Position numbers and translations under genes: made by a program
Notes under the pieces: generated by a model
The model's input: only the letters and a program-made list of their open reading frames with translations
Database searches by the model: none
Told to the model about the DNA's origin: nothing
Shown here: positions 1 to 64,000 of the stretch, one piece after another
Position numbering within the stretch: position 1 is the first letter of the stretch
Layout of the letters: every line of letters starts with the position of its first letter
Assembly: GCA_031277535.1 (NCBI GenBank)
Contig: JAITMD010000021.1
Location: forward strand, 124,001-188,000
From: Flavobacteriaceae bacterium
Lineage (GTDB): Bacteria > Bacteroidota > Bacteroidia > Flavobacteriales > Flavobacteriaceae
Direction of reading: 5' to 3'
Length of the DNA: 64,000 bases

Positions 1-169
1 TTAATGCTTCTGCAAAACCTTCTGGATATTCATGTTTTCCACGATTAATAAAGATATAGGACGCTTTAGCAAACGGAAATTGTTTGATAGCAGCATGCTG
101 CATCGTGAATTTATAAAAGTCGTTGTCTAAAATAGAGCTAATAATCTGATGATTTGTTCCTGTTTCCAT
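1..169 (-). CDS. pncB: Nicotinate phosphoribosyltransferase, N-terminal part (truncated by window edge)
   Basis: Reverse-strand reading from ATG at 169: METGTNHQIISSILDNDFYKFTMQHAAIKQFPFAKASYIFINRGKHEYPEGFAEAL; LDNDFYKFTMQ is typical of PncB. Not in the ORF track. Confidence 0.85.
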   Translation of the reverse strand, partial: METGTNHQIISSILDNDFYKFTMQHAAIKQFPFAKASYIFINRGKHEYPEGFAEAL

Positions 170-175
170 AAGCAG

Positions 176-877
176 TTAAATTAGAATATCGCTTTCTAAG
201 TCTGATTTTTCTACTTTAAAATCGAAATCAAGTTTATTCATTAACTCAATAACTAATTTCTTATACCAATTTTCAGACTTAGGGTGGATATATATTCTTT
301 CAATTAATTGTTCAATATCTACATGTATTTTTACTCCTTCATGTACAGATAAGTTTAGAGGAGTTACATCTGAGATAATTCGAACTTCTTTTTCGTATTG
401 AAAACTTTTTCTCTTGAATAAAAAAGGGAAAAAGTCATCTTCGTACGGTATGTGTTCATGTCTGTAATCGATGTATTCTACTTCACCTATGTGTTGTGGA
501 ATACGCGTTTCTAAAGCCAATGCCTCTTGCAGACGGCCTATAGTAGATTGTATAGCCAGTCCTTCATTGTTTTTAGTAAATATTTGCCACATCGCAAAAG
601 ATTCGTACTCATTGATATGCCAACTACTAATTACAATGTTTTTCCTTTTTTGTTTGTATCCATCTAAAAAGGTAGGATTGCTTGCTGCTATTAGTTTTAA
701 CTCTTCATAAGTCGGTTCGCTAAAAGTACCTTCGTACTGATCTTCGAACTTGTCAGAACGAGACATGAACAATTTTTTTGACAACAAGAGGTCTAAGAAT
801 TTAGACAAATCCAGATACTTCCAAACAATGGTGTTTGGATCTGTAGGAATGTGTATGTTCTTGTTGACTTGATACAT
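176..877 (-). CDS. DUF2971 domain-containing protein
   Basis: ORF 233 aa; KYLDLSKFLDLLLSKKLFMSRSDKFEDQYEG...SSWHINEYESFAMWQIF motifs. Confidence 0.8.
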   Translation of the reverse strand: MYQVNKNIHIPTDPNTIVWKYLDLSKFLDLLLSKKLFMSRSDKFEDQYEGTFSEPTYEELKLIAASNPTFLDGYKQKRKNIVISSWHINEYESFAMWQIFTKNNEGLAIQSTIGRLQEALALETRIPQHIGEVEYIDYRHEHIPYEDDFFPFLFKRKSFQYEKEVRIISDVTPLNLSVHEGVKIHVDIEQLIERIYIHPKSENWYKKLVIELMNKLDFDFKVEKSDLESDILI

Positions 878-2706
878 TATTCAAATGATTGTAATGATAC
901 TAATTTAGCATAAGTACCATTTAGGTGTATTAATTCGTCGTGTGTACCTTGTTCTACTATGTGTCCTTTTTGCATTACTACAATAAGGTCGGCATTCTGA
1001 ATTGTAGACAGACGGTGTGCAATAACTACAGACGTTCTGTTTTTCATCATGTTTTCCAAAGCAACCTGTACCAGTTTTTCGCTTTCTGTATCCAAAGCAG
1101 AAGTAGCCTCATCCAATATCATAATAGGAGGATTCTTTAGTACTGCACGAGCAATAGAAAGACGTTGTCTTTGTCCACCCGAAAGTTTACTACCTGAGTC
1201 TCCAATATTAGTTTCAATTCCCTTTGGCAAGTCTTTTACAAACTCATAAGCATTAGCAACTTTAAGTGCTTCTACAATTTCTTCGTCTGTGGCATCCTCT
1301 TTCCCTAATTTAAGGTTGTTTTTAATGCTGTCGTTAAATAAGATACTATCTTGTGTCACCAAACCAATCATACCTCTTAAATTGTCTAATTTTAAGTCTC
1401 TGATGTCTTCGTTGTCGATTTTAATGGTTCCTTCGTTAATATCCCAAAATCGAGTCAATAGATTAGCAATTGTACTCTTACCACTTCCAGATTGTCCTAC
1501 TAAGGCAACTGATTTTCCTTTCGGAATAGTAAGTGTAAAGTCTTTCAGTACATACTCATCTTCGTATTTAAACGAAATGTTTTGCATTTGTATGTCTGTA
1601 TCAAAAGACGTTTTTGCTATTGCATTTTCTTTACTTACGATAGGGTTTGTTTCTTCCAATACATGAAGTACACGTTCTGCAGCAGCATTACCACGTTTTA
1701 GAGAGTAAGAAGCTTTAGACATCGCTTTAGCAGGAGTAAGGATGTTATAAGCCATACCAATGTAAGCGATAAAAGCAGCACTCGTTAATGTACGTTCACC
1801 TAATACTAAGTGTCCTCCATATACTAATAATACGGCGATAGTTACAATACCTAAAAACTCGCTTAAAGGAGAAGATAAGTTCTGACGATTCAATATCTTA
1901 TTGTTTAACTCGTAGAAAGATTGTGTAGAATCTTGAAATCTGTTGTTAAACGTTTTCTCAGAGTTAAAGCTCTTAACTACTTTTAACCCTGATAGTGATT
2001 CTTCTATAATAGATAAGAAATAACCTTGTTCTTCTGAGGCTTTCTGAGAGCTTTTCTTTAATGATTTACCTACTTTAGAGATAATAACTCCAGATATAGG
2101 AACGAATAGGAATACAAACAACGTTAGTTCTACACTAATCATAAACATAGCTATGATAGTGAAAACAATCGTTAATGGCTCTCGTACCAATACCTCCAAG
2201 ATAGATAAGAAAGAGTGTTGTATTTCAAGTACATCCGATGTAATACGAGAAATAATATCTCCTTTTCTTTTTTCTGAGAAGAATGACAAAGGCAATTCTA
2301 ACGACTTCTTGTACATGGCGTTTCTAATGTCTTTTAGGACACCATTGCGCAAGAAAGTAATAAAGTACATTGCCCAGTAGTTAAACAAGTTCTTTAGTAA
2401 GAATAAAGAAATAATTAGACCAGCCATAACCATCAATGTATTCTGTGCACCATACTCATTAGAATACATTGTAATAAAGTAAGACATATACTGTTCTAAG
2501 TAATCTTTTGCTTCTAATAGTCCTGTATATACAGGTTTTTCGGTTATTTTTTTATTAGCGTTAAATAACACAGTCATCATTGGGATTAATGCCACAAAAG
2601 ACAGTGCGCTTAATAATGCATATAGTATATTGAAGAAAATGTTTAGATATGCATATTTTTTATAGGGTATCGCGAAGCGAAATATTTTCTTGAAGTATTC
2701 GTTCAT
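877..2706 (-). CDS. ABC transporter, fused permease/ATP-binding (MsbA-like exporter)
   Basis: 609 aa; Walker A GQSGSGKST, signature LSGGQRQR, N-terminal TM domain. Confidence 0.9.
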   Translation of the reverse strand: MNEYFKKIFRFAIPYKKYAYLNIFFNILYALLSALSFVALIPMMTVLFNANKKITEKPVYTGLLEAKDYLEQYMSYFITMYSNEYGAQNTLMVMAGLIISLFLLKNLFNYWAMYFITFLRNGVLKDIRNAMYKKSLELPLSFFSEKRKGDIISRITSDVLEIQHSFLSILEVLVREPLTIVFTIIAMFMISVELTLFVFLFVPISGVIISKVGKSLKKSSQKASEEQGYFLSIIEESLSGLKVVKSFNSEKTFNNRFQDSTQSFYELNNKILNRQNLSSPLSEFLGIVTIAVLLVYGGHLVLGERTLTSAAFIAYIGMAYNILTPAKAMSKASYSLKRGNAAAERVLHVLEETNPIVSKENAIAKTSFDTDIQMQNISFKYEDEYVLKDFTLTIPKGKSVALVGQSGSGKSTIANLLTRFWDINEGTIKIDNEDIRDLKLDNLRGMIGLVTQDSILFNDSIKNNLKLGKEDATDEEIVEALKVANAYEFVKDLPKGIETNIGDSGSKLSGGQRQRLSIARAVLKNPPIMILDEATSALDTESEKLVQVALENMMKNRTSVVIAHRLSTIQNADLIVVMQKGHIVEQGTHDELIHLNGTYAKLVSLQSFE

Positions 2707-2764
2707 ATAAGGGTATAGGAATAAAAAAGTGAGACTGATAACTTATGTTATCAGTCTATACTTT

Positions 2765-4486
2765 TTAGTTTAAGTTCATTTCTTTAATGATATCCTGGAT
2801 TCTTGTATCCAACAGTTTTTCTGTTGCTTTTATGTCTTCCAATTTATCGACAGGTTCGTTTACACTGAAGTAAAACTTGATCTTTGGTTCTGTTCCACTT
2901 GGACGAGCAGCAATCTTTGTTCCATCTTCTAAATAATAAATTAAAACGTTAGATTTAGGAATATTGATTTGTTCTATCTCGTCTGTAAATAAGTTTTTAG
3001 CTTGACTTGTTTGGTAATCTTCTACACATACTACGCGTTGACCTATAATCTCACTCATCGGATTTTCTCTTAACTCTACCATCATTTGTTTGATTTCTTC
3101 AGCTCCAGAAATTCCTTTTTTCACAATAGAAATTAAGTGTTCTTTGTAGTATCTATGATCGATGTATAAGTTCATTAATTGTTCGTAGAAAGAGCTTCCA
3201 TTAGCTTTTGCATTTGCAGCAATTTCACATACTAATAGGGCAGAGGCAACAGCATCTTTATCGCGTACAGCATCTCCTACCATGTATCCAAAACTTTCTT
3301 CTCCACCACCAATAAATTTTTGATCTGGACAATCGTTGATAAACTTAGCTATCCATTTGAATCCTGTTAATCCTACTTTACACTCTACACCAAAAGTTTC
3401 TGCTAAATCCAGCATCATTGGAGTAGATACAATAGTAGAACCAATAAATTCATTTCCTTTGAATCCGTGGTTGCGGTGCCAACGTGCCAATAAGAAAGCC
3501 GTCATCATAACCATTGTTTGGTTTCCATTCAATAGAATCATTTTTCCATCCAAGTCACGCACTCCAATACCAATACGATCAGAATCTGGGTCAGTACCTA
3601 TAACAATATCTGCCCCTTTTTCTTCAGCCAATTGCAAAGCCATAGTTAGTGCCTCTGGCTCCTCTGGGTTTGGCGATTTCACAGTAGGGAAGTCACCATT
3701 AGGTTCTGCTTGTTCTTGTACGATATATACATTTTTATATCCAGCAGCCTCTAAGGTTCTTGGAATCAATTTGATTGATGTACCATGAAGAGAAGTATAC
3801 GCTATTTTTACAGCGTCTTTTGCCTCTTGTGCAATTTTAGATCCAGCATTTTGTAACGTAGATTCGATAAACGCTTGGTCCAATTCTTCTCCTACATACG
3901 TGATCAAGTTGTCATTTCCTACAAAGTTTACTTGTTCATAAGTAAGGTTGTTGATCTCGTTGATTACAGCTGCATCGTTTGGAGGAACTATTTGTCCACC
4001 ATCTTGCCAATACACTTTGTATCCATTGTATTCTGGTGGATTGTGAGATGCAGTCAATACGATACCTGCATTACATCCATAGTGTTTTACTGCGAAAGAT
4101 AATTCTGGTGTAGGACGCATATCAGAAAACAGATATACTTTAATTCCATTTGCTGTAAATACGTCAGCTACTACTTTTGCTAATTCTTTACTATTGTGAC
4201 GACAGTCAAAGTTAATAGCTACTTTCCATTCTTGATTAGGGAAAGATGTTTTGATATAATTTGAAAGTCCTTGTGTATTTTTACCTAAGGTATATTTGTT
4301 GATTCGGTTTGTACCAACACCCATAATCCCTCTCATACCACCAGTTCCAAACTCCAAGTTCTTGTAAAAACTATCGTTCAGTTGGTTGATGTCATTCTCG
4401 ATTAAGTCTTGTACTGCAGCTTGTGTTGCAGCATCAAATGGTTCTTTTAACCATTGTTTAGCCTTTTCTAAATTTTCTTTTTCCAT
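2765..4486 (-). CDS. Phospho-sugar mutase (phosphoglucomutase/phosphomannomutase family)
   Basis: 573 aa; TASHNPPEYNGYKVY, GTDPDSDR, RPSGTEPKIKFY motifs. Confidence 0.93.
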   Translation of the reverse strand: MEKENLEKAKQWLKEPFDAATQAAVQDLIENDINQLNDSFYKNLEFGTGGMRGIMGVGTNRINKYTLGKNTQGLSNYIKTSFPNQEWKVAINFDCRHNSKELAKVVADVFTANGIKVYLFSDMRPTPELSFAVKHYGCNAGIVLTASHNPPEYNGYKVYWQDGGQIVPPNDAAVINEINNLTYEQVNFVGNDNLITYVGEELDQAFIESTLQNAGSKIAQEAKDAVKIAYTSLHGTSIKLIPRTLEAAGYKNVYIVQEQAEPNGDFPTVKSPNPEEPEALTMALQLAEEKGADIVIGTDPDSDRIGIGVRDLDGKMILLNGNQTMVMMTAFLLARWHRNHGFKGNEFIGSTIVSTPMMLDLAETFGVECKVGLTGFKWIAKFINDCPDQKFIGGGEESFGYMVGDAVRDKDAVASALLVCEIAANAKANGSSFYEQLMNLYIDHRYYKEHLISIVKKGISGAEEIKQMMVELRENPMSEIIGQRVVCVEDYQTSQAKNLFTDEIEQINIPKSNVLIYYLEDGTKIAARPSGTEPKIKFYFSVNEPVDKLEDIKATEKLLDTRIQDIIKEMNLN

Positions 4487-4497
4487 GAGCGTAAGTA

Positions 4498-5469
4498 TTA
4501 ATGTTTTGGAGCAGCCAAACTTAGATATTCAGCTACTTTATAACGATTATTAATCGTTTTTGTTTTTAATATTATTTCTCCTAAGAACCCCGCCAAAAAG
4601 AGTTGAGTTCCTATAATCATTGTTGCCAGTGCAATATAGAACCAAGGGTCTTGTGTAACCAAAATAGCAGGTTCGTGTGTATAGAGTTTATATAGTTTTC
4701 GCGCGCCTATAATAAAGGCAGAAAGAAAACCAATACAAAACATCGCTACACCCCAAGCACCAAAAAAGTGCATAGGACGTTTACCAAATTTAGAAAGAAA
4801 CCATATAGTAATCAAGTCTAAAAAACCATTGATAAAACGACTCATCCCAAACTTTGTGGTTCCGTATTTACGCGCTTGATGCTGAACAACTTTTTCGCCT
4901 ATTTTGTTGAAGCCTTCATTTTTAGCCAATACAGGAATGTATCGATGCATCTCTCCTGATACTTCTATATTTTTCACCACTGTATTTTTGTAAGCTTTTA
5001 GCCCGCAGTTAAAATCGTTTAGATACACTCCCGAAGTTTTGCGTGCTGCCCAGTTAAATAGTTTGGAAGGAATATTCTTGGCAATTACAGAGTCGTAACG
5101 TTTCTTTTTCCATCCAGACACTAAGTCGTATCCTTGCGTGGTAATCATTTGATACAATTCAGGAATTTCATCAGGACTGTCTTGTAAGTCTGCATCCATT
5201 GTAATTACCACATCACCTTGTACTTGTGCAAAACCAGCATGTAGTGCTTGCGATTTTCCAAAATTCTTTTGAAAGCGAATACCTTTTACATGAGTATCTT
5301 TTGCTGAGAGTTGGCTTATTATTGCCCAAGAATCATCTATACTACCATCGTCTATAAACACTACCTCATAGGTATAGTTGTTTTGATGCATTACTTTTGT
5401 AATCCATGTGTACAACTCTGGTAACGACTCTGCCTCATTAAGCAAAGGAATAACAATTGATATATTCAT
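4498..5469 (-). CDS. Family 2 glycosyltransferase (DPM1/GtrB-like)
   Basis: 323 aa; VIPLLNEAESLPEL, DADLQDSPDEIPEL, two C-terminal TM segments. Confidence 0.9.
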   Translation of the reverse strand: MNISIVIPLLNEAESLPELYTWITKVMHQNNYTYEVVFIDDGSIDDSWAIISQLSAKDTHVKGIRFQKNFGKSQALHAGFAQVQGDVVITMDADLQDSPDEIPELYQMITTQGYDLVSGWKKKRYDSVIAKNIPSKLFNWAARKTSGVYLNDFNCGLKAYKNTVVKNIEVSGEMHRYIPVLAKNEGFNKIGEKVVQHQARKYGTTKFGMSRFINGFLDLITIWFLSKFGKRPMHFFGAWGVAMFCIGFLSAFIIGARKLYKLYTHEPAILVTQDPWFYIALATMIIGTQLFLAGFLGEIILKTKTINNRYKVAEYLSLAAPKH

Positions 5470-5472
5470 AAA

Positions 5473-6033
5473 TTATTGCTGTTCTTTCGTAGGTTCGTTG
5501 CTTACTGGTGCAAACTCAGATTTATTTCTAAAGATAGCAGCCAACAGCAATCCAAGAATAGAGTATCTTAAGATACTACCTGCCCATAAGAACAACTGTG
5601 ATTTAATAGTGAATTGTTCTAAGTTTTTAGCTTGAGTTAATTGTTCTGTTTTTTGTTCAGGAGTTAACTCAATATTTTTTAATGTTTCTACCAACATATT
5701 GTACAATGCATCTTTTAATTCTGCTTTTGCTGCTGGATCCACAATATTGAAAAGGACATTATACGTTAAATAGTTTACCGTAAGTCCTATACTAATCATA
5801 ATTAGGTAGGGTGTAAAGGCGTCTTTAAAGGTAATTAATCCACCAATTCTTTTTTTGGTTAGCACAATTACAGCTATACCAATAAGAGTAATCATCCCTA
5901 TATTAAAAAAACCAACAAATGTGTTGACAAATAAGGCTTTATCTATAAAAAATATACTAACATTGAAAAGGATGTAGTAGAAAGATAGTAGGACACCGAA
6001 TTGTACACCGGTTTTTGTGATAAGATTCTTCAT
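5473..6033 (-). CDS. DUF4199 domain-containing membrane protein
   Basis: 186 aa, four TM segments; adjacent to GT2 as in other Flavobacteriaceae. Confidence 0.75.
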   Translation of the reverse strand: MKNLITKTGVQFGVLLSFYYILFNVSIFFIDKALFVNTFVGFFNIGMITLIGIAVIVLTKKRIGGLITFKDAFTPYLIMISIGLTVNYLTYNVLFNIVDPAAKAELKDALYNMLVETLKNIELTPEQKTEQLTQAKNLEQFTIKSQLFLWAGSILRYSILGLLLAAIFRNKSEFAPVSNEPTKEQQ

Positions 6034-6796
6034 TTTTATTTTTATCGTACACTTTAGAAATACAAATATACTAAAATAGGAGTGGAAGTTTATCGTATTA
6101 ATATAATGTTCGTGCTAAAAAAAGTAGTTTGTTTTTTTATAGATTTGAAGGCAGACAATTGTTTTGTGAAAAAGAATCTTTCTGATTTCGATTTAGTGCA
6201 TAGGATGTTTAAAAATTCTTAATTTATTTGAATAGTGAAATAAGTAAATAAATGGAGTGTTTTTTGTCAAGAAAGTTTGAGTGTTTTAGGGTGTTATTTA
6301 CCTTTTTGTTATTTGTGTGTAAAAATAGCTTTTTTGACTTGTTTTTGAGCGTAAAATTTGCTTCAATCCCTTTTGATTACTGAGTTTTTAGTGGTTTTGT
6401 TTTGCCGTTCTTCGGGAGTTGTTCGGAGATTGTTCCAAAAATAGGGGTGTTTTCCGAAGCGTTTCCGAAGAAACCTCGATCAATACCGCATAAAAACTGG
6501 TCTGAGGAGTGATTTTTGATGTTTAAAAATCAGGAAATATCAAAATTGAAAAAGGTGTAAAAATGGTATTTTTTACTTTTTTTGATAGTGTGTCTAAAAG
6601 CTTTGATTAGTGAATAAAAAAATGAAACAAAGCTTCGTTTTAGAGTTTAATACGATACAAATATACAAAAAAATAACCGTTTAATTGACAGGAAATTATG
6701 AATATAAAAGGGATAGTGGATTGCTATGCAAGAGAGGAGGGGATGCTTTCGAAAGTTTTCTAAAGCATTAATTATGAAATAAAATAAAATTAGTTG

Positions 6797-6826
6797 TTTG
6801 ATATTTCGATTATAGTTGTAAATTTG
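6797..6826 (+). promoter_or_regulatory. Bacteroidetes-type promoter for rpmE2 (TTTG -33, TAAATTTG -7, 18 nt spacer)
   Basis: tttg at 6797-6800; taaatttg at 6819-6826. Confidence 0.6.
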
Positions 6827-6831
6827 CAGTC

Positions 6832-6942
6832 TGAAAATACAAATAAAGTATAACAACAAAAGTTATTGAAAGTTTATACCTTTCTTGGAATACAGGAAGC
6901 TTCAGAATAGACAATAACTCAAAATTAAATAAGATTTACATC
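6832..6942 (+). promoter_or_regulatory. Candidate structured 5' leader of L31
   Basis: GTTATTG (6862-6868) pairs with CAATAAC (6912-6918); TCTGAA/TTCAGA alternative pairing. Confidence 0.35.
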
Positions 6943-7194
6943 ATGAAAAAAGGTATTCACCCAGAAAATTACCGCTTAGTAGCATTTAAAGATATGTCTA
7001 ACGAAGACGTATTCATCACAAAATCAACAGTAGATACAAAAGAAACTATCGAAGTTGACGGAGTAGAATACCCAGTGTTCAAAATGGAGATTTCTCGTAC
7101 TTCTCACCCATTCTACACAGGTAAATCAAAACTTATCGATACTGCAGGACGTATTGATAAATTCAAAAGCAAATACGCTAAATTCGGAAAATAA
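6943..7194 (+). CDS. rpmE2: 50S ribosomal protein L31 type B
   Basis: 83 aa MKKGIHPENYRLVAFKDMS...ISRTSHPFYTGKSKLIDTAGRIDKFKSKY. Confidence 0.95.
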   Translation: MKKGIHPENYRLVAFKDMSNEDVFITKSTVDTKETIEVDGVEYPVFKMEISRTSHPFYTGKSKLIDTAGRIDKFKSKYAKFGK

Positions 7195-7212
7195 TTCTGA
7201 TTTAAGATATAA

Positions 7213-7248
7213 GAAAAGCCCTCACTATTGTGTGGGCTTTTTTTTTGT
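7213..7248 (+). terminator. Intrinsic terminator after L31
   Basis: AAAGCCCtCAC-TATT-GTGtGGGCTTT followed by T-run. Confidence 0.8.
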
Positions 7249-7321
7249 ATTTATATGACAAATATGTGAATGATTCACCTTATTCTTTTACCTTTGAGTA
7301 TCTTAAAACAAAGTAAGAATT

Positions 7322-8512
7322 ATGAATTATATTTTATTTGACGGTGATGTAAGAGAGGCTTTATTGCCATTTACATTTACTCGTCCTGTAGCAGATATTA
7401 GAGTAGGGATTTTGACTATACGCGAAAAATGGGAAAAACGTTTGGGGTATACAACAACTACAATTACAGAAGAGTATTTGGCTCAGAAATATCCTATGGT
7501 AGAAGTAGAGAATAATGTAATGATTAATGCTGCTTATTTACCTACTGATGTTTTGGTAGAAATGGTTTTGAATTTAGAACCAATGCAAGGTATTATTTAT
7601 GAGGATGATATTGTGGCTTTTTATGCACAAGACAATCAAGAAGAGGTTGATTTTGATAACTATGAGTTGTTGACTTGTGAAACTACCTTGACAAAAATTG
7701 CTCATAAGTGGGATATCTTTCAAAAGAATGATGAGGCAATCCGCGAGGATTTTGAATTAATAGTAGATGATCGTTTTTCGGAACCTTTGTCTAAAACAGT
7801 GAATGTTATTTGCCCAGAGCAAGTGTTTGTGGAAGAAGGAGCAAAATTGGAATATGTGACTTTAAATGCTTCTACAGGGCCAATCTATATAGGGAAAGAT
7901 ACGGAAATAATGGAAGGGGCTATTATTCGTGGTCCATTTGCTTTGTGTGAAGGAGCTCAAGTAAAAATGGGAGCAAAAATATATGGTGCAACTACTATTG
8001 GACCAGAGTGTAGAGTAGGTGGAGAGGTGAGTAATTCTGTGATGATGGGATATTCAAATAAAGGGCATGATGGCTTTTTAGGAAATTCTGTATTAGGAGA
8101 ATGGTGCAATTTAGGAGCGGATACAAATAATTCTAACTTAAAGAATAATTACGCGCCTGTGAAAGTGTGGAGTTATGAAACGCAATCTTATGAAAATACA
8201 GGATTGCAGTTCTGCGGATTAATGATGGGAGATCACAGCAAAAGTGGTATTAATACTATGTTTAATACAGGAACTGTGGTAGGTGTGGCTTGTAGCGTAT
8301 TTGGTGGAGGTTTCCCTTCTACGTACTTACCAAGTTTTACTTGGGGTGGAGTGGAAAGCAATGAGGTGTACAATGTTGAAAAAGCATTGGAAACTATGAA
8401 AATTGTGATGTCAAGACGCCATATAGAATTAACGGATGAGGATGAACAAATTATCCGTCATTTGTCTGAAGAAGCAAATTTGGATCGCTTTGAACATAAT
8501 CTAAAAAGATAG
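7322..8512 (+). CDS. GlmU-family sugar nucleotidyltransferase-like protein with left-handed beta-helix
   Basis: 396 aa; FDGDVREALLPFTFTRPVADIRVGILTIREKWE; hexapeptide repeats. Confidence 0.85.
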   Translation: MNYILFDGDVREALLPFTFTRPVADIRVGILTIREKWEKRLGYTTTTITEEYLAQKYPMVEVENNVMINAAYLPTDVLVEMVLNLEPMQGIIYEDDIVAFYAQDNQEEVDFDNYELLTCETTLTKIAHKWDIFQKNDEAIREDFELIVDDRFSEPLSKTVNVICPEQVFVEEGAKLEYVTLNASTGPIYIGKDTEIMEGAIIRGPFALCEGAQVKMGAKIYGATTIGPECRVGGEVSNSVMMGYSNKGHDGFLGNSVLGEWCNLGADTNNSNLKNNYAPVKVWSYETQSYENTGLQFCGLMMGDHSKSGINTMFNTGTVVGVACSVFGGGFPSTYLPSFTWGGVESNEVYNVEKALETMKIVMSRRHIELTDEDEQIIRHLSEEANLDRFEHNLKR

Positions 8513-8532
8513 GATTTAGAATGCTATATAAA

Positions 8533-8571
8533 AGAAAGGACAAGTTCGCAAACTTGTCCTTTTCTTTTATC
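8533..8571. terminator. Bidirectional intrinsic terminator between convergent genes
   Basis: AAAGGACAAGTT-CGCA-AACTTGTCCTTTT. Confidence 0.75.
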
Positions 8572-8637
8572 AGTATATCGTTATTGCGTATGCTGTGTTT
8601 ATTCCAGTTTATCTTAATTTATAGGATAGATAATTGG

Positions 8638-10473
8638 TTAATAGTATGAAATAGTTTGCGGTTTTGAATAGTTGAAGTTTGGTAACTCAACATTGTATTG
8701 TCTTGAATTGGCATAGAATACACTTCTACCTGTATCCGGCATTGTTGGAAAATACACAAAAGATACAGCAATGCTGCTAAATACCAAATAGTCATTGTTT
8801 GCTACAAACCCTATACTAAAACGAGAGTATAGTTTTGGGTCTAAGAAACGGTCTTTGTTTGTTCCTAAAAAGGCTCCTTCTATATTAATGAAAGGATTGA
8901 TACGAAACCCTTTCCATTCAAAAGGGGCGTATGATTGCCATTGGTAACCAAAAGATAAACGTTTGGTTCCTGTGAGTGTACTTGCGGCAAGCCCTTCTAC
9001 TACATTCCCTAAACCTATTTTATCACCTACATGATCAATTCTATTAAAACCAACCATTAGCTGTGGTAAAAAGAAATGTCTAAAACGCCATTTACCTAAA
9101 ATGAATAATTTGGTAAAATAGGTTCCATCAAATCGGAAAGCAGCTTGTTCTGCGTGTCCTTGATAAAAGTAACTACCCCATTCAATATTACTGCCAAAAT
9201 AACCATATCGGGTATATCCTCCTATGGCAAATTTTAGTCCTAAGTATCCACGTCGTTTATCGTATTGATTTCTAAAACCTCCTGTTATTGCTGCAACTTT
9301 ACCTACTTGAACGTCTTCTATGATATCGTAGTTAAAGATATAGCGATCTTGTACATAGTTAATTGAACTTATACTAAGTGCTCCTAAGTAGGTATTGGAA
9401 TCGCGGTAGAATCCAAAAGGATCATATTCAGGCGTAGGGCTTTCTGTATAGTCTTGACGGTTGTAGCGGAAGGCCATACGCAGATTGGTAATTACAGGTT
9501 TGTCTACAAAACTCTTAAACAAAGGAATGGAATAACCGACCCAAGTATCAAAAGTGTTTATTTTGAAGGGTTGAGCTTCAAATTTTTGCATAGAATCGGG
9601 TAAGTATTGATTGTAAAACTGTTGAAAAAGACTTACTCCTCCAGCCCATTTGGTATAGGGTGAATAAAAAGAGCGATCAAAAGAAAGCCCTTTGAAATAG
9701 TTACCATTTAAGTCTATGTCGTAGGTCAGATTTGCACGTACAAAAGATCTTTGGATGTTGTTGATTCTATAATTAAAGTAATAACCTTGCGTTTTTTCAA
9801 TATAGTTTGTACTAAATTCGAAAGTAACATCATGCCCAAAACCTCCAAAGTTTCTATCTACAAATTTGATTCTTGCTTTTGATGTAGACATAGATCCCGT
9901 AGGATAAATACTCCAAGAGTCTAATTCGCGAATCAATACATCAATAGTATCTTTTGATGTAGCCAAAGGAATTGGATAAATACTTACCCTTCTTACAAAG
10001 CGTTGCGTACGAATTAAACGTTCACTTTCTTTTACTTTTAAAGAGTCAAAACGTTGACCTTCTTTAAAAAGTAAATAGTTGCGTATTGTAAATTGCTTTG
10101 TTTTTAAGTGAAATCTATTTCCAATGTCTTCCAGTTTTGTTTCTGGAGTTCTTAGAGAATCAGAATCAGAATATCCAAAAGGATCAAGGGTAACAATGCG
10201 TATGTTGCGTATTACTTTTCCTTGACCAAGTTCAAGGTTCTGATTGTTTTTGATTACTGGAGCGTTGGCAATTAGTTTCTTATTGTTTTTATAGACTAAT
10301 TTATTAAACATCTTACCCAGTTTAGACGTGCGTTCTTTTTTGGTTAAGAGCTGTTCGCTTTTCTTTTCTTCTACTTTAGGTAAGGTATCTTGCTTGACAG
10401 GCAATACTTCTTGTGTCCATGCTGTTGAAAAGCATAGAAAAAAAAGTAATATACATAGAGTAGAATGACGCAT
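8638..10473 (-). CDS. BamA/POTRA-like outer membrane protein
   Basis: 611 aa; signal peptide, POTRA-like N-terminus, repeated beta-strand barrel sequence. Confidence 0.75.
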   Translation of the reverse strand: MRHSTLCILLFFLCFSTAWTQEVLPVKQDTLPKVEEKKSEQLLTKKERTSKLGKMFNKLVYKNNKKLIANAPVIKNNQNLELGQGKVIRNIRIVTLDPFGYSDSDSLRTPETKLEDIGNRFHLKTKQFTIRNYLLFKEGQRFDSLKVKESERLIRTQRFVRRVSIYPIPLATSKDTIDVLIRELDSWSIYPTGSMSTSKARIKFVDRNFGGFGHDVTFEFSTNYIEKTQGYYFNYRINNIQRSFVRANLTYDIDLNGNYFKGLSFDRSFYSPYTKWAGGVSLFQQFYNQYLPDSMQKFEAQPFKINTFDTWVGYSIPLFKSFVDKPVITNLRMAFRYNRQDYTESPTPEYDPFGFYRDSNTYLGALSISSINYVQDRYIFNYDIIEDVQVGKVAAITGGFRNQYDKRRGYLGLKFAIGGYTRYGYFGSNIEWGSYFYQGHAEQAAFRFDGTYFTKLFILGKWRFRHFFLPQLMVGFNRIDHVGDKIGLGNVVEGLAASTLTGTKRLSFGYQWQSYAPFEWKGFRINPFINIEGAFLGTNKDRFLDPKLYSRFSIGFVANNDYLVFSSIAVSFVYFPTMPDTGRSVFYANSRQYNVELPNFNYSKPQTISYY

Positions 10474-10517
10474 GGATAAGCTTGTAAATTAGTTTGTGTT
10501 TAGATATAACCCTAAAA

Positions 10518-10961
10518 TTAGGTGTTTATTTCCAAATCTTTGATATAATCTTCATGTTCATAAAAAAACATTTCAAAAGAAGTCATCTTTTCATTGAAAA
10601 AGTCATAGATGGTATCCCATGTAGCTTTATTATTAATGCAAACATGATCTAAGTTTACCCAAATACGACTGATAAGTTTTCCATTTTCTAAGTAGAAGTT
10701 TCTCTCAAAGATTGCCTCAGGTAAATAGTCTTCTAATAAAATTGTTTTTAGTGATTCTATTTTCTCATAGTAAATCTTGCGTTTCTCTTCATCTTTTGGT
10801 TCGATGTCTAATAGTACTTGAGCTTTTTTATTATCAGCATAAAATTTGAATGTCACATCTTTTATTTTTGTATTGTGTAACAACCATTTACGAGGATACG
10901 TATCAGCGAAAGTAATCCAAAATTCTTTTTTTATTCTCAGCGCTTCTTCTTTGCTATACAT
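10518..10961 (-). CDS. DUF4268 domain-containing protein
   Basis: 147 aa; KKEFWITFADTYPRKWLLHNTKIKDVTFKF. Confidence 0.75.
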   Translation of the reverse strand: MYSKEEALRIKKEFWITFADTYPRKWLLHNTKIKDVTFKFYADNKKAQVLLDIEPKDEEKRKIYYEKIESLKTILLEDYLPEAIFERNFYLENGKLISRIWVNLDHVCINNKATWDTIYDFFNEKMTSFEMFFYEHEDYIKDLEINT

Positions 10962-10995
10962 AGATAATGTTGTAAATTTAGTATGAGATTATTAA

Positions 10996-11670
10996 ATGAA
11001 TGACAAACTTATGACATTTGATTCTTTTTTACATAAGATTAGTGAAATTAAAAAAACGACTCCAGCAGGATTAAGGGCTCATCAAATGATGACACCTAAG
11101 GAGCGTATGCCGTTTTTGCAGGTAAATGAGTTTTTGGATAGGCAACCCAAAAAGTCTGCTGTAATGATGTTGTGCTATCCGAAGAATAATACAACTGCTG
11201 TTTTGCTGATTGAACGAGCAGTGTATAAAGGGGTGCACTCAGGACAAGTAGCTTTTCCTGGAGGGAAGTATGAGTTAGAAGATGTTGATTTAATGTACAC
11301 AGCACTTCGCGAAACAAATGAAGAAGTGGGGATATCGGCAGGAGCAATTGAGGTAATTAAGCCTTTTAGCCCAGTGTATGTACCACCCAGTAATTTTGTG
11401 ATTCAACCCTATTTAGGGATAGCTACAGTTACACCTACTATTATTCCTGCTTTGGATGAGGTTGCGAATATCATAGAGTTGCCATTAGAATTGTTGTTGG
11501 ACGATAGCATAGTAAAGCAAGTGCAGTTGAAAACAAGTTATGCAGAGCAAACAGTTGTACCCGCATTTATTTACAATAACTATACAATTTGGGGCGCTAC
11601 AGCAATGATGTTGAGTGAATTGAAAGTCACTTTGAAAGGGGTACTTGTTAACGAAGAAACATACTTATAA
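10996..11670 (+). CDS. NUDIX hydrolase, CoA pyrophosphatase type
   Basis: 224 aa; GGKYELEDVDLMYTALRETNEEVGI Nudix box, GQVAFPGG. Confidence 0.9.
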   Translation: MNDKLMTFDSFLHKISEIKKTTPAGLRAHQMMTPKERMPFLQVNEFLDRQPKKSAVMMLCYPKNNTTAVLLIERAVYKGVHSGQVAFPGGKYELEDVDLMYTALRETNEEVGISAGAIEVIKPFSPVYVPPSNFVIQPYLGIATVTPTIIPALDEVANIIELPLELLLDDSIVKQVQLKTSYAEQTVVPAFIYNNYTIWGATAMMLSELKVTLKGVLVNEETYL

Positions 11671-11782
11671 TCTTAGAAACATTATTTAATAAAGTAATCA
11701 TCTTTGTTGAATAAATGATAAAGTTTGATTTTATAATTGAGAATGTGGTAACTTTGCTCCCAGTTATAGTGGAAAATTAATT

Positions 11783-12616
11783 ATGGGATTATTTAAAAGA
11801 AATCCATTTGGACATATTTTGTTTATCAAAAAATGGATTATTAGGGTGTTTGGTTTTTCTACGCATCAACGTTTTAGAGGTTTTAATAATCTTCAAATAG
11901 AGGGATCAGAAGTATTGCGCAATTTGCCAGAACATAATGTGTTGTTTATTTCGAATCACCAAACATACTTTGCAGATGTGGTAGCTATGTACCATGTATT
12001 TAATGCAAGTTTGAAAGGAAGAGTTGACTCTATCAAGAATATTTTTTATATATGGAATCCGAAGTTGAATATCTATTATGTAGCAGCTTCAGAAACAATG
12101 AAGTCAGGCTGGTTGCCGCGTATTATGGCTTATGTAGGAGCTGTAACTGTAGATCGTACATGGCGTAGTAATGGTAAGGAGTTGGAACAACCGAAAGAGG
12201 TCAATAAAGATCAACAAGAAAATATTAAGTTGGCTTTAGATGATGGTTGGGTAATTACATTTCCACAAGGAACAACGAAATCTTTTAAGCCAATACGAAA
12301 AGGAACAGCACATATTATAAAAAATTATAAACCGATTGTTGTACCAATTGTTATTGATGGTTTTAGAAGGTCGTTTGATAAAAAGGGATTGCATCTAAAA
12401 AAGAAAGGTATTCTACAATCTATGGTTATAAAAGAGCCTTTAGATATTGATTATGAAAATGATACTATTGAGCAAATTGTAGAGAAAGTAGAAATGGCTA
12501 TTGAACAACATCCTTCTTTCTTGAAAGTATTGCCTGAAGAGTTTATTGAGCAAGAAAAAGAATTGAACGAGAAAAGAACGTTCGAATATTATAAAAAAGA
12601 CGAGAACAAGTTTTAA
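11783..12616 (+). CDS. 1-acyl-sn-glycerol-3-phosphate acyltransferase family
   Basis: 277 aa; NHQTYFADV (HX4D), FPQGTTK motif. Confidence 0.88.
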   Translation: MGLFKRNPFGHILFIKKWIIRVFGFSTHQRFRGFNNLQIEGSEVLRNLPEHNVLFISNHQTYFADVVAMYHVFNASLKGRVDSIKNIFYIWNPKLNIYYVAASETMKSGWLPRIMAYVGAVTVDRTWRSNGKELEQPKEVNKDQQENIKLALDDGWVITFPQGTTKSFKPIRKGTAHIIKNYKPIVVPIVIDGFRRSFDKKGLHLKKKGILQSMVIKEPLDIDYENDTIEQIVEKVEMAIEQHPSFLKVLPEEFIEQEKELNEKRTFEYYKKDENKF

Positions 12617-12622
12617 AAGTTA

Positions 12623-12664
12623 TAAAAAAATAAGCTACTCCTAAAGAGTAGCTTATTTTTTTAT
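12623..12664. terminator. Bidirectional intrinsic terminator
   Basis: AAAAAAATAAGCTACTC-CTAAA-GAGTAGCTTATTTTTTT. Confidence 0.85.
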
Positions 12665-12673
12665 AGGTTGATA

Positions 12674-13204
12674 TTATAGAGAAAGTACTTTATTCATAAA
12701 CTCTTCTACTTCTTTAGAGTCATAATCAACACCACCTACAATACGTTGAATCATATTTCCCTTTTTGTCAAAAATTACAGTTGTTGGGATAGATGTACCT
12801 AAGTAGGTAGAAGGGATAGCTCCACTTGGTATATATACTGGCAGACTTAATCCCTTTTTATCCATAAAGGCTTTTGCTTTTTCATATTTTCCATCGATAT
12901 CAACCAATAAAAAGACAACATTCTTTTTAGCCATTTTATCTTTTAAAGCTTGGATTGATGGCATTTCTTGAATACACGGACCACACCAAGTTGCCCAAAA
13001 GTTTACAAAAACGACTTTACCTTTTAAAGAGCTCAGAGTTACTTTTTTTCCATTAGCATCTATAAAGGTAGCGTCTGTATTGCTTGTTGTTATTGTTGAT
13101 GTCTCTTGTTTTGTTGCTTTTTGTGCCCAAGTTGTCGTATTAAAAGAGATAGTGAAAACAGTTAAACATAAAACTGTTTTTAGTATGTTCTGTATTTTTT
13201 TCAT
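12674..13204 (-). CDS. TlpA-family thioredoxin-like protein
   Basis: FVNFWATWCGPCIQEMPSIQ active site; start chosen at MKKIQNILK. Confidence 0.9.
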   Translation of the reverse strand: MKKIQNILKTVLCLTVFTISFNTTTWAQKATKQETSTITTSNTDATFIDANGKKVTLSSLKGKVVFVNFWATWCGPCIQEMPSIQALKDKMAKKNVVFLLVDIDGKYEKAKAFMDKKGLSLPVYIPSGAIPSTYLGTSIPTTVIFDKKGNMIQRIVGGVDYDSKEVEEFMNKVLSL

Positions 13205-13535
13205 GTGTATTAATATTTTTGTGAATAGAATATTAGTTTTTGAACTCCTTAAAAAAGAGCACAAAATAGTTACAGCTTATTGTACAACAGGTACAAAAGC
13301 TACTGTTTTTAATTAATTTATTGGAATTAAATAAGTAGTGCTTGTTTGTTTCTTAAGTTTATTTGTATTGTGTACTTATAGAGTAGTCGTATGGATGATG
13401 AATGACTTTCTGTCAAATGGATTGATAGAAAGGGTATGGAACTCTGTAAGTTATTATGATAAATGAAGCTGTTGAATGTACATTATAAGATAACGTTAAT
13501 TCAACCAAGCACTTGATAGAATTTGTTGCAAACAA

Positions 13536-13964
13536 TCAAATTCTGAAGTTTTCGTACTGAATGAAAAGAGGTATAGTCCTCTGGTGTGCATTTGTACTCT
13601 TGTATAAAGGGTGATTGGTTGACTTTCGAATAATTCTATAGGCTGTCCATAGAAAGAGAATAGTAGGTAAAAGTAAAGCGACCCAAGGATTATTGAATTC
13701 AAAACCTGCTTTTTGAATCACAAAATCACTATCGTCTAAACTCATGTACTTCTGACACATTTTTGCTGTGACAGTTGTTTGTCTTTCAGATTTAGACGAA
13801 TCAACTGGATGATGCTCTGTATTCTCTTTTTCGTCAAGTATATGATTAATGGTTGTCTGTATAGAACAAGAAGCAAATACAATCCACAGCGCACAGAAAA
13901 CAAGAATACCTTGTTGTGCTTTTTTTAGAATGGTATGTATGGTTTTATTTATCATATAGAACAA
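13536..13964 (-). CDS. Hypothetical membrane/lipoprotein-like protein
   Basis: 142 aa; N-terminal FASC lipobox-like signal and a central TM segment. Confidence 0.5.
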   Translation of the reverse strand: MFYMINKTIHTILKKAQQGILVFCALWIVFASCSIQTTINHILDEKENTEHHPVDSSKSERQTTVTAKMCQKYMSLDDSDFVIQKAGFEFNNPWVALLLPTILFLWTAYRIIRKSTNHPLYKSTNAHQRTIPLFIQYENFRI

Positions 13965-14257
13965 ACTTATAGTATTTCAGTTTTAATTACAAGTTTTTCT
14001 TTTATTGTAACTTAATTATAACGGATTGTGTGTTTGGAATAATGAGATATGAGATTTTTTATATCTTTTTTAGCAAGGATATTTTACTTTTCAATCTATC
14101 AATGATCTCTTTTAAATCAAGAGATTCTTGTTTTTATTTGTTAAAAAAGTGTTTAATGAGTAGAGAAGATTAGAAAAAAATAATAGGTATTCTTATATTT
14201 ATGGTATAGAATTTGAGATATATATTATACAAACCAATTAATCTAAAACAAACAGAT

Positions 14258-14977
14258 ATGAAAAAAGTATTAAGTATACTACTTGTAGTATTCACATTAG
14301 GGATGTTAACAAGTTGTAGTAATGATGATGAGAATAATTACTATGTAAATGTTGGAGGCTTTACTATGGTAAACGCCTATACGGGAGATGATGCTGTGCA
14401 ATATTTTGCGAATGGTAATCCGCTTCAGGGGTATAGTACTCCTTTAGTTTATAAAAATTTTGGTTTTGCAAAGTTGTATTCAGGTAATAGAAGTATTCTT
14501 ATTAGAGGAATGCGCTCAAATGAAAGAATTGCAGCTTCTAATTTAAGAGTAGATAACAATAGATTCTATTCTTCTTTTATAGGAGGTACAAAAGAAAATA
14601 CAATTCACTTTACTACTGAGGATAGAGTTACAGAGGTTAGTCTATTAGATGCTACTAATTTATGTGGTGTACGTTTCTTTAATTTAAGTGCTGATGCAGG
14701 AAAATTCTCTTTAAAGTTTGATGAAGAAGCTATAAAACCTGTTTTTAAAGATAGAGTTGCAGACTCACAAGCTACAGCTCCAAAAAGTCAAGTTTTTGTA
14801 CCTGTTGAGGCAAAAACATATAAATTATCTATTTTAGATCAAAACAATACTGTTATTGCTACAAAAGAAGGGGTGACATTAGCAAAAGGAGCTTCTTATT
14901 CTATCTTTTTGATAGGAACCAAAACAATGGTAAATAAAGAATATTATATCGGGGTGCTCAAACAACCTGTTAATTAA
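14258..14977 (+). CDS. DUF4397-like lipoprotein
   Basis: Signal peptide MKKVLSILLVVFTLGMLTSC; ORF extends from 14213 but 14258 is the likelier start. Confidence 0.7.
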   Translation: MKKVLSILLVVFTLGMLTSCSNDDENNYYVNVGGFTMVNAYTGDDAVQYFANGNPLQGYSTPLVYKNFGFAKLYSGNRSILIRGMRSNERIAASNLRVDNNRFYSSFIGGTKENTIHFTTEDRVTEVSLLDATNLCGVRFFNLSADAGKFSLKFDEEAIKPVFKDRVADSQATAPKSQVFVPVEAKTYKLSILDQNNTVIATKEGVTLAKGASYSIFLIGTKTMVNKEYYIGVLKQPVN

Positions 14978-15015
14978 TATAAGATTTTCATAGTTCATAA
15001 TTTTTAGTTGATTTA

Positions 15016-15052
15016 ACGTGCTATCTGCTCCAACAGATAGCACGTTTTTTTT
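15016..15052 (+). terminator. Intrinsic terminator
   Basis: ACGTGCTATCTG-CTCCAA-CAGATAGCACGTTTTTTTT. Confidence 0.85.
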
Positions 15053-15126
15053 GTTTTATTTGTAAAGCGATGAGTTTAGTAAACAGATTGTGATATATTT
15101 GTTTGTACCACATAAATAGTATAGTT

Positions 15127-15705
15127 ATGACAAGTGAATTTAGGAATGAAGTAGTTGTGAGTAGTGAGCTTCCAAAAATAGAAGAGATTACTTATACTGC
15201 TTTGGATAAACAATATCGAAAAGTAGTATTTTATCAATCGTTGATTACTGTCTTTTTGTTTATTGGAATGGGTAGTATTCCTACATTTTACACCTTTGAA
15301 AACGAAGGACTTGTTTTTTTGAATGACAAAAGTTTATTTATACTCTTAGGATTTGGAGTATTGGCTATTTGCCTCTTTATTATTAATATGTTGAGTGTAA
15401 ATTGCAAGGGATATGCTGTACGTCAACATGATTTGGTATACAAGAGTGGAGTAATAAGTAAGTCTATTACCATTATTCCTTATAACAGAGTACAGCATTT
15501 AGAACTATATGAAGGAGCTATCTCTCGTATCTTCCATTTATGTCGATTAGAATTGTTTACAGCAGGAGGTTCAATGGGCGACTTAAAAATACCTGGACTA
15601 AGCAAAGAAGAAGCAGAACGCATTAAAACATTTATAGTTGCGAAAGTACAACCTTTGCAAACAGAAGAGAAGGAAGAAGAAAACAAAGATCAAACTGTAT
15701 TATAG
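15127..15705 (+). CDS. PH domain-containing membrane protein (YdbS-like)
   Basis: Two TM segments, bPH2-like ITIIPYNRVQHLELYEGAISRIFHLCRLELFTAGG. Confidence 0.8.
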   Translation: MTSEFRNEVVVSSELPKIEEITYTALDKQYRKVVFYQSLITVFLFIGMGSIPTFYTFENEGLVFLNDKSLFILLGFGVLAICLFIINMLSVNCKGYAVRQHDLVYKSGVISKSITIIPYNRVQHLELYEGAISRIFHLCRLELFTAGGSMGDLKIPGLSKEEAERIKTFIVAKVQPLQTEEKEEENKDQTVL

Positions 15706-15706
15706 A

Positions 15707-17185
15707 ATGAATTTCTATCAACCTCAACGTCAAGCTGCAATAGGCATAATTGTCAATTTCTTATATAGTGTACAAAAGTTTGCCAGAGCTTTTATTCCTT
15801 TAATCTTGTTTTTTTTGTTCAAACAAGATGCAACAAAGTTTGAAAAAAATATAGTTGTTTTTGTCATTGTCCTGATTTTATTATTTGTAACATCTTACCT
15901 CAATTATAGGTATTTCACGTTCTATATAGATAAAGAAACACAAGCGTTTATTATTAATAAAGGTTTTATCAATAAAAAGAGAATTACAATACAACTTAAT
16001 AGAATACAGCAAGTGAATATTTACCAATCTTTTATCAATAAGTTGGTAGGTATTTATACGATCGAAGTAGACTCTGCAGGGAGTAATGATAAAGAAGGTA
16101 TTATTCGATCTGTTTCTAAAGAGATGGCAGACGAATTAAAACAGGTATTGTTAGCACATCACAATGATAAGAGTAATGCTGGAGATGAAAATGAAACGAT
16201 ACCTATTAGTAAAGAATATGGTATAAGTATTCTTACCTTGATGAAAGTAGGCGTTACCTCAAATTATCTTTATACAATAGGGGTATTGTTTTTATTTGTC
16301 AATACTTTAATAAATGAAGTGAGTAAATTGTTTAATAAAGAATTGGATGGCGAGGCTATAGATCTATTTATTGAAAAAGACTTAACGATTGTATTTGGTG
16401 TTTTATTAATCTGTAGTTTCTTTTTACTTGTTTTTATAGTTAATATCTGTCGTACGTTGTTGAAGTTTTACAATTATAAAATAAAAGTAGAACAGCAAAC
16501 TTTATTACTTTCTCATGGTTTATTAGCTACTCGAAGTACTTTGATTAAACCCAATCGAGTACAAAAGGTTGTTATAGAGCAAAATTACTTTCAGAAGCTG
16601 TGGAATATATGCAATTTTAAGATTAATCAGGTTGCAGAGAATACTGCTATTCAAAAGAAAGCCGCAATGGAAATACCTGGTTGTTCAACAGAGGAAAAGA
16701 ATGCTTTTTTCCGTCTTATTTTTGATAAAGATTTATTGATTGAAGGACAAGAACTAAAACACAACTACAGATATTTTGGTTTTCGTTTTTTTATCGGAGT
16801 TTGTTTACCCGTATCCTTGTTTGTTCTGTTGTTTAGAGAAACATTTACACTACAGGAAGTAATAAGTATGTCAATAGGATATACTCTATTGGTAACCGCA
16901 TTAATTTATCGTCTGTATCGAGTAGGAAGATTAATTGTCAACAATGATTTTATTATGATACGCAAAGGGATTTGGGATGTGAGTTATACTGTATTTGAAT
17001 CGCATAAAATACAAAAGTTGGTATTGCATCAATTGTTTTGGCAACGCCATGCCAATGTAGGTAGTATCAGTATTTATACTGCTGGAGGAATCTTGAATTT
17101 TAGTACAACAGATTACAGACAATTGAAAGAGTTTTCAAACAAATGGTTATACCATTTAGAACGAGAAAACATTCCTTGGATGTAA
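15707..17185 (+). CDS. PH domain-containing membrane protein (YdbT-like)
   Basis: Three bPH2-like repeats with NRIQQVNIYQSF / NRVQKVVIEQNYFQKLW / HKIQKLVLHQLFWQR. Confidence 0.8.
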   Translation: MNFYQPQRQAAIGIIVNFLYSVQKFARAFIPLILFFLFKQDATKFEKNIVVFVIVLILLFVTSYLNYRYFTFYIDKETQAFIINKGFINKKRITIQLNRIQQVNIYQSFINKLVGIYTIEVDSAGSNDKEGIIRSVSKEMADELKQVLLAHHNDKSNAGDENETIPISKEYGISILTLMKVGVTSNYLYTIGVLFLFVNTLINEVSKLFNKELDGEAIDLFIEKDLTIVFGVLLICSFFLLVFIVNICRTLLKFYNYKIKVEQQTLLLSHGLLATRSTLIKPNRVQKVVIEQNYFQKLWNICNFKINQVAENTAIQKKAAMEIPGCSTEEKNAFFRLIFDKDLLIEGQELKHNYRYFGFRFFIGVCLPVSLFVLLFRETFTLQEVISMSIGYTLLVTALIYRLYRVGRLIVNNDFIMIRKGIWDVSYTVFESHKIQKLVLHQLFWQRHANVGSISIYTAGGILNFSTTDYRQLKEFSNKWLYHLERENIPWM

Positions 17186-17207
17186 TTGATATCTATATGT
17201 TATAACA

Positions 17208-17242
17208 AAGCCTCAATGAATATTTTATTGAGGCTTTGTTTT
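17208..17242. terminator. Intrinsic terminator
   Basis: AAAGCCTCAATgaatattttATTGAGGCTTTGTTTTT. Confidence 0.75.
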
Positions 17243-17664
17243 TATAAAGAAGTATGTTCAGCACGTTGTTTTAGAGCTTCATTCATTGCTACAAAGCCTT
17301 GATACGTTTCTGTTTTGAGTTTTTGTTTTAATAAAGGAACTAAAAGACCAGAGAATTCTTCACTATGTACAAATTCACAAGTTTGCTCATCTATTTCATT
17401 TATTTCATAGCGATGAAGTCCATCAAATACTCCTTTAAACCATAAAGTACCCAACCATGCAAAATGTTTGTTGTATTGTTTGGTTTGTACAATAGGTTTA
17501 AATTTCATTGTACCTATATCTACTTGGAGTTGTTGTCCAATGTGAGGCACACCTTTGATACTACGAATAAAGGGATTCCATTCAGCATACGCTTTAAAGT
17601 CCATTAATATTTGCCAAACAGTAGAAGCGTTGGCTTGAATCAATATAGAAGATGTAATTTTCAT
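17242..17664 (-). CDS. SRPBCC/START-like domain protein
   Basis: 140 aa; ANASTVWQILMDFKAYAEWNPFI. Confidence 0.8.
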   Translation of the reverse strand: MKITSSILIQANASTVWQILMDFKAYAEWNPFIRSIKGVPHIGQQLQVDIGTMKFKPIVQTKQYNKHFAWLGTLWFKGVFDGLHRYEINEIDEQTCEFVHSEEFSGLLVPLLKQKLKTETYQGFVAMNEALKQRAEHTSL

Positions 17665-17743
17665 TTTTCTTTGTTTTTGTATAGCACAAAGATTGATGTT
17701 TTAAGACACTTTCCTCTTGACAAAAATCAAGAAAACACAGCAG

Positions 17744-18316
17744 CTATTTTTTTTCAATACTCTTCTTTCTTAGTCTACTCAATGTTTCAGGGGTAACGCC
17801 AATGATAGAGGCAATGTATTGATGAGGTACTTCATTAAAGAGATAACCGAAATAGGTCATAAAATGCAAGTAACGCTCTTCACTATTTAAAGCAATAAAA
17901 TTGTAGATGCGCTGTTCCATTTGTTCAAAACAATGACCAATAAAATGTCTTTCTTTTTCGGGCCAATGCTTGATGTGTTGGTATAAGATATTGTAATCTT
18001 TGATTTTTATCTCATATACCACAAGATCTGATAATGCCTCTAAGTTCCATTTTGTTTTGTTGCCAAATAACCAAGCGCCTAAATCAGTAACAAAGTAATT
18101 AGGTATACATATCCATTGAGTAATCTCTTTGCCCTCATGATTGGCATAGGCTCGAATGTAACCTTTTACCAAGAAGTAGAGCGATTGGCAAGTCGTGTCT
18201 TGGTGTACCAAGATTGTTTGCTTGGTATATTTCTTTTCTTCAAAATAAGTAGCTGCAAATTCTGCTTCAGCAGCAGTTAATTGCAACATCTGTTGTAAGG
18301 ATAACTGTAAAGACAT
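17744..18316 (-). CDS. Crp/Fnr-family transcriptional regulator
   Basis: 190 aa; cNMP-binding fold and VPHQYIASIIGVTPETLSRLRKK HTH. Confidence 0.85.
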   Translation of the reverse strand: MSLQLSLQQMLQLTAAEAEFAATYFEEKKYTKQTILVHQDTTCQSLYFLVKGYIRAYANHEGKEITQWICIPNYFVTDLGAWLFGNKTKWNLEALSDLVVYEIKIKDYNILYQHIKHWPEKERHFIGHCFEQMEQRIYNFIALNSEERYLHFMTYFGYLFNEVPHQYIASIIGVTPETLSRLRKKSIEKK

Positions 18317-18362
18317 AAGGCTAATATAAAAAAAAACGCCTTGTGAAAAGGCGTTTTTATCA

Positions 18363-19121
18363 TTAGTTTGTTTCAGACGTAGCTTGTGTTGTCGTAATTT
18401 TTTGTTCTTCAGCTTTACGCTCTTTAATAAACTCTCCTAAATCTTTACCATATTTGTTCTTTAAGATTTGAGGTGTCAAAGAGTTGTAAATAGTATCTAA
18501 ATATTTGATATTTCGATCATATAATTCTGTTAGAGCAATATAAGGCGAAACATCAGCATCTTTATGTACTACTGCAAAGTTCACAGCATTTAAGTATCTT
18601 CTGGCCAATAGTTTTCTGTTAACCGCTAATAAACTATCTTTTTTTGCCATGTTGTTTGCTTTTTCTGCATTGAAAATTTCAACAATCAAGTCATTTTGTT
18701 TATCAACTATTAAGGTACGAGATTTAATGTATTCATTAAATAAATCGTTGTTTTTAGAACCTGTAACTTTAGCATCTTTATAAAAACCTGCTAAGGTAGT
18801 ATTGATTGTCATTTCACCTGGTTCAGCAAAAAACATCAATTGATTGTCAATTGATTTAGATTGACCTCTATCCAAAGTTAAAAAGAATACTTCTGGCGAA
18901 TCAATATTTAATTTGAAATTAAAGTTTGAATCAGTCCCATTAACAACTATTGAGTCAACAATAGCATATACTGTATCTTTTACTTGATGCAAGTACAATT
19001 TACCTTGTTTTAGTCCATCTACTTTTCCTGTAACGGTTAGATTTCCAGTTTTAGAATCTTTGTTACAAGAAGTAAATAATGCACCACCTGCAATTAAAAG
19101 AGCAAAAATAAGTTTCTTCAT
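18363..19121 (-). CDS. DUF4369 domain-containing lipoprotein
   Basis: 252 aa; ALLIAGGALFTSC lipobox; KTGNLTVTGKVDGLKQGKLYLHQVKD. Confidence 0.8.
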   Translation of the reverse strand: MKKLIFALLIAGGALFTSCNKDSKTGNLTVTGKVDGLKQGKLYLHQVKDTVYAIVDSIVVNGTDSNFNFKLNIDSPEVFFLTLDRGQSKSIDNQLMFFAEPGEMTINTTLAGFYKDAKVTGSKNNDLFNEYIKSRTLIVDKQNDLIVEIFNAEKANNMAKKDSLLAVNRKLLARRYLNAVNFAVVHKDADVSPYIALTELYDRNIKYLDTIYNSLTPQILKNKYGKDLGEFIKERKAEEQKITTTQATSETN

Positions 19122-19126
19122 ATGTA

Positions 19127-19450
19127 TTATTTGAATAGGTCTAATCCTGGAATATTTGGCATTCCATCTTTTGCAGCAACAGCTAATTCTGCTTCGTTTA
19201 TATTTGTTGCTTTTTCAATGGCGCGGTTCAAGACCATTACCAAATAATCTTCCAACTGTTCTTTGTCTTCCATTAAATCATCAGCAATAGTAATTGAGCG
19301 GATTGTTCTATTAGCAGTAAGTGTTACTTGCAATAGTCCATCATTACTTTTGTCATCGATTAGTACAGTGTCTAATCTCTTCTTTGTTTCTTCAATTTTA
19401 GCTTGGGTTTCTTGTAATTTACCCATCATTCCCATTAGGTCGCCAAACAT
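19127..19450 (-). CDS. YbaB/EbfC nucleoid-associated protein
   Basis: [27 protein letters not shown]; start chosen at 19450 within the ORF. Confidence 0.88.
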
Positions 19451-19639
19451 AATTAATCGTTTAATTGTTTTCAATAGCAAATGTATTAAAATCTTTGAAG
19501 TTTTATATACCTTAATTTGCTTGTGTAATAGGTTTAAATGCAAAGGACATGCCAAAACTTAATCTACATCAAGTGTAGATAAGCGTAAGAGGTGTTATTT
19601 TTGTAAAACAGAATGAAATAATAATCCAAATCCATAGCT

Positions 19640-19957
19640 ATGAAAGAAGAATTCGTAAATTTAGAAGTGAATAAAAATGTTGATACCAAAAGATTTGAAT
19701 TAACAGTAGATGGTTATACCGCTTTTATAGATTATGCAGAAGAAGGTAATATCATTAAGCTAATCCATACTGAGAGTCCAGAAGAGTTGGCAGGTAGAGG
19801 TGTGGCAACAGCTTTGATAGAAAAGAGCTTGATGTATATAGAAGAAAACAACTATCAATTGTTCCCTTTATGTCCATTGGTGTATGCTTATATTAAACGT
19901 CATCCAGAGTGGAAAAGAGTGGTATCAATAGATTTTCCTGCTTACGATAAACTTTAA
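19640..19957 (+). CDS. GNAT-like N-acetyltransferase (YjdJ/Gtn-type)
   Basis: ELAGRGVATALIEKSLMYIEENNYQLFPLCPLVYAYIKRHPEW. Confidence 0.85.
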   Translation: MKEEFVNLEVNKNVDTKRFELTVDGYTAFIDYAEEGNIIKLIHTESPEELAGRGVATALIEKSLMYIEENNYQLFPLCPLVYAYIKRHPEWKRVVSIDFPAYDKL

Positions 19958-19969
19958 TACCCAAATAGA

Positions 19970-20500
19970 ATGAAGATAATAGGATTTGCAGCAAGTACAT
20001 CAAGTAGCTCTATTAATAAGAAATTAGTTGAGTATAGTGCTTCATTTTTAACAGAAGGTGAGGTCGAAGTCATTGATCTAAATGATTATAAAGTACCTAC
20101 TTTCTCAGTAGATGAGGAGAAAAATGGTTTTCCTGATGGAGCAAAGCGTTTCTTAGAGAAGATAAAAGAGTCTGATGCTATTATTTGCTCTATGTCTGAA
20201 CACAATCGCAATTGGACAGCTGCATTTAAAAGTTTGTTTGATTGGTGCTCTCGTATAGAGTTAAAGTTATTTCAAGAAAAATCAATGTTTGTCATGTCAA
20301 CTTCTCCTGGAGGGTATGGAGGACAAAATTCACTGAATATCGCTAAGACAGTATTTCCAGCTTTTGGAGGACAGATTAAAGATACTTTTGCACTACCTAA
20401 GTTTTACGAAAACTTTGATGAGGTGAATGGTATCATTAACACAAAGCTTGACGAAGAACTAAAAGAAAAACTAAAGAAGTTTAGAAGTGAACTTCACTAA
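19970..20500 (+). CDS. NADPH-dependent FMN reductase
   Basis: GFAASTSSSSINKKLVEY; SMSEHNRNWTAAFKSLFDW. Confidence 0.88.
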   Translation: MKIIGFAASTSSSSINKKLVEYSASFLTEGEVEVIDLNDYKVPTFSVDEEKNGFPDGAKRFLEKIKESDAIICSMSEHNRNWTAAFKSLFDWCSRIELKLFQEKSMFVMSTSPGGYGGQNSLNIAKTVFPAFGGQIKDTFALPKFYENFDEVNGIINTKLDEELKEKLKKFRSELH

Positions 20501-20526
20501 ATTAAATAATTATATAATTCATATAG

Positions 20527-20562
20527 AAAAGGTTAGATAAAAAATTATCTAACCTTTTTTTG
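20527..20562 (+). terminator. Intrinsic terminator
   Basis: AAAAGGTTAGATAA-aaaa-TTATCTAACCTTTTTTT. Confidence 0.85.
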
Positions 20563-20814
20563 TTTTTATAGCGATTAAACTCCTTTTTGCAGCTATTAAA
20601 ATGACTATGAGAAGTCTTTTTTTGCTGATTACTACTTTATTTCCCTTTTGTAAAGCTAAATTTTAAAAAAAATACTACTTTTTTTGAGTCAACTAAATGA
20701 TTTTTATATCATAAGTAGTTGTTTTTTAGTTGTTTGAGTGTTTTTTATTTATTTCGGTTACATTTTTAGACAGGCTATCACCTCAGTATTTACCGTACTT
20801 ATGCGTGAATTGTT

Positions 20815-20916
20815 CGACAATTGTAGGACAATACGTCGAGTTTAGTGCAGTAGAGAAGGTGTTTGTCCAAGGATTGTCCTTTTACTGTCCTCGTATTGTC
20901 CTTCTATTGTCCTCTA
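20815..20916. repeat. 11-bp-phased (A)TTGTCC/GGACAA motif array in opposing orientation
   Basis: CGACAATTGTA GGACAATACGT then TTTGTCCAAGG ATTGTCCTTTT ACTGTCCTCGT ATTGTCCTTCT ATTGTCCTCTA. Confidence 0.8.
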
Positions 20917-21159
20917 AAAGCATATCAATCCTATTTTGAGTTCAGATTTTAGTAGTAGTCATCTTAGTAGTATTTTAGAGTATTATCATTCTTTTACTGA
21001 AGAGATAGGAGATACTATTAGATGTGTTATTGGCGTTATAATTATTCATTCTGCAGAGACTAACTATCAGGAATGAAAAGTGTTTTTGTTAGTAATAACT
21101 AATTGGTTACTAAATGAATTCTGTATCTTTAAAAACAATAAAAACAAACTAATAATACT

Positions 21160-22857
21160 ATGAGAAAGATTTTCTTCTTATTTACCTTGCTATTTTGCAC
21201 AATCACTTTTGCACAAAAGAGTGATACTACTTTGCCTGATACAGAACACTTGATTAGAGTTTGGGGCTTAGTAAAATACAAACATCCCAATGTAAGTAGA
21301 GGTGGTTATGATATGGATCAAGAGTTTCTGAAAGCTTATACTAATGTTCAAAAGCTGAATACAAAAGAGGAGCTAAATACTTTTTTAATACAGTGGATTA
21401 AGCAGTTTGACTCTTCTAAACGTGTTGTAAAAAAAGAAGAGTTTAAAGGCAATGAAGATAAGCGATTTAAAGGCAATGCAAGGTTTGAATGGATAGATGA
21501 TGATAGTTATAATGCGGAGCTAAAGGGGATTTTAACTGCACTAAGAGACAATGCGAATGTAGGAGAGTATTACTTAGGGCTTCATAGTATAAGTGGTTTT
21601 TTAAAGATAGAAAATGAAAGAGCTTTACCTGACTTTAGCAATGAGAATGAAAGCCATCGTGTGCTATTTTTATCTTCGTTTTGGAATACCATGCGTTATG
21701 CTAATGTGAATATATATTTGACATCTACTCCTTGGGATGAGGTATTGACTACTTTTATTCCATTGGTAAAAGATAAAAAAGGAAAGGATTTTGAATATTT
21801 AAAAGATGAATTGTCTGCTGCTTTAAATGACTCTCATAGTGATTATACAACAAGTAAGTATATAATTGATAATTCTAAGTATTATCCTGTATTTAGAAGT
21901 GAATTAGTAAACGATTCTTTAGTTATTACTTCTTTACAAGATAAGGATATTGCTCAAAAAGAAAATATAGCTTTAAGAGACGTTATTTTTAGTATAGATG
22001 ACGTGTCTGTGAAAGAGTATATTGCTAATAAGTTTACGAAATATATGAGTTGCTCTACCCCATCTTATTTAAAACATTATTTAAAGTATCTTTTTCCTCT
22101 TGTAAACGATAAACAGAAGTTGGCATTAGGAATAAAGAAGGTTAATGGAGATATAATTAAAACGGAGGTAAGCTTATTTGCCTTAGAAGAGTTAGGTAAG
22201 TTGAATAATTGGGCGTTTTTGTCTAAGGAAGATAAGTTTCCTATCATTCCTCAAGGTATTGGCTATTACAATTTAGATAAAGCAACACCTAAGAGTGTAA
22301 AAGAAATATTTAAGAACTTTGCTGATAAGAAAGCAATTATCTTAGACTTGAGAAATTATCCAAGGGGAATTAGTGAAAGTGATGTACCTAAGTATTTATT
22401 GCCTGAAAAGCGTAGGTTTTTAGACTTATTAGAGTGGAGTAGTCCTGCTTATGGAGAGTGGGGACAAAAAGGGGCCATAACAATGGTAGCAGACCCATTT
22501 GTGACTGGCAATAAGAATAAAAATTATTACAAGGGAACCGTAATACTATTAGTAGATCATAATACAGCAAGTAAGTCTGAGTTTATGGCTATGGCTATAC
22601 AACAAGCACCTCATTGTGTAACGATAGGTAATCAAACTTCAGGTGCGGTAATGAATAGAATGCCAGTTATTGTAAAAGATGGCACTAGAATAGACTTTAC
22701 CAGTGGAGGAGCTTTTTACCCAAATGACAGAGCATATAGTGTACAACGCAATGGGATAAAGATAGATCACATCGTGCCAGAGCAGGCTACAGGTTATAAC
22801 AGTTATAGTGTGATACAGTATGCTGTGGATTGGGCAAAGGAGAATGTTTTAAAGTAA
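21160..22857 (+). CDS. S41 family (C-terminal processing type) peptidase, secreted
   Basis: 565 aa; signal peptide; KAIILDLRNYPRG...VILLVDHNTASKSEFMAMAIQQAPHCVTIGNQTSG. Confidence 0.88.
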   Translation: MRKIFFLFTLLFCTITFAQKSDTTLPDTEHLIRVWGLVKYKHPNVSRGGYDMDQEFLKAYTNVQKLNTKEELNTFLIQWIKQFDSSKRVVKKEEFKGNEDKRFKGNARFEWIDDDSYNAELKGILTALRDNANVGEYYLGLHSISGFLKIENERALPDFSNENESHRVLFLSSFWNTMRYANVNIYLTSTPWDEVLTTFIPLVKDKKGKDFEYLKDELSAALNDSHSDYTTSKYIIDNSKYYPVFRSELVNDSLVITSLQDKDIAQKENIALRDVIFSIDDVSVKEYIANKFTKYMSCSTPSYLKHYLKYLFPLVNDKQKLALGIKKVNGDIIKTEVSLFALEELGKLNNWAFLSKEDKFPIIPQGIGYYNLDKATPKSVKEIFKNFADKKAIILDLRNYPRGISESDVPKYLLPEKRRFLDLLEWSSPAYGEWGQKGAITMVADPFVTGNKNKNYYKGTVILLVDHNTASKSEFMAMAIQQAPHCVTIGNQTSGAVMNRMPVIVKDGTRIDFTSGGAFYPNDRAYSVQRNGIKIDHIVPEQATGYNSYSVIQYAVDWAKENVLK

Positions 22858-22939
22858 TTGAAGGGTGAGGATAAGTGTCTCTTATTGTTTTTATTAGTTT
22901 GATAATTAAAATGATATTTTTAATACTTAAATGACGATT

Positions 22940-23647
22940 ATGAAAAAAATAGTTATAGTACTACTATTGTTTTTAATATCTTGTATAGGATGGGCTCAGA
23001 AGAGAGTTAATGAAGATAAATTGATTCGAAGAGATAGTATATATTTCTTGAAATTAAATAAACCTTTTACTGGAATAGCAGTAAAGTATAACAAGCAGGG
23101 AAAAGTGGTAGAGGAGACTTCTATGGTTGATGGATTAGAAAATGGAGTTTATAAAGCGTATTATGATAGTGGTAAACTTAAAGGAATTGCTACTTTAAAA
23201 AACGGTAAGGTTGAGGGAAACTCATGGTTGTATTTTGAGGATGGAAGAATACAAGGTTTTATGAAAATAATAAATGGGTTACAAGAAGGAGTTTCAAAGA
23301 TGTATTACGACAATGGTCAACTTTTAGTTGAAACGTATGCAGAAAAAGGAAAGTTAAATGGCCCAATGAAACGATACTATGAAAATGGACAATTGGAGAT
23401 AGAAGTGACTTATAAGGATGATGAGTATCATGGTATCAGAAAAGTATATTATGAGAATGGCAATGTTGATTTTGAGTACCATTATGTAGATGGCTTGAGA
23501 GATGGAGAGTATAGGGATTATTATAAGAGTGGTCAAGTGAAGCTTTTAAGGGTTTATCGAAAAGATAAGTTGGTTGGAAAAACAATTTATTATGATAGAC
23601 AAGGGAATGTAATTGAAAAACTGAAAGAGGAAGATATAGAAGAATAA
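22940..23647 (+). CDS. MORN-repeat / YwqK-family protein, secreted
   Basis: Repeated YYDSGKLKG / YYDNGQL / YYENGQLE / YYENGNV / YYKSGQVK units after a signal peptide. Confidence 0.85.
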   Translation: MKKIVIVLLLFLISCIGWAQKRVNEDKLIRRDSIYFLKLNKPFTGIAVKYNKQGKVVEETSMVDGLENGVYKAYYDSGKLKGIATLKNGKVEGNSWLYFEDGRIQGFMKIINGLQEGVSKMYYDNGQLLVETYAEKGKLNGPMKRYYENGQLEIEVTYKDDEYHGIRKVYYENGNVDFEYHYVDGLRDGEYRDYYKSGQVKLLRVYRKDKLVGKTIYYDRQGNVIEKLKEEDIEE

Positions 23648-23688
23648 GAATATTCTATCTTCGTTCTGAATATAAGAGAGTACTAACG

Positions 23689-24201
23689 ATGAACCACACA
23701 ATAGCCAACTTTTCTAATTGGGAAGAAGCCGAAACACATATCAGTAATTTATATTGTTGGAGTAACTCTAAAAGTGTAAATTCTGTTCTTTTAGAAGAAG
23801 AAGTGTCTTTACTACTTATTGCTGAGAATACAAATGCAGCAAATGATATCAACCAATTTGACTTTGGTTATATATCGAAAGTAGTTGAAACTATTGATGT
23901 TTATATAGAAGATGCTATTGAGGGAATCAAGAAAGAGTTGGAACATAATCCTATTCTGTTTGGAGTAAAGCAAGAGCAGGTTGTGGATTATTTGAATATT
24001 ACCAATAAAGACTTTCCTGTGGCTATGCCTAACGTTACATTTTATCCTAATAATGAAATGTATATACAGTTTTATGATGCTAACTTTCCGAATATTGAGT
24101 CTGGACTTGGGATAGGTGTATGTTTTGAAAAGGATAGAGTGACTTCTGTAGATATTCCAAAGGCAGATGAAGATAATATGATTGATCAAGATTTAAGGTA
24201 A
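23689..24201 (+). CDS. Hypothetical acidic protein (immunity-like)
   Basis: 170 aa, strongly acidic, small and soluble. Confidence 0.5.
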   Translation: MNHTIANFSNWEEAETHISNLYCWSNSKSVNSVLLEEEVSLLLIAENTNAANDINQFDFGYISKVVETIDVYIEDAIEGIKKELEHNPILFGVKQEQVVDYLNITNKDFPVAMPNVTFYPNNEMYIQFYDANFPNIESGLGIGVCFEKDRVTSVDIPKADEDNMIDQDLR

Positions 24202-24278
24202 AAGAGAAAATACAACAAAGTAGGTTGTATGGAAATTGGTAAGAAAAAGATGGATAAAGAATAGCTTTAGAAATAACG

Positions 24279-24313
24279 AAAAGGTCAGAAGTATTCACCT
24301 CTGACCTTTTTTG
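24279..24313. terminator. Intrinsic terminator
   Basis: AAAAGGTCAGAagtattcacctCTGACCTTTTTTG. Confidence 0.8.
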
Positions 24314-24319
24314 TATAAA

Positions 24320-24661
24320 TTACATTTGTTTGTGTTCTCTCTCTATTTGTTTTTCTCCCCATTGTTTGAGGTATTCGATAAAAGGCATTAACTCTTTGCC
24401 TACTTCGGTTAGAGAGTACTCTACTTTAGGTGGTACTTCATGATACACTTTTCTAAAGACAAGGTTGTCATCTTCTAATTCGCGTAAGGCTTGTGTCAGC
24501 ATCTTGGGTGTGACATCTGATAGAGCTTTGCGCAACTCCCCATATCTCATGATGTTTTTTGTGTGTAGATACCACAGCAGTCGCCCTTTATATTTACCTC
24601 CTATACGCTTAAAAGCGTAGTCCACAGGGCAAGAAGGTTCGTTAGGTAATATTTTTTTCAT
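24320..24661 (-). CDS. HxlR-family transcriptional regulator
   Basis: CPVDYAFKRIGGKYKGRLLWYL...KMLTQALRELEDDNLV. Confidence 0.92.
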   Translation of the reverse strand: MKKILPNEPSCPVDYAFKRIGGKYKGRLLWYLHTKNIMRYGELRKALSDVTPKMLTQALRELEDDNLVFRKVYHEVPPKVEYSLTEVGKELMPFIEYLKQWGEKQIEREHKQM

Positions 24662-24790
24662 AAAAAGTAAAAAATAAGATACTGAGTATCACTATTAGTA
24701 TGTTTTAGGTGTGTAAGGTACAAAAAAGTGCATACTTGACAGGTAGGTACTACTTAAATACTTTTGCTATTGAAATCAAAAAGACATAAT

Positions 24791-25738
24791 ATGAAAGCAA
24801 TACATTTGAATAAAGCAGGAGGAATAGAAGAGTTACAATACGTGGAAGTACCTCAGCCTGTTATCAAGCCGACAGAGGTATTAGTAGCAGTAAAAGCAAT
24901 AAGTATTAATCCTGTAGATGTAAAGGCAAGAGCCTATGAGGGGGTGAAACAATGGATTTTCGGAGGACAATCGCCAGTGGTTTTAGGTTGGGATATCGCA
25001 GGGACGGTAGTTGAGGTAGGAGACGAGGTAACAGCATTAAAAGTTGGAGATGAGGTATTCGGGATGGTTAACTTTTTTGGACAAGGAAATGCGTATGCAG
25101 AATATGTGGCAGTACCAGCTACACATTTAAGTTTATTACCTCACGGAGTTACTCATACAGAAGGAGCAGCTATAGCAATGGTTGGTTCTACTGCTTATCA
25201 GGCATTGGTAGATGTGGCAAAAGTAAAACAAGGAGATAAGGTATTAGTACACGCTGCATCAGGTGGAGTGGGACATGTAGCTGTACAAATCGCTAAGGCT
25301 TTTGGAGCTCATGTAATTGGTACTTCATCTGCTAAGAATAAAGACTTTGTCTTAGCAATAGGAGCGGATGAGCATCTTGATTATACAACAAGAGTTTTAA
25401 GAGAAACAATAAGTGATGTAGATATTGTGATTGACACGATACAAGGTAATACTCTATTGGAGTCTGTAGCTGTAGTACGCCCAGGTGGGGTTATCGTTAC
25501 CTTGCCTTCTCCTGAGATTAGTGAAGAGGCTTTAGTATTGGCAAAAGATAAAGGGGTGACAATCGCCTTTATGATGGTAGAATCAAAACAAGAAACGATA
25601 AATGCTCTTGCTCAATTAATGGCTAAGGAAGTAGTAAAACCTATCATTGCTCAGGTATTTGTATTTGACGAGATGGGACAAGCTCATTTGGCTGTAGAAA
25701 CAAATAGAACAGTAGGGAAAGTGGTAGTGGTTTTGTAA
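24791..25738 (+). CDS. NADP-dependent (quinone-type) oxidoreductase, MDR family
   Basis: GWDIAGTVVEVG, VLVHAASGGVGHVAVQIAKAFGAHVIGTSS. Confidence 0.92.
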   Translation: MKAIHLNKAGGIEELQYVEVPQPVIKPTEVLVAVKAISINPVDVKARAYEGVKQWIFGGQSPVVLGWDIAGTVVEVGDEVTALKVGDEVFGMVNFFGQGNAYAEYVAVPATHLSLLPHGVTHTEGAAIAMVGSTAYQALVDVAKVKQGDKVLVHAASGGVGHVAVQIAKAFGAHVIGTSSAKNKDFVLAIGADEHLDYTTRVLRETISDVDIVIDTIQGNTLLESVAVVRPGGVIVTLPSPEISEEALVLAKDKGVTIAFMMVESKQETINALAQLMAKEVVKPIIAQVFVFDEMGQAHLAVETNRTVGKVVVVL

Positions 25739-25755
25739 TTAAGAATTCAAAATTA

Positions 25756-25794
25756 AGAATGTGTGCTTATAGTTATAGGCATACATTCTGTTTT
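25756..25794 (+). terminator. Intrinsic terminator
   Basis: AGAATGTgTGCtTATAG...CTATAGGCATACATTCTGTTTT-like hairpin. Confidence 0.65.
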
Positions 25795-25968
25795 AATGTA
25801 AGGATGGTTTATTAACAGTGTCACCCAAATCACATAACACATTGTAGGGCATATTACTATATATCCTACAATTTTTTGATTATTTGTTTTAATTAGAGGC
25901 TGGAATGGCGCATGTCACATATTTACAACTTTGAATTCATGTGATTGAGGTTTGTCATATGATGAGAG

Positions 25969-26634
25969 TTATTTTTTAGAGTTAATGTCTTGAAGTCTCT
26001 TGTCTACAATGACAATAATATCAAATACTTCCTTAAAGTAGTTAAAAGCATTGTCAGTAGCATGTTGCTGTATATGTAATTGAGCTAACGCAGGGCTTAA
26101 CGTTGAAATAGTTTTTTCTTCATATGGTATATCCTCTAATCCTTTATTATTAAAAAAATCATCAATAGAATACATTTTACCTGAAAAATAATCTGGAGCG
26201 TTTTTAATAATTTTCTTTGTTTCTGAATGGGAATAAGGATTTCTATATTTATTCTTAAAACCTATTAAGCACTTATATTCTATATCATTAATTAAACCGG
26301 TTGCTTTTAATTCACTTAAAGTATTGTTTAATGTTTCACTATCAATATTATATGATTCTATTAGCCTAGTGTTGTAAAGATTATCATCTGTATAATTTAA
26401 ACCAGTTGTTTTGTATTCTATTATTGATAATTTTATGAATCTTTCAAGTAAGTGGTTTGTAACACAGATACTGGCTATATAATTGTTTAGTAGTAGACAA
26501 TTAATATTTTCATTTATAAGAATTTTTAGACTACAAAACGAATATAAAGACTGAGAATCTATATAAGGGAAGTATTTATCAATGTTATTATTGATGTTTT
26601 TTGTAAGGTGTTGAATGTATATTTCTTTTTTCAT
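25969..26634 (-). CDS. Hypothetical protein with HEPN-like RX4H motif
   Basis: 221 aa; CLIGFKNKYRNPYSHSETKK. Confidence 0.6.
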   Translation of the reverse strand: MKKEIYIQHLTKNINNNIDKYFPYIDSQSLYSFCSLKILINENINCLLLNNYIASICVTNHLLERFIKLSIIEYKTTGLNYTDDNLYNTRLIESYNIDSETLNNTLSELKATGLINDIEYKCLIGFKNKYRNPYSHSETKKIIKNAPDYFSGKMYSIDDFFNNKGLEDIPYEEKTISTLSPALAQLHIQQHATDNAFNYFKEVFDIIVIVDKRLQDINSKK

Positions 26635-26915
26635 TTTGTGTTTTATACAAAGATATAAATTTTGGTATATTTAATTTTTTTGAGATTAAGGAAGGAATAA
26701 TAGCGCTTAAAAATATGGTCAAAGATATTTACTTTGATCTTTTTTGTGAACACCTTATGGCTTTTGATTAATATAGGATGCACTACTGAAATCAGTCATC
26801 TCTATAGCCAACAAAGTCCATTAAATAAACATCATAAGGCAAATAAGGTCATTTGCGCCATGCTAACAATTATTTAAGTTAGAATAGCTTACTTTTGTGT
26901 TTTAACAATTGAATA

Positions 26916-28976
26916 ATGAGTAAGCATATACAAGCGCCAGTGGCTACAGTGAAACCTCACGAGCTAACAGCACACAATCATACGAGAATAGATAATTACT
27001 TTTGGTTAAACGATAGAGAAGATCAGGAAGTAATTGATTACTTAAATGCAGAGAACGCATACTACGAAGCGGGGACTGCACATACGAAGGCTTTTCAGAC
27101 AGACTTGTTTGAGGAGATGAAGAGTAGAATAAAAGAAGACGATAGTTCAGTACCTTATTTCTACAATGGGTATTACTATATCACTCGTTTTGAAAAAGGA
27201 AAAGACTACCCTATTTTTTCTCGTAAGAAAGAGAGCTTAGAAGCAGAAGAAGAGATTATGTTTGACTGTAATGTGATGGCAGAAGGGCAGTCTTATTTCC
27301 ACTTAAGAGGTATCAATGTATCAGAGGATAACCAATGGGTAGCTTTTGGGGTAGACACTGTATCTCGTAGAGAATATACCCTACAAGTAAAGAACTTAAT
27401 AACAGGAGAATTATCTCCTATCTCAATAGAGAAAACAACGGGTGGCTCGACTTGGGCTGCGGATAACAAAACGTTGTTTTACTCTCGCAAAGACGAAGTA
27501 ACACTTCGTGCGGATAAAATCTACAAACACAAATTAGGTACTCCAATAGATCAAGATGTGTTAGTGTACTTCGAAGAGGATGACACTTTTGACACGCATA
27601 TCTTTAAAGAGAAATCGCGTAAATACTTAGTAATCGGAAGTGAGAGTACCCTGACAAGTGAGTATCGTATTTTAGAATCTAATAATCCTGATGGAGAATT
27701 TAGAATCTTCCAAGAGAGAGTGCGTGAAGTAGAGTACAATATCTCTCACTATAATGGTCATTTCTACATCATGACTAATTTAGACGATGCAGATAACTTT
27801 AAGTTGATGCAATGTCCTGAAGATAAAACTGGAGTAGAGCATTGGGTGGAGCTTATTCCACACAGAGAAGAAGTGCTGTTAGAAGGAGTTGATATCTTTA
27901 AAGATTACTTAGTGATCTCAGAGCGTTCGAATGGATTAGTTCATTTGAAAATACAACCTTGGGACAAGAATCAAGAGGCGTACTACTTGCCATTTGAGAG
28001 TGAAACATACAATGCATATACAGGTACTAACTTAGACTTTGATACAGAGATCTTGCGTTATGGATATCAGTCTATGAATACTCCTTCTTCTGTAATCGAC
28101 TTCAATATGCGTACGCGTGAGAAGGAAGTGAAGAAAGAACAAGAGGTGTTAGGGACTTTTGACAAGAATAATTATGTAGAAGAGCGCATCTGGGCTACTG
28201 CAAAAGATGGAGTAAAAATACCTATGTCTATTGTGTATAAAAAAGGCATGAAGAAAGACGGCACTAATCCATTCTTACAATATGCGTATGGTTCGTATGG
28301 ATATTCTATGGAACCTTATTTCTCTACGACGCGATTGAGTTTATTAGACCGTGGATTTATTTACGCAATAGCACATATTCGCGGAGGTGAAGATATGGGA
28401 CGTCAGTGGTATGAAGACGGTAAACTATTAGAAAAGTGGAATACATTTGACGATTTTATTGCTTGTTCAGAATATGTAATCGCTGAGGGATATACTTCTG
28501 CAGCGCATTTGTATGCAGAAGGAGGATCAGCAGGAGGATTGTTGATGGGAGTTGTGGTAAATAAACGTCCTGAGTTATACAACGGAGTAATCGCTCAAGT
28601 ACCTTTTGTAGATGTAATGACGACGATGTTAGATGATACGATTCCATTGACTACTGGAGAATATGATGAGTGGGGTAATCCGAATGAGAAAGAATATTAT
28701 GACTATATGCTTTCTTATTCGCCGATTGATAATGTTATAGCACAAGACTATCCAAATATGTATGTATCTACAGGATTACACGATTCGCAAGTACAGTATT
28801 GGGAACCTGCTAAATGGATAGCTAAGTTGCGTGTGATGAAAACGAATGATAAGCAACTGTATTTGGATACGAATATGGAGGCTGGACATGGTGGTGCATC
28901 GGGTCGTTTTGAAGCATTAAAAGAAGTAGCGAAAGAGTTTGCTTTTATGTTCGATTTAGAGGGAATAAAAGAGTAA
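26916..28976 (+). CDS. S9 family prolyl oligopeptidase (oligopeptidase B-like)
   Basis: 686 aa; YAEGGSAGGLLMG catalytic serine; LHDSQVQYWEPAKW; AGHGG. Confidence 0.92.
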   Translation: MSKHIQAPVATVKPHELTAHNHTRIDNYFWLNDREDQEVIDYLNAENAYYEAGTAHTKAFQTDLFEEMKSRIKEDDSSVPYFYNGYYYITRFEKGKDYPIFSRKKESLEAEEEIMFDCNVMAEGQSYFHLRGINVSEDNQWVAFGVDTVSRREYTLQVKNLITGELSPISIEKTTGGSTWAADNKTLFYSRKDEVTLRADKIYKHKLGTPIDQDVLVYFEEDDTFDTHIFKEKSRKYLVIGSESTLTSEYRILESNNPDGEFRIFQERVREVEYNISHYNGHFYIMTNLDDADNFKLMQCPEDKTGVEHWVELIPHREEVLLEGVDIFKDYLVISERSNGLVHLKIQPWDKNQEAYYLPFESETYNAYTGTNLDFDTEILRYGYQSMNTPSSVIDFNMRTREKEVKKEQEVLGTFDKNNYVEERIWATAKDGVKIPMSIVYKKGMKKDGTNPFLQYAYGSYGYSMEPYFSTTRLSLLDRGFIYAIAHIRGGEDMGRQWYEDGKLLEKWNTFDDFIACSEYVIAEGYTSAAHLYAEGGSAGGLLMGVVVNKRPELYNGVIAQVPFVDVMTTMLDDTIPLTTGEYDEWGNPNEKEYYDYMLSYSPIDNVIAQDYPNMYVSTGLHDSQVQYWEPAKWIAKLRVMKTNDKQLYLDTNMEAGHGGASGRFEALKEVAKEFAFMFDLEGIKE

Positions 28977-29058
28977 GTTTTTTTATATTTTTAGTAAATT
29001 TGTTAGTATAACATAGGCAATTGAGGTATAGTCAATTGCCAATAGTAAATAAGATATT

Positions 29059-30090
29059 ATGAAAGAAGAAATTCAAGCGTATGATAATGTATTGGCTCTT
29101 GTAGGAAATACGCCAATTGTAAAATTGAGTAAAGCAACAAAAGGGTTAAAAGGGAATTTCTATGGTAAAGTAGAGGCGTTCAGTGCTGGACAATCTGCAA
29201 AGGATAGAATAGCGATGCACATTATCGAAGCAGCTGAGAAAAAAGGTATTTTAAAACCAGGTAGTACTATCGTAGAGACTACATCAGGTAATACAGGATT
29301 TAGTATTGCGATGGTAAGTGCTATAAAAGGATATAAATGTATTTTGTCAGTAAGTGATAAGTCTTCTCCAGATAAGATAGATATGTTACGTGCAATGGGG
29401 GCTACTGTGTATGTATGTCCTGCTAATGTGGCTGCTGATGACCCTCGTTCATACTACGAGGTAGCTAAGCGCGTACAACAAGAAACACCTAACTCTATCT
29501 ATATCAATCAATATTTTAATGAGTTAAATACTGAGGCACATTACTTATCTACAGGTCCTGAAATATGGGAACAAACAGGAGGTAAGATTACTCATTTCGT
29601 TTGTTGTTCTGGTACAGGAGGTACAATATCAGGTACAGCTCGTTTCTTAAAAGAAAAGAACCCAAACATTCAAATCTTAGGGGTAGATGCTTATGGTTCT
29701 GTATTAAAGAAATATCATGAGACAGGAGAGTTAGATCCTAATGAGATCGCTCCTTATAAAATAGAAGGATTAGGAAAGAACTTAATTCCTACAGCTACTG
29801 ACTTTTCTGTTATTGATAAGTTTATCAAAGTAACAGATAAAGATGCTGCTCAGACTGCAAGAGAGTTAGCACGTACGGAAGGATTGTTCTTAGGATATAC
29901 TTCTGGTGCAGTGCTACAAGCTACTCGTCAATATGCTGCTGAAGGAGCTTTTGATGAGAATAGTGTTGTAGTGATGTTATTTCCAGATCACGGTTCTCGT
30001 TATATGAGTAAGATCTATAGCGATGCTTGGATGGAACAACAAGGTTTCTTAGATGGAGAGCCAAAGAATGAGATTACTTATATTAAGTAA
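29059..30090 (+). CDS. Cysteine synthase family PLP enzyme
   Basis: 343 aa; [35 protein letters not shown]. Confidence 0.9.
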
Positions 30091-30174
30091 TTATTAAAGT
30101 TTTAATAAAAAATAAATCATTTTTACTTGTTTTGTGGCCAGGATTGAAAAAATGGTTCGATTGTTGTATTTGTA

Positions 30175-30369
30175 TTGAAAAATTTGAATATGATGAAACA
30201 GATTAGTCTTAATGATTTTAAAGAAGATGTGTCAACTTATGTAGACTTTGTGATTGATAATGGATTCGATTTGATTATTAATGAAAGTGAAGAAAACGGC
30301 GTTGCAATTGTACCCTTAGATGAGTATAAAGCATTAAAGAAAATGGCAAGTGAACAAGCTGTAAATTAA
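30175..30369 (+). CDS. Short Phd/YefM-like antitoxin domain protein, no adjacent toxin
   Basis: 64 aa; MKQISLNDFKEDVSTYVDFVIDNGFDLIINESEENGVAIVPLDEYKALKKM. Confidence 0.55.
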   Translation: MKNLNMMKQISLNDFKEDVSTYVDFVIDNGFDLIINESEENGVAIVPLDEYKALKKMASEQAVN

Positions 30370-30417
30370 TAGCTGGATAAGTTGAATTTTTCTTTTTAAG
30401 AGAAAAATGGAAGTATA

Positions 30418-30447
30418 TAAGCACCTCTTAGGAGGTGCTTTTTTTGT
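30418..30447 (+). terminator. Intrinsic terminator
   Basis: AAGCACCTCTTAGGAGGTGCTTTTTTTG. Confidence 0.85.
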
Positions 30448-30511
30448 TTCTGAAAGTATCTAAATACTTATGATTTTGTATAGTTTGTTACATTTGTATA
30501 AAAAGAAAGTA

Positions 30512-31213
30512 ATGAAAAAAAGAGGTATATTATGTTTAGTACTATTATTAACGACAATGTCTTATGGGCAATTAGCTAAAATAGTGGATAAAGACGGTTA
30601 TGTGAATGTAAGAAAGAGTGGTCAGATAGGTAGTCCAATTAATGGTAGATTGAATACAGGAGAGATTGTCTTTCTATTTGAAGTAGATGAAAGTAGTCCA
30701 AATTGGTCAATTATAGAAACAGGAATACGCAATGAAATAAGCGGATATGTACATAATTCTCGCTTAAAAATGTTAGACACTTATACACAGATTCCCTTAG
30801 TGAGTTCCCTTAATGATGAATTAAAATACTCTGGCAGTAATATTACTATTACTATCAGTATGGGAGCTTTTAATTATTCAAAGAATAAAAGTAAGTTTAG
30901 TAAACATAAAGGGACAAATTTTATCTGGGCATATAACGGACAAGAGATGAGAGGAACTGATGGAACAGAGCCAACTAAACAATATACTTCTATTAAAGTA
31001 AAACAAAAAGGAGTAGATATTGTTGTACCTACTAAAGCTTTTGAAAATATGTTTCAACCAAGTGATGCAGAATACACAGCATGCTACTATGATAAGTCTG
31101 ATGATACAATATACATAACAGCAAACAACAGTGATGGAGCAGGTTCTTATATTGTAATATGGATATTTAAAGGTGGAAAATATATATATAATGATGTTTA
31201 TATACCATTTTAA
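30512..31213 (+). CDS. Secreted SH3-like domain protein
   Basis: Signal peptide; DKDGYVNVRKSGQIGSPINGRLNTGEIVFLFEVD (bacterial SH3-like). Confidence 0.65.
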   Translation: MKKRGILCLVLLLTTMSYGQLAKIVDKDGYVNVRKSGQIGSPINGRLNTGEIVFLFEVDESSPNWSIIETGIRNEISGYVHNSRLKMLDTYTQIPLVSSLNDELKYSGSNITITISMGAFNYSKNKSKFSKHKGTNFIWAYNGQEMRGTDGTEPTKQYTSIKVKQKGVDIVVPTKAFENMFQPSDAEYTACYYDKSDDTIYITANNSDGAGSYIVIWIFKGGKYIYNDVYIPF

Positions 31214-31258
31214 AAAATAGAAAAGGACAACTGATGAGGTTGTCCTTTTCTATTTTTT
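31213..31258. terminator. Bidirectional intrinsic terminator
   Basis: AAAAATAGAAAAGGACAAC-TGATGA-GGTTGTCCTTTTCTATTTTTT. Confidence 0.85.
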
Positions 31259-31402
31259 ATCATTAGGGATATTGAATATAATAGCAATAAGAAAGAAACC
31301 TATACCTGTGATAGTAGGAGGTAATATATCTGCTTTTAGTCCTAAAAAGATTAGATAACCTCCTAATATAGCTAATAATACAGAAAGAGAAATTTTAAGC
31401 AT
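31250..31402 (-). CDS. Small membrane protein (50 aa), not in supplied ORF track
   Basis: Reverse strand: MLKISLSVLLAILGGYLIFLGLKADILPPTITGIGFFLIAIIFNIPNDKK*. Confidence 0.65.
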   Translation of the reverse strand: MLKISLSVLLAILGGYLIFLGLKADILPPTITGIGFFLIAIIFNIPNDKK

Positions 31403-31649
31403 ATCAATAGTGGTTTTATAAATTATTAGTGGTTAATACTCAAATATAGAAATAAACTTTTAGAAAGAGTAACTGATTGAATGGAATCTAATTGTTTTCT
31501 AATGGATTAATGTAAGAGAAAAACTAATATTAGCTGTTTTTACATAACTGTTTGTATTCTAATAATATTTGTTTGTGTGTTGTTTTTTGATAGATGTGTA
31601 ACATTTTTACTTAATATGATACTTATTGGTAGAACCAAAAAAGATAGAT

Positions 31650-32525
31650 ATGAAATTAGTTGTAAAAAATTTAAGTAAGACTTATAAAAATGGGGTAAAA
31701 GCATTAGATAATCTTGATCTTGAAATAGGAGCAGGAATGTTCGGCTTGTTAGGACCTAATGGAGCAGGGAAGTCTTCTTTAATGCGTACTATTGCTACGC
31801 TTCAGAAACCTGATAGCGGAACGATACACTTTGGAGATATTAATGTATTAGAACAACAAAATGAGTTTAGAAAAATATTGGGGTATTTGCCACAAGATTT
31901 TGGTGTATACCCTAATATGTCTGCTGTAGACTTATTAGATTACTTTGCCCGTTTAAAAGGAATTGCTAATAGCTCTCAACGAAAGGAAATAGTAAAAAGC
32001 GTTTTGGATGTAACTAATTTATATGAGGTACGAGGAAAAAGTGTGAGTGGGTATTCAGGAGGAATGAAACAACGTTTTGGAATAGCTCAATTATTATTAA
32101 ATAATCCAAAGTTAATTATAGTAGATGAACCAACAGCAGGATTGGATCCTGCTGAAAGACATCGTTTTTTAAATGTCCTGCGAGAGATTGGTAATAATAA
32201 TACAGTTATCTTTTCTACGCATATTGTTGATGATGTTAATGAGTTGTGTCATGAAATGGCTATTTTGAATGGTGGACATTTATTAGAAAGAAGTACTCCT
32301 AAAGAGGCAGAGCAGAAGTTAGAAGGGAAAATATGGACAAGAGAAACAACAAGGGAAATAGCAGAGGAGTTGAGTAAAGAGTTGAATATTCTTTCTGGAA
32401 AATATAATCAAGAAAATAAGTTAAACATAAGAGCGTATTCTGAAGTATCGTTGACAGAAGCTGGTTTTGTGCAAGTGAAGCCAAACTTAGAAGATGTTTA
32501 TTTTGTTGCATTAAAAAATAACTAA
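31650..32525 (+). CDS. ABC transporter ATP-binding protein
   Basis: GPNGAGKSS, YSGGMKQRFGIAQ, DEPTAGLDP. Confidence 0.93.
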   Translation: MKLVVKNLSKTYKNGVKALDNLDLEIGAGMFGLLGPNGAGKSSLMRTIATLQKPDSGTIHFGDINVLEQQNEFRKILGYLPQDFGVYPNMSAVDLLDYFARLKGIANSSQRKEIVKSVLDVTNLYEVRGKSVSGYSGGMKQRFGIAQLLLNNPKLIIVDEPTAGLDPAERHRFLNVLREIGNNNTVIFSTHIVDDVNELCHEMAILNGGHLLERSTPKEAEQKLEGKIWTRETTREIAEELSKELNILSGKYNQENKLNIRAYSEVSLTEAGFVQVKPNLEDVYFVALKNN

Positions 32526-32527
32526 GG

Positions 32528-35500
32528 ATGTTTGGAACTATTTTTTCTTTTGAATTAAAACGCTGGTTAAAAAATTGGGTGTTTTATCTTTACCTATTGT
32601 TGTTTTTTGCCTTAGGTTTTTTGACTATGGCAAGTGCTATAGGTGTGTTTGATATTGTTAGTGTTACTTCTACATCATTAGTACATTTTAACTCTCCTTA
32701 CATTTTAAGTAATCTGGTAGATGGTTTTAATAACCTATTGTATTTTTTGTTTCCATCTATTATAGGAGCATCTGTTTATAGAGATTTTAAGTACAATGTA
32801 CACCATATATTGTTTTCGTATCCATTCTCCAAGTTAGAATATTTGGCAGGTAAGTTTCTTAGCTCATTTTTAGTGACTTTCTTGATAAGTTTGGCTATTG
32901 GAGTAGGACTTTTTATGGCAACACTACTACCATGGGCAAATGAGGGATTGTTAGGAGGAAATAATTTATGGAGTTATGCACAAGTGTACCTATTAACAGT
33001 AATTCCTAATATGTTATTTTTTGGAAGTATTGTTTTTGTTGTAGTTACAATGTCCAGAAGTATCTATATCGGTTTTGTGGCTATGGTGGTATTGTTAATT
33101 ATACAAGGAATATTAGGTGGATTAGCACAGGATTTAGACAACAAAGAGTTGGTTGCTTTATTAGATCCTTCAGGAAAAGCTGCACTGAGTTATTATACGG
33201 AATATTGGACAATTTCTGATATAAACAACAATAATCTACCCATTGAAAAATGGTATCTATTGAACCGTTTAGTTTGGTCGGGAGTATCTATGTTATTTTT
33301 AGGAGGGTTATTAAAATTATTTACGTTTACACAACAACCCTTTACTTTTGCACGTAAGGCTAAGAAGGGAGAAAGAGTTACTAAGAATAATTTTGCAGGT
33401 TTAATGAAAATAGAGTTACCTAAAGTAAATTATAATTATTCATTAAAAGCGAATTGGGGTAATATTTTAAGTTTTACAAAATTAGAAGTAAAGTACTTAG
33501 CAAAGAACAAGGTTTTCATGATCTTGGTTGGATTGGGAATCTTATTGATGTTGTTAACTACCTCTGCTGCAACTTCAATGTATGGGACAACTATTTACCC
33601 AGTGACTCGAGTAATGTTAGAAATACCAGGTTCTACTTTCCAGTTAGTAATAATTATAATTACATTTTTAGGCGCAGGACTTTTAGTACATAGAGGAAAG
33701 TTGTCTCGAATGGATTTATTAGTTGATGCTACTCCTACACCAAATTATGTGTTTTTTGTTTCTAAACTTTTAAGTTTAGTAATTGTTCAGCTACTTCTAC
33801 TTTTAGTAATTATGCTTGGAGGTATAATTATGCAAGCTTATAATGGATATTATAATTTTGAGATAGGATTATATTTACAGAAGTTAATTGCAATTGATTG
33901 GATTTGGTATATTATATGGGGAGGCTTGGCTATTGCTGTGCAAACTTACTTTAGAAATTATTTAGTTGGATTCTTTGTACTATTAATTTTCTTTATGTTT
34001 GGTGGACAACTTTCAAAATTAGGGATAGAGCAACGTATTTTCCATTTTAATAAATTACCTCATAGTGCTTATTCAGATATGAATGGTTTTGACAGTGATT
34101 TAGGATCATACTATGTGTATGCATTATATTGGATTATGTTTATAGGCGCAATTAGTGGTTTAACATTATTGTTTTGGAGAAGAGGAATAGTATTGTCTAT
34201 TAAAGAACGTTTTTATTTTGCAAAGCGTAGAGCAAATAAACAAATTGTTATACCTATTGTTTTATTAGCAATCGGATTCTTATCATTAGGAGGATATTTG
34301 TACTATGAAAAAACAATATTACATGTTTATACTTCTGAAAAAGAAGGAGAGTTACAAGTAGTTGATTTAGAGAAGAAGTATAAAAAGTATGAAAACATGC
34401 TTTTACCACGCATTACTGATATTAAAGTAAATGTAGATTTATTCCCAGAAACAAGAGATTTTGTAGCAAAAGGACAATTTGTTTTATTGAACAAAAATTC
34501 TGTAGCGGTAGATAGTTTGTTTGTTAATTATATGTCAGATTTAGTGAACGATATTACTATTGAAGGCGCAGAACGAGTATTAAATGATACAGTTTATGGA
34601 ATAAGTATTTATAAGTTGAAAAAACAATTGTTGCCTAACGAGCAATTGGTTTTAAAATTTGTTACAAAAAACAAACCAAATACTTTATTGCGAAATAATT
34701 CGTCTGTACTTAGTAATGGAACTTTTATGAATAATAGTTTCTTTCCATCATTAGGTTATAATGCACAAGCAGAGTTAACAGATGATGAGGTGCGTAAAAA
34801 ATATGATTTGAAGCCCAAAGAGCGTATGGCTTTGCAAACAGATAAAAAAGCTTTACAAAATACATATATTAGTTCTGATGCTGATTGGATTACTTTTGAA
34901 ACAACTGTAAGTACTTCTCCAGAGCAGATTGCTATAGCCCCAGGATATTTACAGAAAGAGTGGACAGATAAGGGAAGACGTTATTTCCATTATAAGATGG
35001 ATCAAAAAATGTTGAACTTCTATGCGTATAATTCTGCGAGATATGAAGTAAAGCGTGATAAATGGAATGATATTAATATAGAAGTATACTATCATAAAGG
35101 TCATGAATACAATGTTGATAGAATGATTAATGGAGTTAAAAAATCTTTAGCCTATTATGAAAAGGAGTTTAGCCCTTATCAACATAAACAAGTGCGTATT
35201 ATTGAGTTTCCCAATACCATGGGGACATTTGCTCAATCATTTGCGAATACAATTCCTTTTTCTGAATCAATAGGTTTTATTGCTAATGTAGATGATAAAT
35301 CAGATGATAAAGTAGATTATCCATTTTCTGTAACTTCTCATGAGGTAGCACATCAATGGTGGGCTCATCAAGTAATTGGAGCTAATGTACAAGGAGCAAC
35401 TATGCTGTCTGAGAGTTTAGCAGAGTATAGTTCATTAAAGGTATTAGAAAAAGAATATGGGAAAGGACAAATGCATAAGTTTTTACAAGATGCATTAAAT

Positions 35501-36202
35501 GGATATCTAAGGGCGAGAGGTAATGAAAGTAAAAAAGAACAACCTCTGATGTTTAATGAGAATCAACAATATATTCATTACAACAAAGGTTCTTTAGTAT
35601 TCTATGCTTTAAGTGACTATATAGGAGATGATAGACTGAATGGGGTATTGAAAAACTATATTAAAAAAGTAGCTTTCCAAGATGCTCCTTATACTACAGC
35701 TTCTGAATTAGTTGCAGATATTAAAGTTGCTACTCCAGATTCGTTGAAAGATATGGTAAAAGATATGTTTGAAACTATTACTCTTTATGATAATTACATT
35801 GATAAGGCTGAAGTGAAAAAATTAGCAAATGGTAAGTATGAGGTGAAAATCAATGCAGTAGTAAGTAAGTATAGAACAAATGATAAAGGAGATCGAATCT
35901 ATTCGGACTTTAGTAATGTACCATTAAAGAAAAGTGGCTCAAAAGAAGAGAAGGAAAAAGAAGAAATAAAGTCATTACCTTTAGCTGATTATATAGAGAT
36001 TGGTGTCTTTTCTACAAAAGAGAGTATAGATAAAAAGAAACAAGGAGATAATGAAAAGGTACTTTATTTAAAGAAAGTAAAAGTGGATAAAATACACAAT
36101 AATTATACGATTATTGTAGATGAAAAACCAACAGAAGTAGGTATAGATCCTTATAATAAATTAATTGATACACGTTCTTACGATAATCGTAGGAAATTGT
36201 AA
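32528..36202 (+). CDS. ABC-type permease fused to M1-family metallopeptidase domain
   Basis: 1224 aa; ~12 TM segments then SHEVAHQWWAHQV...SESLAEYSS zinc motif. Confidence 0.9.
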   Translation: MFGTIFSFELKRWLKNWVFYLYLLLFFALGFLTMASAIGVFDIVSVTSTSLVHFNSPYILSNLVDGFNNLLYFLFPSIIGASVYRDFKYNVHHILFSYPFSKLEYLAGKFLSSFLVTFLISLAIGVGLFMATLLPWANEGLLGGNNLWSYAQVYLLTVIPNMLFFGSIVFVVVTMSRSIYIGFVAMVVLLIIQGILGGLAQDLDNKELVALLDPSGKAALSYYTEYWTISDINNNNLPIEKWYLLNRLVWSGVSMLFLGGLLKLFTFTQQPFTFARKAKKGERVTKNNFAGLMKIELPKVNYNYSLKANWGNILSFTKLEVKYLAKNKVFMILVGLGILLMLLTTSAATSMYGTTIYPVTRVMLEIPGSTFQLVIIIITFLGAGLLVHRGKLSRMDLLVDATPTPNYVFFVSKLLSLVIVQLLLLLVIMLGGIIMQAYNGYYNFEIGLYLQKLIAIDWIWYIIWGGLAIAVQTYFRNYLVGFFVLLIFFMFGGQLSKLGIEQRIFHFNKLPHSAYSDMNGFDSDLGSYYVYALYWIMFIGAISGLTLLFWRRGIVLSIKERFYFAKRRANKQIVIPIVLLAIGFLSLGGYLYYEKTILHVYTSEKEGELQVVDLEKKYKKYENMLLPRITDIKVNVDLFPETRDFVAKGQFVLLNKNSVAVDSLFVNYMSDLVNDITIEGAERVLNDTVYGISIYKLKKQLLPNEQLVLKFVTKNKPNTLLRNNSSVLSNGTFMNNSFFPSLGYNAQAELTDDEVRKKYDLKPKERMALQTDKKALQNTYISSDADWITFETTVSTSPEQIAIAPGYLQKEWTDKGRRYFHYKMDQKMLNFYAYNSARYEVKRDKWNDINIEVYYHKGHEYNVDRMINGVKKSLAYYEKEFSPYQHKQVRIIEFPNTMGTFAQSFANTIPFSESIGFIANVDDKSDDKVDYPFSVTSHEVAHQWWAHQVIGANVQGATMLSESLAEYSSLKVLEKEYGKGQMHKFLQDALNGYLRARGNESKKEQPLMFNENQQYIHYNKGSLVFYALSDYIGDDRLNGVLKNYIKKVAFQDAPYTTASELVADIKVATPDSLKDMVKDMFETITLYDNYIDKAEVKKLANGKYEVKINAVVSKYRTNDKGDRIYSDFSNVPLKKSGSKEEKEKEEIKSLPLADYIEIGVFSTKESIDKKKQGDNEKVLYLKKVKVDKIHNNYTIIVDEKPTEVGIDPYNKLIDTRSYDNRRKL

Positions 36203-36210
36203 ATAGGAGA

Positions 36211-36244
36211 GTAAGCTATCTGTAATCAGATAGCTTATTTTTTT
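36211..36244 (+). terminator. Intrinsic terminator
   Basis: AGTAAGCTATCTGtaatCAGATAGCTTATTTTTTT. Confidence 0.85.
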
Positions 36245-36268
36245 ATATCTTGTAGATGTATTTGAATT

Positions 36269-36853
36269 ATGTATATGATATTAGATGAGTTAATAAAGGA
36301 ATATCAAATTTCTGATTTTTCTATCTCAACAAGAGATAAGGAAGTGTTTGATTCATATTTTAAGTTGATAGAGATTAAAAAAGGAACCTACCTTATTAGA
36401 GAAGGAGAAATCGAATATTTTAGTTATTTTATTGCTTCTGGAATATTGAAGTGTTGGGTATATACTGTTGAGATGGAGCAAAAAGTTTTTTGGTTTTCTA
36501 TGGCTAAAACATTTTCAATGTCTAATGTGTCTTTCTCACTTCAACAGGTTTCAGAGTTTTACGTGGAAGCTGTGACAGATTGCATATTGTATAAAACGTC
36601 TTATAATCAGGTAGTTGAATTGTATAAAGAATTGCCACACATTGCTTCTATAATGAATATCATGACAGCTAAATTGATGAATATTATTTTAATGCGACAA
36701 TTAAATTTAATTAAATACACTCCTGAGCAACATTACTTATGGTTACAGCAAGAATATAAAGCGCAACTTAATTATATTCCATTGCAAGATATTGCTTCTT
36801 ATTTAGGAATTACTCCACAGGCATTAAGTAGAATTAGAAAAAGAATTACTTAA
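36269..36853 (+). CDS. Crp/Fnr-family regulator
   Basis: 194 aa; IPLQDIASYLGITPQALSRIRKRI. Confidence 0.85.
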   Translation: MYMILDELIKEYQISDFSISTRDKEVFDSYFKLIEIKKGTYLIREGEIEYFSYFIASGILKCWVYTVEMEQKVFWFSMAKTFSMSNVSFSLQQVSEFYVEAVTDCILYKTSYNQVVELYKELPHIASIMNIMTAKLMNIILMRQLNLIKYTPEQHYLWLQQEYKAQLNYIPLQDIASYLGITPQALSRIRKRIT

Positions 36854-36914
36854 CTTAAGTTCAGTAGAATTGAAGAAGGATTCAAGTTCTTTGTAGAAGT
36901 AAAATATTAAAGTT

Positions 36915-37346
36915 ATGATTGTAAAAATTGAAGAGAGGGATAAACACAGATTATTAGAAATATGGGAAAGTGCAGTTCGTCACACACATGATTTTTTAGC
37001 TGAACAAGATTTTTTGTATTTTAAGGAACATATGCCGCTGTATTTTGGATATGTTCAATTGTGGGGATATCGAGATGAAAATGGTGAGTTAATGGGATTT
37101 GTTGGGATTTCAGATGATATGGTAGAGATGCTATTTATTCATCAGGATGCTCGAGGAAAAGGAATAGGAAAACAATTATTAAAGTATGTTGTAGAAAATT
37201 ACGATATAAAGAAAGTTGATGTAAATGAACAAAATCAGCAGGCTGTAGGATTTTATATCCATATGGGTTTTATAACACAAAGTAAATCTGAAAAAGATAG
37301 TCAAGGAAAAGATTATCCACTTTTGCATATGGTATTAAAAGAATAA
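36915..37346 (+). CDS. GNAT N-acetyltransferase
   Basis: EMLFIHQDARGKGIGKQLLKYVVEN; VDVNEQNQQAVGFYIHMGF. Confidence 0.9.
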   Translation: MIVKIEERDKHRLLEIWESAVRHTHDFLAEQDFLYFKEHMPLYFGYVQLWGYRDENGELMGFVGISDDMVEMLFIHQDARGKGIGKQLLKYVVENYDIKKVDVNEQNQQAVGFYIHMGFITQSKSEKDSQGKDYPLLHMVLKE

Positions 37347-37378
37347 TAGTTTTAGAAGATTTGGTTCTTCTTTAAAGC

Positions 37379-37413
37379 AAAAGGCTAATCTATGTATATA
37401 GTTAGCCTTTTGT
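37379..37413. terminator. Intrinsic terminator
   Basis: AAAAGGCTAA-tctatgtatatag-TTAGCCTTTTG. Confidence 0.75.
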
Positions 37414-37422
37414 TGTTTAAAA

Positions 37423-38148
37423 TTAAATAATTGAATTGCAATAGTCATACATTAACTTATCTAAGAATAAGTATAGTGCTTGATTCATTTGCGTGTAATT
37501 AAAACTTCTTAGCATCTCAGGTGTTTGGACAAAAGTTTTATGCGAATTGTATAATAAGTTGTCCCGATCATTAATAATAAGTAATTCAATAAGCTCTGGA
37601 GTAAATTCCATATGACACTGAAAACCATAGACTAAATTAGAATATGCTATGATTTGTCTTGGACAACCTGCACTATTTGCAATTATTGTGGCTTCTGGTG
37701 TAAGGCCAGGCATATCATTGTGCCAATGTCCGACTAATAAAGTACTGTCAAAATGGGAAAATTTAGGATCAGCTTTTCCTTCTTCTGTTAATGATATTGG
37801 CCATACTCCAATTTCTGTTTCAGGACTGTGACTGTAAGCAGAACATAAAGCTTCTCCAATTAGTTGAGCTCCTAAGCATACTCCTATGACTGCTTTTTTT
37901 GCTTTGATACATTTTAAGATTAATTCTTTTTCAGCCTGAGCATTAAAGTGAGGGCATTGCTCTATAGGTGTTATAGGGTCTTGTGGGCCACCCAAAACAA
38001 TTAATAAGTCAATATGTTCTGCGGATGTAGGGAGTATATTCTTTTCATACAATTTTGTCATACTGACACTATAATCCTTTTTTATTGCCCATTGTAGATA
38101 TGCTCCAGGACTTTCAAAATGTTCATGTATTACAAAGTGGATATGCAT
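37423..38148 (-). CDS. Type 1 glutamine amidotransferase
   Basis: IGVCLGAQLIGEAL nucleophile elbow; FQCHMEFTPE. Confidence 0.88.
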   Translation of the reverse strand: MHIHFVIHEHFESPGAYLQWAIKKDYSVSMTKLYEKNILPTSAEHIDLLIVLGGPQDPITPIEQCPHFNAQAEKELILKCIKAKKAVIGVCLGAQLIGEALCSAYSHSPETEIGVWPISLTEEGKADPKFSHFDSTLLVGHWHNDMPGLTPEATIIANSAGCPRQIIAYSNLVYGFQCHMEFTPELIELLIINDRDNLLYNSHKTFVQTPEMLRSFNYTQMNQALYLFLDKLMYDYCNSII

Positions 38149-38269
38149 TAGTATAGTTTGTTTTTTGTTGAAACAAAGATATTCGAACAAGATGTAGCAT
38201 GTATAGTCCAGATTTTCTATTTGTAATACAGTCCAGAAGATAGGTATAGGATTTTAATGTATGGATATA

Positions 38270-38305
38270 AAAAAAGAGAATGTTTGTACAAACATTCTCT
38301 TTCTT
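38270..38305 (-). terminator. Intrinsic terminator of rplS
   Basis: AAGAAAGAGAATGTTTGTACAAACATTCTCTTTTTTT on the minus strand. Confidence 0.85.
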
Positions 38306-38324
38306 ATAACTCTTAGAAAGTTGA

Positions 38325-38675
38325 TTATCTTCTTCTTTCTTTGATTTTTGCTTTTTTACCAGTAAGTTCTCTAAAGTAGAAGATACGAGCTCTACGTACT
38401 TTACCTCTTTGGTTAACTTCGATTTTCTCTAAAGCTGGCATATTGATAGGGAAGATACGCTCTACACCTACGTTTCCTGACATTTTACGGATAGTAAAAG
38501 TTTCAGTAGCTCCAGCTCCTCTTCTTTGGATTACAACTCCTTTGAAGAACTGAGTTCTTTTTTTGTCACCCTCTTTAATTTCGTAGTAAACAGTGATCGT
38601 GTCTCCTGCGTTGAATTGAGGAAAATCTTTTTTTGCAACTAATTCGTCTTGAACGAATTTCATTAAATCTGCCAT
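38325..38675 (-). CDS. rplS: 50S ribosomal protein L19
   Basis: 116 aa; FNAGDTITVYYEIKEGDKKRTQFFKGVVIQRRGAG; FYFRELTGKKAKIKERRR. Confidence 0.97.
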   Translation of the reverse strand: MADLMKFVQDELVAKKDFPQFNAGDTITVYYEIKEGDKKRTQFFKGVVIQRRGAGATETFTIRKMSGNVGVERIFPINMPALEKIEVNQRGKVRRARIFYFRELTGKKAKIKERRR

Positions 38676-38743
38676 TTCTGTACAATATATTAATTTAATT
38701 CCAGAGCAACATACACGGACTTCGCCAGAGGTTGGTCTAAAAG
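38676..38743 (-). promoter_or_regulatory. Candidate L19 mRNA leader
   Basis: TATATTTG -7 element at 38750-38757 (minus) followed by GC-richer leader GACCAACCTCTGGCGAAGTCCGTGTATGTTGCTCTGG before rplS. Confidence 0.5.
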
Positions 38744-38857
38744 TGGATGCAAATATATAAAATTAATCAATAAGTTACTCTATTTTTTGAAATGAATAAC
38801 TGTTTGCTATTCTGGTTATTAAGATGTAATAGAATAACAATTTGCATAGTTAGAATT

Positions 38858-39541
38858 TTAATCTTCTCTTTCTAAAAGATCTGGCCTTCTGTTTTTTGTG
38901 TGTTCATAAGCCATATCTTCACGCCATTTATCAATAACGGCAAAGTTTCCACTTAATAATACATCTGGTACTTTCCATCCTTTATATTCAGCCGGTCGAG
39001 TATAAATTGGCGGAGCTAATAGATTATCTTGAAAACTATCTGTCAAAGCGGATGTTTCGTTAGATAAAACGCCTGGAATTAAACGAATAACAGCATCACA
39101 TAAAATTGCCGCTCCTAATTCTCCTCCTGAAAGAACATAATCTCCAATAGAGATCTCTTTTGTAATAAAATGATCACGAACACGTTGATCTACACCTTTA
39201 TAATGCCCACATAGTATAATAATGTTTTTTAACATTGACATACCATTTGCCATCTGTTGATTTAGAGTTTCTCCATCAGGAGTCATATAGATTATTTCAT
39301 CATATTCCCTTTCAGCTTTTAAAGCAGAGATACATTTGTCGATTGGCTCAACACTCATTACCATACCTGCTCCTCCTCCAAATTGATAATCATCTACATT
39401 TTTATGTTTATTGGTACTATAATCACGCAAATTGTGGAAGTGTACTTCGACTAATCCTTTTTCAATAGCTCTTTTTAAGATTGAAGCTTGAAAAGGACTT
39501 TCAATAAGCTCAGGTAGTACTGAAATAATATCTATACGCAT
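38858..39541 (-). CDS. trmD: tRNA (guanine37-N1)-methyltransferase
   Basis: [45 protein letters not shown]. Confidence 0.97.
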
Positions 39542-39603
39542 AATTCTAAGAGAATAAATTTTTGACAAAGGTACAATTGAAATTTATAGTACGCAAAAAC
39601 GAA

Positions 39604-39936
39604 CTAATGAGCTTGACTTTTAGAAAATAATTGAATAATTAAAACACCTATGATAATAAAAATGATACCTATCAAAGCAGGTAGGTCTAATTTTTGTTTG
39701 TATAAAAAGTAGGCTGCTATAGTCACTAAAACTATTCCAATGCCAGACCACAGGGCATATGCTATTCCAATTGGAATGGTACGTAAAGTGAGACTTAGAA
39801 GATAAAATGCTCCCCCATATCCAATTAAAGTAATAAGAGTAGGAAAAAGTTTAGTAAATCCTTCACTTGCTTTAAGTGAGGTTGTAGCAATTGTTTCTAA
39901 TAGTATAGCTATTAGTAAGAAGATAATGTTCTTCAT
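39604..39936 (-). CDS. SMR-family multidrug efflux protein
   Basis: 110 aa, four TM; ILLETIATTSLKASEGFTKL; AYALWSGIGIVL. Confidence 0.92.
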   Translation of the reverse strand: MKNIIFLLIAILLETIATTSLKASEGFTKLFPTLITLIGYGGAFYLLSLTLRTIPIGIAYALWSGIGIVLVTIAAYFLYKQKLDLPALIGIIFIIIGVLIIQLFSKSQAH

Positions 39937-40095
39937 TTTTTCTGTAAAAATAATCTATTTATTCTAATCCTTAAATTTATGAACTGCTTGTCAATTGTCT
40001 TTTAAAAGTCTATTCCTCTGTTGTCTCAATCAGTTTACAACTTTTTTCTTTCAAATTACATTGTAATCAGTGAGACTTACTTAATTGTATAGCGT

Positions 40096-40128
40096 GTATA
40101 AATTGTTTTTTTAGTAAACAATTTATAC
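40096..40128. repeat. 13-bp perfect inverted repeat with 7-nt loop
   Basis: GTATAAATTGTTT-ttttagt-AAACAATTTATAC. Confidence 0.85.
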
Positions 40129-40302
40129 TGTATTTACCTAAGTACCATATTTTGTAGAATGACATCAAATAATAAAAGATAAATAAGTGATGATTCATTG
40201 ATAGGTAAATGCTATTGTAATGATTCTATATTTATTGTGTTTTTTATCATTTCTTATGCTATCTTAAGATTTGTCTTTTTGAATTGGTATACCTTTGTCT
40301 TT

Positions 40303-41460
40303 ATGAGTTTATCAAAATCAAATGTGTTTTTTATGGCTTCAATTACAGGGTTAATTGTAGCTAATTTATATTATTGCCAACCTTTAGTCCCCTTAATTGC
40401 TGAAGAATTTGGTGTGGCAGAGTCAAGTGCAGGAGCATTAACATATCTAACTCAAGCAGGTTATGCAATTGGAATGTTTTGTATGATTCCTTTGGGAGAT
40501 ATGTTGGAGCGAAAGAAACAAATTATTGTAACAACCATTCTTGCGACAATATCATTAGGCGCAATAGCTGTAACTAAGAACTTTGTTTTATTGCAAATTC
40601 TTAGTTTTTTATTAGGTGCCACATCTATTGTTCCTCAATTAGTATTGCCTATGGCAGCGAGTCTGTCATCTGAAGAGCAAAGGGGAAAAGTAATCGGAAC
40701 TATTGTCAGTGGTCTGTTAATAGGTATTTTATTTTCACGTACGTTAAGTGGTTTTGTAGGTGTGTGGTTAGGTTGGAGAGGAATGTTTTGGATTGCTACT
40801 GGGATAAGTGTTTTATTAGTTATTATGATTAGTATTCGATTACCTAATAATAAATCTACTTTCTCAGGATCCGTTTTGAAATTGTATACCTCTATGTTTA
40901 CTCTTATTAAAGAACAAGTAGTATTACGTGAAGCAACACTTATTACAAGTTTGGCATTTGCACAGTTTGGGACTTTTTGGACTACAATGGTTTTATTGTT
41001 GCATAATAAACCTTTTGAATATGACACCGCATTAATTGGCAGTTTTGGTTTAATAGGAGCTTGTGGTGCATTTGCAGCACCTTTAGTAGGGAAAATTGGT
41101 GGTGCAGGTGGTGCGCGTAAAATTATTTTTTATGGTATTATTTTGACTCTATTAAGCTTTGTAGTGTTTTATTTTTCAGCGACTTCAGTTGTAGGAATTA
41201 TTATTGGAATTGTATTAATAGATTTAGGATTGCAATTGATTCACGTATCAAATCAAACACGTATATATTCTTTGTTGCCAGAAGCAAGAAATAGGTTGAA
41301 TACTGTCTATATGTCATTTAGTTTTCTTGGAACAGCTTTTGGCTCGGCTTTTGGTTTATATTTGTGGAAGTTTTTTGGATGGAGTGGAGTAACTATTGGA
41401 GGAGCAATATTAGCATTGTTATCTTTAGTAGTATTTGCTCTTGGACGTACCAAAGAATAA
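40303..41460 (+). CDS. MFS transporter
   Basis: 12 TM; LTYLTQAGYAIGMFCMIPLGDMLERKKQI; start chosen at MSLSKSN. Confidence 0.88.
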   Translation: MSLSKSNVFFMASITGLIVANLYYCQPLVPLIAEEFGVAESSAGALTYLTQAGYAIGMFCMIPLGDMLERKKQIIVTTILATISLGAIAVTKNFVLLQILSFLLGATSIVPQLVLPMAASLSSEEQRGKVIGTIVSGLLIGILFSRTLSGFVGVWLGWRGMFWIATGISVLLVIMISIRLPNNKSTFSGSVLKLYTSMFTLIKEQVVLREATLITSLAFAQFGTFWTTMVLLLHNKPFEYDTALIGSFGLIGACGAFAAPLVGKIGGAGGARKIIFYGIILTLLSFVVFYFSATSVVGIIIGIVLIDLGLQLIHVSNQTRIYSLLPEARNRLNTVYMSFSFLGTAFGSAFGLYLWKFFGWSGVTIGGAILALLSLVVFALGRTKE

Positions 41461-41498
41461 AGATTTAAAAACAAGTATAATTGTAAATAAGAACAATA

Positions 41499-42431
41499 AT
41501 GGAAAACGGAATTTACGCAAAATTTAATACAACTAAAGGTTCTATTTTAGTAAAACTAACAGAAGATAAAACACCTGGTACAGTTGGTAACTTTGTAGGA
41601 TTGGCAGAAGGAAACTTAGAGAATACAGCTCGTACACAAGGAAAACCTTATTATGATGGATTAAAATTCCACCGTGTTATACCAGATTTTATGGTACAAG
41701 GAGGTTGCCCAATGGGACAGGGTTCTGGAGGTCCAGGATATAAATTTGACGATGAGTTCCATCCTTCATTAAAACACGATGGACCTGGAGTATTATCTAT
41801 GGCTAATGCTGGACCAGGAACAAATGGTTCTCAGTTTTTCATTACACATGTCGCTACTCCTTGGTTAGATGGAAAACATACTGTATTTGGACATGTAGTA
41901 GAAGGACAAGATATAGTTGATGCTATTGCTCAAGATGATTTAATCGATTCTTTAGAAATTGTAAGAGTTGGAGAAGAAGCTCAGAAGTGGAATGCAATCG
42001 AAGCTTTTAGAGTATTTGAAGGGGCAAGAGAAAGAAGAGAAGCTGATGCTAAAAAAGAAGCAATGGAAGAAGTTGAAAAATTATCTGCTGGGTTTGAAGA
42101 AACAGCAAGTGGATTAAGATACCAAATGATTGTAAAGGGGACAGGAAAACAAGCAGAAAAAGGGAAAACAGTTTCTGTACACTATAAAGGAACTTTAGCA
42201 AATGGACAAGAGTTTGACAACTCATTCAAAAGAAAAAGCCCAATTGAGTTTCCTTTAGGACAAGGTTATGTAATCGAAGGATGGGATGAAGGTATCGCAT
42301 TGTTAAAAGTAGGAGATAAAGCAAGATTTGTAATTCCTTCGTATTTAGGATATGGAGAAAGAGGTGCTGGAGGGGTTATTCCACCAAATGCAACACTTAT
42401 TTTCGATGTAGAATTAATGGATGTAAAATAA
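41499..42431 (+). CDS. Dual-family peptidylprolyl isomerase (cyclophilin-FKBP fusion)
   Basis: Cyclophilin [15 protein letters not shown]...[10 protein letters not shown]-terminal [23 protein letters not shown]...[23 protein letters not shown]. Confidence 0.95.
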
Positions 42432-42439
42432 CATTATAA

Positions 42440-42479
42440 AGAAGACTCTTATTGTTAACAATAAGAGTCTTCTTGTCTT
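42440..42479 (+). terminator. Intrinsic terminator
   Basis: AAGAAGACTCTTATTGTTAACAATAAGAGTCTTCTTG. Confidence 0.85.
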
Positions 42480-42499
42480 TAAATTACTTAGTTATTATT

Positions 42500-43438
42500 A
42501 TGAAGCAAGATTTAATTGATTGTTTAGAGCGAATTAGACCTTATATTCATCATACTCCAATTATGGAGTCAAGACATATAGAAAACTTTTTAGGAAATGA
42601 TTTGTTTTTTAAGTGTGAAAATTTTCAACGAGCAGGAGCTTTTAAAATGAGGGGAGCCACTAATGCTATATTACAATTAACTAAAGAACAACGAAGTAAA
42701 GGAGTTGTAACCCATTCATCTGGTAATTTTGCGCAAGCATTAGCATTAGCTGCTCGTTCAGTAGGTGTGAAATGCTATATTGTTATGCCATTTAATGCAC
42801 CAGAAGTAAAGCGTAATGCAGTACTTGTATATGGTGGGGAAGTAATCGAATGTGCTGCTACTTTAGAAGCAAGAGAACGTGTGTCAAAACAAGTCATGGA
42901 AGATACAGGAGCAACTTTTATTCATCCATCAAATAATCTAAATGTAATTATTGGACAGTCAACAGCTGCTCAAGAATTATTGAAAGAACAACCAGATTTA
43001 GATGTTATTATAACACCAGTTGGAGGAGGAGGATTAATTGCTGGTACAGCTTTGGCTGCAAAGCATTTTGGGAAAGAAAGTATTGTAGTTATAGGAGGGG
43101 AACCCTTAGAAGCAGATGATGCATTTCGTTCTTTAGAAAGCGGCATCATTGAAAGTAATGAAACAACTGATACAATTGCAGATGGACTTAGAACACAATT
43201 AGGAGATATTAACTTTCCTATTATTAAAGAACATGTTAGATGTATTGTTAGAGTACGTGAAAATGAAATAGTGAGTGCTATGAGATTGATTTGGGAACGA
43301 ATGAAAATCATAGTTGAACCAAGTAGTGCGGTTGCTTTGGCTGTATTAATAAAGGAGAGACCATATTTTGAAGGAAAAAAAGTAGGTATTATTCTATCTG
43401 GAGGTAATGTTGATTTAGATAGTTTGCCCTTTGAATAA
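42500..43438 (+). CDS. Threonine dehydratase / serine racemase-like PLP enzyme
   Basis: FKCENFQRAGAFKMRGA; THSSGNFAQALALAA; VGGGGLIAG. Confidence 0.93.
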   Translation: MKQDLIDCLERIRPYIHHTPIMESRHIENFLGNDLFFKCENFQRAGAFKMRGATNAILQLTKEQRSKGVVTHSSGNFAQALALAARSVGVKCYIVMPFNAPEVKRNAVLVYGGEVIECAATLEARERVSKQVMEDTGATFIHPSNNLNVIIGQSTAAQELLKEQPDLDVIITPVGGGGLIAGTALAAKHFGKESIVVIGGEPLEADDAFRSLESGIIESNETTDTIADGLRTQLGDINFPIIKEHVRCIVRVRENEIVSAMRLIWERMKIIVEPSSAVALAVLIKERPYFEGKKVGIILSGGNVDLDSLPFE

Positions 43439-43439
43439 A

Positions 43440-43475
43440 CAAAAAGAGAGATGTTATATACATCTCTCTTTTTGT
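43440..43475. terminator. Bidirectional intrinsic terminator
   Basis: AAAAAGAGAGATGTtataTACATCTCTCTTTTTG. Confidence 0.8.
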
Positions 43476-44375
43476 TTATAGATGTTTTCGCTTAAACCAA
43501 GTCAGTTTTTTACGACCAAAATAGAGTCCTAAAATGATTAATACGCCACCTATAATTTGTGGAATACCAAGTTTCTCTTCATCTAATAGCCCCCAGCAGA
43601 AAGCAATTAAAGGCATTAGTAAAGAAACAGAAGATGCAAAGGTTGCATTTGTATCTTTGATTAGTTTATAGTAGTATATATTGGCTAAAGCACTTCCAAA
43701 GAGTGCTAATAAAAATACATAACCAATTCCTTTTAGTGCTTCTGGATGCTCCATTAAGGTTTGAAAGAAACCAGAAGTAATTAAAACAATTAATGCAGGG
43801 AGTAAAAGTACTAATTCGATAAAGGCTGTCCATACTAAAGGAGGAATGTTGCCCATATATTTTTGAGTTAACAAGCCACTATAGGCATACATCATTGCAG
43901 CAATAATAAGTAATAAATGATAAAACCAATTGCCAGTTTCAGCTATTGTATCTCCTTGTGTTTGTAATAAAAGTACAACTCCAATAAAAGATAGAAGAAC
44001 TCCAATTACCTCACCTAAATGTGCTTTATATTTAAAGAAGATAGCGCCAAGTATAATAACAAATATAGACATTAAGGCATTTAGAATTCCAGCAACAGAA
44101 CTATCTAAGTGCATTTCTGCTATAGGAAATAAAAACATAGGAATAAAACTACCTACTACCGCAGTAAGAAATAACCAATGGAATCCTTTTTTTGGAAGTA
44201 ATTGAATGTGCTTTAAAGAGGTTGGTAATAAAAATAACCCTGCAAAAGTTATGCGTAATGCCCCAACTTGTATAGGGGTGAAAAAATCAAGTCCACGTTT
44301 TATCAAGATAAAAGACGATCCCCATATTAAAGAAAGAACAAAAAGGGTAAGCCAATGTTTCGGTTTAATTTCCAA
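43476..44375 (-). CDS. EamA/DMT-family transporter
   Basis: 299 aa, ten TM; LIWGSSFILIKRGL. Confidence 0.92.
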   Translation of the reverse strand: MEIKPKHWLTLFVLSLIWGSSFILIKRGLDFFTPIQVGALRITFAGLFLLPTSLKHIQLLPKKGFHWLFLTAVVGSFIPMFLFPIAEMHLDSSVAGILNALMSIFVIILGAIFFKYKAHLGEVIGVLLSFIGVVLLLQTQGDTIAETGNWFYHLLLIIAAMMYAYSGLLTQKYMGNIPPLVWTAFIELVLLLPALIVLITSGFFQTLMEHPEALKGIGYVFLLALFGSALANIYYYKLIKDTNATFASSVSLLMPLIAFCWGLLDEEKLGIPQIIGGVLIILGLYFGRKKLTWFKRKHL

Positions 44376-44459
44376 AATAAAGTAATTGAATTAAGTGAGT
44401 AAAGATAAAAAAAAGACCGCAATCACTTGCGGTCTCTTAGTTCTTATATTTTTGTAAAA

Positions 44460-46013
44460 CTATTGTTTCTTACGAGTATCTAATTGATCAAAATACATTT
44501 CTTGGAAACTTTTGTTTACTCCATGGTTAACACGTTTGTGGAAAGTCTTAGGTTCTATTTCAGAAGGCTTTTCATAACCAATAGCACTGATAAATTCACC
44601 TAATGCTTTCATTGTGTTTTTATGGAAGTTAGCTACACGCATTCTCTTATCTGTAACATCAAGTGATCTGTATAATGTTTCATCTTGTGTTGCAATACCA
44701 ACAGGACAGTGACCACTATCACATTGTAATGCTTGGATACAACCTAAAGCGAACATCATTCCACGTGCACTATAACAAGCATCTGCTCCTAAAGCCATTG
44801 TTTTAGCAATATCAAATGCCGAAATAATACGTCCTGATGCTAATAATTTGATTTTATCTCTAAGTCCGTTTTCAATTAATGTTTTGTTAGCAAATACTAA
44901 AGCATCATTTAAAGCCATACCCATATAGTCAATAAATTCTAATGGAGCAGCTCCTGTTCCTCCTTCAGCACCATCAATAGTGATAAAGTCAGGGTAGATA
45001 TTTGCTTCCATCATTGCTTTTATAATATTTGTAAATTCATCTCTACGTCCAATACAAATTTTGAAACCAACAGGTTTTCCATTTGAAAGGAATCTCAATT
45101 TACCAATAAACTGTACTAATTCTTGTGGATTAGTAAAAGCAGTATGAGCAGATGGAGAGTGAACTGTTGTATGTGGAGTAATATTTCTAATTTGAGAAAT
45201 TTCTACTGTGTTTTTTTCAGCAGGTAATAAACCTCCATGTCCTGGTTTAGCTCCTTGAGATAATTTGATTTCAATCATCTTTACTTCTGGATAGTTTGCA
45301 CGCTCTTCGAATAAAGCTTCGTCAAAGAATCCTTTAGCATCACGACAACCAAAGTATCCTGTACCAATTTGCCAAATTAAATCTCCTCCAGAACGGTGGT
45401 ATTGACTGATTCCTCCTTCTCCTGTATTGTGTGCAAATCCACCAATTTTAGCTCCTTCATTTAAAGCTGTAATTGCTTTTTTACTTAAAGCACCATAACT
45501 CATTGCACTAATGTTATAAACACTTGCACTATAAGGTTGTTTACAGTCAGATCCTCCAATAAGAGTTCTGAAATTAGTATCATCTACGTGTTTAGGGTAA
45601 ACAGAGTGTGCTGCCCATTCATATCCAATTCGGTTAGGATCATCTTGCATACCAAAAGAAACAGTTTGTTTCTCGTTTTTAGCTCTTTGGTAAACAATAG
45701 AACGCTCACGTCTATTGAATGGTTTTCCATCTAATTCACCTTCCCAAAAATATTGACGCATCTCTGGACGAATAGATTCAAACATGTATCTAAAACGAGC
45801 AAAGATTGGGTAATTTTTACGGATTGTATGTTTTGTTTGATTTAAGTCAGTAATAGCTAAGTAAGCAAGAAATCCTGAGATAAGAGTATTAATAATACCC
45901 GCCAGTGATTGATATAATGCTAATGTAACTAATGAATAAGCAAGATAGATGAATACTGCCGCAATAGTTACCTGTCCAAATGTAAATCGATTTAAAAATT
46001 TTTTGTGAAACAT
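44460..46013 (-). CDS. FMN-binding glutamate synthase family protein
   Basis: 517 aa; SQGAKPGHGGLLPAEK, DGAEGGTGAAP, ALQCDSGHCPVGIATQ. Confidence 0.93.
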   Translation of the reverse strand: MFHKKFLNRFTFGQVTIAAVFIYLAYSLVTLALYQSLAGIINTLISGFLAYLAITDLNQTKHTIRKNYPIFARFRYMFESIRPEMRQYFWEGELDGKPFNRRERSIVYQRAKNEKQTVSFGMQDDPNRIGYEWAAHSVYPKHVDDTNFRTLIGGSDCKQPYSASVYNISAMSYGALSKKAITALNEGAKIGGFAHNTGEGGISQYHRSGGDLIWQIGTGYFGCRDAKGFFDEALFEERANYPEVKMIEIKLSQGAKPGHGGLLPAEKNTVEISQIRNITPHTTVHSPSAHTAFTNPQELVQFIGKLRFLSNGKPVGFKICIGRRDEFTNIIKAMMEANIYPDFITIDGAEGGTGAAPLEFIDYMGMALNDALVFANKTLIENGLRDKIKLLASGRIISAFDIAKTMALGADACYSARGMMFALGCIQALQCDSGHCPVGIATQDETLYRSLDVTDKRMRVANFHKNTMKALGEFISAIGYEKPSEIEPKTFHKRVNHGVNKSFQEMYFDQLDTRKKQ

Positions 46014-46078
46014 AAAAGTGAATTTAATGTAATCGGTTTGTTGCTTAGTTTGTAATCAGGTTTTTCAATTATTTTTTC

Positions 46079-46146
46079 TCTACCCTAACACCCGTTTTTA
46101 CAGGTGATTTTCTACTTGTAAATCAATCAGTATGTTAGGTTTTTAA
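46079..46146 (-). promoter_or_regulatory. Candidate structured 5' leader RNA (three-way-junction-like)
   Basis: Minus strand CCTAACA...TGATTT/AAATCA...CACCTG/CGGGTG...TGTTAGG just downstream of TACCTTTG -7 element (46153-46160). Confidence 0.5.
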
Positions 46147-46274
46147 ACAGAGCAAAGGTAGCAAAGATTTTGAATTTACCGAGTTTTTCTAATTATAATT
46201 TTGAAATTATAACCACTAAAAAATATCAATATGATAATTAATTTTGATATTAGCTATAAAAGTTTGATAATATG

Positions 46275-47567
46275 TTATTTAATCGGTTTTTTTAATGACG
46301 TAAACGCTTTATTTTTAATATGAATAATATAAGAATGGAATCTTGTAACTTGTTGAGATTTATAGATTGTTTGTGTACCTGATGATGTGTAAGCTACTAA
46401 GACAATTAAAACTAAGTATGGAATCATTGATATTCCAAACAATTCTGCTCCCATAATAGCACAAGCAACAGGCGTTTTAGTAGCACCTGCAAAAACAGCA
46501 ATAAAACCTAATGCAGCAACAAAACTAACTTCTAAAGAAAAGTATGGTGCCAAGAAACTACCTAATGTAGCACCTATGAAAAATAAAGGGGTTACTTCAC
46601 CTCCTTTAAATCCTACACCCAAGGTTAAAGCTGTAAGTAATAGCTTTAATATAAAAACTTCTCCTCCTTGATTATGAATAAATGAATCAGATAAAGTTGG
46701 TAAACCTAAACCTAAATATCTGTAATCCCCAATTAAGGTGATGATACCAATAAATACAATAGCTCCTATAAAAGGTCTAAGAGGAGGATACTTAATGTAT
46801 TTACTACTTAATAGGGCAATATGTTCTGTTGCTTTAATGAAAAGTAAGGTTGCTAACCCAAATAGAATACCTCCACCTATCAGTTGAATAAGTAGCAAAA
46901 AAGTAATATCAGGAATACTATAAACACTATAGTGACTATGCGAAATTCCCCATAGATTACAAGTTATATGAGCGATAAAGGCTACTAATACAGTAGGGAA
47001 TATAGTTTTGTAGGGTACCTGTTTAAAATGCATAAGTTCAAATGCAAATAATATACCTGCAAATGGAGTACCAAACACAGATGCAAAACCTGCACTGATT
47101 CCCATAAGTAGAATAGCTTTTCTTTCAACTTTCGTAAGTTTGATAAAAGAAGATATTTGATCCGCAATTGCACCTCCCATTTGTACTGCAGTACCTTCTC
47201 TTCCAGCAGAACCACCAAATAAATGGGTAATTAACGTTCCAAATAAAACCATAGGAGCCATTTTGAAAGGAATTGTTTTTTGTGGGGCATAGTATTCCTC
47301 TATCAAAAGATTATTTCCCTTATTTGCAGTATCGCCATAGTAATGATAATAGAGCCCAACGATGAAACCTCCTATTGGTAAAAAGTATAATAAGTATGGA
47401 TGTAAGTTTCGCAGATTAGTTACTTCAGCTAATAAATATAAGAATAGAGCAGAAGCACTACCAATAGGGATCCCTATGAATATAGCAAGTATTATCCATT
47501 TAAAAAGATACGTAAAAAAAGAATTTGTAGTAAAAAGATGTCCTTCTGATGTTTTAAAATTAATCAT
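46275..47567 (-). CDS. CLC-family channel/antiporter, probable fluoride-exporting CLC-F
   Basis: 430 aa; GGSAGREGTAVQMGGAIADQ, GFKGGEVTPLFFIGATLG, KGNNLLIEEYY in place of GSGIP; fluoride riboswitch upstream. Confidence 0.88.
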   Translation of the reverse strand: MINFKTSEGHLFTTNSFFTYLFKWIILAIFIGIPIGSASALFLYLLAEVTNLRNLHPYLLYFLPIGGFIVGLYYHYYGDTANKGNNLLIEEYYAPQKTIPFKMAPMVLFGTLITHLFGGSAGREGTAVQMGGAIADQISSFIKLTKVERKAILLMGISAGFASVFGTPFAGILFAFELMHFKQVPYKTIFPTVLVAFIAHITCNLWGISHSHYSVYSIPDITFLLLIQLIGGGILFGLATLLFIKATEHIALLSSKYIKYPPLRPFIGAIVFIGIITLIGDYRYLGLGLPTLSDSFIHNQGGEVFILKLLLTALTLGVGFKGGEVTPLFFIGATLGSFLAPYFSLEVSFVAALGFIAVFAGATKTPVACAIMGAELFGISMIPYLVLIVLVAYTSSGTQTIYKSQQVTRFHSYIIHIKNKAFTSLKKPIK

Positions 47568-47608
47568 AATCTACCTGATAGGTTTATACATTAGTATTTC
47601 TATTGTTA

Positions 47609-47654
47609 GTAGACGTCATCAGCGCTTAGGCGGTTCAAGGCAGACATCATTGCC
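47609..47654 (-). ncRNA. Fluoride riboswitch (crcB RNA motif)
   Basis: Minus strand GGCAATGATGTCTGCCTTGAACCGCCTAAGCGCTGATGACGTCTAC, matching the crcB consensus GGnnAUGnnGUnnnCC...AAnCGCC...GCUGAUGACGnCUAC. Confidence 0.9.
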
Positions 47655-47677
47655 ATAAATATATAGTGCAAAGATAT

Positions 47678-47712
47678 AAAAAAAGCCTGATTATAAATCA
47701 GGCTTTATATGA
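47678..47712 (-). terminator. Intrinsic terminator of DUF3276 gene
   Basis: Minus strand AAAGCCTGATTTATAATCAGGCTTTTTTTAT. Confidence 0.85.
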
Positions 47713-47722
47713 ATTTAAAAGA

Positions 47723-48082
47723 TTATATATCATCAAAACTAACGTCAGTATAGCTACTTACGTTCTCATCTCTTGTATATTCCTTTTTAAAATCTTTTTG
47801 ATGTCTTTCAGAAATAACTTCCTCTCCTTTGTTTTGCAAAACGTAGTCTGTCATTTCATCTAAGATTTCTTTGAATGCACCGAAGTCTTCTTTATATAAA
47901 TAAATCTTGTGCTTTTTGAAGTGGAAAGAACCATCATCTTCAGTGAATTTTTTACTCTCTGTAATCGTAATGTAATAATCATCAGCTTTTGTAGCTCTCA
48001 CATCGAAGAAGTAAGTTCTTCTTCCTGCTCTTAATACTTTTGAGAAAATTTCCTCTTTTTCTAACATTTCGTTATCTCTCAT
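47723..48082 (-). CDS. DUF3276 / PUR-alpha-like protein
   Basis: 119 aa; EIFSKVLRAGRRTYFFDVRATKADDYYITITESKK. Confidence 0.9.
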   Translation of the reverse strand: MRDNEMLEKEEIFSKVLRAGRRTYFFDVRATKADDYYITITESKKFTEDDGSFHFKKHKIYLYKEDFGAFKEILDEMTDYVLQNKGEEVISERHQKDFKKEYTRDENVSSYTDVSFDDI

Positions 48083-48156
48083 AATCCTTCTATCAATTAA
48101 TTGATTTGTTCATATAGCATTCAAAAGTCTAAAAAAAAACCTAATTAACCAACTAA

Positions 48157-49908
48157 TTATAAAATTTCTTTTTCACTTAATTGTTTTTGATGTAGTTCTT
48201 GATAGTATCCTTCTTCTAAAATAAGTTCTTCATGCGTCCCCTGCTGAATGATATGTCCTGCATCAAGTACTATTATTTGATCTGCATGTTTAGCGGATGA
48301 TACTCTATGGGTAACAATAATCGTTGTAATAGATTGACTGTGTGCTTGTAAGTTTTGTAATATTCGCTCTTCTGTTTCTGTATCTACAGCAGATAGTGAA
48401 TCGTCTAATAGCAAGATAGGAGCATCTTTTATTAATGCTCTTGCAATAGAAACTCGTTGCTTTTGTCCTCCGGATAACGTTAATCCTCGTTCTCCCAATA
48501 CAGTATTATATCCTTTTTCGAATTGAATAATATTGTGGTGTACAACAGCTTTTTCCGCTACTGCAATAACTTCTTCTTCTGTAGCATTCTCTTTTCCAAA
48601 TTTGATATTATTGCTGATAGTATCCGAAAATAGGAACGCATCTTGGGGTACCATTGCAATGCCTTGTCGTAAACTTTTTAAGTTACAATCTTTGATAGGA
48701 ACATTGTCAATTAATATTTGCCCTTTATCTGTATCATACATTCTTGTAATCAACGAGAGTATAGTTGATTTACCAGAACCGGTTTTTCCTAATATTGCTA
48801 ACTTCTGTCCTTTGGCTAAATGGAAACTGACATGACTTAAAGCTTGTATCCCTGTGTCTTCATATTTAAAAGAAACTTCTTTAAAAGTGATAGCCCCATT
48901 TATTTTACTTTCTGTTGGATTCGTATTGTATATTTCAGGTTTAACATCCAAGAATTCATTGATACGTTTTTGTGAAGCTTCAGCTTCTTGAATCATTGTA
49001 GATACCCATCCTAATGATGCAACAGGCCAAGTAAGCATATTGATATATAAAATAAACTGAGCAATAATACCAATATCACCAATTTGTCCATTAAAGTATA
49101 GCAATGCTCCGATTGTGATTACAATTAAATTACTTAACCCGATTAAGAAGATCATTAAAGGACCTATCAAAGAATTGGATTTAGCTAACTTTAAAGCTCT
49201 GTGTTTACTGTCAGTTGTTAGTTGTTCAAAATCTGCTTGTTTTTCTTTCTCTATTGCGTAAGCCTTAATTACTCGTATACCAGAAAATATCTCTTGTGTA
49301 AAAGTTGATAGAGCAGATAAGTTTTGTTGAAAGTTTGCACTTCTATTATTGATATCACGACTCAATTTAAAGATAAAATATCCCAAAAGAGGAAGAGGTA
49401 ATAACGAATAGAAAGTTAGTTGTGGAGAGATAAGGTACATCTGTGTTAATACTACTGCAAAACGAATCAACGTATTAATAGAGTACATAACAGCTGGTCC
49501 TACGTATTGACGTACTTTACCAACATCTTCACTAATGCGGTTCATTAAATCTCCTGTACGATTTTGTTTGTAAAAACTTTGTGTCAAAACCTCATAATGC
49601 TTAAACACTTCATTTTTTAAATCAAATTCAATATGACGAGACATAACAATTAAAGTTTGTCTCATCAAGAATGTAAGAAACCCAGCAATTAAAGTTGTGA
49701 TTAATATCCAAGTGATATTTTCAAGTAATAACTTTGTTACGGTGTCTTTGTGTAGCGTTTCTATTTTTTCTAATACACGAATAGAGTCTCCAACCAATTT
49801 AGGTGTGTATAGTGTGAAAATTTGTGCTACAATGGTAATAACCACTCCTAAAAGAAAGCGGTATTTATATTTAAAAAAATACTTATTTAGATGGCGTAGT
49901 GCACTCAT
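48157..49908 (-). CDS. ABC transporter, fused permease/ATP-binding
   Basis: GKTGSGKST, LSGGQKQRVSIARAL; start likely MSALRHLNKYFFKY. Confidence 0.92.
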   Translation of the reverse strand: MSALRHLNKYFFKYKYRFLLGVVITIVAQIFTLYTPKLVGDSIRVLEKIETLHKDTVTKLLLENITWILITTLIAGFLTFLMRQTLIVMSRHIEFDLKNEVFKHYEVLTQSFYKQNRTGDLMNRISEDVGKVRQYVGPAVMYSINTLIRFAVVLTQMYLISPQLTFYSLLPLPLLGYFIFKLSRDINNRSANFQQNLSALSTFTQEIFSGIRVIKAYAIEKEKQADFEQLTTDSKHRALKLAKSNSLIGPLMIFLIGLSNLIVITIGALLYFNGQIGDIGIIAQFILYINMLTWPVASLGWVSTMIQEAEASQKRINEFLDVKPEIYNTNPTESKINGAITFKEVSFKYEDTGIQALSHVSFHLAKGQKLAILGKTGSGKSTILSLITRMYDTDKGQILIDNVPIKDCNLKSLRQGIAMVPQDAFLFSDTISNNIKFGKENATEEEVIAVAEKAVVHHNIIQFEKGYNTVLGERGLTLSGGQKQRVSIARALIKDAPILLLDDSLSAVDTETEERILQNLQAHSQSITTIIVTHRVSSAKHADQIIVLDAGHIIQQGTHEELILEEGYYQELHQKQLSEKEIL

Positions 49909-50151
49909 ATAAAATAATATAGTATAGATAAGTGTTTGTATAAGTGATAAAACAAGTACATGACTCATTTTATAATAGCCACAAATATAGCTGATTATTG
50001 ACTATTAGAAATTAGAGAATCTAAATTGTTTTTTAAAATTCAAGTTAAAAAATGAAAACTCCTTGATGTATATCGTGAAATAAGAAAGATAATTTTATAC
50101 ATTTGCACTTTCAAAAATATCAGAAATAATTTTTTAAGTTCTTATAGTAGC

Positions 50152-51093
50152 ATGTTAAATCGAAGACACATTCGTATCAAGGTTATGCAGACGCTTTATG
50201 CAATGCAACAAAGTAATTCAGACCACGTTCAAGGTGGTGAAAAATTCTTAACCTATAGTATTGAAAGTATTCAAGAGTTATATCTTTTGATGCTGACAAC
50301 ATTAGTGGAGATAAAAAGAAAAGAAACGGAGTATCTTTCAATTGCCCAAAAGAAACATTTAGCTACTAAAGAGGAACGCAATCCCAACAATAAACTTATC
50401 GATAATGCTGTATTAGCTTTACTTGAAAGTTCTACATCTATTTCTTCAAAAATAGAAGAAAGAGGAATGAAGCAATGGCAAGTAAAGGATCACTATATCC
50501 AAATGTTATTAGATGAAATTAAGGAGAGTGATATTTATAAAAAATACATGAGTGCTCCTTCTTCATCTTTTGACGAAGATCGTCAGTTTGTAGTAGATAT
50601 TTTTACAGATATTATAGCTCCTAATGATAAAATTTATGAGTTTTTAGAAGATAGCCAAATGACTTGGTTAGATGATATTCCTGTAGTTAATACACTTATT
50701 CAAAAACAGCTACGTCAAGTAAAAGATTCTACAGCAGTATTCTTTGTACCAAAGGTATATAAAGATTCAGAAGATCAGGAGTTTGCTATTAATTTGTTTA
50801 GAAAAACAATCTTGAATTATTCAGAATTAGCAGAAGAATATGAAGGACGTACACCAAACTGGGATGCAGATCGTATTGCAGAAATAGATACTGTTATTTT
50901 GAGAATGGCTATTTGTGAGATGCTTAAATTTAGTTCAATTCCTGTTAAAGTTACAATAAATGAGTATTTAGAAATCGCAAAAGAATATTCTACACCAAAA
51001 AGTAGTATATTTATCAACGGTATCCTTGACAGTATTTCTAAAGACTTTGACAAAGAAGGAAAGATTACGAAAATAGGTAAGGGATTACTATAA
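50152..51093 (+). CDS. nusB: Transcription antitermination factor NusB
   Basis: 313 aa; MLNRRHIRIKVMQTLYA; C-terminal VTINEYLEIAKEYSTPKSSIFINGILDSI. Confidence 0.93.
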   Translation: MLNRRHIRIKVMQTLYAMQQSNSDHVQGGEKFLTYSIESIQELYLLMLTTLVEIKRKETEYLSIAQKKHLATKEERNPNNKLIDNAVLALLESSTSISSKIEERGMKQWQVKDHYIQMLLDEIKESDIYKKYMSAPSSSFDEDRQFVVDIFTDIIAPNDKIYEFLEDSQMTWLDDIPVVNTLIQKQLRQVKDSTAVFFVPKVYKDSEDQEFAINLFRKTILNYSELAEEYEGRTPNWDADRIAEIDTVILRMAICEMLKFSSIPVKVTINEYLEIAKEYSTPKSSIFINGILDSISKDFDKEGKITKIGKGLL

Positions 51094-51113
51094 CCCATTA
51101 TTAATTATAGAAT

Positions 51114-51566
51114 ATGAAAAGAATAGCTTTATTAGCGGTAGCAATTGGATTGTTATCAGTTTCTTGTAAAAACAACGATGCATCAAGTAAAATTGATGAA
51201 GCAAACGCAGAAAAAGTAGAACAATCTTCTACTGCAACAACAGGTACACCTGCAATTGAGTTTGATAAAACAGAACACGACTTTGGTAATATTGGAAATA
51301 ATGAGTCGGTTGAAACAGAATTCTCTGTTAAGAATACAGGAACAGCAGATTTAGTAATTATCAATGCAACAGCATCTTGTGGATGTACTGTACCTGAGTA
51401 TCAAAAAACACCTATTAAACCAGGAGAAACATCTAAGTTGAAAGTGCGTTTCCAAACAGGAGCAGTAGGTTCTCAACAAAAAACAGTTACTTTAACAACA
51501 AATACAGAAAAAGGAGAAGAGCTATTGACAATTAAAGCAAATGTAGCTGCTCCAGCTCAACAATAA
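51114..51566 (+). CDS. DUF1573 lipoprotein
   Basis: LSVSC lipobox; EFDKTEHDFGNIGNNESVETEFSVKNTGTADLVI. Confidence 0.92.
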   Translation: MKRIALLAVAIGLLSVSCKNNDASSKIDEANAEKVEQSSTATTGTPAIEFDKTEHDFGNIGNNESVETEFSVKNTGTADLVIINATASCGCTVPEYQKTPIKPGETSKLKVRFQTGAVGSQQKTVTLTTNTEKGEELLTIKANVAAPAQQ

Positions 51567-51586
51567 TCTAAATTAAATATTACAAT

Positions 51587-51862
51587 ATGGAAGGTTTACA
51601 ACAGTTTTTACCGATTATTTTAATGTTTGTGGTAATCTATTTCTTAATGATTCGTCCACAACAAAAGAAAATGAAGCAAGAGAAAGAATATGAGACTAAC
51701 ATTAAAGTTGGTGATAGAATTGTTACTAAATCGGGAATTCATGGAAGAATTAATGAATTAAACGAAACAACAGTAGTTATTGAAACAATGGCTGGTAAGT
51801 TGTTAATGGAGCGTTCAGCAATCTCTATGGAAATGAGTCAAAAACTAAATGAGAAAAAATAG
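51587..51862 (+). CDS. yajC: Preprotein translocase subunit YajC
   Basis: YFLMIRPQQKKMKQEKEY; VGDRIVTKSGIHGRI. Confidence 0.95.
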   Translation: MEGLQQFLPIILMFVVIYFLMIRPQQKKMKQEKEYETNIKVGDRIVTKSGIHGRINELNETTVVIETMAGKLLMERSAISMEMSQKLNEKK

Positions 51863-51877
51863 TCTCATTACTGTATA

Positions 51878-51915
51878 AGAAAAAGCGTTATCAACAAGTG
51901 ATAACGCTTTTTTTA
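51878..51915 (+). terminator. Intrinsic terminator
   Basis: AAAAAGCGTTATCAacaaGTGATAACGCTTTTTTTA. Confidence 0.85.
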
Positions 51916-51944
51916 TGTCATATAGTTGCGAGTCTTACTATCAA

Positions 51945-52493
51945 TTACTTTTTGTACTTATCGTTTAAGCCTTTGTTGTCCATTATCATCGGAATAGCTT
52001 TTTCTATTCTACTTATTTTTGTCTTTTCTTGTTTCGCTTGTTCAAAGTGTTCGACGTATTCTTTTTGTTTGTAAGGAGGTAATGCATTAAAAGCATCGGA
52101 TAACACTTTGTATTTTGTAATGTAGCAATCAAATAGAGCAGATTGTACAACTGTACTTTGTATAGGAGTTAAGGTAACACCTTGCTTTTCTATAGCAATA
52201 GCTTCTTCTATATAAAGCTTCAATAGATCAGGATTTAGTTCTCCTATTGATGTAAAACGCCATTGCCTAAGTAATTTGGTTTTTCCTTCTTGTGCATTGA
52301 TCAACACATGTGCTCCGTCTTTTAGAAATACACCTTTGTAAAACCATATAGCAACATAGTTTTTAAAACCACCTACAGCAACAATTTTAGCCTTGCCCAG
52401 ACAATATACTTTTGTACCCCATTTGATTTGAGGTGTCAGTTCTGTCTGTTCAATGATTGATTCAACAAACGAAATTTCTTTGATCCATTCCAT
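51945..52493 (-). CDS. YdeI/OmpD-associated (DUF1801-like) family protein
   Basis: ELTPQIKWGTKVYCLGKAKIVAVGGFKNYVAIWFYKGVFLKD; ALPPYKQKEYVEHFEQAKQEKTKISRIEKAIPMI. Confidence 0.85.
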   Translation of the reverse strand: MEWIKEISFVESIIEQTELTPQIKWGTKVYCLGKAKIVAVGGFKNYVAIWFYKGVFLKDGAHVLINAQEGKTKLLRQWRFTSIGELNPDLLKLYIEEAIAIEKQGVTLTPIQSTVVQSALFDCYITKYKVLSDAFNALPPYKQKEYVEHFEQAKQEKTKISRIEKAIPMIMDNKGLNDKYKK

Positions 52494-52497
52494 AAAA

Positions 52498-52525
52498 AAA
52501 GCTATCCTGTTTCGGATAGCAAGAA
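52498..52525 (-). terminator. Intrinsic terminator of gap
   Basis: Minus strand GCTATCCGAAACAGGATAGCTTTTTTT. Confidence 0.8.
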
Positions 52526-52532
52526 TATAAAA

Positions 52533-53540
52533 TTATTTCTTTATTTGCTCAAAGTACTGTATAAGATCAATAAGTCTTGAGGAGTATCCAATTTCATTGT
52601 CATACCAACCTACTATTTTTACCATTTTATCCAATACAGAGGTCAATTGCGAATCAAACAAACACGAGTGTGGATTACCCAATATGTCTACTGATACAAT
52701 AGGATCTTCTGTGTAAGCAAGTATTCCTTTTAGCGTTGTTTCTGAAGCAGTTTTAAAGGCTTGGTTAATTTCTTCTGTTGATACTTGTTTTTTAACATAG
52801 CAAGTTATGTCAGTTAGAGAACCATCAGGTACAGGTACGCGAATTCCTCCACCACCTATCTTGCCTTCGTATTCAGGAAATATCTTTGTTAATGCTTTAG
52901 CTGCACCAGTAGTGGTTGGAACAATAGATTGTGCCGCTCCACGTGCTCTGCGCAAGTCTTTGTGTGGTTGATCGTGCAAGCTTTGATCTGTAGTATAAGA
53001 GTGTACAGTTGTTATATAAGCTTGTTCTATTCCACAAAGCTCACGAATAACTTTTATCATAGGAGCTGCATTGTTTGTTGTACAACTCGCATTAGAAATA
53101 ATCAGTTCGTCACCTGTCAATATTTCGTTATTGACACCCAATACAACTGTTTTGATGATATTGTCTTCCGGGGGAACAGATAATATTACGCGTTTAGCAC
53201 CTTGCGTTAAATGTTCTTCTAATGCTGCATATGTTTTTCTTTTGCCAGTTGCTTCTATTACATAATCAATGTCAAGAGATTCCCAATTTAAGTTAGCAAT
53301 GTCTTTTTCTCTTAAGAATAGAATTTTGTGATCGTCAATAAGTAAATGTGTATCATCAAAGCTTACCTTGTTTGGCAATATACCATGAATACTGTCATAT
53401 TTTACTAAATGCGCCATTGTTTTAGCATCTGCCAAATCATTGATTGCAACCACCTCTATAGTAGGGTGGTTTAAAAGTAACTTAAATAAGTTTCGACCAA
53501 TTCGACCAAAACCATTAATTGCAATACGAATTTTATTCAT
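52533..53540 (-). CDS. gap: Glyceraldehyde-3-phosphate dehydrogenase, type I
   Basis: INGFGRIGRNLFK; SNASCTTNNAAPM; WYDNEIGYS. Confidence 0.96.
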   Translation of the reverse strand: MNKIRIAINGFGRIGRNLFKLLLNHPTIEVVAINDLADAKTMAHLVKYDSIHGILPNKVSFDDTHLLIDDHKILFLREKDIANLNWESLDIDYVIEATGKRKTYAALEEHLTQGAKRVILSVPPEDNIIKTVVLGVNNEILTGDELIISNASCTTNNAAPMIKVIRELCGIEQAYITTVHSYTTDQSLHDQPHKDLRRARGAAQSIVPTTTGAAKALTKIFPEYEGKIGGGGIRVPVPDGSLTDITCYVKKQVSTEEINQAFKTASETTLKGILAYTEDPIVSVDILGNPHSCLFDSQLTSVLDKMVKIVGWYDNEIGYSSRLIDLIQYFEQIKK

Positions 53541-53588
53541 AAATGTCTTTAGACAAAATGGTCGCTACAATGAGCGACCAAGTTAATT

Positions 53589-54461
53589 TTATAAAATATG
53601 TTTTTGTGCCTTGTAAGACGAACGCACCAATGCACCACTTTCTACGTGTCTAAAGCCCATTTCTAAGCCTATTTCTTCGTATTTCTTGAATTGCTCTGGT
53701 GTGATGAATTCTTTTACAGGCAAGTGTTTTTTACTTGGTTGTAAATATTGTCCAATAGTGATGATATCAAGATTTACAGCTCTTAAGTCTTTCATTGTTT
53801 GAATTACTTCTTCTTCTGTTTCTCCTAAACCAAGCATAATTCCCGATTTAGTTCTTTTCACTCCTTTTTCTTTTAAGTATCTCAATACTTCTAAGCTACG
53901 GTCATATTTTGCTTGAATACGTACTTCACGAGTCAAACGGCGTACCGTTTCCATATTGTGAGACACTACTTCAGGCATCACTTCTATAATACGGTCAATA
54001 TTGCGCTCCATACCTTGAAAGTCAGGAATCAATGTTTCCATTGTAGTTCCTGGACTAATACGACGTACAGCTTTTACTGTTTCTGCCCATATAATAGATC
54101 CTCCATCTTTAATGTCATCTCGGTCAACACTTGTAATTACAGCGTGTTTGATATTCATCAATTTAATTGAACGAGCTACTTTTTCTGGTTCATCCCAATC
54201 TACTGTTTCTGGACGTCCCGTTTTTACTCCACAAAATCCACAAGAACGAGTACAAACATTTCCTAAAATCATAAAGGTAGCAGTTCCTTCTCCCCAACAT
54301 TCTCCCATGTTTGGACAACTTCCTGAAGTACAAATGGTGTGTAATTTATATTTATCTACCAAACCTCTTAATTCGGTGTATTTTTTTCCTGTAGGAAGTT
54401 TCACACGAAGCCACTTCGGTTTTGGTGTCGGTTGTATATTTGAATCTAAAACAGTTTCCAT
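53589..54461 (-). CDS. lipA: Lipoyl synthase
   Basis: [23 protein letters not shown] radical-SAM motif. Confidence 0.97.
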
Positions 54462-54709
54462 AGTGTAAAATTTCAAAAGACAAATATAATTATTCTTGTT
54501 GGTTAAAACACGGCTTTTAATAATCTATTTGGTATTGAAAGAGGGAAAGAATAAATCAAGCAATTAGAATAAGTAGTGAAATAGAGAAAGGTTTATTGTA
54601 TAAGGATACAGAGCGGTGTAGAACTTATATTTTGTCTTTTTTCCGAAAAGACTCCTTTAGTTTGTAAGCAAAGACCTTATCTTTGTTAGGTTAATATCAT
54701 CGTGCAGTT

Positions 54710-57160
54710 ATGTTTTATTTTGTTGAAGTGATTGTGCCTTTAGCATTAAATCCAACTTTTACGTATCAAGTTAGTCAAACGGAATTTGAGTTTATTCAAG
54801 TAGGGATGCGTGTAGCCGTACCCTTCGGAAAGAATAAAGTATATACAGCTGTTGTGATAGATAAACATCACAATCAACCAGAGATGTATCAAGCCAAAGA
54901 AATACACGAAATAATTGACTTACGCCCTGTGGTTACTGCTCAGCAAATTGATTTGTGGCGATGGGTAGCAGATTATTATATGTGTACAATAGGTGAGGTG
55001 TACAAAGCAGCAATGCCTTCTCGTTTATTGCTGGAAAGTGAAACGTTGATTCAGTGGAATGAAAAAGCTGTAATTGCAATTGACGATTTAGACGATTCGG
55101 AGTATTTGTTGTACGAAGCCATGCAAACGCAGGCTATTTTGAAGGTAGATGAAATTATTTCGATTTTAAATAAAAAGAAAGTATTTCCAGTAATTAATTC
55201 TCTTTTGGCAAAAGGAGCTATTGTACTTCAAGAAGAATTGGTAGAGAAGTATAAGCCTAAACAAATACGCTATGTTCGAATAGCAGAGAATTTTTTAGGA
55301 GATAACGGATTGGGGGCTTTAATGGAGGCTGTTGGTAAATCGGAAAAGCAACGTGCCTTGGTCATGAAGTACTTTCAATTGAATGCCGTTCAAAAAAGAC
55401 CTGTTAGTGTGAAACAGTTAGTGGAAGAAACAGAAACTTCTAATGCGATTGTGAAAGCACTAATAGAGAAAAATATTTTTGAAGAATATTATTTAAATCA
55501 CGATAGAGTAGTATTTAATGATGCTTCTCAAGATGTAATAGCGTTGAGCGACGAACAGAGCAAGGCTTTGTGGGAGATAGAACAACATTTTGAACAAAAA
55601 GACGTAGTGCTGTTGCAGGGAGTTACCGCTTCGGGTAAAACAGAAGTATATATTAAACTAATTGAACAGTACCTTGCACAAGAAGGACAAGTTTTGTTTC
55701 TATTACCCGAAATTGGACTAAGCGCACAGTTAGTTACTCGACTAACAAATTATTTTGGCAATCAAGTAGCAGTTTATCATTCGCGCTATTCTCACAACGA
55801 ACGTTTAGAAGTTTGGGATCAAGTGCTTTATCAGTCAGAAAAAGCGAAGGTAGTTATTGGTACCAGACTTTCTGTATTTTTACCTTTTAGGGATTTAAGA
55901 TTGGTTGTGATTGATGAAGAACAAGAGGCAAATTACAAACAAAACGAGCCTGCCCCTCGCTACCACGGAAGAGATGTAGGAATTGTATTGGCAACTCAGC
56001 ACAAGGCAAAGGTATTGATGGGATCAGCTACACCAAGTTTGGAAAGTTATTACAATGCCACACAGCATAAGTATGGTTTAGTACAATTAAAAAAGCGCTA
56101 TTCCAATGTGATGTTACCTGACATTGTGTTGGTAGATATCAAAGACAAGTACAAGCGAAAACAAATGACAGGTCATTTCTCAGATTTTTTGATTAATGAG
56201 ATTAATATGGCTTTGTCATTAGAAGAGCAGGTTATTTTGTTCCAAAACAGACGCGGTTTTTCTCCTGTGGTCGAATGTATGACGTGTGGTGCTGTACCCG
56301 AGTGTCCGCATTGCGATGTCAGTTTAACGTATCACAAGTATAAAAACGAGCTTTGTTGCCACTATTGCGGTTTTGTGTTACCAATGCCCAAACAGTGTTT
56401 CCGTTGCCATAGTGTAGATTTGAATACAAAAGGTTTTGGAACAGAACAAGTAGAAGAAGAGTTAAAAACGTTGTTTCCCAATAAGCGCATTGCTCGTATG
56501 GATCAGGATACGACCAAAGGGAAATATGGTTATGAGAAGTTGATTGAGGCTTTTGAGTCTCGACAAATTGATATTCTAATTGGAACACAAATGTTGGCCA
56601 AAGGATTTGATTTTGACAATGTCAATTTAGTAGGTATTATGAATGCAGATAATGCTTTGCACTTTCCCGACTTTAGAGCACATGAAAGAGCTTACCAAAT
56701 GATGACACAGATAGCTGGTAGAGCAGGCCGAAAAGAAAAGAAAGGAAAAGTAGTGGTACAAACATTTAATCCCTATCACAACATTATTCAGCAGTTTACC
56801 AACTATGATTATGAAGGAATGTACAAAGAGCAAATGTATGATCGTTACAACTTCAAGTATCCACCTTTTTATCGCTTGGTGCGTTTAACATTAAAACACA
56901 AAGATTTTGCAAAACTAAAAGAAGGTTCGTTTTGGTTGTACAACAATTTAAAAGAGCAGTTGGGGGTACCAGTATTAGGCCCTGAAGAACCTGCGATTAA
57001 TAGAATACGCAATCAGTACATCCGCGTTATTTTAATTAAAATACCACAACAAGTCCCTCTTCTAAAAACAAAAGGGAATATCAATAAGATACTTAAAAGT
57101 TTTGAGGCTATTGGAGCTTATCGTTCCATAAAAGTAGTCGCTAATGTTGACTTTTATTAA
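54710..57160 (+). CDS. priA: Primosomal protein N' (helicase)
   Basis: LLQGVTASGKTEVYIKLIEQYL; VIDEEQEANYKQNEPAPRYHGRDV; Cys-rich zinc cluster. Confidence 0.97.
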   Translation: MFYFVEVIVPLALNPTFTYQVSQTEFEFIQVGMRVAVPFGKNKVYTAVVIDKHHNQPEMYQAKEIHEIIDLRPVVTAQQIDLWRWVADYYMCTIGEVYKAAMPSRLLLESETLIQWNEKAVIAIDDLDDSEYLLYEAMQTQAILKVDEIISILNKKKVFPVINSLLAKGAIVLQEELVEKYKPKQIRYVRIAENFLGDNGLGALMEAVGKSEKQRALVMKYFQLNAVQKRPVSVKQLVEETETSNAIVKALIEKNIFEEYYLNHDRVVFNDASQDVIALSDEQSKALWEIEQHFEQKDVVLLQGVTASGKTEVYIKLIEQYLAQEGQVLFLLPEIGLSAQLVTRLTNYFGNQVAVYHSRYSHNERLEVWDQVLYQSEKAKVVIGTRLSVFLPFRDLRLVVIDEEQEANYKQNEPAPRYHGRDVGIVLATQHKAKVLMGSATPSLESYYNATQHKYGLVQLKKRYSNVMLPDIVLVDIKDKYKRKQMTGHFSDFLINEINMALSLEEQVILFQNRRGFSPVVECMTCGAVPECPHCDVSLTYHKYKNELCCHYCGFVLPMPKQCFRCHSVDLNTKGFGTEQVEEELKTLFPNKRIARMDQDTTKGKYGYEKLIEAFESRQIDILIGTQMLAKGFDFDNVNLVGIMNADNALHFPDFRAHERAYQMMTQIAGRAGRKEKKGKVVVQTFNPYHNIIQQFTNYDYEGMYKEQMYDRYNFKYPPFYRLVRLTLKHKDFAKLKEGSFWLYNNLKEQLGVPVLGPEEPAINRIRNQYIRVILIKIPQQVPLLKTKGNINKILKSFEAIGAYRSIKVVANVDFY

Positions 57161-57165
57161 ATAAT

Positions 57166-57222
57166 AAACCACAAGATATTGTAGAGAAACGTAATTTCGA
57201 AAGCAAGATCTTGTGGTTTTTT
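57166..57222 (+). terminator. Intrinsic terminator after priA
   Basis: AAACCACAAGATatt...AAGATCTTGTGGTTTTTTG. Confidence 0.7.
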
Positions 57223-57373
57223 GTTGAAGTATAATTTGATTAAAAAAGAATGAATACTTGTGAAAAGAGTGATTATAGATGCGATTTAAGCTATTTGTCA
57301 TATAAATGTCGTAGAGATGTGGAGTGATTATCTATAAATATTATGGTAGTTTTGAGATAATCAAAAAACAAGT

Positions 57374-57925
57374 ATGGAAATAGGAACAAGATTAAGAGAA
57401 CTTCGAATTCAGAAAGGATTTTCTCAAGAAGAATTAGCGAATCGATCAGGAGTTACTTTACGTACAATTCAACGAATAGAAAAGGGAGATAATGAACCAA
57501 GAGGAAATACCCTGCAAATGTTGTGTGCTGTATTGGAAATCAATGTAGCAGATTTGGTAGTATTAAAAAAGACAGCGGATAATTCAGTAATTAAAACCAT
57601 GTACTTGTCTGTTTTGGCAGGCATAGTAGTTCCTTTAGGAAATATTATATTACCAACAATCATTTGGCATATTAATAAAGAGAAAGTAAAAGAGGCTAAA
57701 TCAGTAGGAAAACATATTATATGGAGTCAAGTAGTATTAGGAACTTGTTCTTCATTATTGATTATGTTTTGGATTTTTATAGGGTTACAACAAGGGGTTA
57801 AGTACGATGCTCTTATCTATGTGTCTTTTTTAATTGGTATTGTAAATTATGCTATTGCATTGTACGCTTTTTTTCAGATTGATAAAAAAGAGAAGCGTTA
57901 TTATTATATTCCTCTCTTTAAATAA
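57374..57925 (+). CDS. XRE-family HTH regulator with C-terminal TM segments
   Basis: GTRLRELRIQKGFSQEELANRSGVTLRTIQRIEKGDNEPRG; three TM segments (DUF4870-like). Confidence 0.88.
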   Translation: MEIGTRLRELRIQKGFSQEELANRSGVTLRTIQRIEKGDNEPRGNTLQMLCAVLEINVADLVVLKKTADNSVIKTMYLSVLAGIVVPLGNIILPTIIWHINKEKVKEAKSVGKHIIWSQVVLGTCSSLLIMFWIFIGLQQGVKYDALIYVSFLIGIVNYAIALYAFFQIDKKEKRYYYIPLFK

Positions 57926-58158
57926 TTAGCAATATCTTCTCTTTTGCCTTTCTTTCTTCCTTCCCAAACAATACATTAATATCTGTAATGAAAAACTACT
58001 GAAGCACTTGTTTTATAGTAGTGGGATGGTGTAACATCAAGACTAATACAAATTTTTTAAGTGTTTTTTACCTCTATTGTGTTTTTGTCAATGAGAGAGG
58101 ACTTTGTTGTTTCTTTAATTTTGATAGGGGTTTAGAGGAGAATACTGGGAGTATAAGA

Positions 58159-58227
58159 GGACAATTGTTCGACAAATAACCTTTTTTCCCAACTAAACTC
58201 GAGGTATTGTCCACGCATTGTCGAATG
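58159..58227. repeat. 11-bp-phased GGACAA/ATTGTCC motif pairs (second copy of the element at 20.8 kb)
   Basis: GGACAATTGTT CGACAAATAAC ... ATTGTCCACGC ATTGTCGAATG. Confidence 0.75.
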
Positions 58228-58583
58228 AACTTAGAAGAAACCTTGATTTATATAGCTTCAAGAGCAGTTGTAGTTGATGTGGAAAATAAAAAGAATTTCA
58301 TAATGTACTGATATTTAGATAGGTGTTTTTTTTAGGCTTAAAAAAAAGGTGGTGTTTTTTTTGAAAATAAGGTGGTTTATGTACTTATTTGAAGTAAAGA
58401 AGAAAAAAAGTGAAGTATTTATTCATATTTAGGTTCCTAAATATAGCAATATTGAATGATTTTGAAAATAACGTACTACTTTTTTTGTGAGGAGTATTTG
58501 TGATTTCTATAAATCAGTATGGATTGATTCTTACAGTTTGATTCTTAAAACCTTAACAGGAAGAAGTGAATGATTTTTTATTC

Positions 58584-58912
58584 TAAGCACTGCGGTTGTA
58601 GGCTTTACTAAAAATAAGACAAATGATAATCTAAAAGGGAATAGTTCATACATGGTTATTAAAAGAAATGCAGAAAAAAATTGTAGATTTAGAATCTGAA
58701 TTAGCCAATATTAGTGGTGGTGTATATAGTCAGATAAAAATTGAAGACTCATGAAAAAACAAGTCAGAAGGGATAATCAATATAGATGATTATAACGGAG
58801 AAAATATAGTTTTCTTAATTTATTAGGAGTGGAGAGTTATCAAGAAGAGTATTTTAATTTAAGAGCAATACAAAATAAAACTCCTATAAAAGGAAATTCA
58901 GTAAAGGTTTAG
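58584..58912 (+). pseudogene. Linker repeat copy A plus truncated effector C-terminus
   Basis: VVGFTKNKT...WLLKEMQKKIVDLESELANISGGVYSQIKIEDS* then a different frame RRKYSFLNLLGVESYQEEYFNLRAIQNKTPIKGNSVKV* ending at 58912. Confidence 0.55.
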
Positions 58913-58935
58913 CGTTGAATAATATATTTCTTATA

Positions 58936-59415
58936 ATGAATAACTTAAAAAATAAAGTAATACTAAACTTAATAATTGTTGTTTTATTTGGAACAACATG
59001 TCTGTCGCAGAATAATTATAAAAGTAATATGGTATTGCTAATAGATGACACGATTGTTACTCAAAAGATAGATTTTGATTTTTATAAAAAAGAGGAGCTT
59101 TTCTATACTCATTCATATATGTTGGGAGAACCTTTAATTGTTTCAAAAGATTTACTTACAGGAGATGATGTTGTTTTAAAATTTAGTTATTGGCAAGGAG
59201 AGGATAAATATAAGTATGCTATTAATTTTAGTGTAGGTTGGATTGATAATACATCATATACAATTATTAAAATTTATAATTTAGATAAAGAAAGATATAG
59301 GAAGGTTTTTTGTAAAGAAAAAGGAAAGTATGTGATAGAAATTAAAAACGCTATTTATGATATGCAAGTAATGAAATGTAAGGAGTTGAAGTGTAAGGAG
59401 TTGAAGTGTAATTAA
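58936..59415 (+). CDS. Putative secreted immunity-like protein 1
   Basis: Signal peptide MNNLKNKVILNLIIVVLFGTTCLS; starts 23 nt after remnant effector tail. Confidence 0.6.
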   Translation: MNNLKNKVILNLIIVVLFGTTCLSQNNYKSNMVLLIDDTIVTQKIDFDFYKKEELFYTHSYMLGEPLIVSKDLLTGDDVVLKFSYWQGEDKYKYAINFSVGWIDNTSYTIIKIYNLDKERYRKVFCKEKGKYVIEIKNAIYDMQVMKCKELKCKELKCN

Positions 59416-59437
59416 TTGATGTTTTTTAGTATGTATT

Positions 59438-59532
59438 AGATAATCTTTGAATTGGCGTTTGGTAACGATTACTTCAATGCAAACAAAGATGACAAAATCA
59501 AGAAGAATAACGAAAAGATAAAAGAAGATTAA
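59438..59532 (+). pseudogene. Remnant charged C-terminal peptide of an effector-like ORF
   Basis: IIFELAFGNDYFNANKDDKIKKNNEKIKED* with no start codon. Confidence 0.4.
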
Positions 59533-59785
59533 AAAATAAAGAGAAGAAATATAGCCTAAAGGATGGTATTGTTTCTTAAAGTAGGGAAGTGTCAATTTGG
59601 TTTTGTATATCGTATTTATAATCAATATGTTGTATGATGTGATTCGTCTTTTTAAATTGATTTAGTGTTTACAGTGGAATATGATAAAATCTTTAAATAT
59701 ATTGAATTAAACAAAGAATATATTGTAGCAAGAGGGGAGGAAGAGATAGGAGTGGTTCCACTTGAATATAAAGAATTATAGATGT

Positions 59786-59875
59786 CTGCAATATGGTAAA
59801 TACCAATATAAAGCTTAAGAAAAATATGAGAAAAACATTGGCGTCAAAGTAAAGACAAAAAAAATAAATAAATAA
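59786..59875 (+). pseudogene. Remnant effector C-terminus with in-frame stop
   Basis: LQYGKYQYKA*EKYEKNIGVKVKTKKINK* ending 3 nt before the next ORF. Confidence 0.45.
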
Positions 59876-59878
59876 AAT

Positions 59879-60502
59879 ATGTTTGAACCATATATTAATT
59901 TAACTTTTGAGGAAGGGTATAAAGGGATTTTAGAGTTAGCTTTGAATAAAGAAAAGGTTGAAAATAAAAATCTTTCTATTTTGTTTATGTTAAGTGAAAA
60001 AGAACTTATTAATGTGTTTTTGGAGAACTTTGGTGGTTTTTCTAAAAGTAATTTAGGTTTTATTGAAAAAAAGATAAATAAATCTCTTTTTGATAATAAT
60101 AGAGATTACGTTTCTGATTTAATTGATTTTTCTATTTTTAAAGGGCTTTATTTAGATTATAATATTATTTTGGATTTGGTAAAACAAAAGAATGAGGATG
60201 AACATTTTGTTATACTATCAGCATTACAATATTTGTCAGAAAATATTAAGTATTATTATATAGAAGAAATTTTTGAATGTATGGAATCTATTGTTGATAG
60301 TAAACACAAGGATAATTTAAAAATTCTTTCATTATTAATCTTGTATAAAATTTCACATTTAGATATATATTTAAATAGAATAGAGAAGATGCTTTTCAAT
60401 GAGGATAATGTAGTATATTTTACTAATAGAATTAAAAATTATGATTTTGAAGAACAATTCTTTAATAATGAAAAATTACTTAGTATAATAGAAAAACTAT
60501 GA
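59879..60502 (+). CDS. Putative cytoplasmic immunity-like protein 2
   Basis: 207 aa, AT-rich, helical, no signal peptide; directly after effector tail remnant. Confidence 0.55.
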   Translation: MFEPYINLTFEEGYKGILELALNKEKVENKNLSILFMLSEKELINVFLENFGGFSKSNLGFIEKKINKSLFDNNRDYVSDLIDFSIFKGLYLDYNIILDLVKQKNEDEHFVILSALQYLSENIKYYYIEEIFECMESIVDSKHKDNLKILSLLILYKISHLDIYLNRIEKMLFNEDNVVYFTNRIKNYDFEEQFFNNEKLLSIIEKL

Positions 60503-60663
60503 AGTTAATAAAGATTTGATCTGGAGTATAAATTTTATTAAAGAAAATTTTGGTAATAGTAAAAATATGAAAAAACATGAAAAAACATGTGGGAGTGTAG
60601 ACTTCCTCAATAGATGATTTTTCTTATTATCCATCAAATTTATAAACGTAATTAATTATGCTT

Positions 60664-60818
60664 ATGTAGGCTTCTCTAAAACTTGAACATTCATTAATTC
60701 GGAATGGAGAAGTGTATAAAAATGGCAATTAAAAGAAATGCAGGAAAAATTGTAGATTTAGAATCTGAATTAGCTAATATTAGTGGTGGTGTAAATCCTC
60801 TTTATTGGAAGTGGTAAA
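60664..60818 (+). repeat. Linker repeat copy B
   Basis: 60731-60793 nearly identical to 58661-58724 apart from a 1-nt poly-A indel and two or three substitutions. Confidence 0.8.
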
Positions 60819-61550
60819 TGGGTACTATGTCTAATTCTGCACTATCTTTGTAGAGTACTTGGTACACGGGGTTGTAGCTTTTGTTGGTTTAGCGGCACAA
60901 ATTTCTATAAACCTTCTTTATTTTACAAAAGTCAAGACGACCTCGTAGTAAAGACAACAGAAAAAAGTTTTGATAGTGATGTTTCGTCTGCGGGTATCTC
61001 AAAGAGTGATGCTAAAGTAACTGTAAGTTTTATAAAGAAAAATTCAGGGAATACAGAAGCTTTTCAAAGCAATTCAATAGCATGAGACAATAGTGTAGAA
61101 ATCGTTGACGACCAAAGTGTTCGACAAGGGATGGTTGAGATAGTTAATCAGGATAATAGACGTGGTGGTACTTCTGATGCTAATAATAGAGAATACGGTG
61201 GAGTCCTTAGAAATGGAAAAGTAGTAGAATCTCCAATGGGTCCAGTAGGTAATCCTAAGACTGATCAAGATGCACATATAACTCATCCAAATGTAAGGAA
61301 TAGTGATATTACTTTTCATAGTCATCCAAGTGGTCTGATAATTGAAGGCTCAGGAAATGGACAAGGAACAACCATAGGAGGAAGTACAACTACTTATAAA
61401 TGGGGCAGAGCTCCGTCAGGAGACGACGTTAAAGGAGCTTCAGGAAATGAATATGCTTTCTCTCGTGGAAATGGAATAGTCTATATATACAATCGAAATG
61501 GTGTTGTAGCTACTATTCCGCAAGATCGTTTTGTTACACCTAAAAAATAG
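60795..61550 (+). pseudogene. JAMM/JAB-like toxin C-terminal domain interrupted by in-frame TGA
   Basis: ...SFIKKNSGNTEAFQSNSIA*DNSVEIVDDQSVRQGMVEIVNQDNRRGG...NREYGGVL...ITFHSHPSG...APSGDDVKG; TGA at 61083-61085 in frame with ORF 61131-61550. Confidence 0.65.
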
Positions 61551-61554
61551 AAAT

Positions 61555-62001
61555 ATGAAGATGAAAATCAGCATAATATTTGGCTTAATACTTTCTATTA
61601 CGGTTTGTTATGGGCAGTCAGCTAATCAGTTAAATGATTTGCTTAATAAAAGCATAGAAAAACAAATATTAAAAAAACATTTAGAGCAAGCTATTTTCTT
61701 AAAAGAGAATGTTCCTTCAGATTTTCAATTTGCAAAAACAGTCATTGATAACTGCGAAGTTACTTTTTTTGATAAGAGGAAGTACCGTAAATCTGAATTA
61801 AAGCAAGGGATAAGATCTTTTAGATTACTTCCTATTGTTCTAAAATATAATACTTTGTCGATTACTATAGCGAGTGCATTTGTTTCTCAAGAAGGCAATA
61901 ATATTACTATAAGTAGCAGTGATTATACTACTTATGAATATAGGTATTCTTGTGAAAAAATGCAATGGGAATTATTGGATATTAAAGAGAGAGGAATATA
62001 A
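61555..62001 (+). CDS. Putative secreted immunity-like protein 3
   Basis: Signal peptide MKMKISIIFGLILSITVCYGQ; begins 4 nt after the JAMM ORF stop. Confidence 0.6.
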   Translation: MKMKISIIFGLILSITVCYGQSANQLNDLLNKSIEKQILKKHLEQAIFLKENVPSDFQFAKTVIDNCEVTFFDKRKYRKSELKQGIRSFRLLPIVLKYNTLSITIASAFVSQEGNNITISSSDYTTYEYRYSCEKMQWELLDIKERGI

Positions 62002-62098
62002 AAACAAAAAACGCTGGGCTGTAAGTCTGACGTTGTGGTTTATTAGCGTTTTGTATTTTGATTTAGCAAAAGCCTGTTTAGTTTTAAAATTTTGAATG

Positions 62099-62165
62099 TA
62101 GGTGTAGGCTTCCCTAAAAATCGGACAGTTGTTAATTCGAAATGGAGAAATGCAGAAAAAAGATG
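62099..62165 (+). repeat. Linker repeat copy C (truncated)
   Basis: GTAGGCTTCCCTAAAAATCGGACAGTTGTTAATTCGAAATGGAGAAATGCAGAAAAAA resembles copy B 5' part and the core. Confidence 0.65.
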
Positions 62166-62219
62166 GGACAGACTTAAAAAGAGATAACTACAGGGAATGA
62201 AATAAATAAGTGAAAAAGA

Positions 62220-62250
62220 TTTGTAGAGTGTGTATAAAAGTATATCTTTG
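62220..62250 (+). promoter_or_regulatory. Promoter of rpsF-rpsR-rplI (TTTG ... TATCTTTG, 19 nt spacer)
   Basis: tttg 62220-62223; tatctttg 62243-62250. Confidence 0.65.
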
Positions 62251-62284
62251 CACCCAATTTTATAACAAATAAATTTTTGTATTT

Positions 62285-62626
62285 ATGAATAATTACGAAA
62301 CTGTTTTCATCTTGAATCCCGTTTTATCTGAAACTCAGGTAAAGGAAACAGTAATGAAATTCGAAGAATTTCTTACTTCAAGAGGTGCTGAGATGGTAGC
62401 TAAAGAGGACTGGGGCTTAAAAAAATTAGCTTACGAAATCCAAAACAAAAAAAGTGGATTCTACCACTTATTCCAATTCACTGCTCCAGGAGAGGTAATG
62501 ATTAACCTTGAAACAGAGTTTAGACGTGATGAAAGAATTATGCGTTTCTTAACTGTAGCTTTAGATAAACACGCTTTATCTTGGGCAGAAAGAAGAAGAG
62601 AGAAATTAAAATCTAAAAAAGCTTAA
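62285..62626 (+). CDS. rpsF: 30S ribosomal protein S6
   Basis: MNNYETVFILNPVLSETQVKETV. Confidence 0.97.
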   Translation: MNNYETVFILNPVLSETQVKETVMKFEEFLTSRGAEMVAKEDWGLKKLAYEIQNKKSGFYHLFQFTAPGEVMINLETEFRRDERIMRFLTVALDKHALSWAERRREKLKSKKA

Positions 62627-62632
62627 TTTATT

Positions 62633-62929
62633 ATGTCAAGTATTGAACAATCTGCAAAAGGAAAAAAAGACGGAGATATCAGATATCTAACGCCTTTAAA
62701 CATTGAAACAAACAAAACTAAAAAGTATTGTCGTTTCAAAAAATCAGGAATCAAATACATCGACTATAAAGATGCTGATTTCTTATTAAAATTCGTAAAC
62801 GAGCAAGGTAAAATTTTACCACGTCGTTTAACAGGAACTTCTTTGAAATACCAAAGAAAAGTATCTGTAGCGATCAAAAGAGCACGTCACTTAGCTTTAA
62901 TGCCATACGTAGCTGATTTATTAAAATAA
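62633..62929 (+). CDS. rpsR: 30S ribosomal protein S18
   Basis: [46 protein letters not shown]. Confidence 0.97.
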
Positions 62930-62993
62930 TAAAAAACTAAAGTTGTTGGTTTTCCATTAGTGAAACCTAACTTCTTTCAAAAAGGACATCAAC

Positions 62994-63437
62994 ATGGAAA
63001 TTATCTTAAAACAAGACGTTCAAAAATTAGGATTTAAAGATGACGTAGTAACTGTAAAACCAGGATACGGACGTAACTATTTAATTCCTCAAGGAATGGC
63101 TGTTTTGGCTACACCTTCTGCAAAGAAAGTATTGGCTGAAAACTTAAAACAAAGAGCTCACAAAGAAGCTAAAGTTATTGCTGATGCAAAAGTTATCGCT
63201 GAAGCATTAAAAGCAATGGATATCAAAATCGCTGTTAAAGCTGGTGGAGAGAAATTGTTTGGATCAGTTACAAACCAAGATTTAGTGGAAGCTTTCGCTA
63301 AAAACGGTCAAGAAATTGAGAAAAAATTCGTTACTTCTGGAGTTATCAAACGTTTAGGTAAATATACTGCAAACGTTCGTTTACACCGTGATGTAATTGT
63401 TGAAGTAGCTTACGAAGTTATTCCAGAGCAAGAATAG
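62994..63437 (+). CDS. rplI: 50S ribosomal protein L9
   Basis: MEIILKQDVQKLGFKDDVVTVKPGYGRNYLIPQGMA. Confidence 0.97.
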   Translation: MEIILKQDVQKLGFKDDVVTVKPGYGRNYLIPQGMAVLATPSAKKVLAENLKQRAHKEAKVIADAKVIAEALKAMDIKIAVKAGGEKLFGSVTNQDLVEAFAKNGQEIEKKFVTSGVIKRLGKYTANVRLHRDVIVEVAYEVIPEQE

Positions 63438-63458
63438 TCTTATAAAGATTATAATATA

Positions 63459-63491
63459 GAAAAGGTCTTCCATTCGGAAGACCTTTTTGTT
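63459..63491 (+). terminator. Intrinsic terminator of ribosomal operon
   Basis: AAAAGGTCTTCCATTCGGAAGACCTTTTTG. Confidence 0.85.
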
Positions 63492-63609
63492 TTTACAACA
63501 ATTTTCTATAATCCATTAGTGTATTGCTGATGGATTTTTTGTATTTTGGATAGGCTTAATTGTTTTTAAAAAGAGAAAGGTTGTGGATTTTAAAGTAATA
63601 AAAAGTAGT

Positions 63610-64000
63610 ATGAATCGACTGTTGGTTTCCGGAATCGCTTGTTTATTAGGGCTATGGTTGATTGGTTGTAAAAAAGAGGTTAAAAGTACTGATGTGGTGA
63701 ATAGGACAATAGAGGATACTCGTACAATAAAACAAGAACAACAAGATACAGTTGAGAAGGAAAATAGAATTGATATAAAGCAACAAATTGACAGTGTATC
63801 GAGTTCAGTTGAAAAGGATCAACAAGATGTTTTTGCTTGGAATAATCTGTATGAAGGGGAGGGGGATATTTTGAATCAGGCTGTTCGTTTATTGAAAGTA
63901 AATAAATCGAAAGCTATTGCTTTGATGGATGAGTCAAATCAACTAAAAGTAAAGAATAATTCACTGTATAAAGTTTTTGATGGATTAAAAAGTACGGAGC
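63610..64000 (+). CDS. Lipoprotein, N-terminal part (truncated by window edge)
   Basis: MNRLLVSGIACLLGLWLIGCKKEVKSTDVV...; open to window end. Confidence 0.7.
   Translation, partial: MNRLLVSGIACLLGLWLIGCKKEVKSTDVVNRTIEDTRTIKQEQQDTVEKENRIDIKQQIDSVSSSVEKDQQDVFAWNNLYEGEGDILNQAVRLLKVNKSKAIALMDESNQLKVKNNSLYKVFDGLKSTE

Follow-up and report, generated by a model that had tools for sequence, protein, structure and literature searches.

The intergenic region described here lies on a 64,000-nucleotide stretch of genomic DNA (hereafter the window), between an NAD(P)H-dependent FMN reductase-like gene and an S41-type peptidase-like gene, and carries two opposed runs of short words, GGACAA on the left and TTGTCC on the right, phased at 11 bp. 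Coordinates below are those of the window, and R1 denotes a sequence-only model of the 125-bp core of the element, built from 15 copies that align over 125 columns with zero gaps.

19970-20500, plus strand: left neighbour, NAD(P)H-dependent FMN reductase-like gene, which also adjoins the orthologous element in relative G138
20665-20685, plus strand: A8-N6-T7 motif of the AT-rich upstream portion of the element, similarly placed in most copies
20778-20902, plus strand: focal copy of the 125-bp core of the dispersed element (R1 match 20780-20902, 93.3 bits, E=1e-27)
20781-20798, plus strand: CCTCAGTATTTACCGTAC, which has diverged from the conserved box TCCCAGTAAAATcGGGacTT found to the left of the arrays
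20810-20853, plus strand: left array of four 11-bp units, TTGTTCGACAA TTGTAGGACAA TACGTCGAGTT TAGTGCAGTAG, in GGACAA orientation, with the same register in all copies
20854-20864, plus strand: central unit or core, AGAAGGTGTTT, between the opposed arrays
20862-20916, plus strand: right array of five 11-bp units in TTGTCC orientation (lag-11 score 31/44)
21160-22857, plus strand: right neighbour, S41-type peptidase-like gene

The array is genuine, stands at exactly the stated position and is not a product of chance. The five consecutive right-half units at 20862-20916 (TTTGTCCAAGG ATTGTCCTTTT ACTGTCCTCGT ATTGTCCTTCT ATTGTCCTCTA) read exactly as the first-pass annotation had given them; on the left, the opposed units CGACAATTGTA and GGACAATACGT from 20815 are also present, while the weaker unit that it placed just before them is merely a diverged relative. 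Lag-11 self-identity in the best 44 bp of the intergenic region was 31/44, whereas 2000 dinucleotide shuffles averaged 21.1 and never exceeded 28, and the region ranks first at this lag in the 64-kb window. TGTCC words at distance 11 form a single five-member chain in the window, and forward TGTCC words up to 60 bp apart were found there at no distances except multiples of 11. The number of units changes in whole 11-bp steps, from three to six on the right, with five in the focal copy, four in the usual case, six in one copy and three in another. The 69-aa open reading frame across the array is probably non-coding, as previously proposed: the 11-bp register is kept without frame conservation, which argues against coding. 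The conserved element exceeds the earlier description, comprising the 125-bp core and, upstream of it, ~235 bp of AT-rich sequence with A8-N6-T8 motifs.

The paired word TTGTCCN5TTGTCC occurs 18 times in the genome and the same pattern read backwards does not occur at all (0 matches), so the absence of genome-wide enrichment, which had been named as the outcome that would speak against a dispersed family rather than chance, was not what we found. These 18 matches amount to ~16 loci, and similarity among them extends well beyond the two words. R1 matched the 3.77-Mb genome at ~44 places; they are intergenic and keep the 11-bp register, and 23 have E<1e-12. Its weaker matches represent a second subfamily that carries the word TTCAAGAA/ATTGTTGAAG in an unchanged register, and the corresponding word pattern has 17 matches in the genome vs 0 for the control; the repeated word varies between subfamilies and species. 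Two other regions of the window had been credited with the same architecture, and two further arrays were indeed found, the one at ~6407-6478 being unmatched by R1:

58136-58257, minus strand: second copy, of the focal subfamily (R1 E=2.9e-27)
6407-6478, minus strand: third array, with inward-facing 11-bp architecture and the word TTCGGAG (TTGTTCGGAGA / TTTCCGAAG), placed by eye and autocorrelation

Genes adjoining element copies have no evident common function or orientation, and a role as promoter element of the downstream genes was rejected, as the neighbours point in all directions. Element matches of identical score lie at two contig ends in G000 (C7:12-101 and C15:337066-337155), where a copy of the element has probably interrupted the assembly.

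Extending the search to relatives, as had been recommended, gave array matches in 12 of 400 genomes of the genus, including 37 and 42 R1 matches in two complete relatives. A 15-base pattern scan of genome contigs returned mostly chance matches and was informative only for a Myroides odoratimimus contig, which holds one match (L126, E=4.6e-18), so that a Myroides-like species is the likeliest source of the window; GTDB places Myroides inside Flavobacterium. Words differ per species, and the core and the 11-bp register persist across copies and species, in agreement with the earlier reading of the phasing as about one helical turn. A word-free lag scan of 400 kb in each of two relatives also gave a lag-11 excess, with further words such as GAGTCCGTAGT. 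Another 11-bp family was seen in G138, in which GAGTCCGTAGT repeats surround a hairpin-like AACGGACT centre and which occurs three times in the 400 kb sampled (L270, L276 and L281).

Synteny across two to four species was seen at several element loci (the focal copy occupies the same locus in G138, and copy L141 the same locus in G138, G173 and G313), and most loci differ between species. Across nine orthologous pairs, gap events numbered 18 per 695 aligned bp in the array vs 148 per 1759 bp upstream, and the ungapped identity of orthologous arrays was 0.66 in register and 0.27-0.36 when shifted by 1-3 bp. Array identity was 0.74 and 0.71 within genomes, 0.675 between genomes for non-orthologous copies and 0.65-0.72 for orthologous pairs. 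Spacing in orthologous arrays is kept far better than in the flanks, yet similarity is no higher than between arrays at unrelated loci. As read from these alignments, the pattern is one of concerted evolution under spacing constraint, with the spacing conserved and the word changing in concert. A trans-acting protein that coevolves with the arrays accounts for this pattern, and gene conversion between copies is a possible alternative.

In the focal genome three copies, and in G020 one, are followed after ~200 bp by a gene encoding PF19781 (DUF6266). Wherever an R1 match was seen to adjoin a DUF6266 gene, it precedes the gene in the same orientation, at ~230-430 bp from the domain match. DUF6266 is present in 12/12 array genomes of the genus vs 2/19 others (Fisher p=6e-7, ignoring shared ancestry), a co-occurrence that may partly reflect one clade; the two other DUF6266 genomes carry, directly before their own DUF6266 genes, 10/11-bp arrays whose words are unrelated. 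In the genus sample, lag-11 z-scores above 3 were obtained for 15/29 regions upstream of DUF6266, 1/29 downstream regions and 15/280 noncoding controls. A class-wide sample of 19 further DUF6266 genes, drawn largely from other genera and families, gave upstream z>3 in 10/19 cases at lag 11 and in 0-3/19 at lags 7-10 and 12-14, with words such as GCTAACTATAT (six times), TTTGACTCTTC and AAATCCAACTC. At the z>3 threshold, a lag-11 array is undetectable at roughly half of the DUF6266 genes, and the majority of solo arrays lie a long way from the nearest DUF6266 gene. Each of the words GGACAA, TTCAA, GGGGTAT and TTCGG was found upstream of a DUF6266 gene in the focal genome, where every recognised array word is matched by a DUF6266 gene with the same upstream word, and in G313 the TTCAA word is again accompanied by its DUF6266 clade. 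Because other-word 11-bp arrays stand upstream of many DUF6266 genes across Bacteroidia, the linkage suggests an undescribed protein-DNA system, and our literature search returned no paper on DUF6266 (PF19781) or on the repeat. Tandem arrays of two spacings lie upstream of DUF6266 at L317/L176 (G018), with GGATATACAAN repeated five times at 11 bp and TGGCAATCCG eight times at 10 bp.

The AlphaFold model of DUF6266 (mean pLDDT 83.5) has a basic beta part at its N terminus, two helices, and a C-terminal domain that resembles fibronectin III. A fold search with this model gave no significant match (best E=1.2e-3), the best PDB matches being FN3 domains, and no classical DNA-binding, catalytic or transposase-like fold was seen in it. 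The N-terminal part has a weak sequence match to ribosomal eL27 (E=0.028), a possible similarity that is only a lead. Neither DUF6266 nor the element had a match in the phage and plasmid collections, and an origin from phages or plasmids was rejected on this ground. DUF6266 loci (L306, L310, L313, L327, L344, L348 and L351) often encode a 65-75-aa protein with a YPKDIQ..TGRS..Y motif and no Pfam family; several of these loci also carry DUF5675, and others a DUF6943 or HTH_17 gene. The small YPKD-type, HTH-like protein was rejected as the binder, being missing from G020, G173, G313 and other array-rich genomes, and HTH_17 (MerR-like) genes adjoin arrays at only a few DUF6266 loci.

The array is probably a platform of double-stranded DNA on which an oligomerising protein binds, and it is part of a dispersed noncoding repeat family that includes array+DUF6266 units. 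The putative protein would bind one 11-bp unit per helical turn in a sequence-specific manner, with the bound subunits aligned on one DNA face, and would form head-to-tail oligomers that grow inward from each end to the central core. We infer this binding and oligomerisation, and a joint action with DUF6266, which may bind the array or be controlled through it. The family is a multicopy noncoding repeat of ~420 bp, spread intergenically in a Myroides-like genome and its relatives, whose full-length unit consists of the AT-rich A/T-dyad region, the 11-bp array, ~200 bp and the DUF6266 gene; such units would be the master copies, with many solo arrays lacking the gene. Same-face binding by an oligomer is plausible, since CarH and BldC show that such binding exists: CarH operators are exact tandem 11-bp direct repeats bound by winged-helix domains (PMC9304148), and BldC oligomerises head to tail on direct repeats whose number varies, its subunits lying about one DNA turn apart at long sites (PMC5859096). 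The effect in the cell may be local control, chromosome architecture or self-propagation. More tentatively, DUF6266 and helically phased 11-bp arrays could constitute an undescribed DNA-protein system found throughout Bacteroidia, with a word of its own for each paralogue, array and protein specificity changing together, and arrays multiplied to dozens of chromosomal sites in the Myroides lineage.

The main rival is a selfish mobile repeat, in which the arrays would be transposon-like ends or internal parts mobilised by a putative recombinase, DUF6266 units the full-length elements, solo arrays their MITE-like derivatives, and the register a consequence of transposase binding. We regard this as somewhat unlikely and keep it in this position because the DUF6266 pattern in G313 and G173 looks like that of a self-amplifying unit. 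G313 has 19 DUF6266 matches, many of them homologous at 70-93% identity from about -600 to the stop codon; the shared ~600 bp upstream include the array, and similarity is gone within a few bases past the stop codon. G173 holds decayed DUF6266 copies with stop codons and fragments, a duplicated segment with a GNAT gene and the element ends at the array end, and the turnover of element loci between species also fits. However, the ends of the duplicated units, read by eye, showed no recognisable terminal inverted repeats or target duplications, no empty site was found, the DUF6266 model has no transposase-like fold and DUF6266 was not found in the phage and plasmid collections searched. Moreover, several copies that two to four species share at one locus preserve their array spacing, which is unexpected for decaying MITEs. 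A mobile repeat and a binding platform are compatible and not mutually exclusive. The GNAT acetyltransferase gene in question is duplicated together with the element at L137/L147 (G000 C16, C1), where homology stops at the array end and the second GNAT copy has a large internal gene deletion with the array intact.

Ordinary regulon operators, that is, tandem sites of a known type of 11-bp direct-repeat regulator (an OmpR/PhoB-type response regulator or a MerR/BldC/CarH-type winged helix), appear improbable. Known regulators do bind direct repeats at about this spacing, as in CarH at 11 bp (PMC9304148) and in BldC (PMC5859096), and a few DUF6266 loci place MerR-like genes beside arrays, but the adjoining genes share no evident function or orientation, the gap-free 125-bp block with its ~235 bp upstream far exceeds the size of an operator, and several words coexist per genome, all changing in concert. 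Scattered sites of chromosome organisation, for nucleoid occlusion or anchoring, would be expected to avoid the terminus, and gaps of ~1.0 and 1.35 Mb free of strong matches do include the GC-skew estimate of the terminus in G138 C1 and G173 C1; in G138, however, the terminus lies at the gap edge and the gap is only weakly unusual by a rough estimate, and the focal word is present in merely 12/400 genomes of the genus, which leaves this explanation quite improbable. A first impression of symmetric chromosome placement failed after origin and terminus were positioned by GC skew, and inspection of the G138 matches gave no obvious strand bias relative to replication. Very unlikely indeed is a structured RNA or hairpin family, including a terminator. 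The focal RNA folds better than its shuffles (z=-3.5) and the opposed words can pair, but ten other copies fold differently, most with z from -0.1 to -2.2 and one at -3.6, so that folding the 11 copies and counting pairs gave no common fold. The covariation analysis proposed in the first-pass annotation for this case detected none for the helix between left and right arrays (65.1% paired observed vs 65.7% shuffled), shuffled sequences being exceeded on none of five measures. There was no Rfam match at the element, and an RNA would leave the gap-free 11-bp register unexplained.

No named element had been recognised in the array, and none was found in this follow-up either. The ParR/parC plasmid centromere has 11-bp repeats that flank the par promoter in R1 (the plasmid, not our model), in two clusters around a core. 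The array has two such clusters around a core as well, but ParR/parC is one site per plasmid with parMR, whereas here there are ~40 chromosomal sites and no adjoining par genes were seen. Interspersed elements of the MITE/ERIC type are imperfectly palindromic intergenic repeats of ~125-420 bp, a likeness in location, size and symmetry that was drawn by description for ERIC; unlike them, the array has a constrained register, and inspection by eye revealed neither terminal inverted repeats nor target duplications. CRISPR arrays have 20-50 bp repeats, unique spacers and cas genes, and this candidate was rejected since the unit here is 11 bp and the neighbours are a reductase and a peptidase.

Among the regulators, CarH shares with the arrays tandem 11-bp direct repeats of about one helical turn, but has three or four repeats at one promoter, in one orientation and with one fixed word, is not dispersed and has no DUF6266 (PMC9304148). 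BldC repeats are 9 bp and AT-rich, and RdfS, which forms winged-HTH filaments on DNA, has sites without consensus (PMC11963761); neither has an inverted two-sided platform. REP/BIME sequences with their RAYT (TnpA_REP) genes, the 'REPtrons' (PMC8266576, PMC2817692), resemble the array family in their tens of intergenic copies, their inverted arrangement, a subfamily sequence that tracks the linked gene family, and the occurrence of both solo and gene-adjoining copies, the latter two being found here with DUF6266 members that track the repeat subfamily. In contrast, a REP is a palindrome of 20-40 nt with GTAG and a conserved hairpin, and its linked gene encodes a HuH tyrosine nuclease (RAYT), whereas the array has 11-bp-phased units, no common fold in 11 copies and a linked gene for DUF6266, which is predicted to be FN3-like. 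The 125-bp core consensus contains no short palindrome-plus-GTAG arrangement. The array system works like a REPtron genome-wide and lacks the GTAG hairpin and the linked HuH Y1 gene that define membership.

If the binding-platform reading holds, DUF6266, a family of wholly unknown function, would gain a directly testable DNA partner, and the arrays would provide a natural series of binding sites of fixed spacing, with a word that varies by paralogue and species, for studying the evolution of DNA recognition. It would also add a kind of interspersed repeat that has no link to a known transposase and supply a concrete hypothesis to account for many of the large gaps between genes in Myroides and its relatives. 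Elsewhere in the window, the Rfam scan returned only two matches, both above gathering scores: a fluoride riboswitch (crcB motif) at 47603-47663 and an L19 ribosomal leader at 38707-38734, both on the minus strand.
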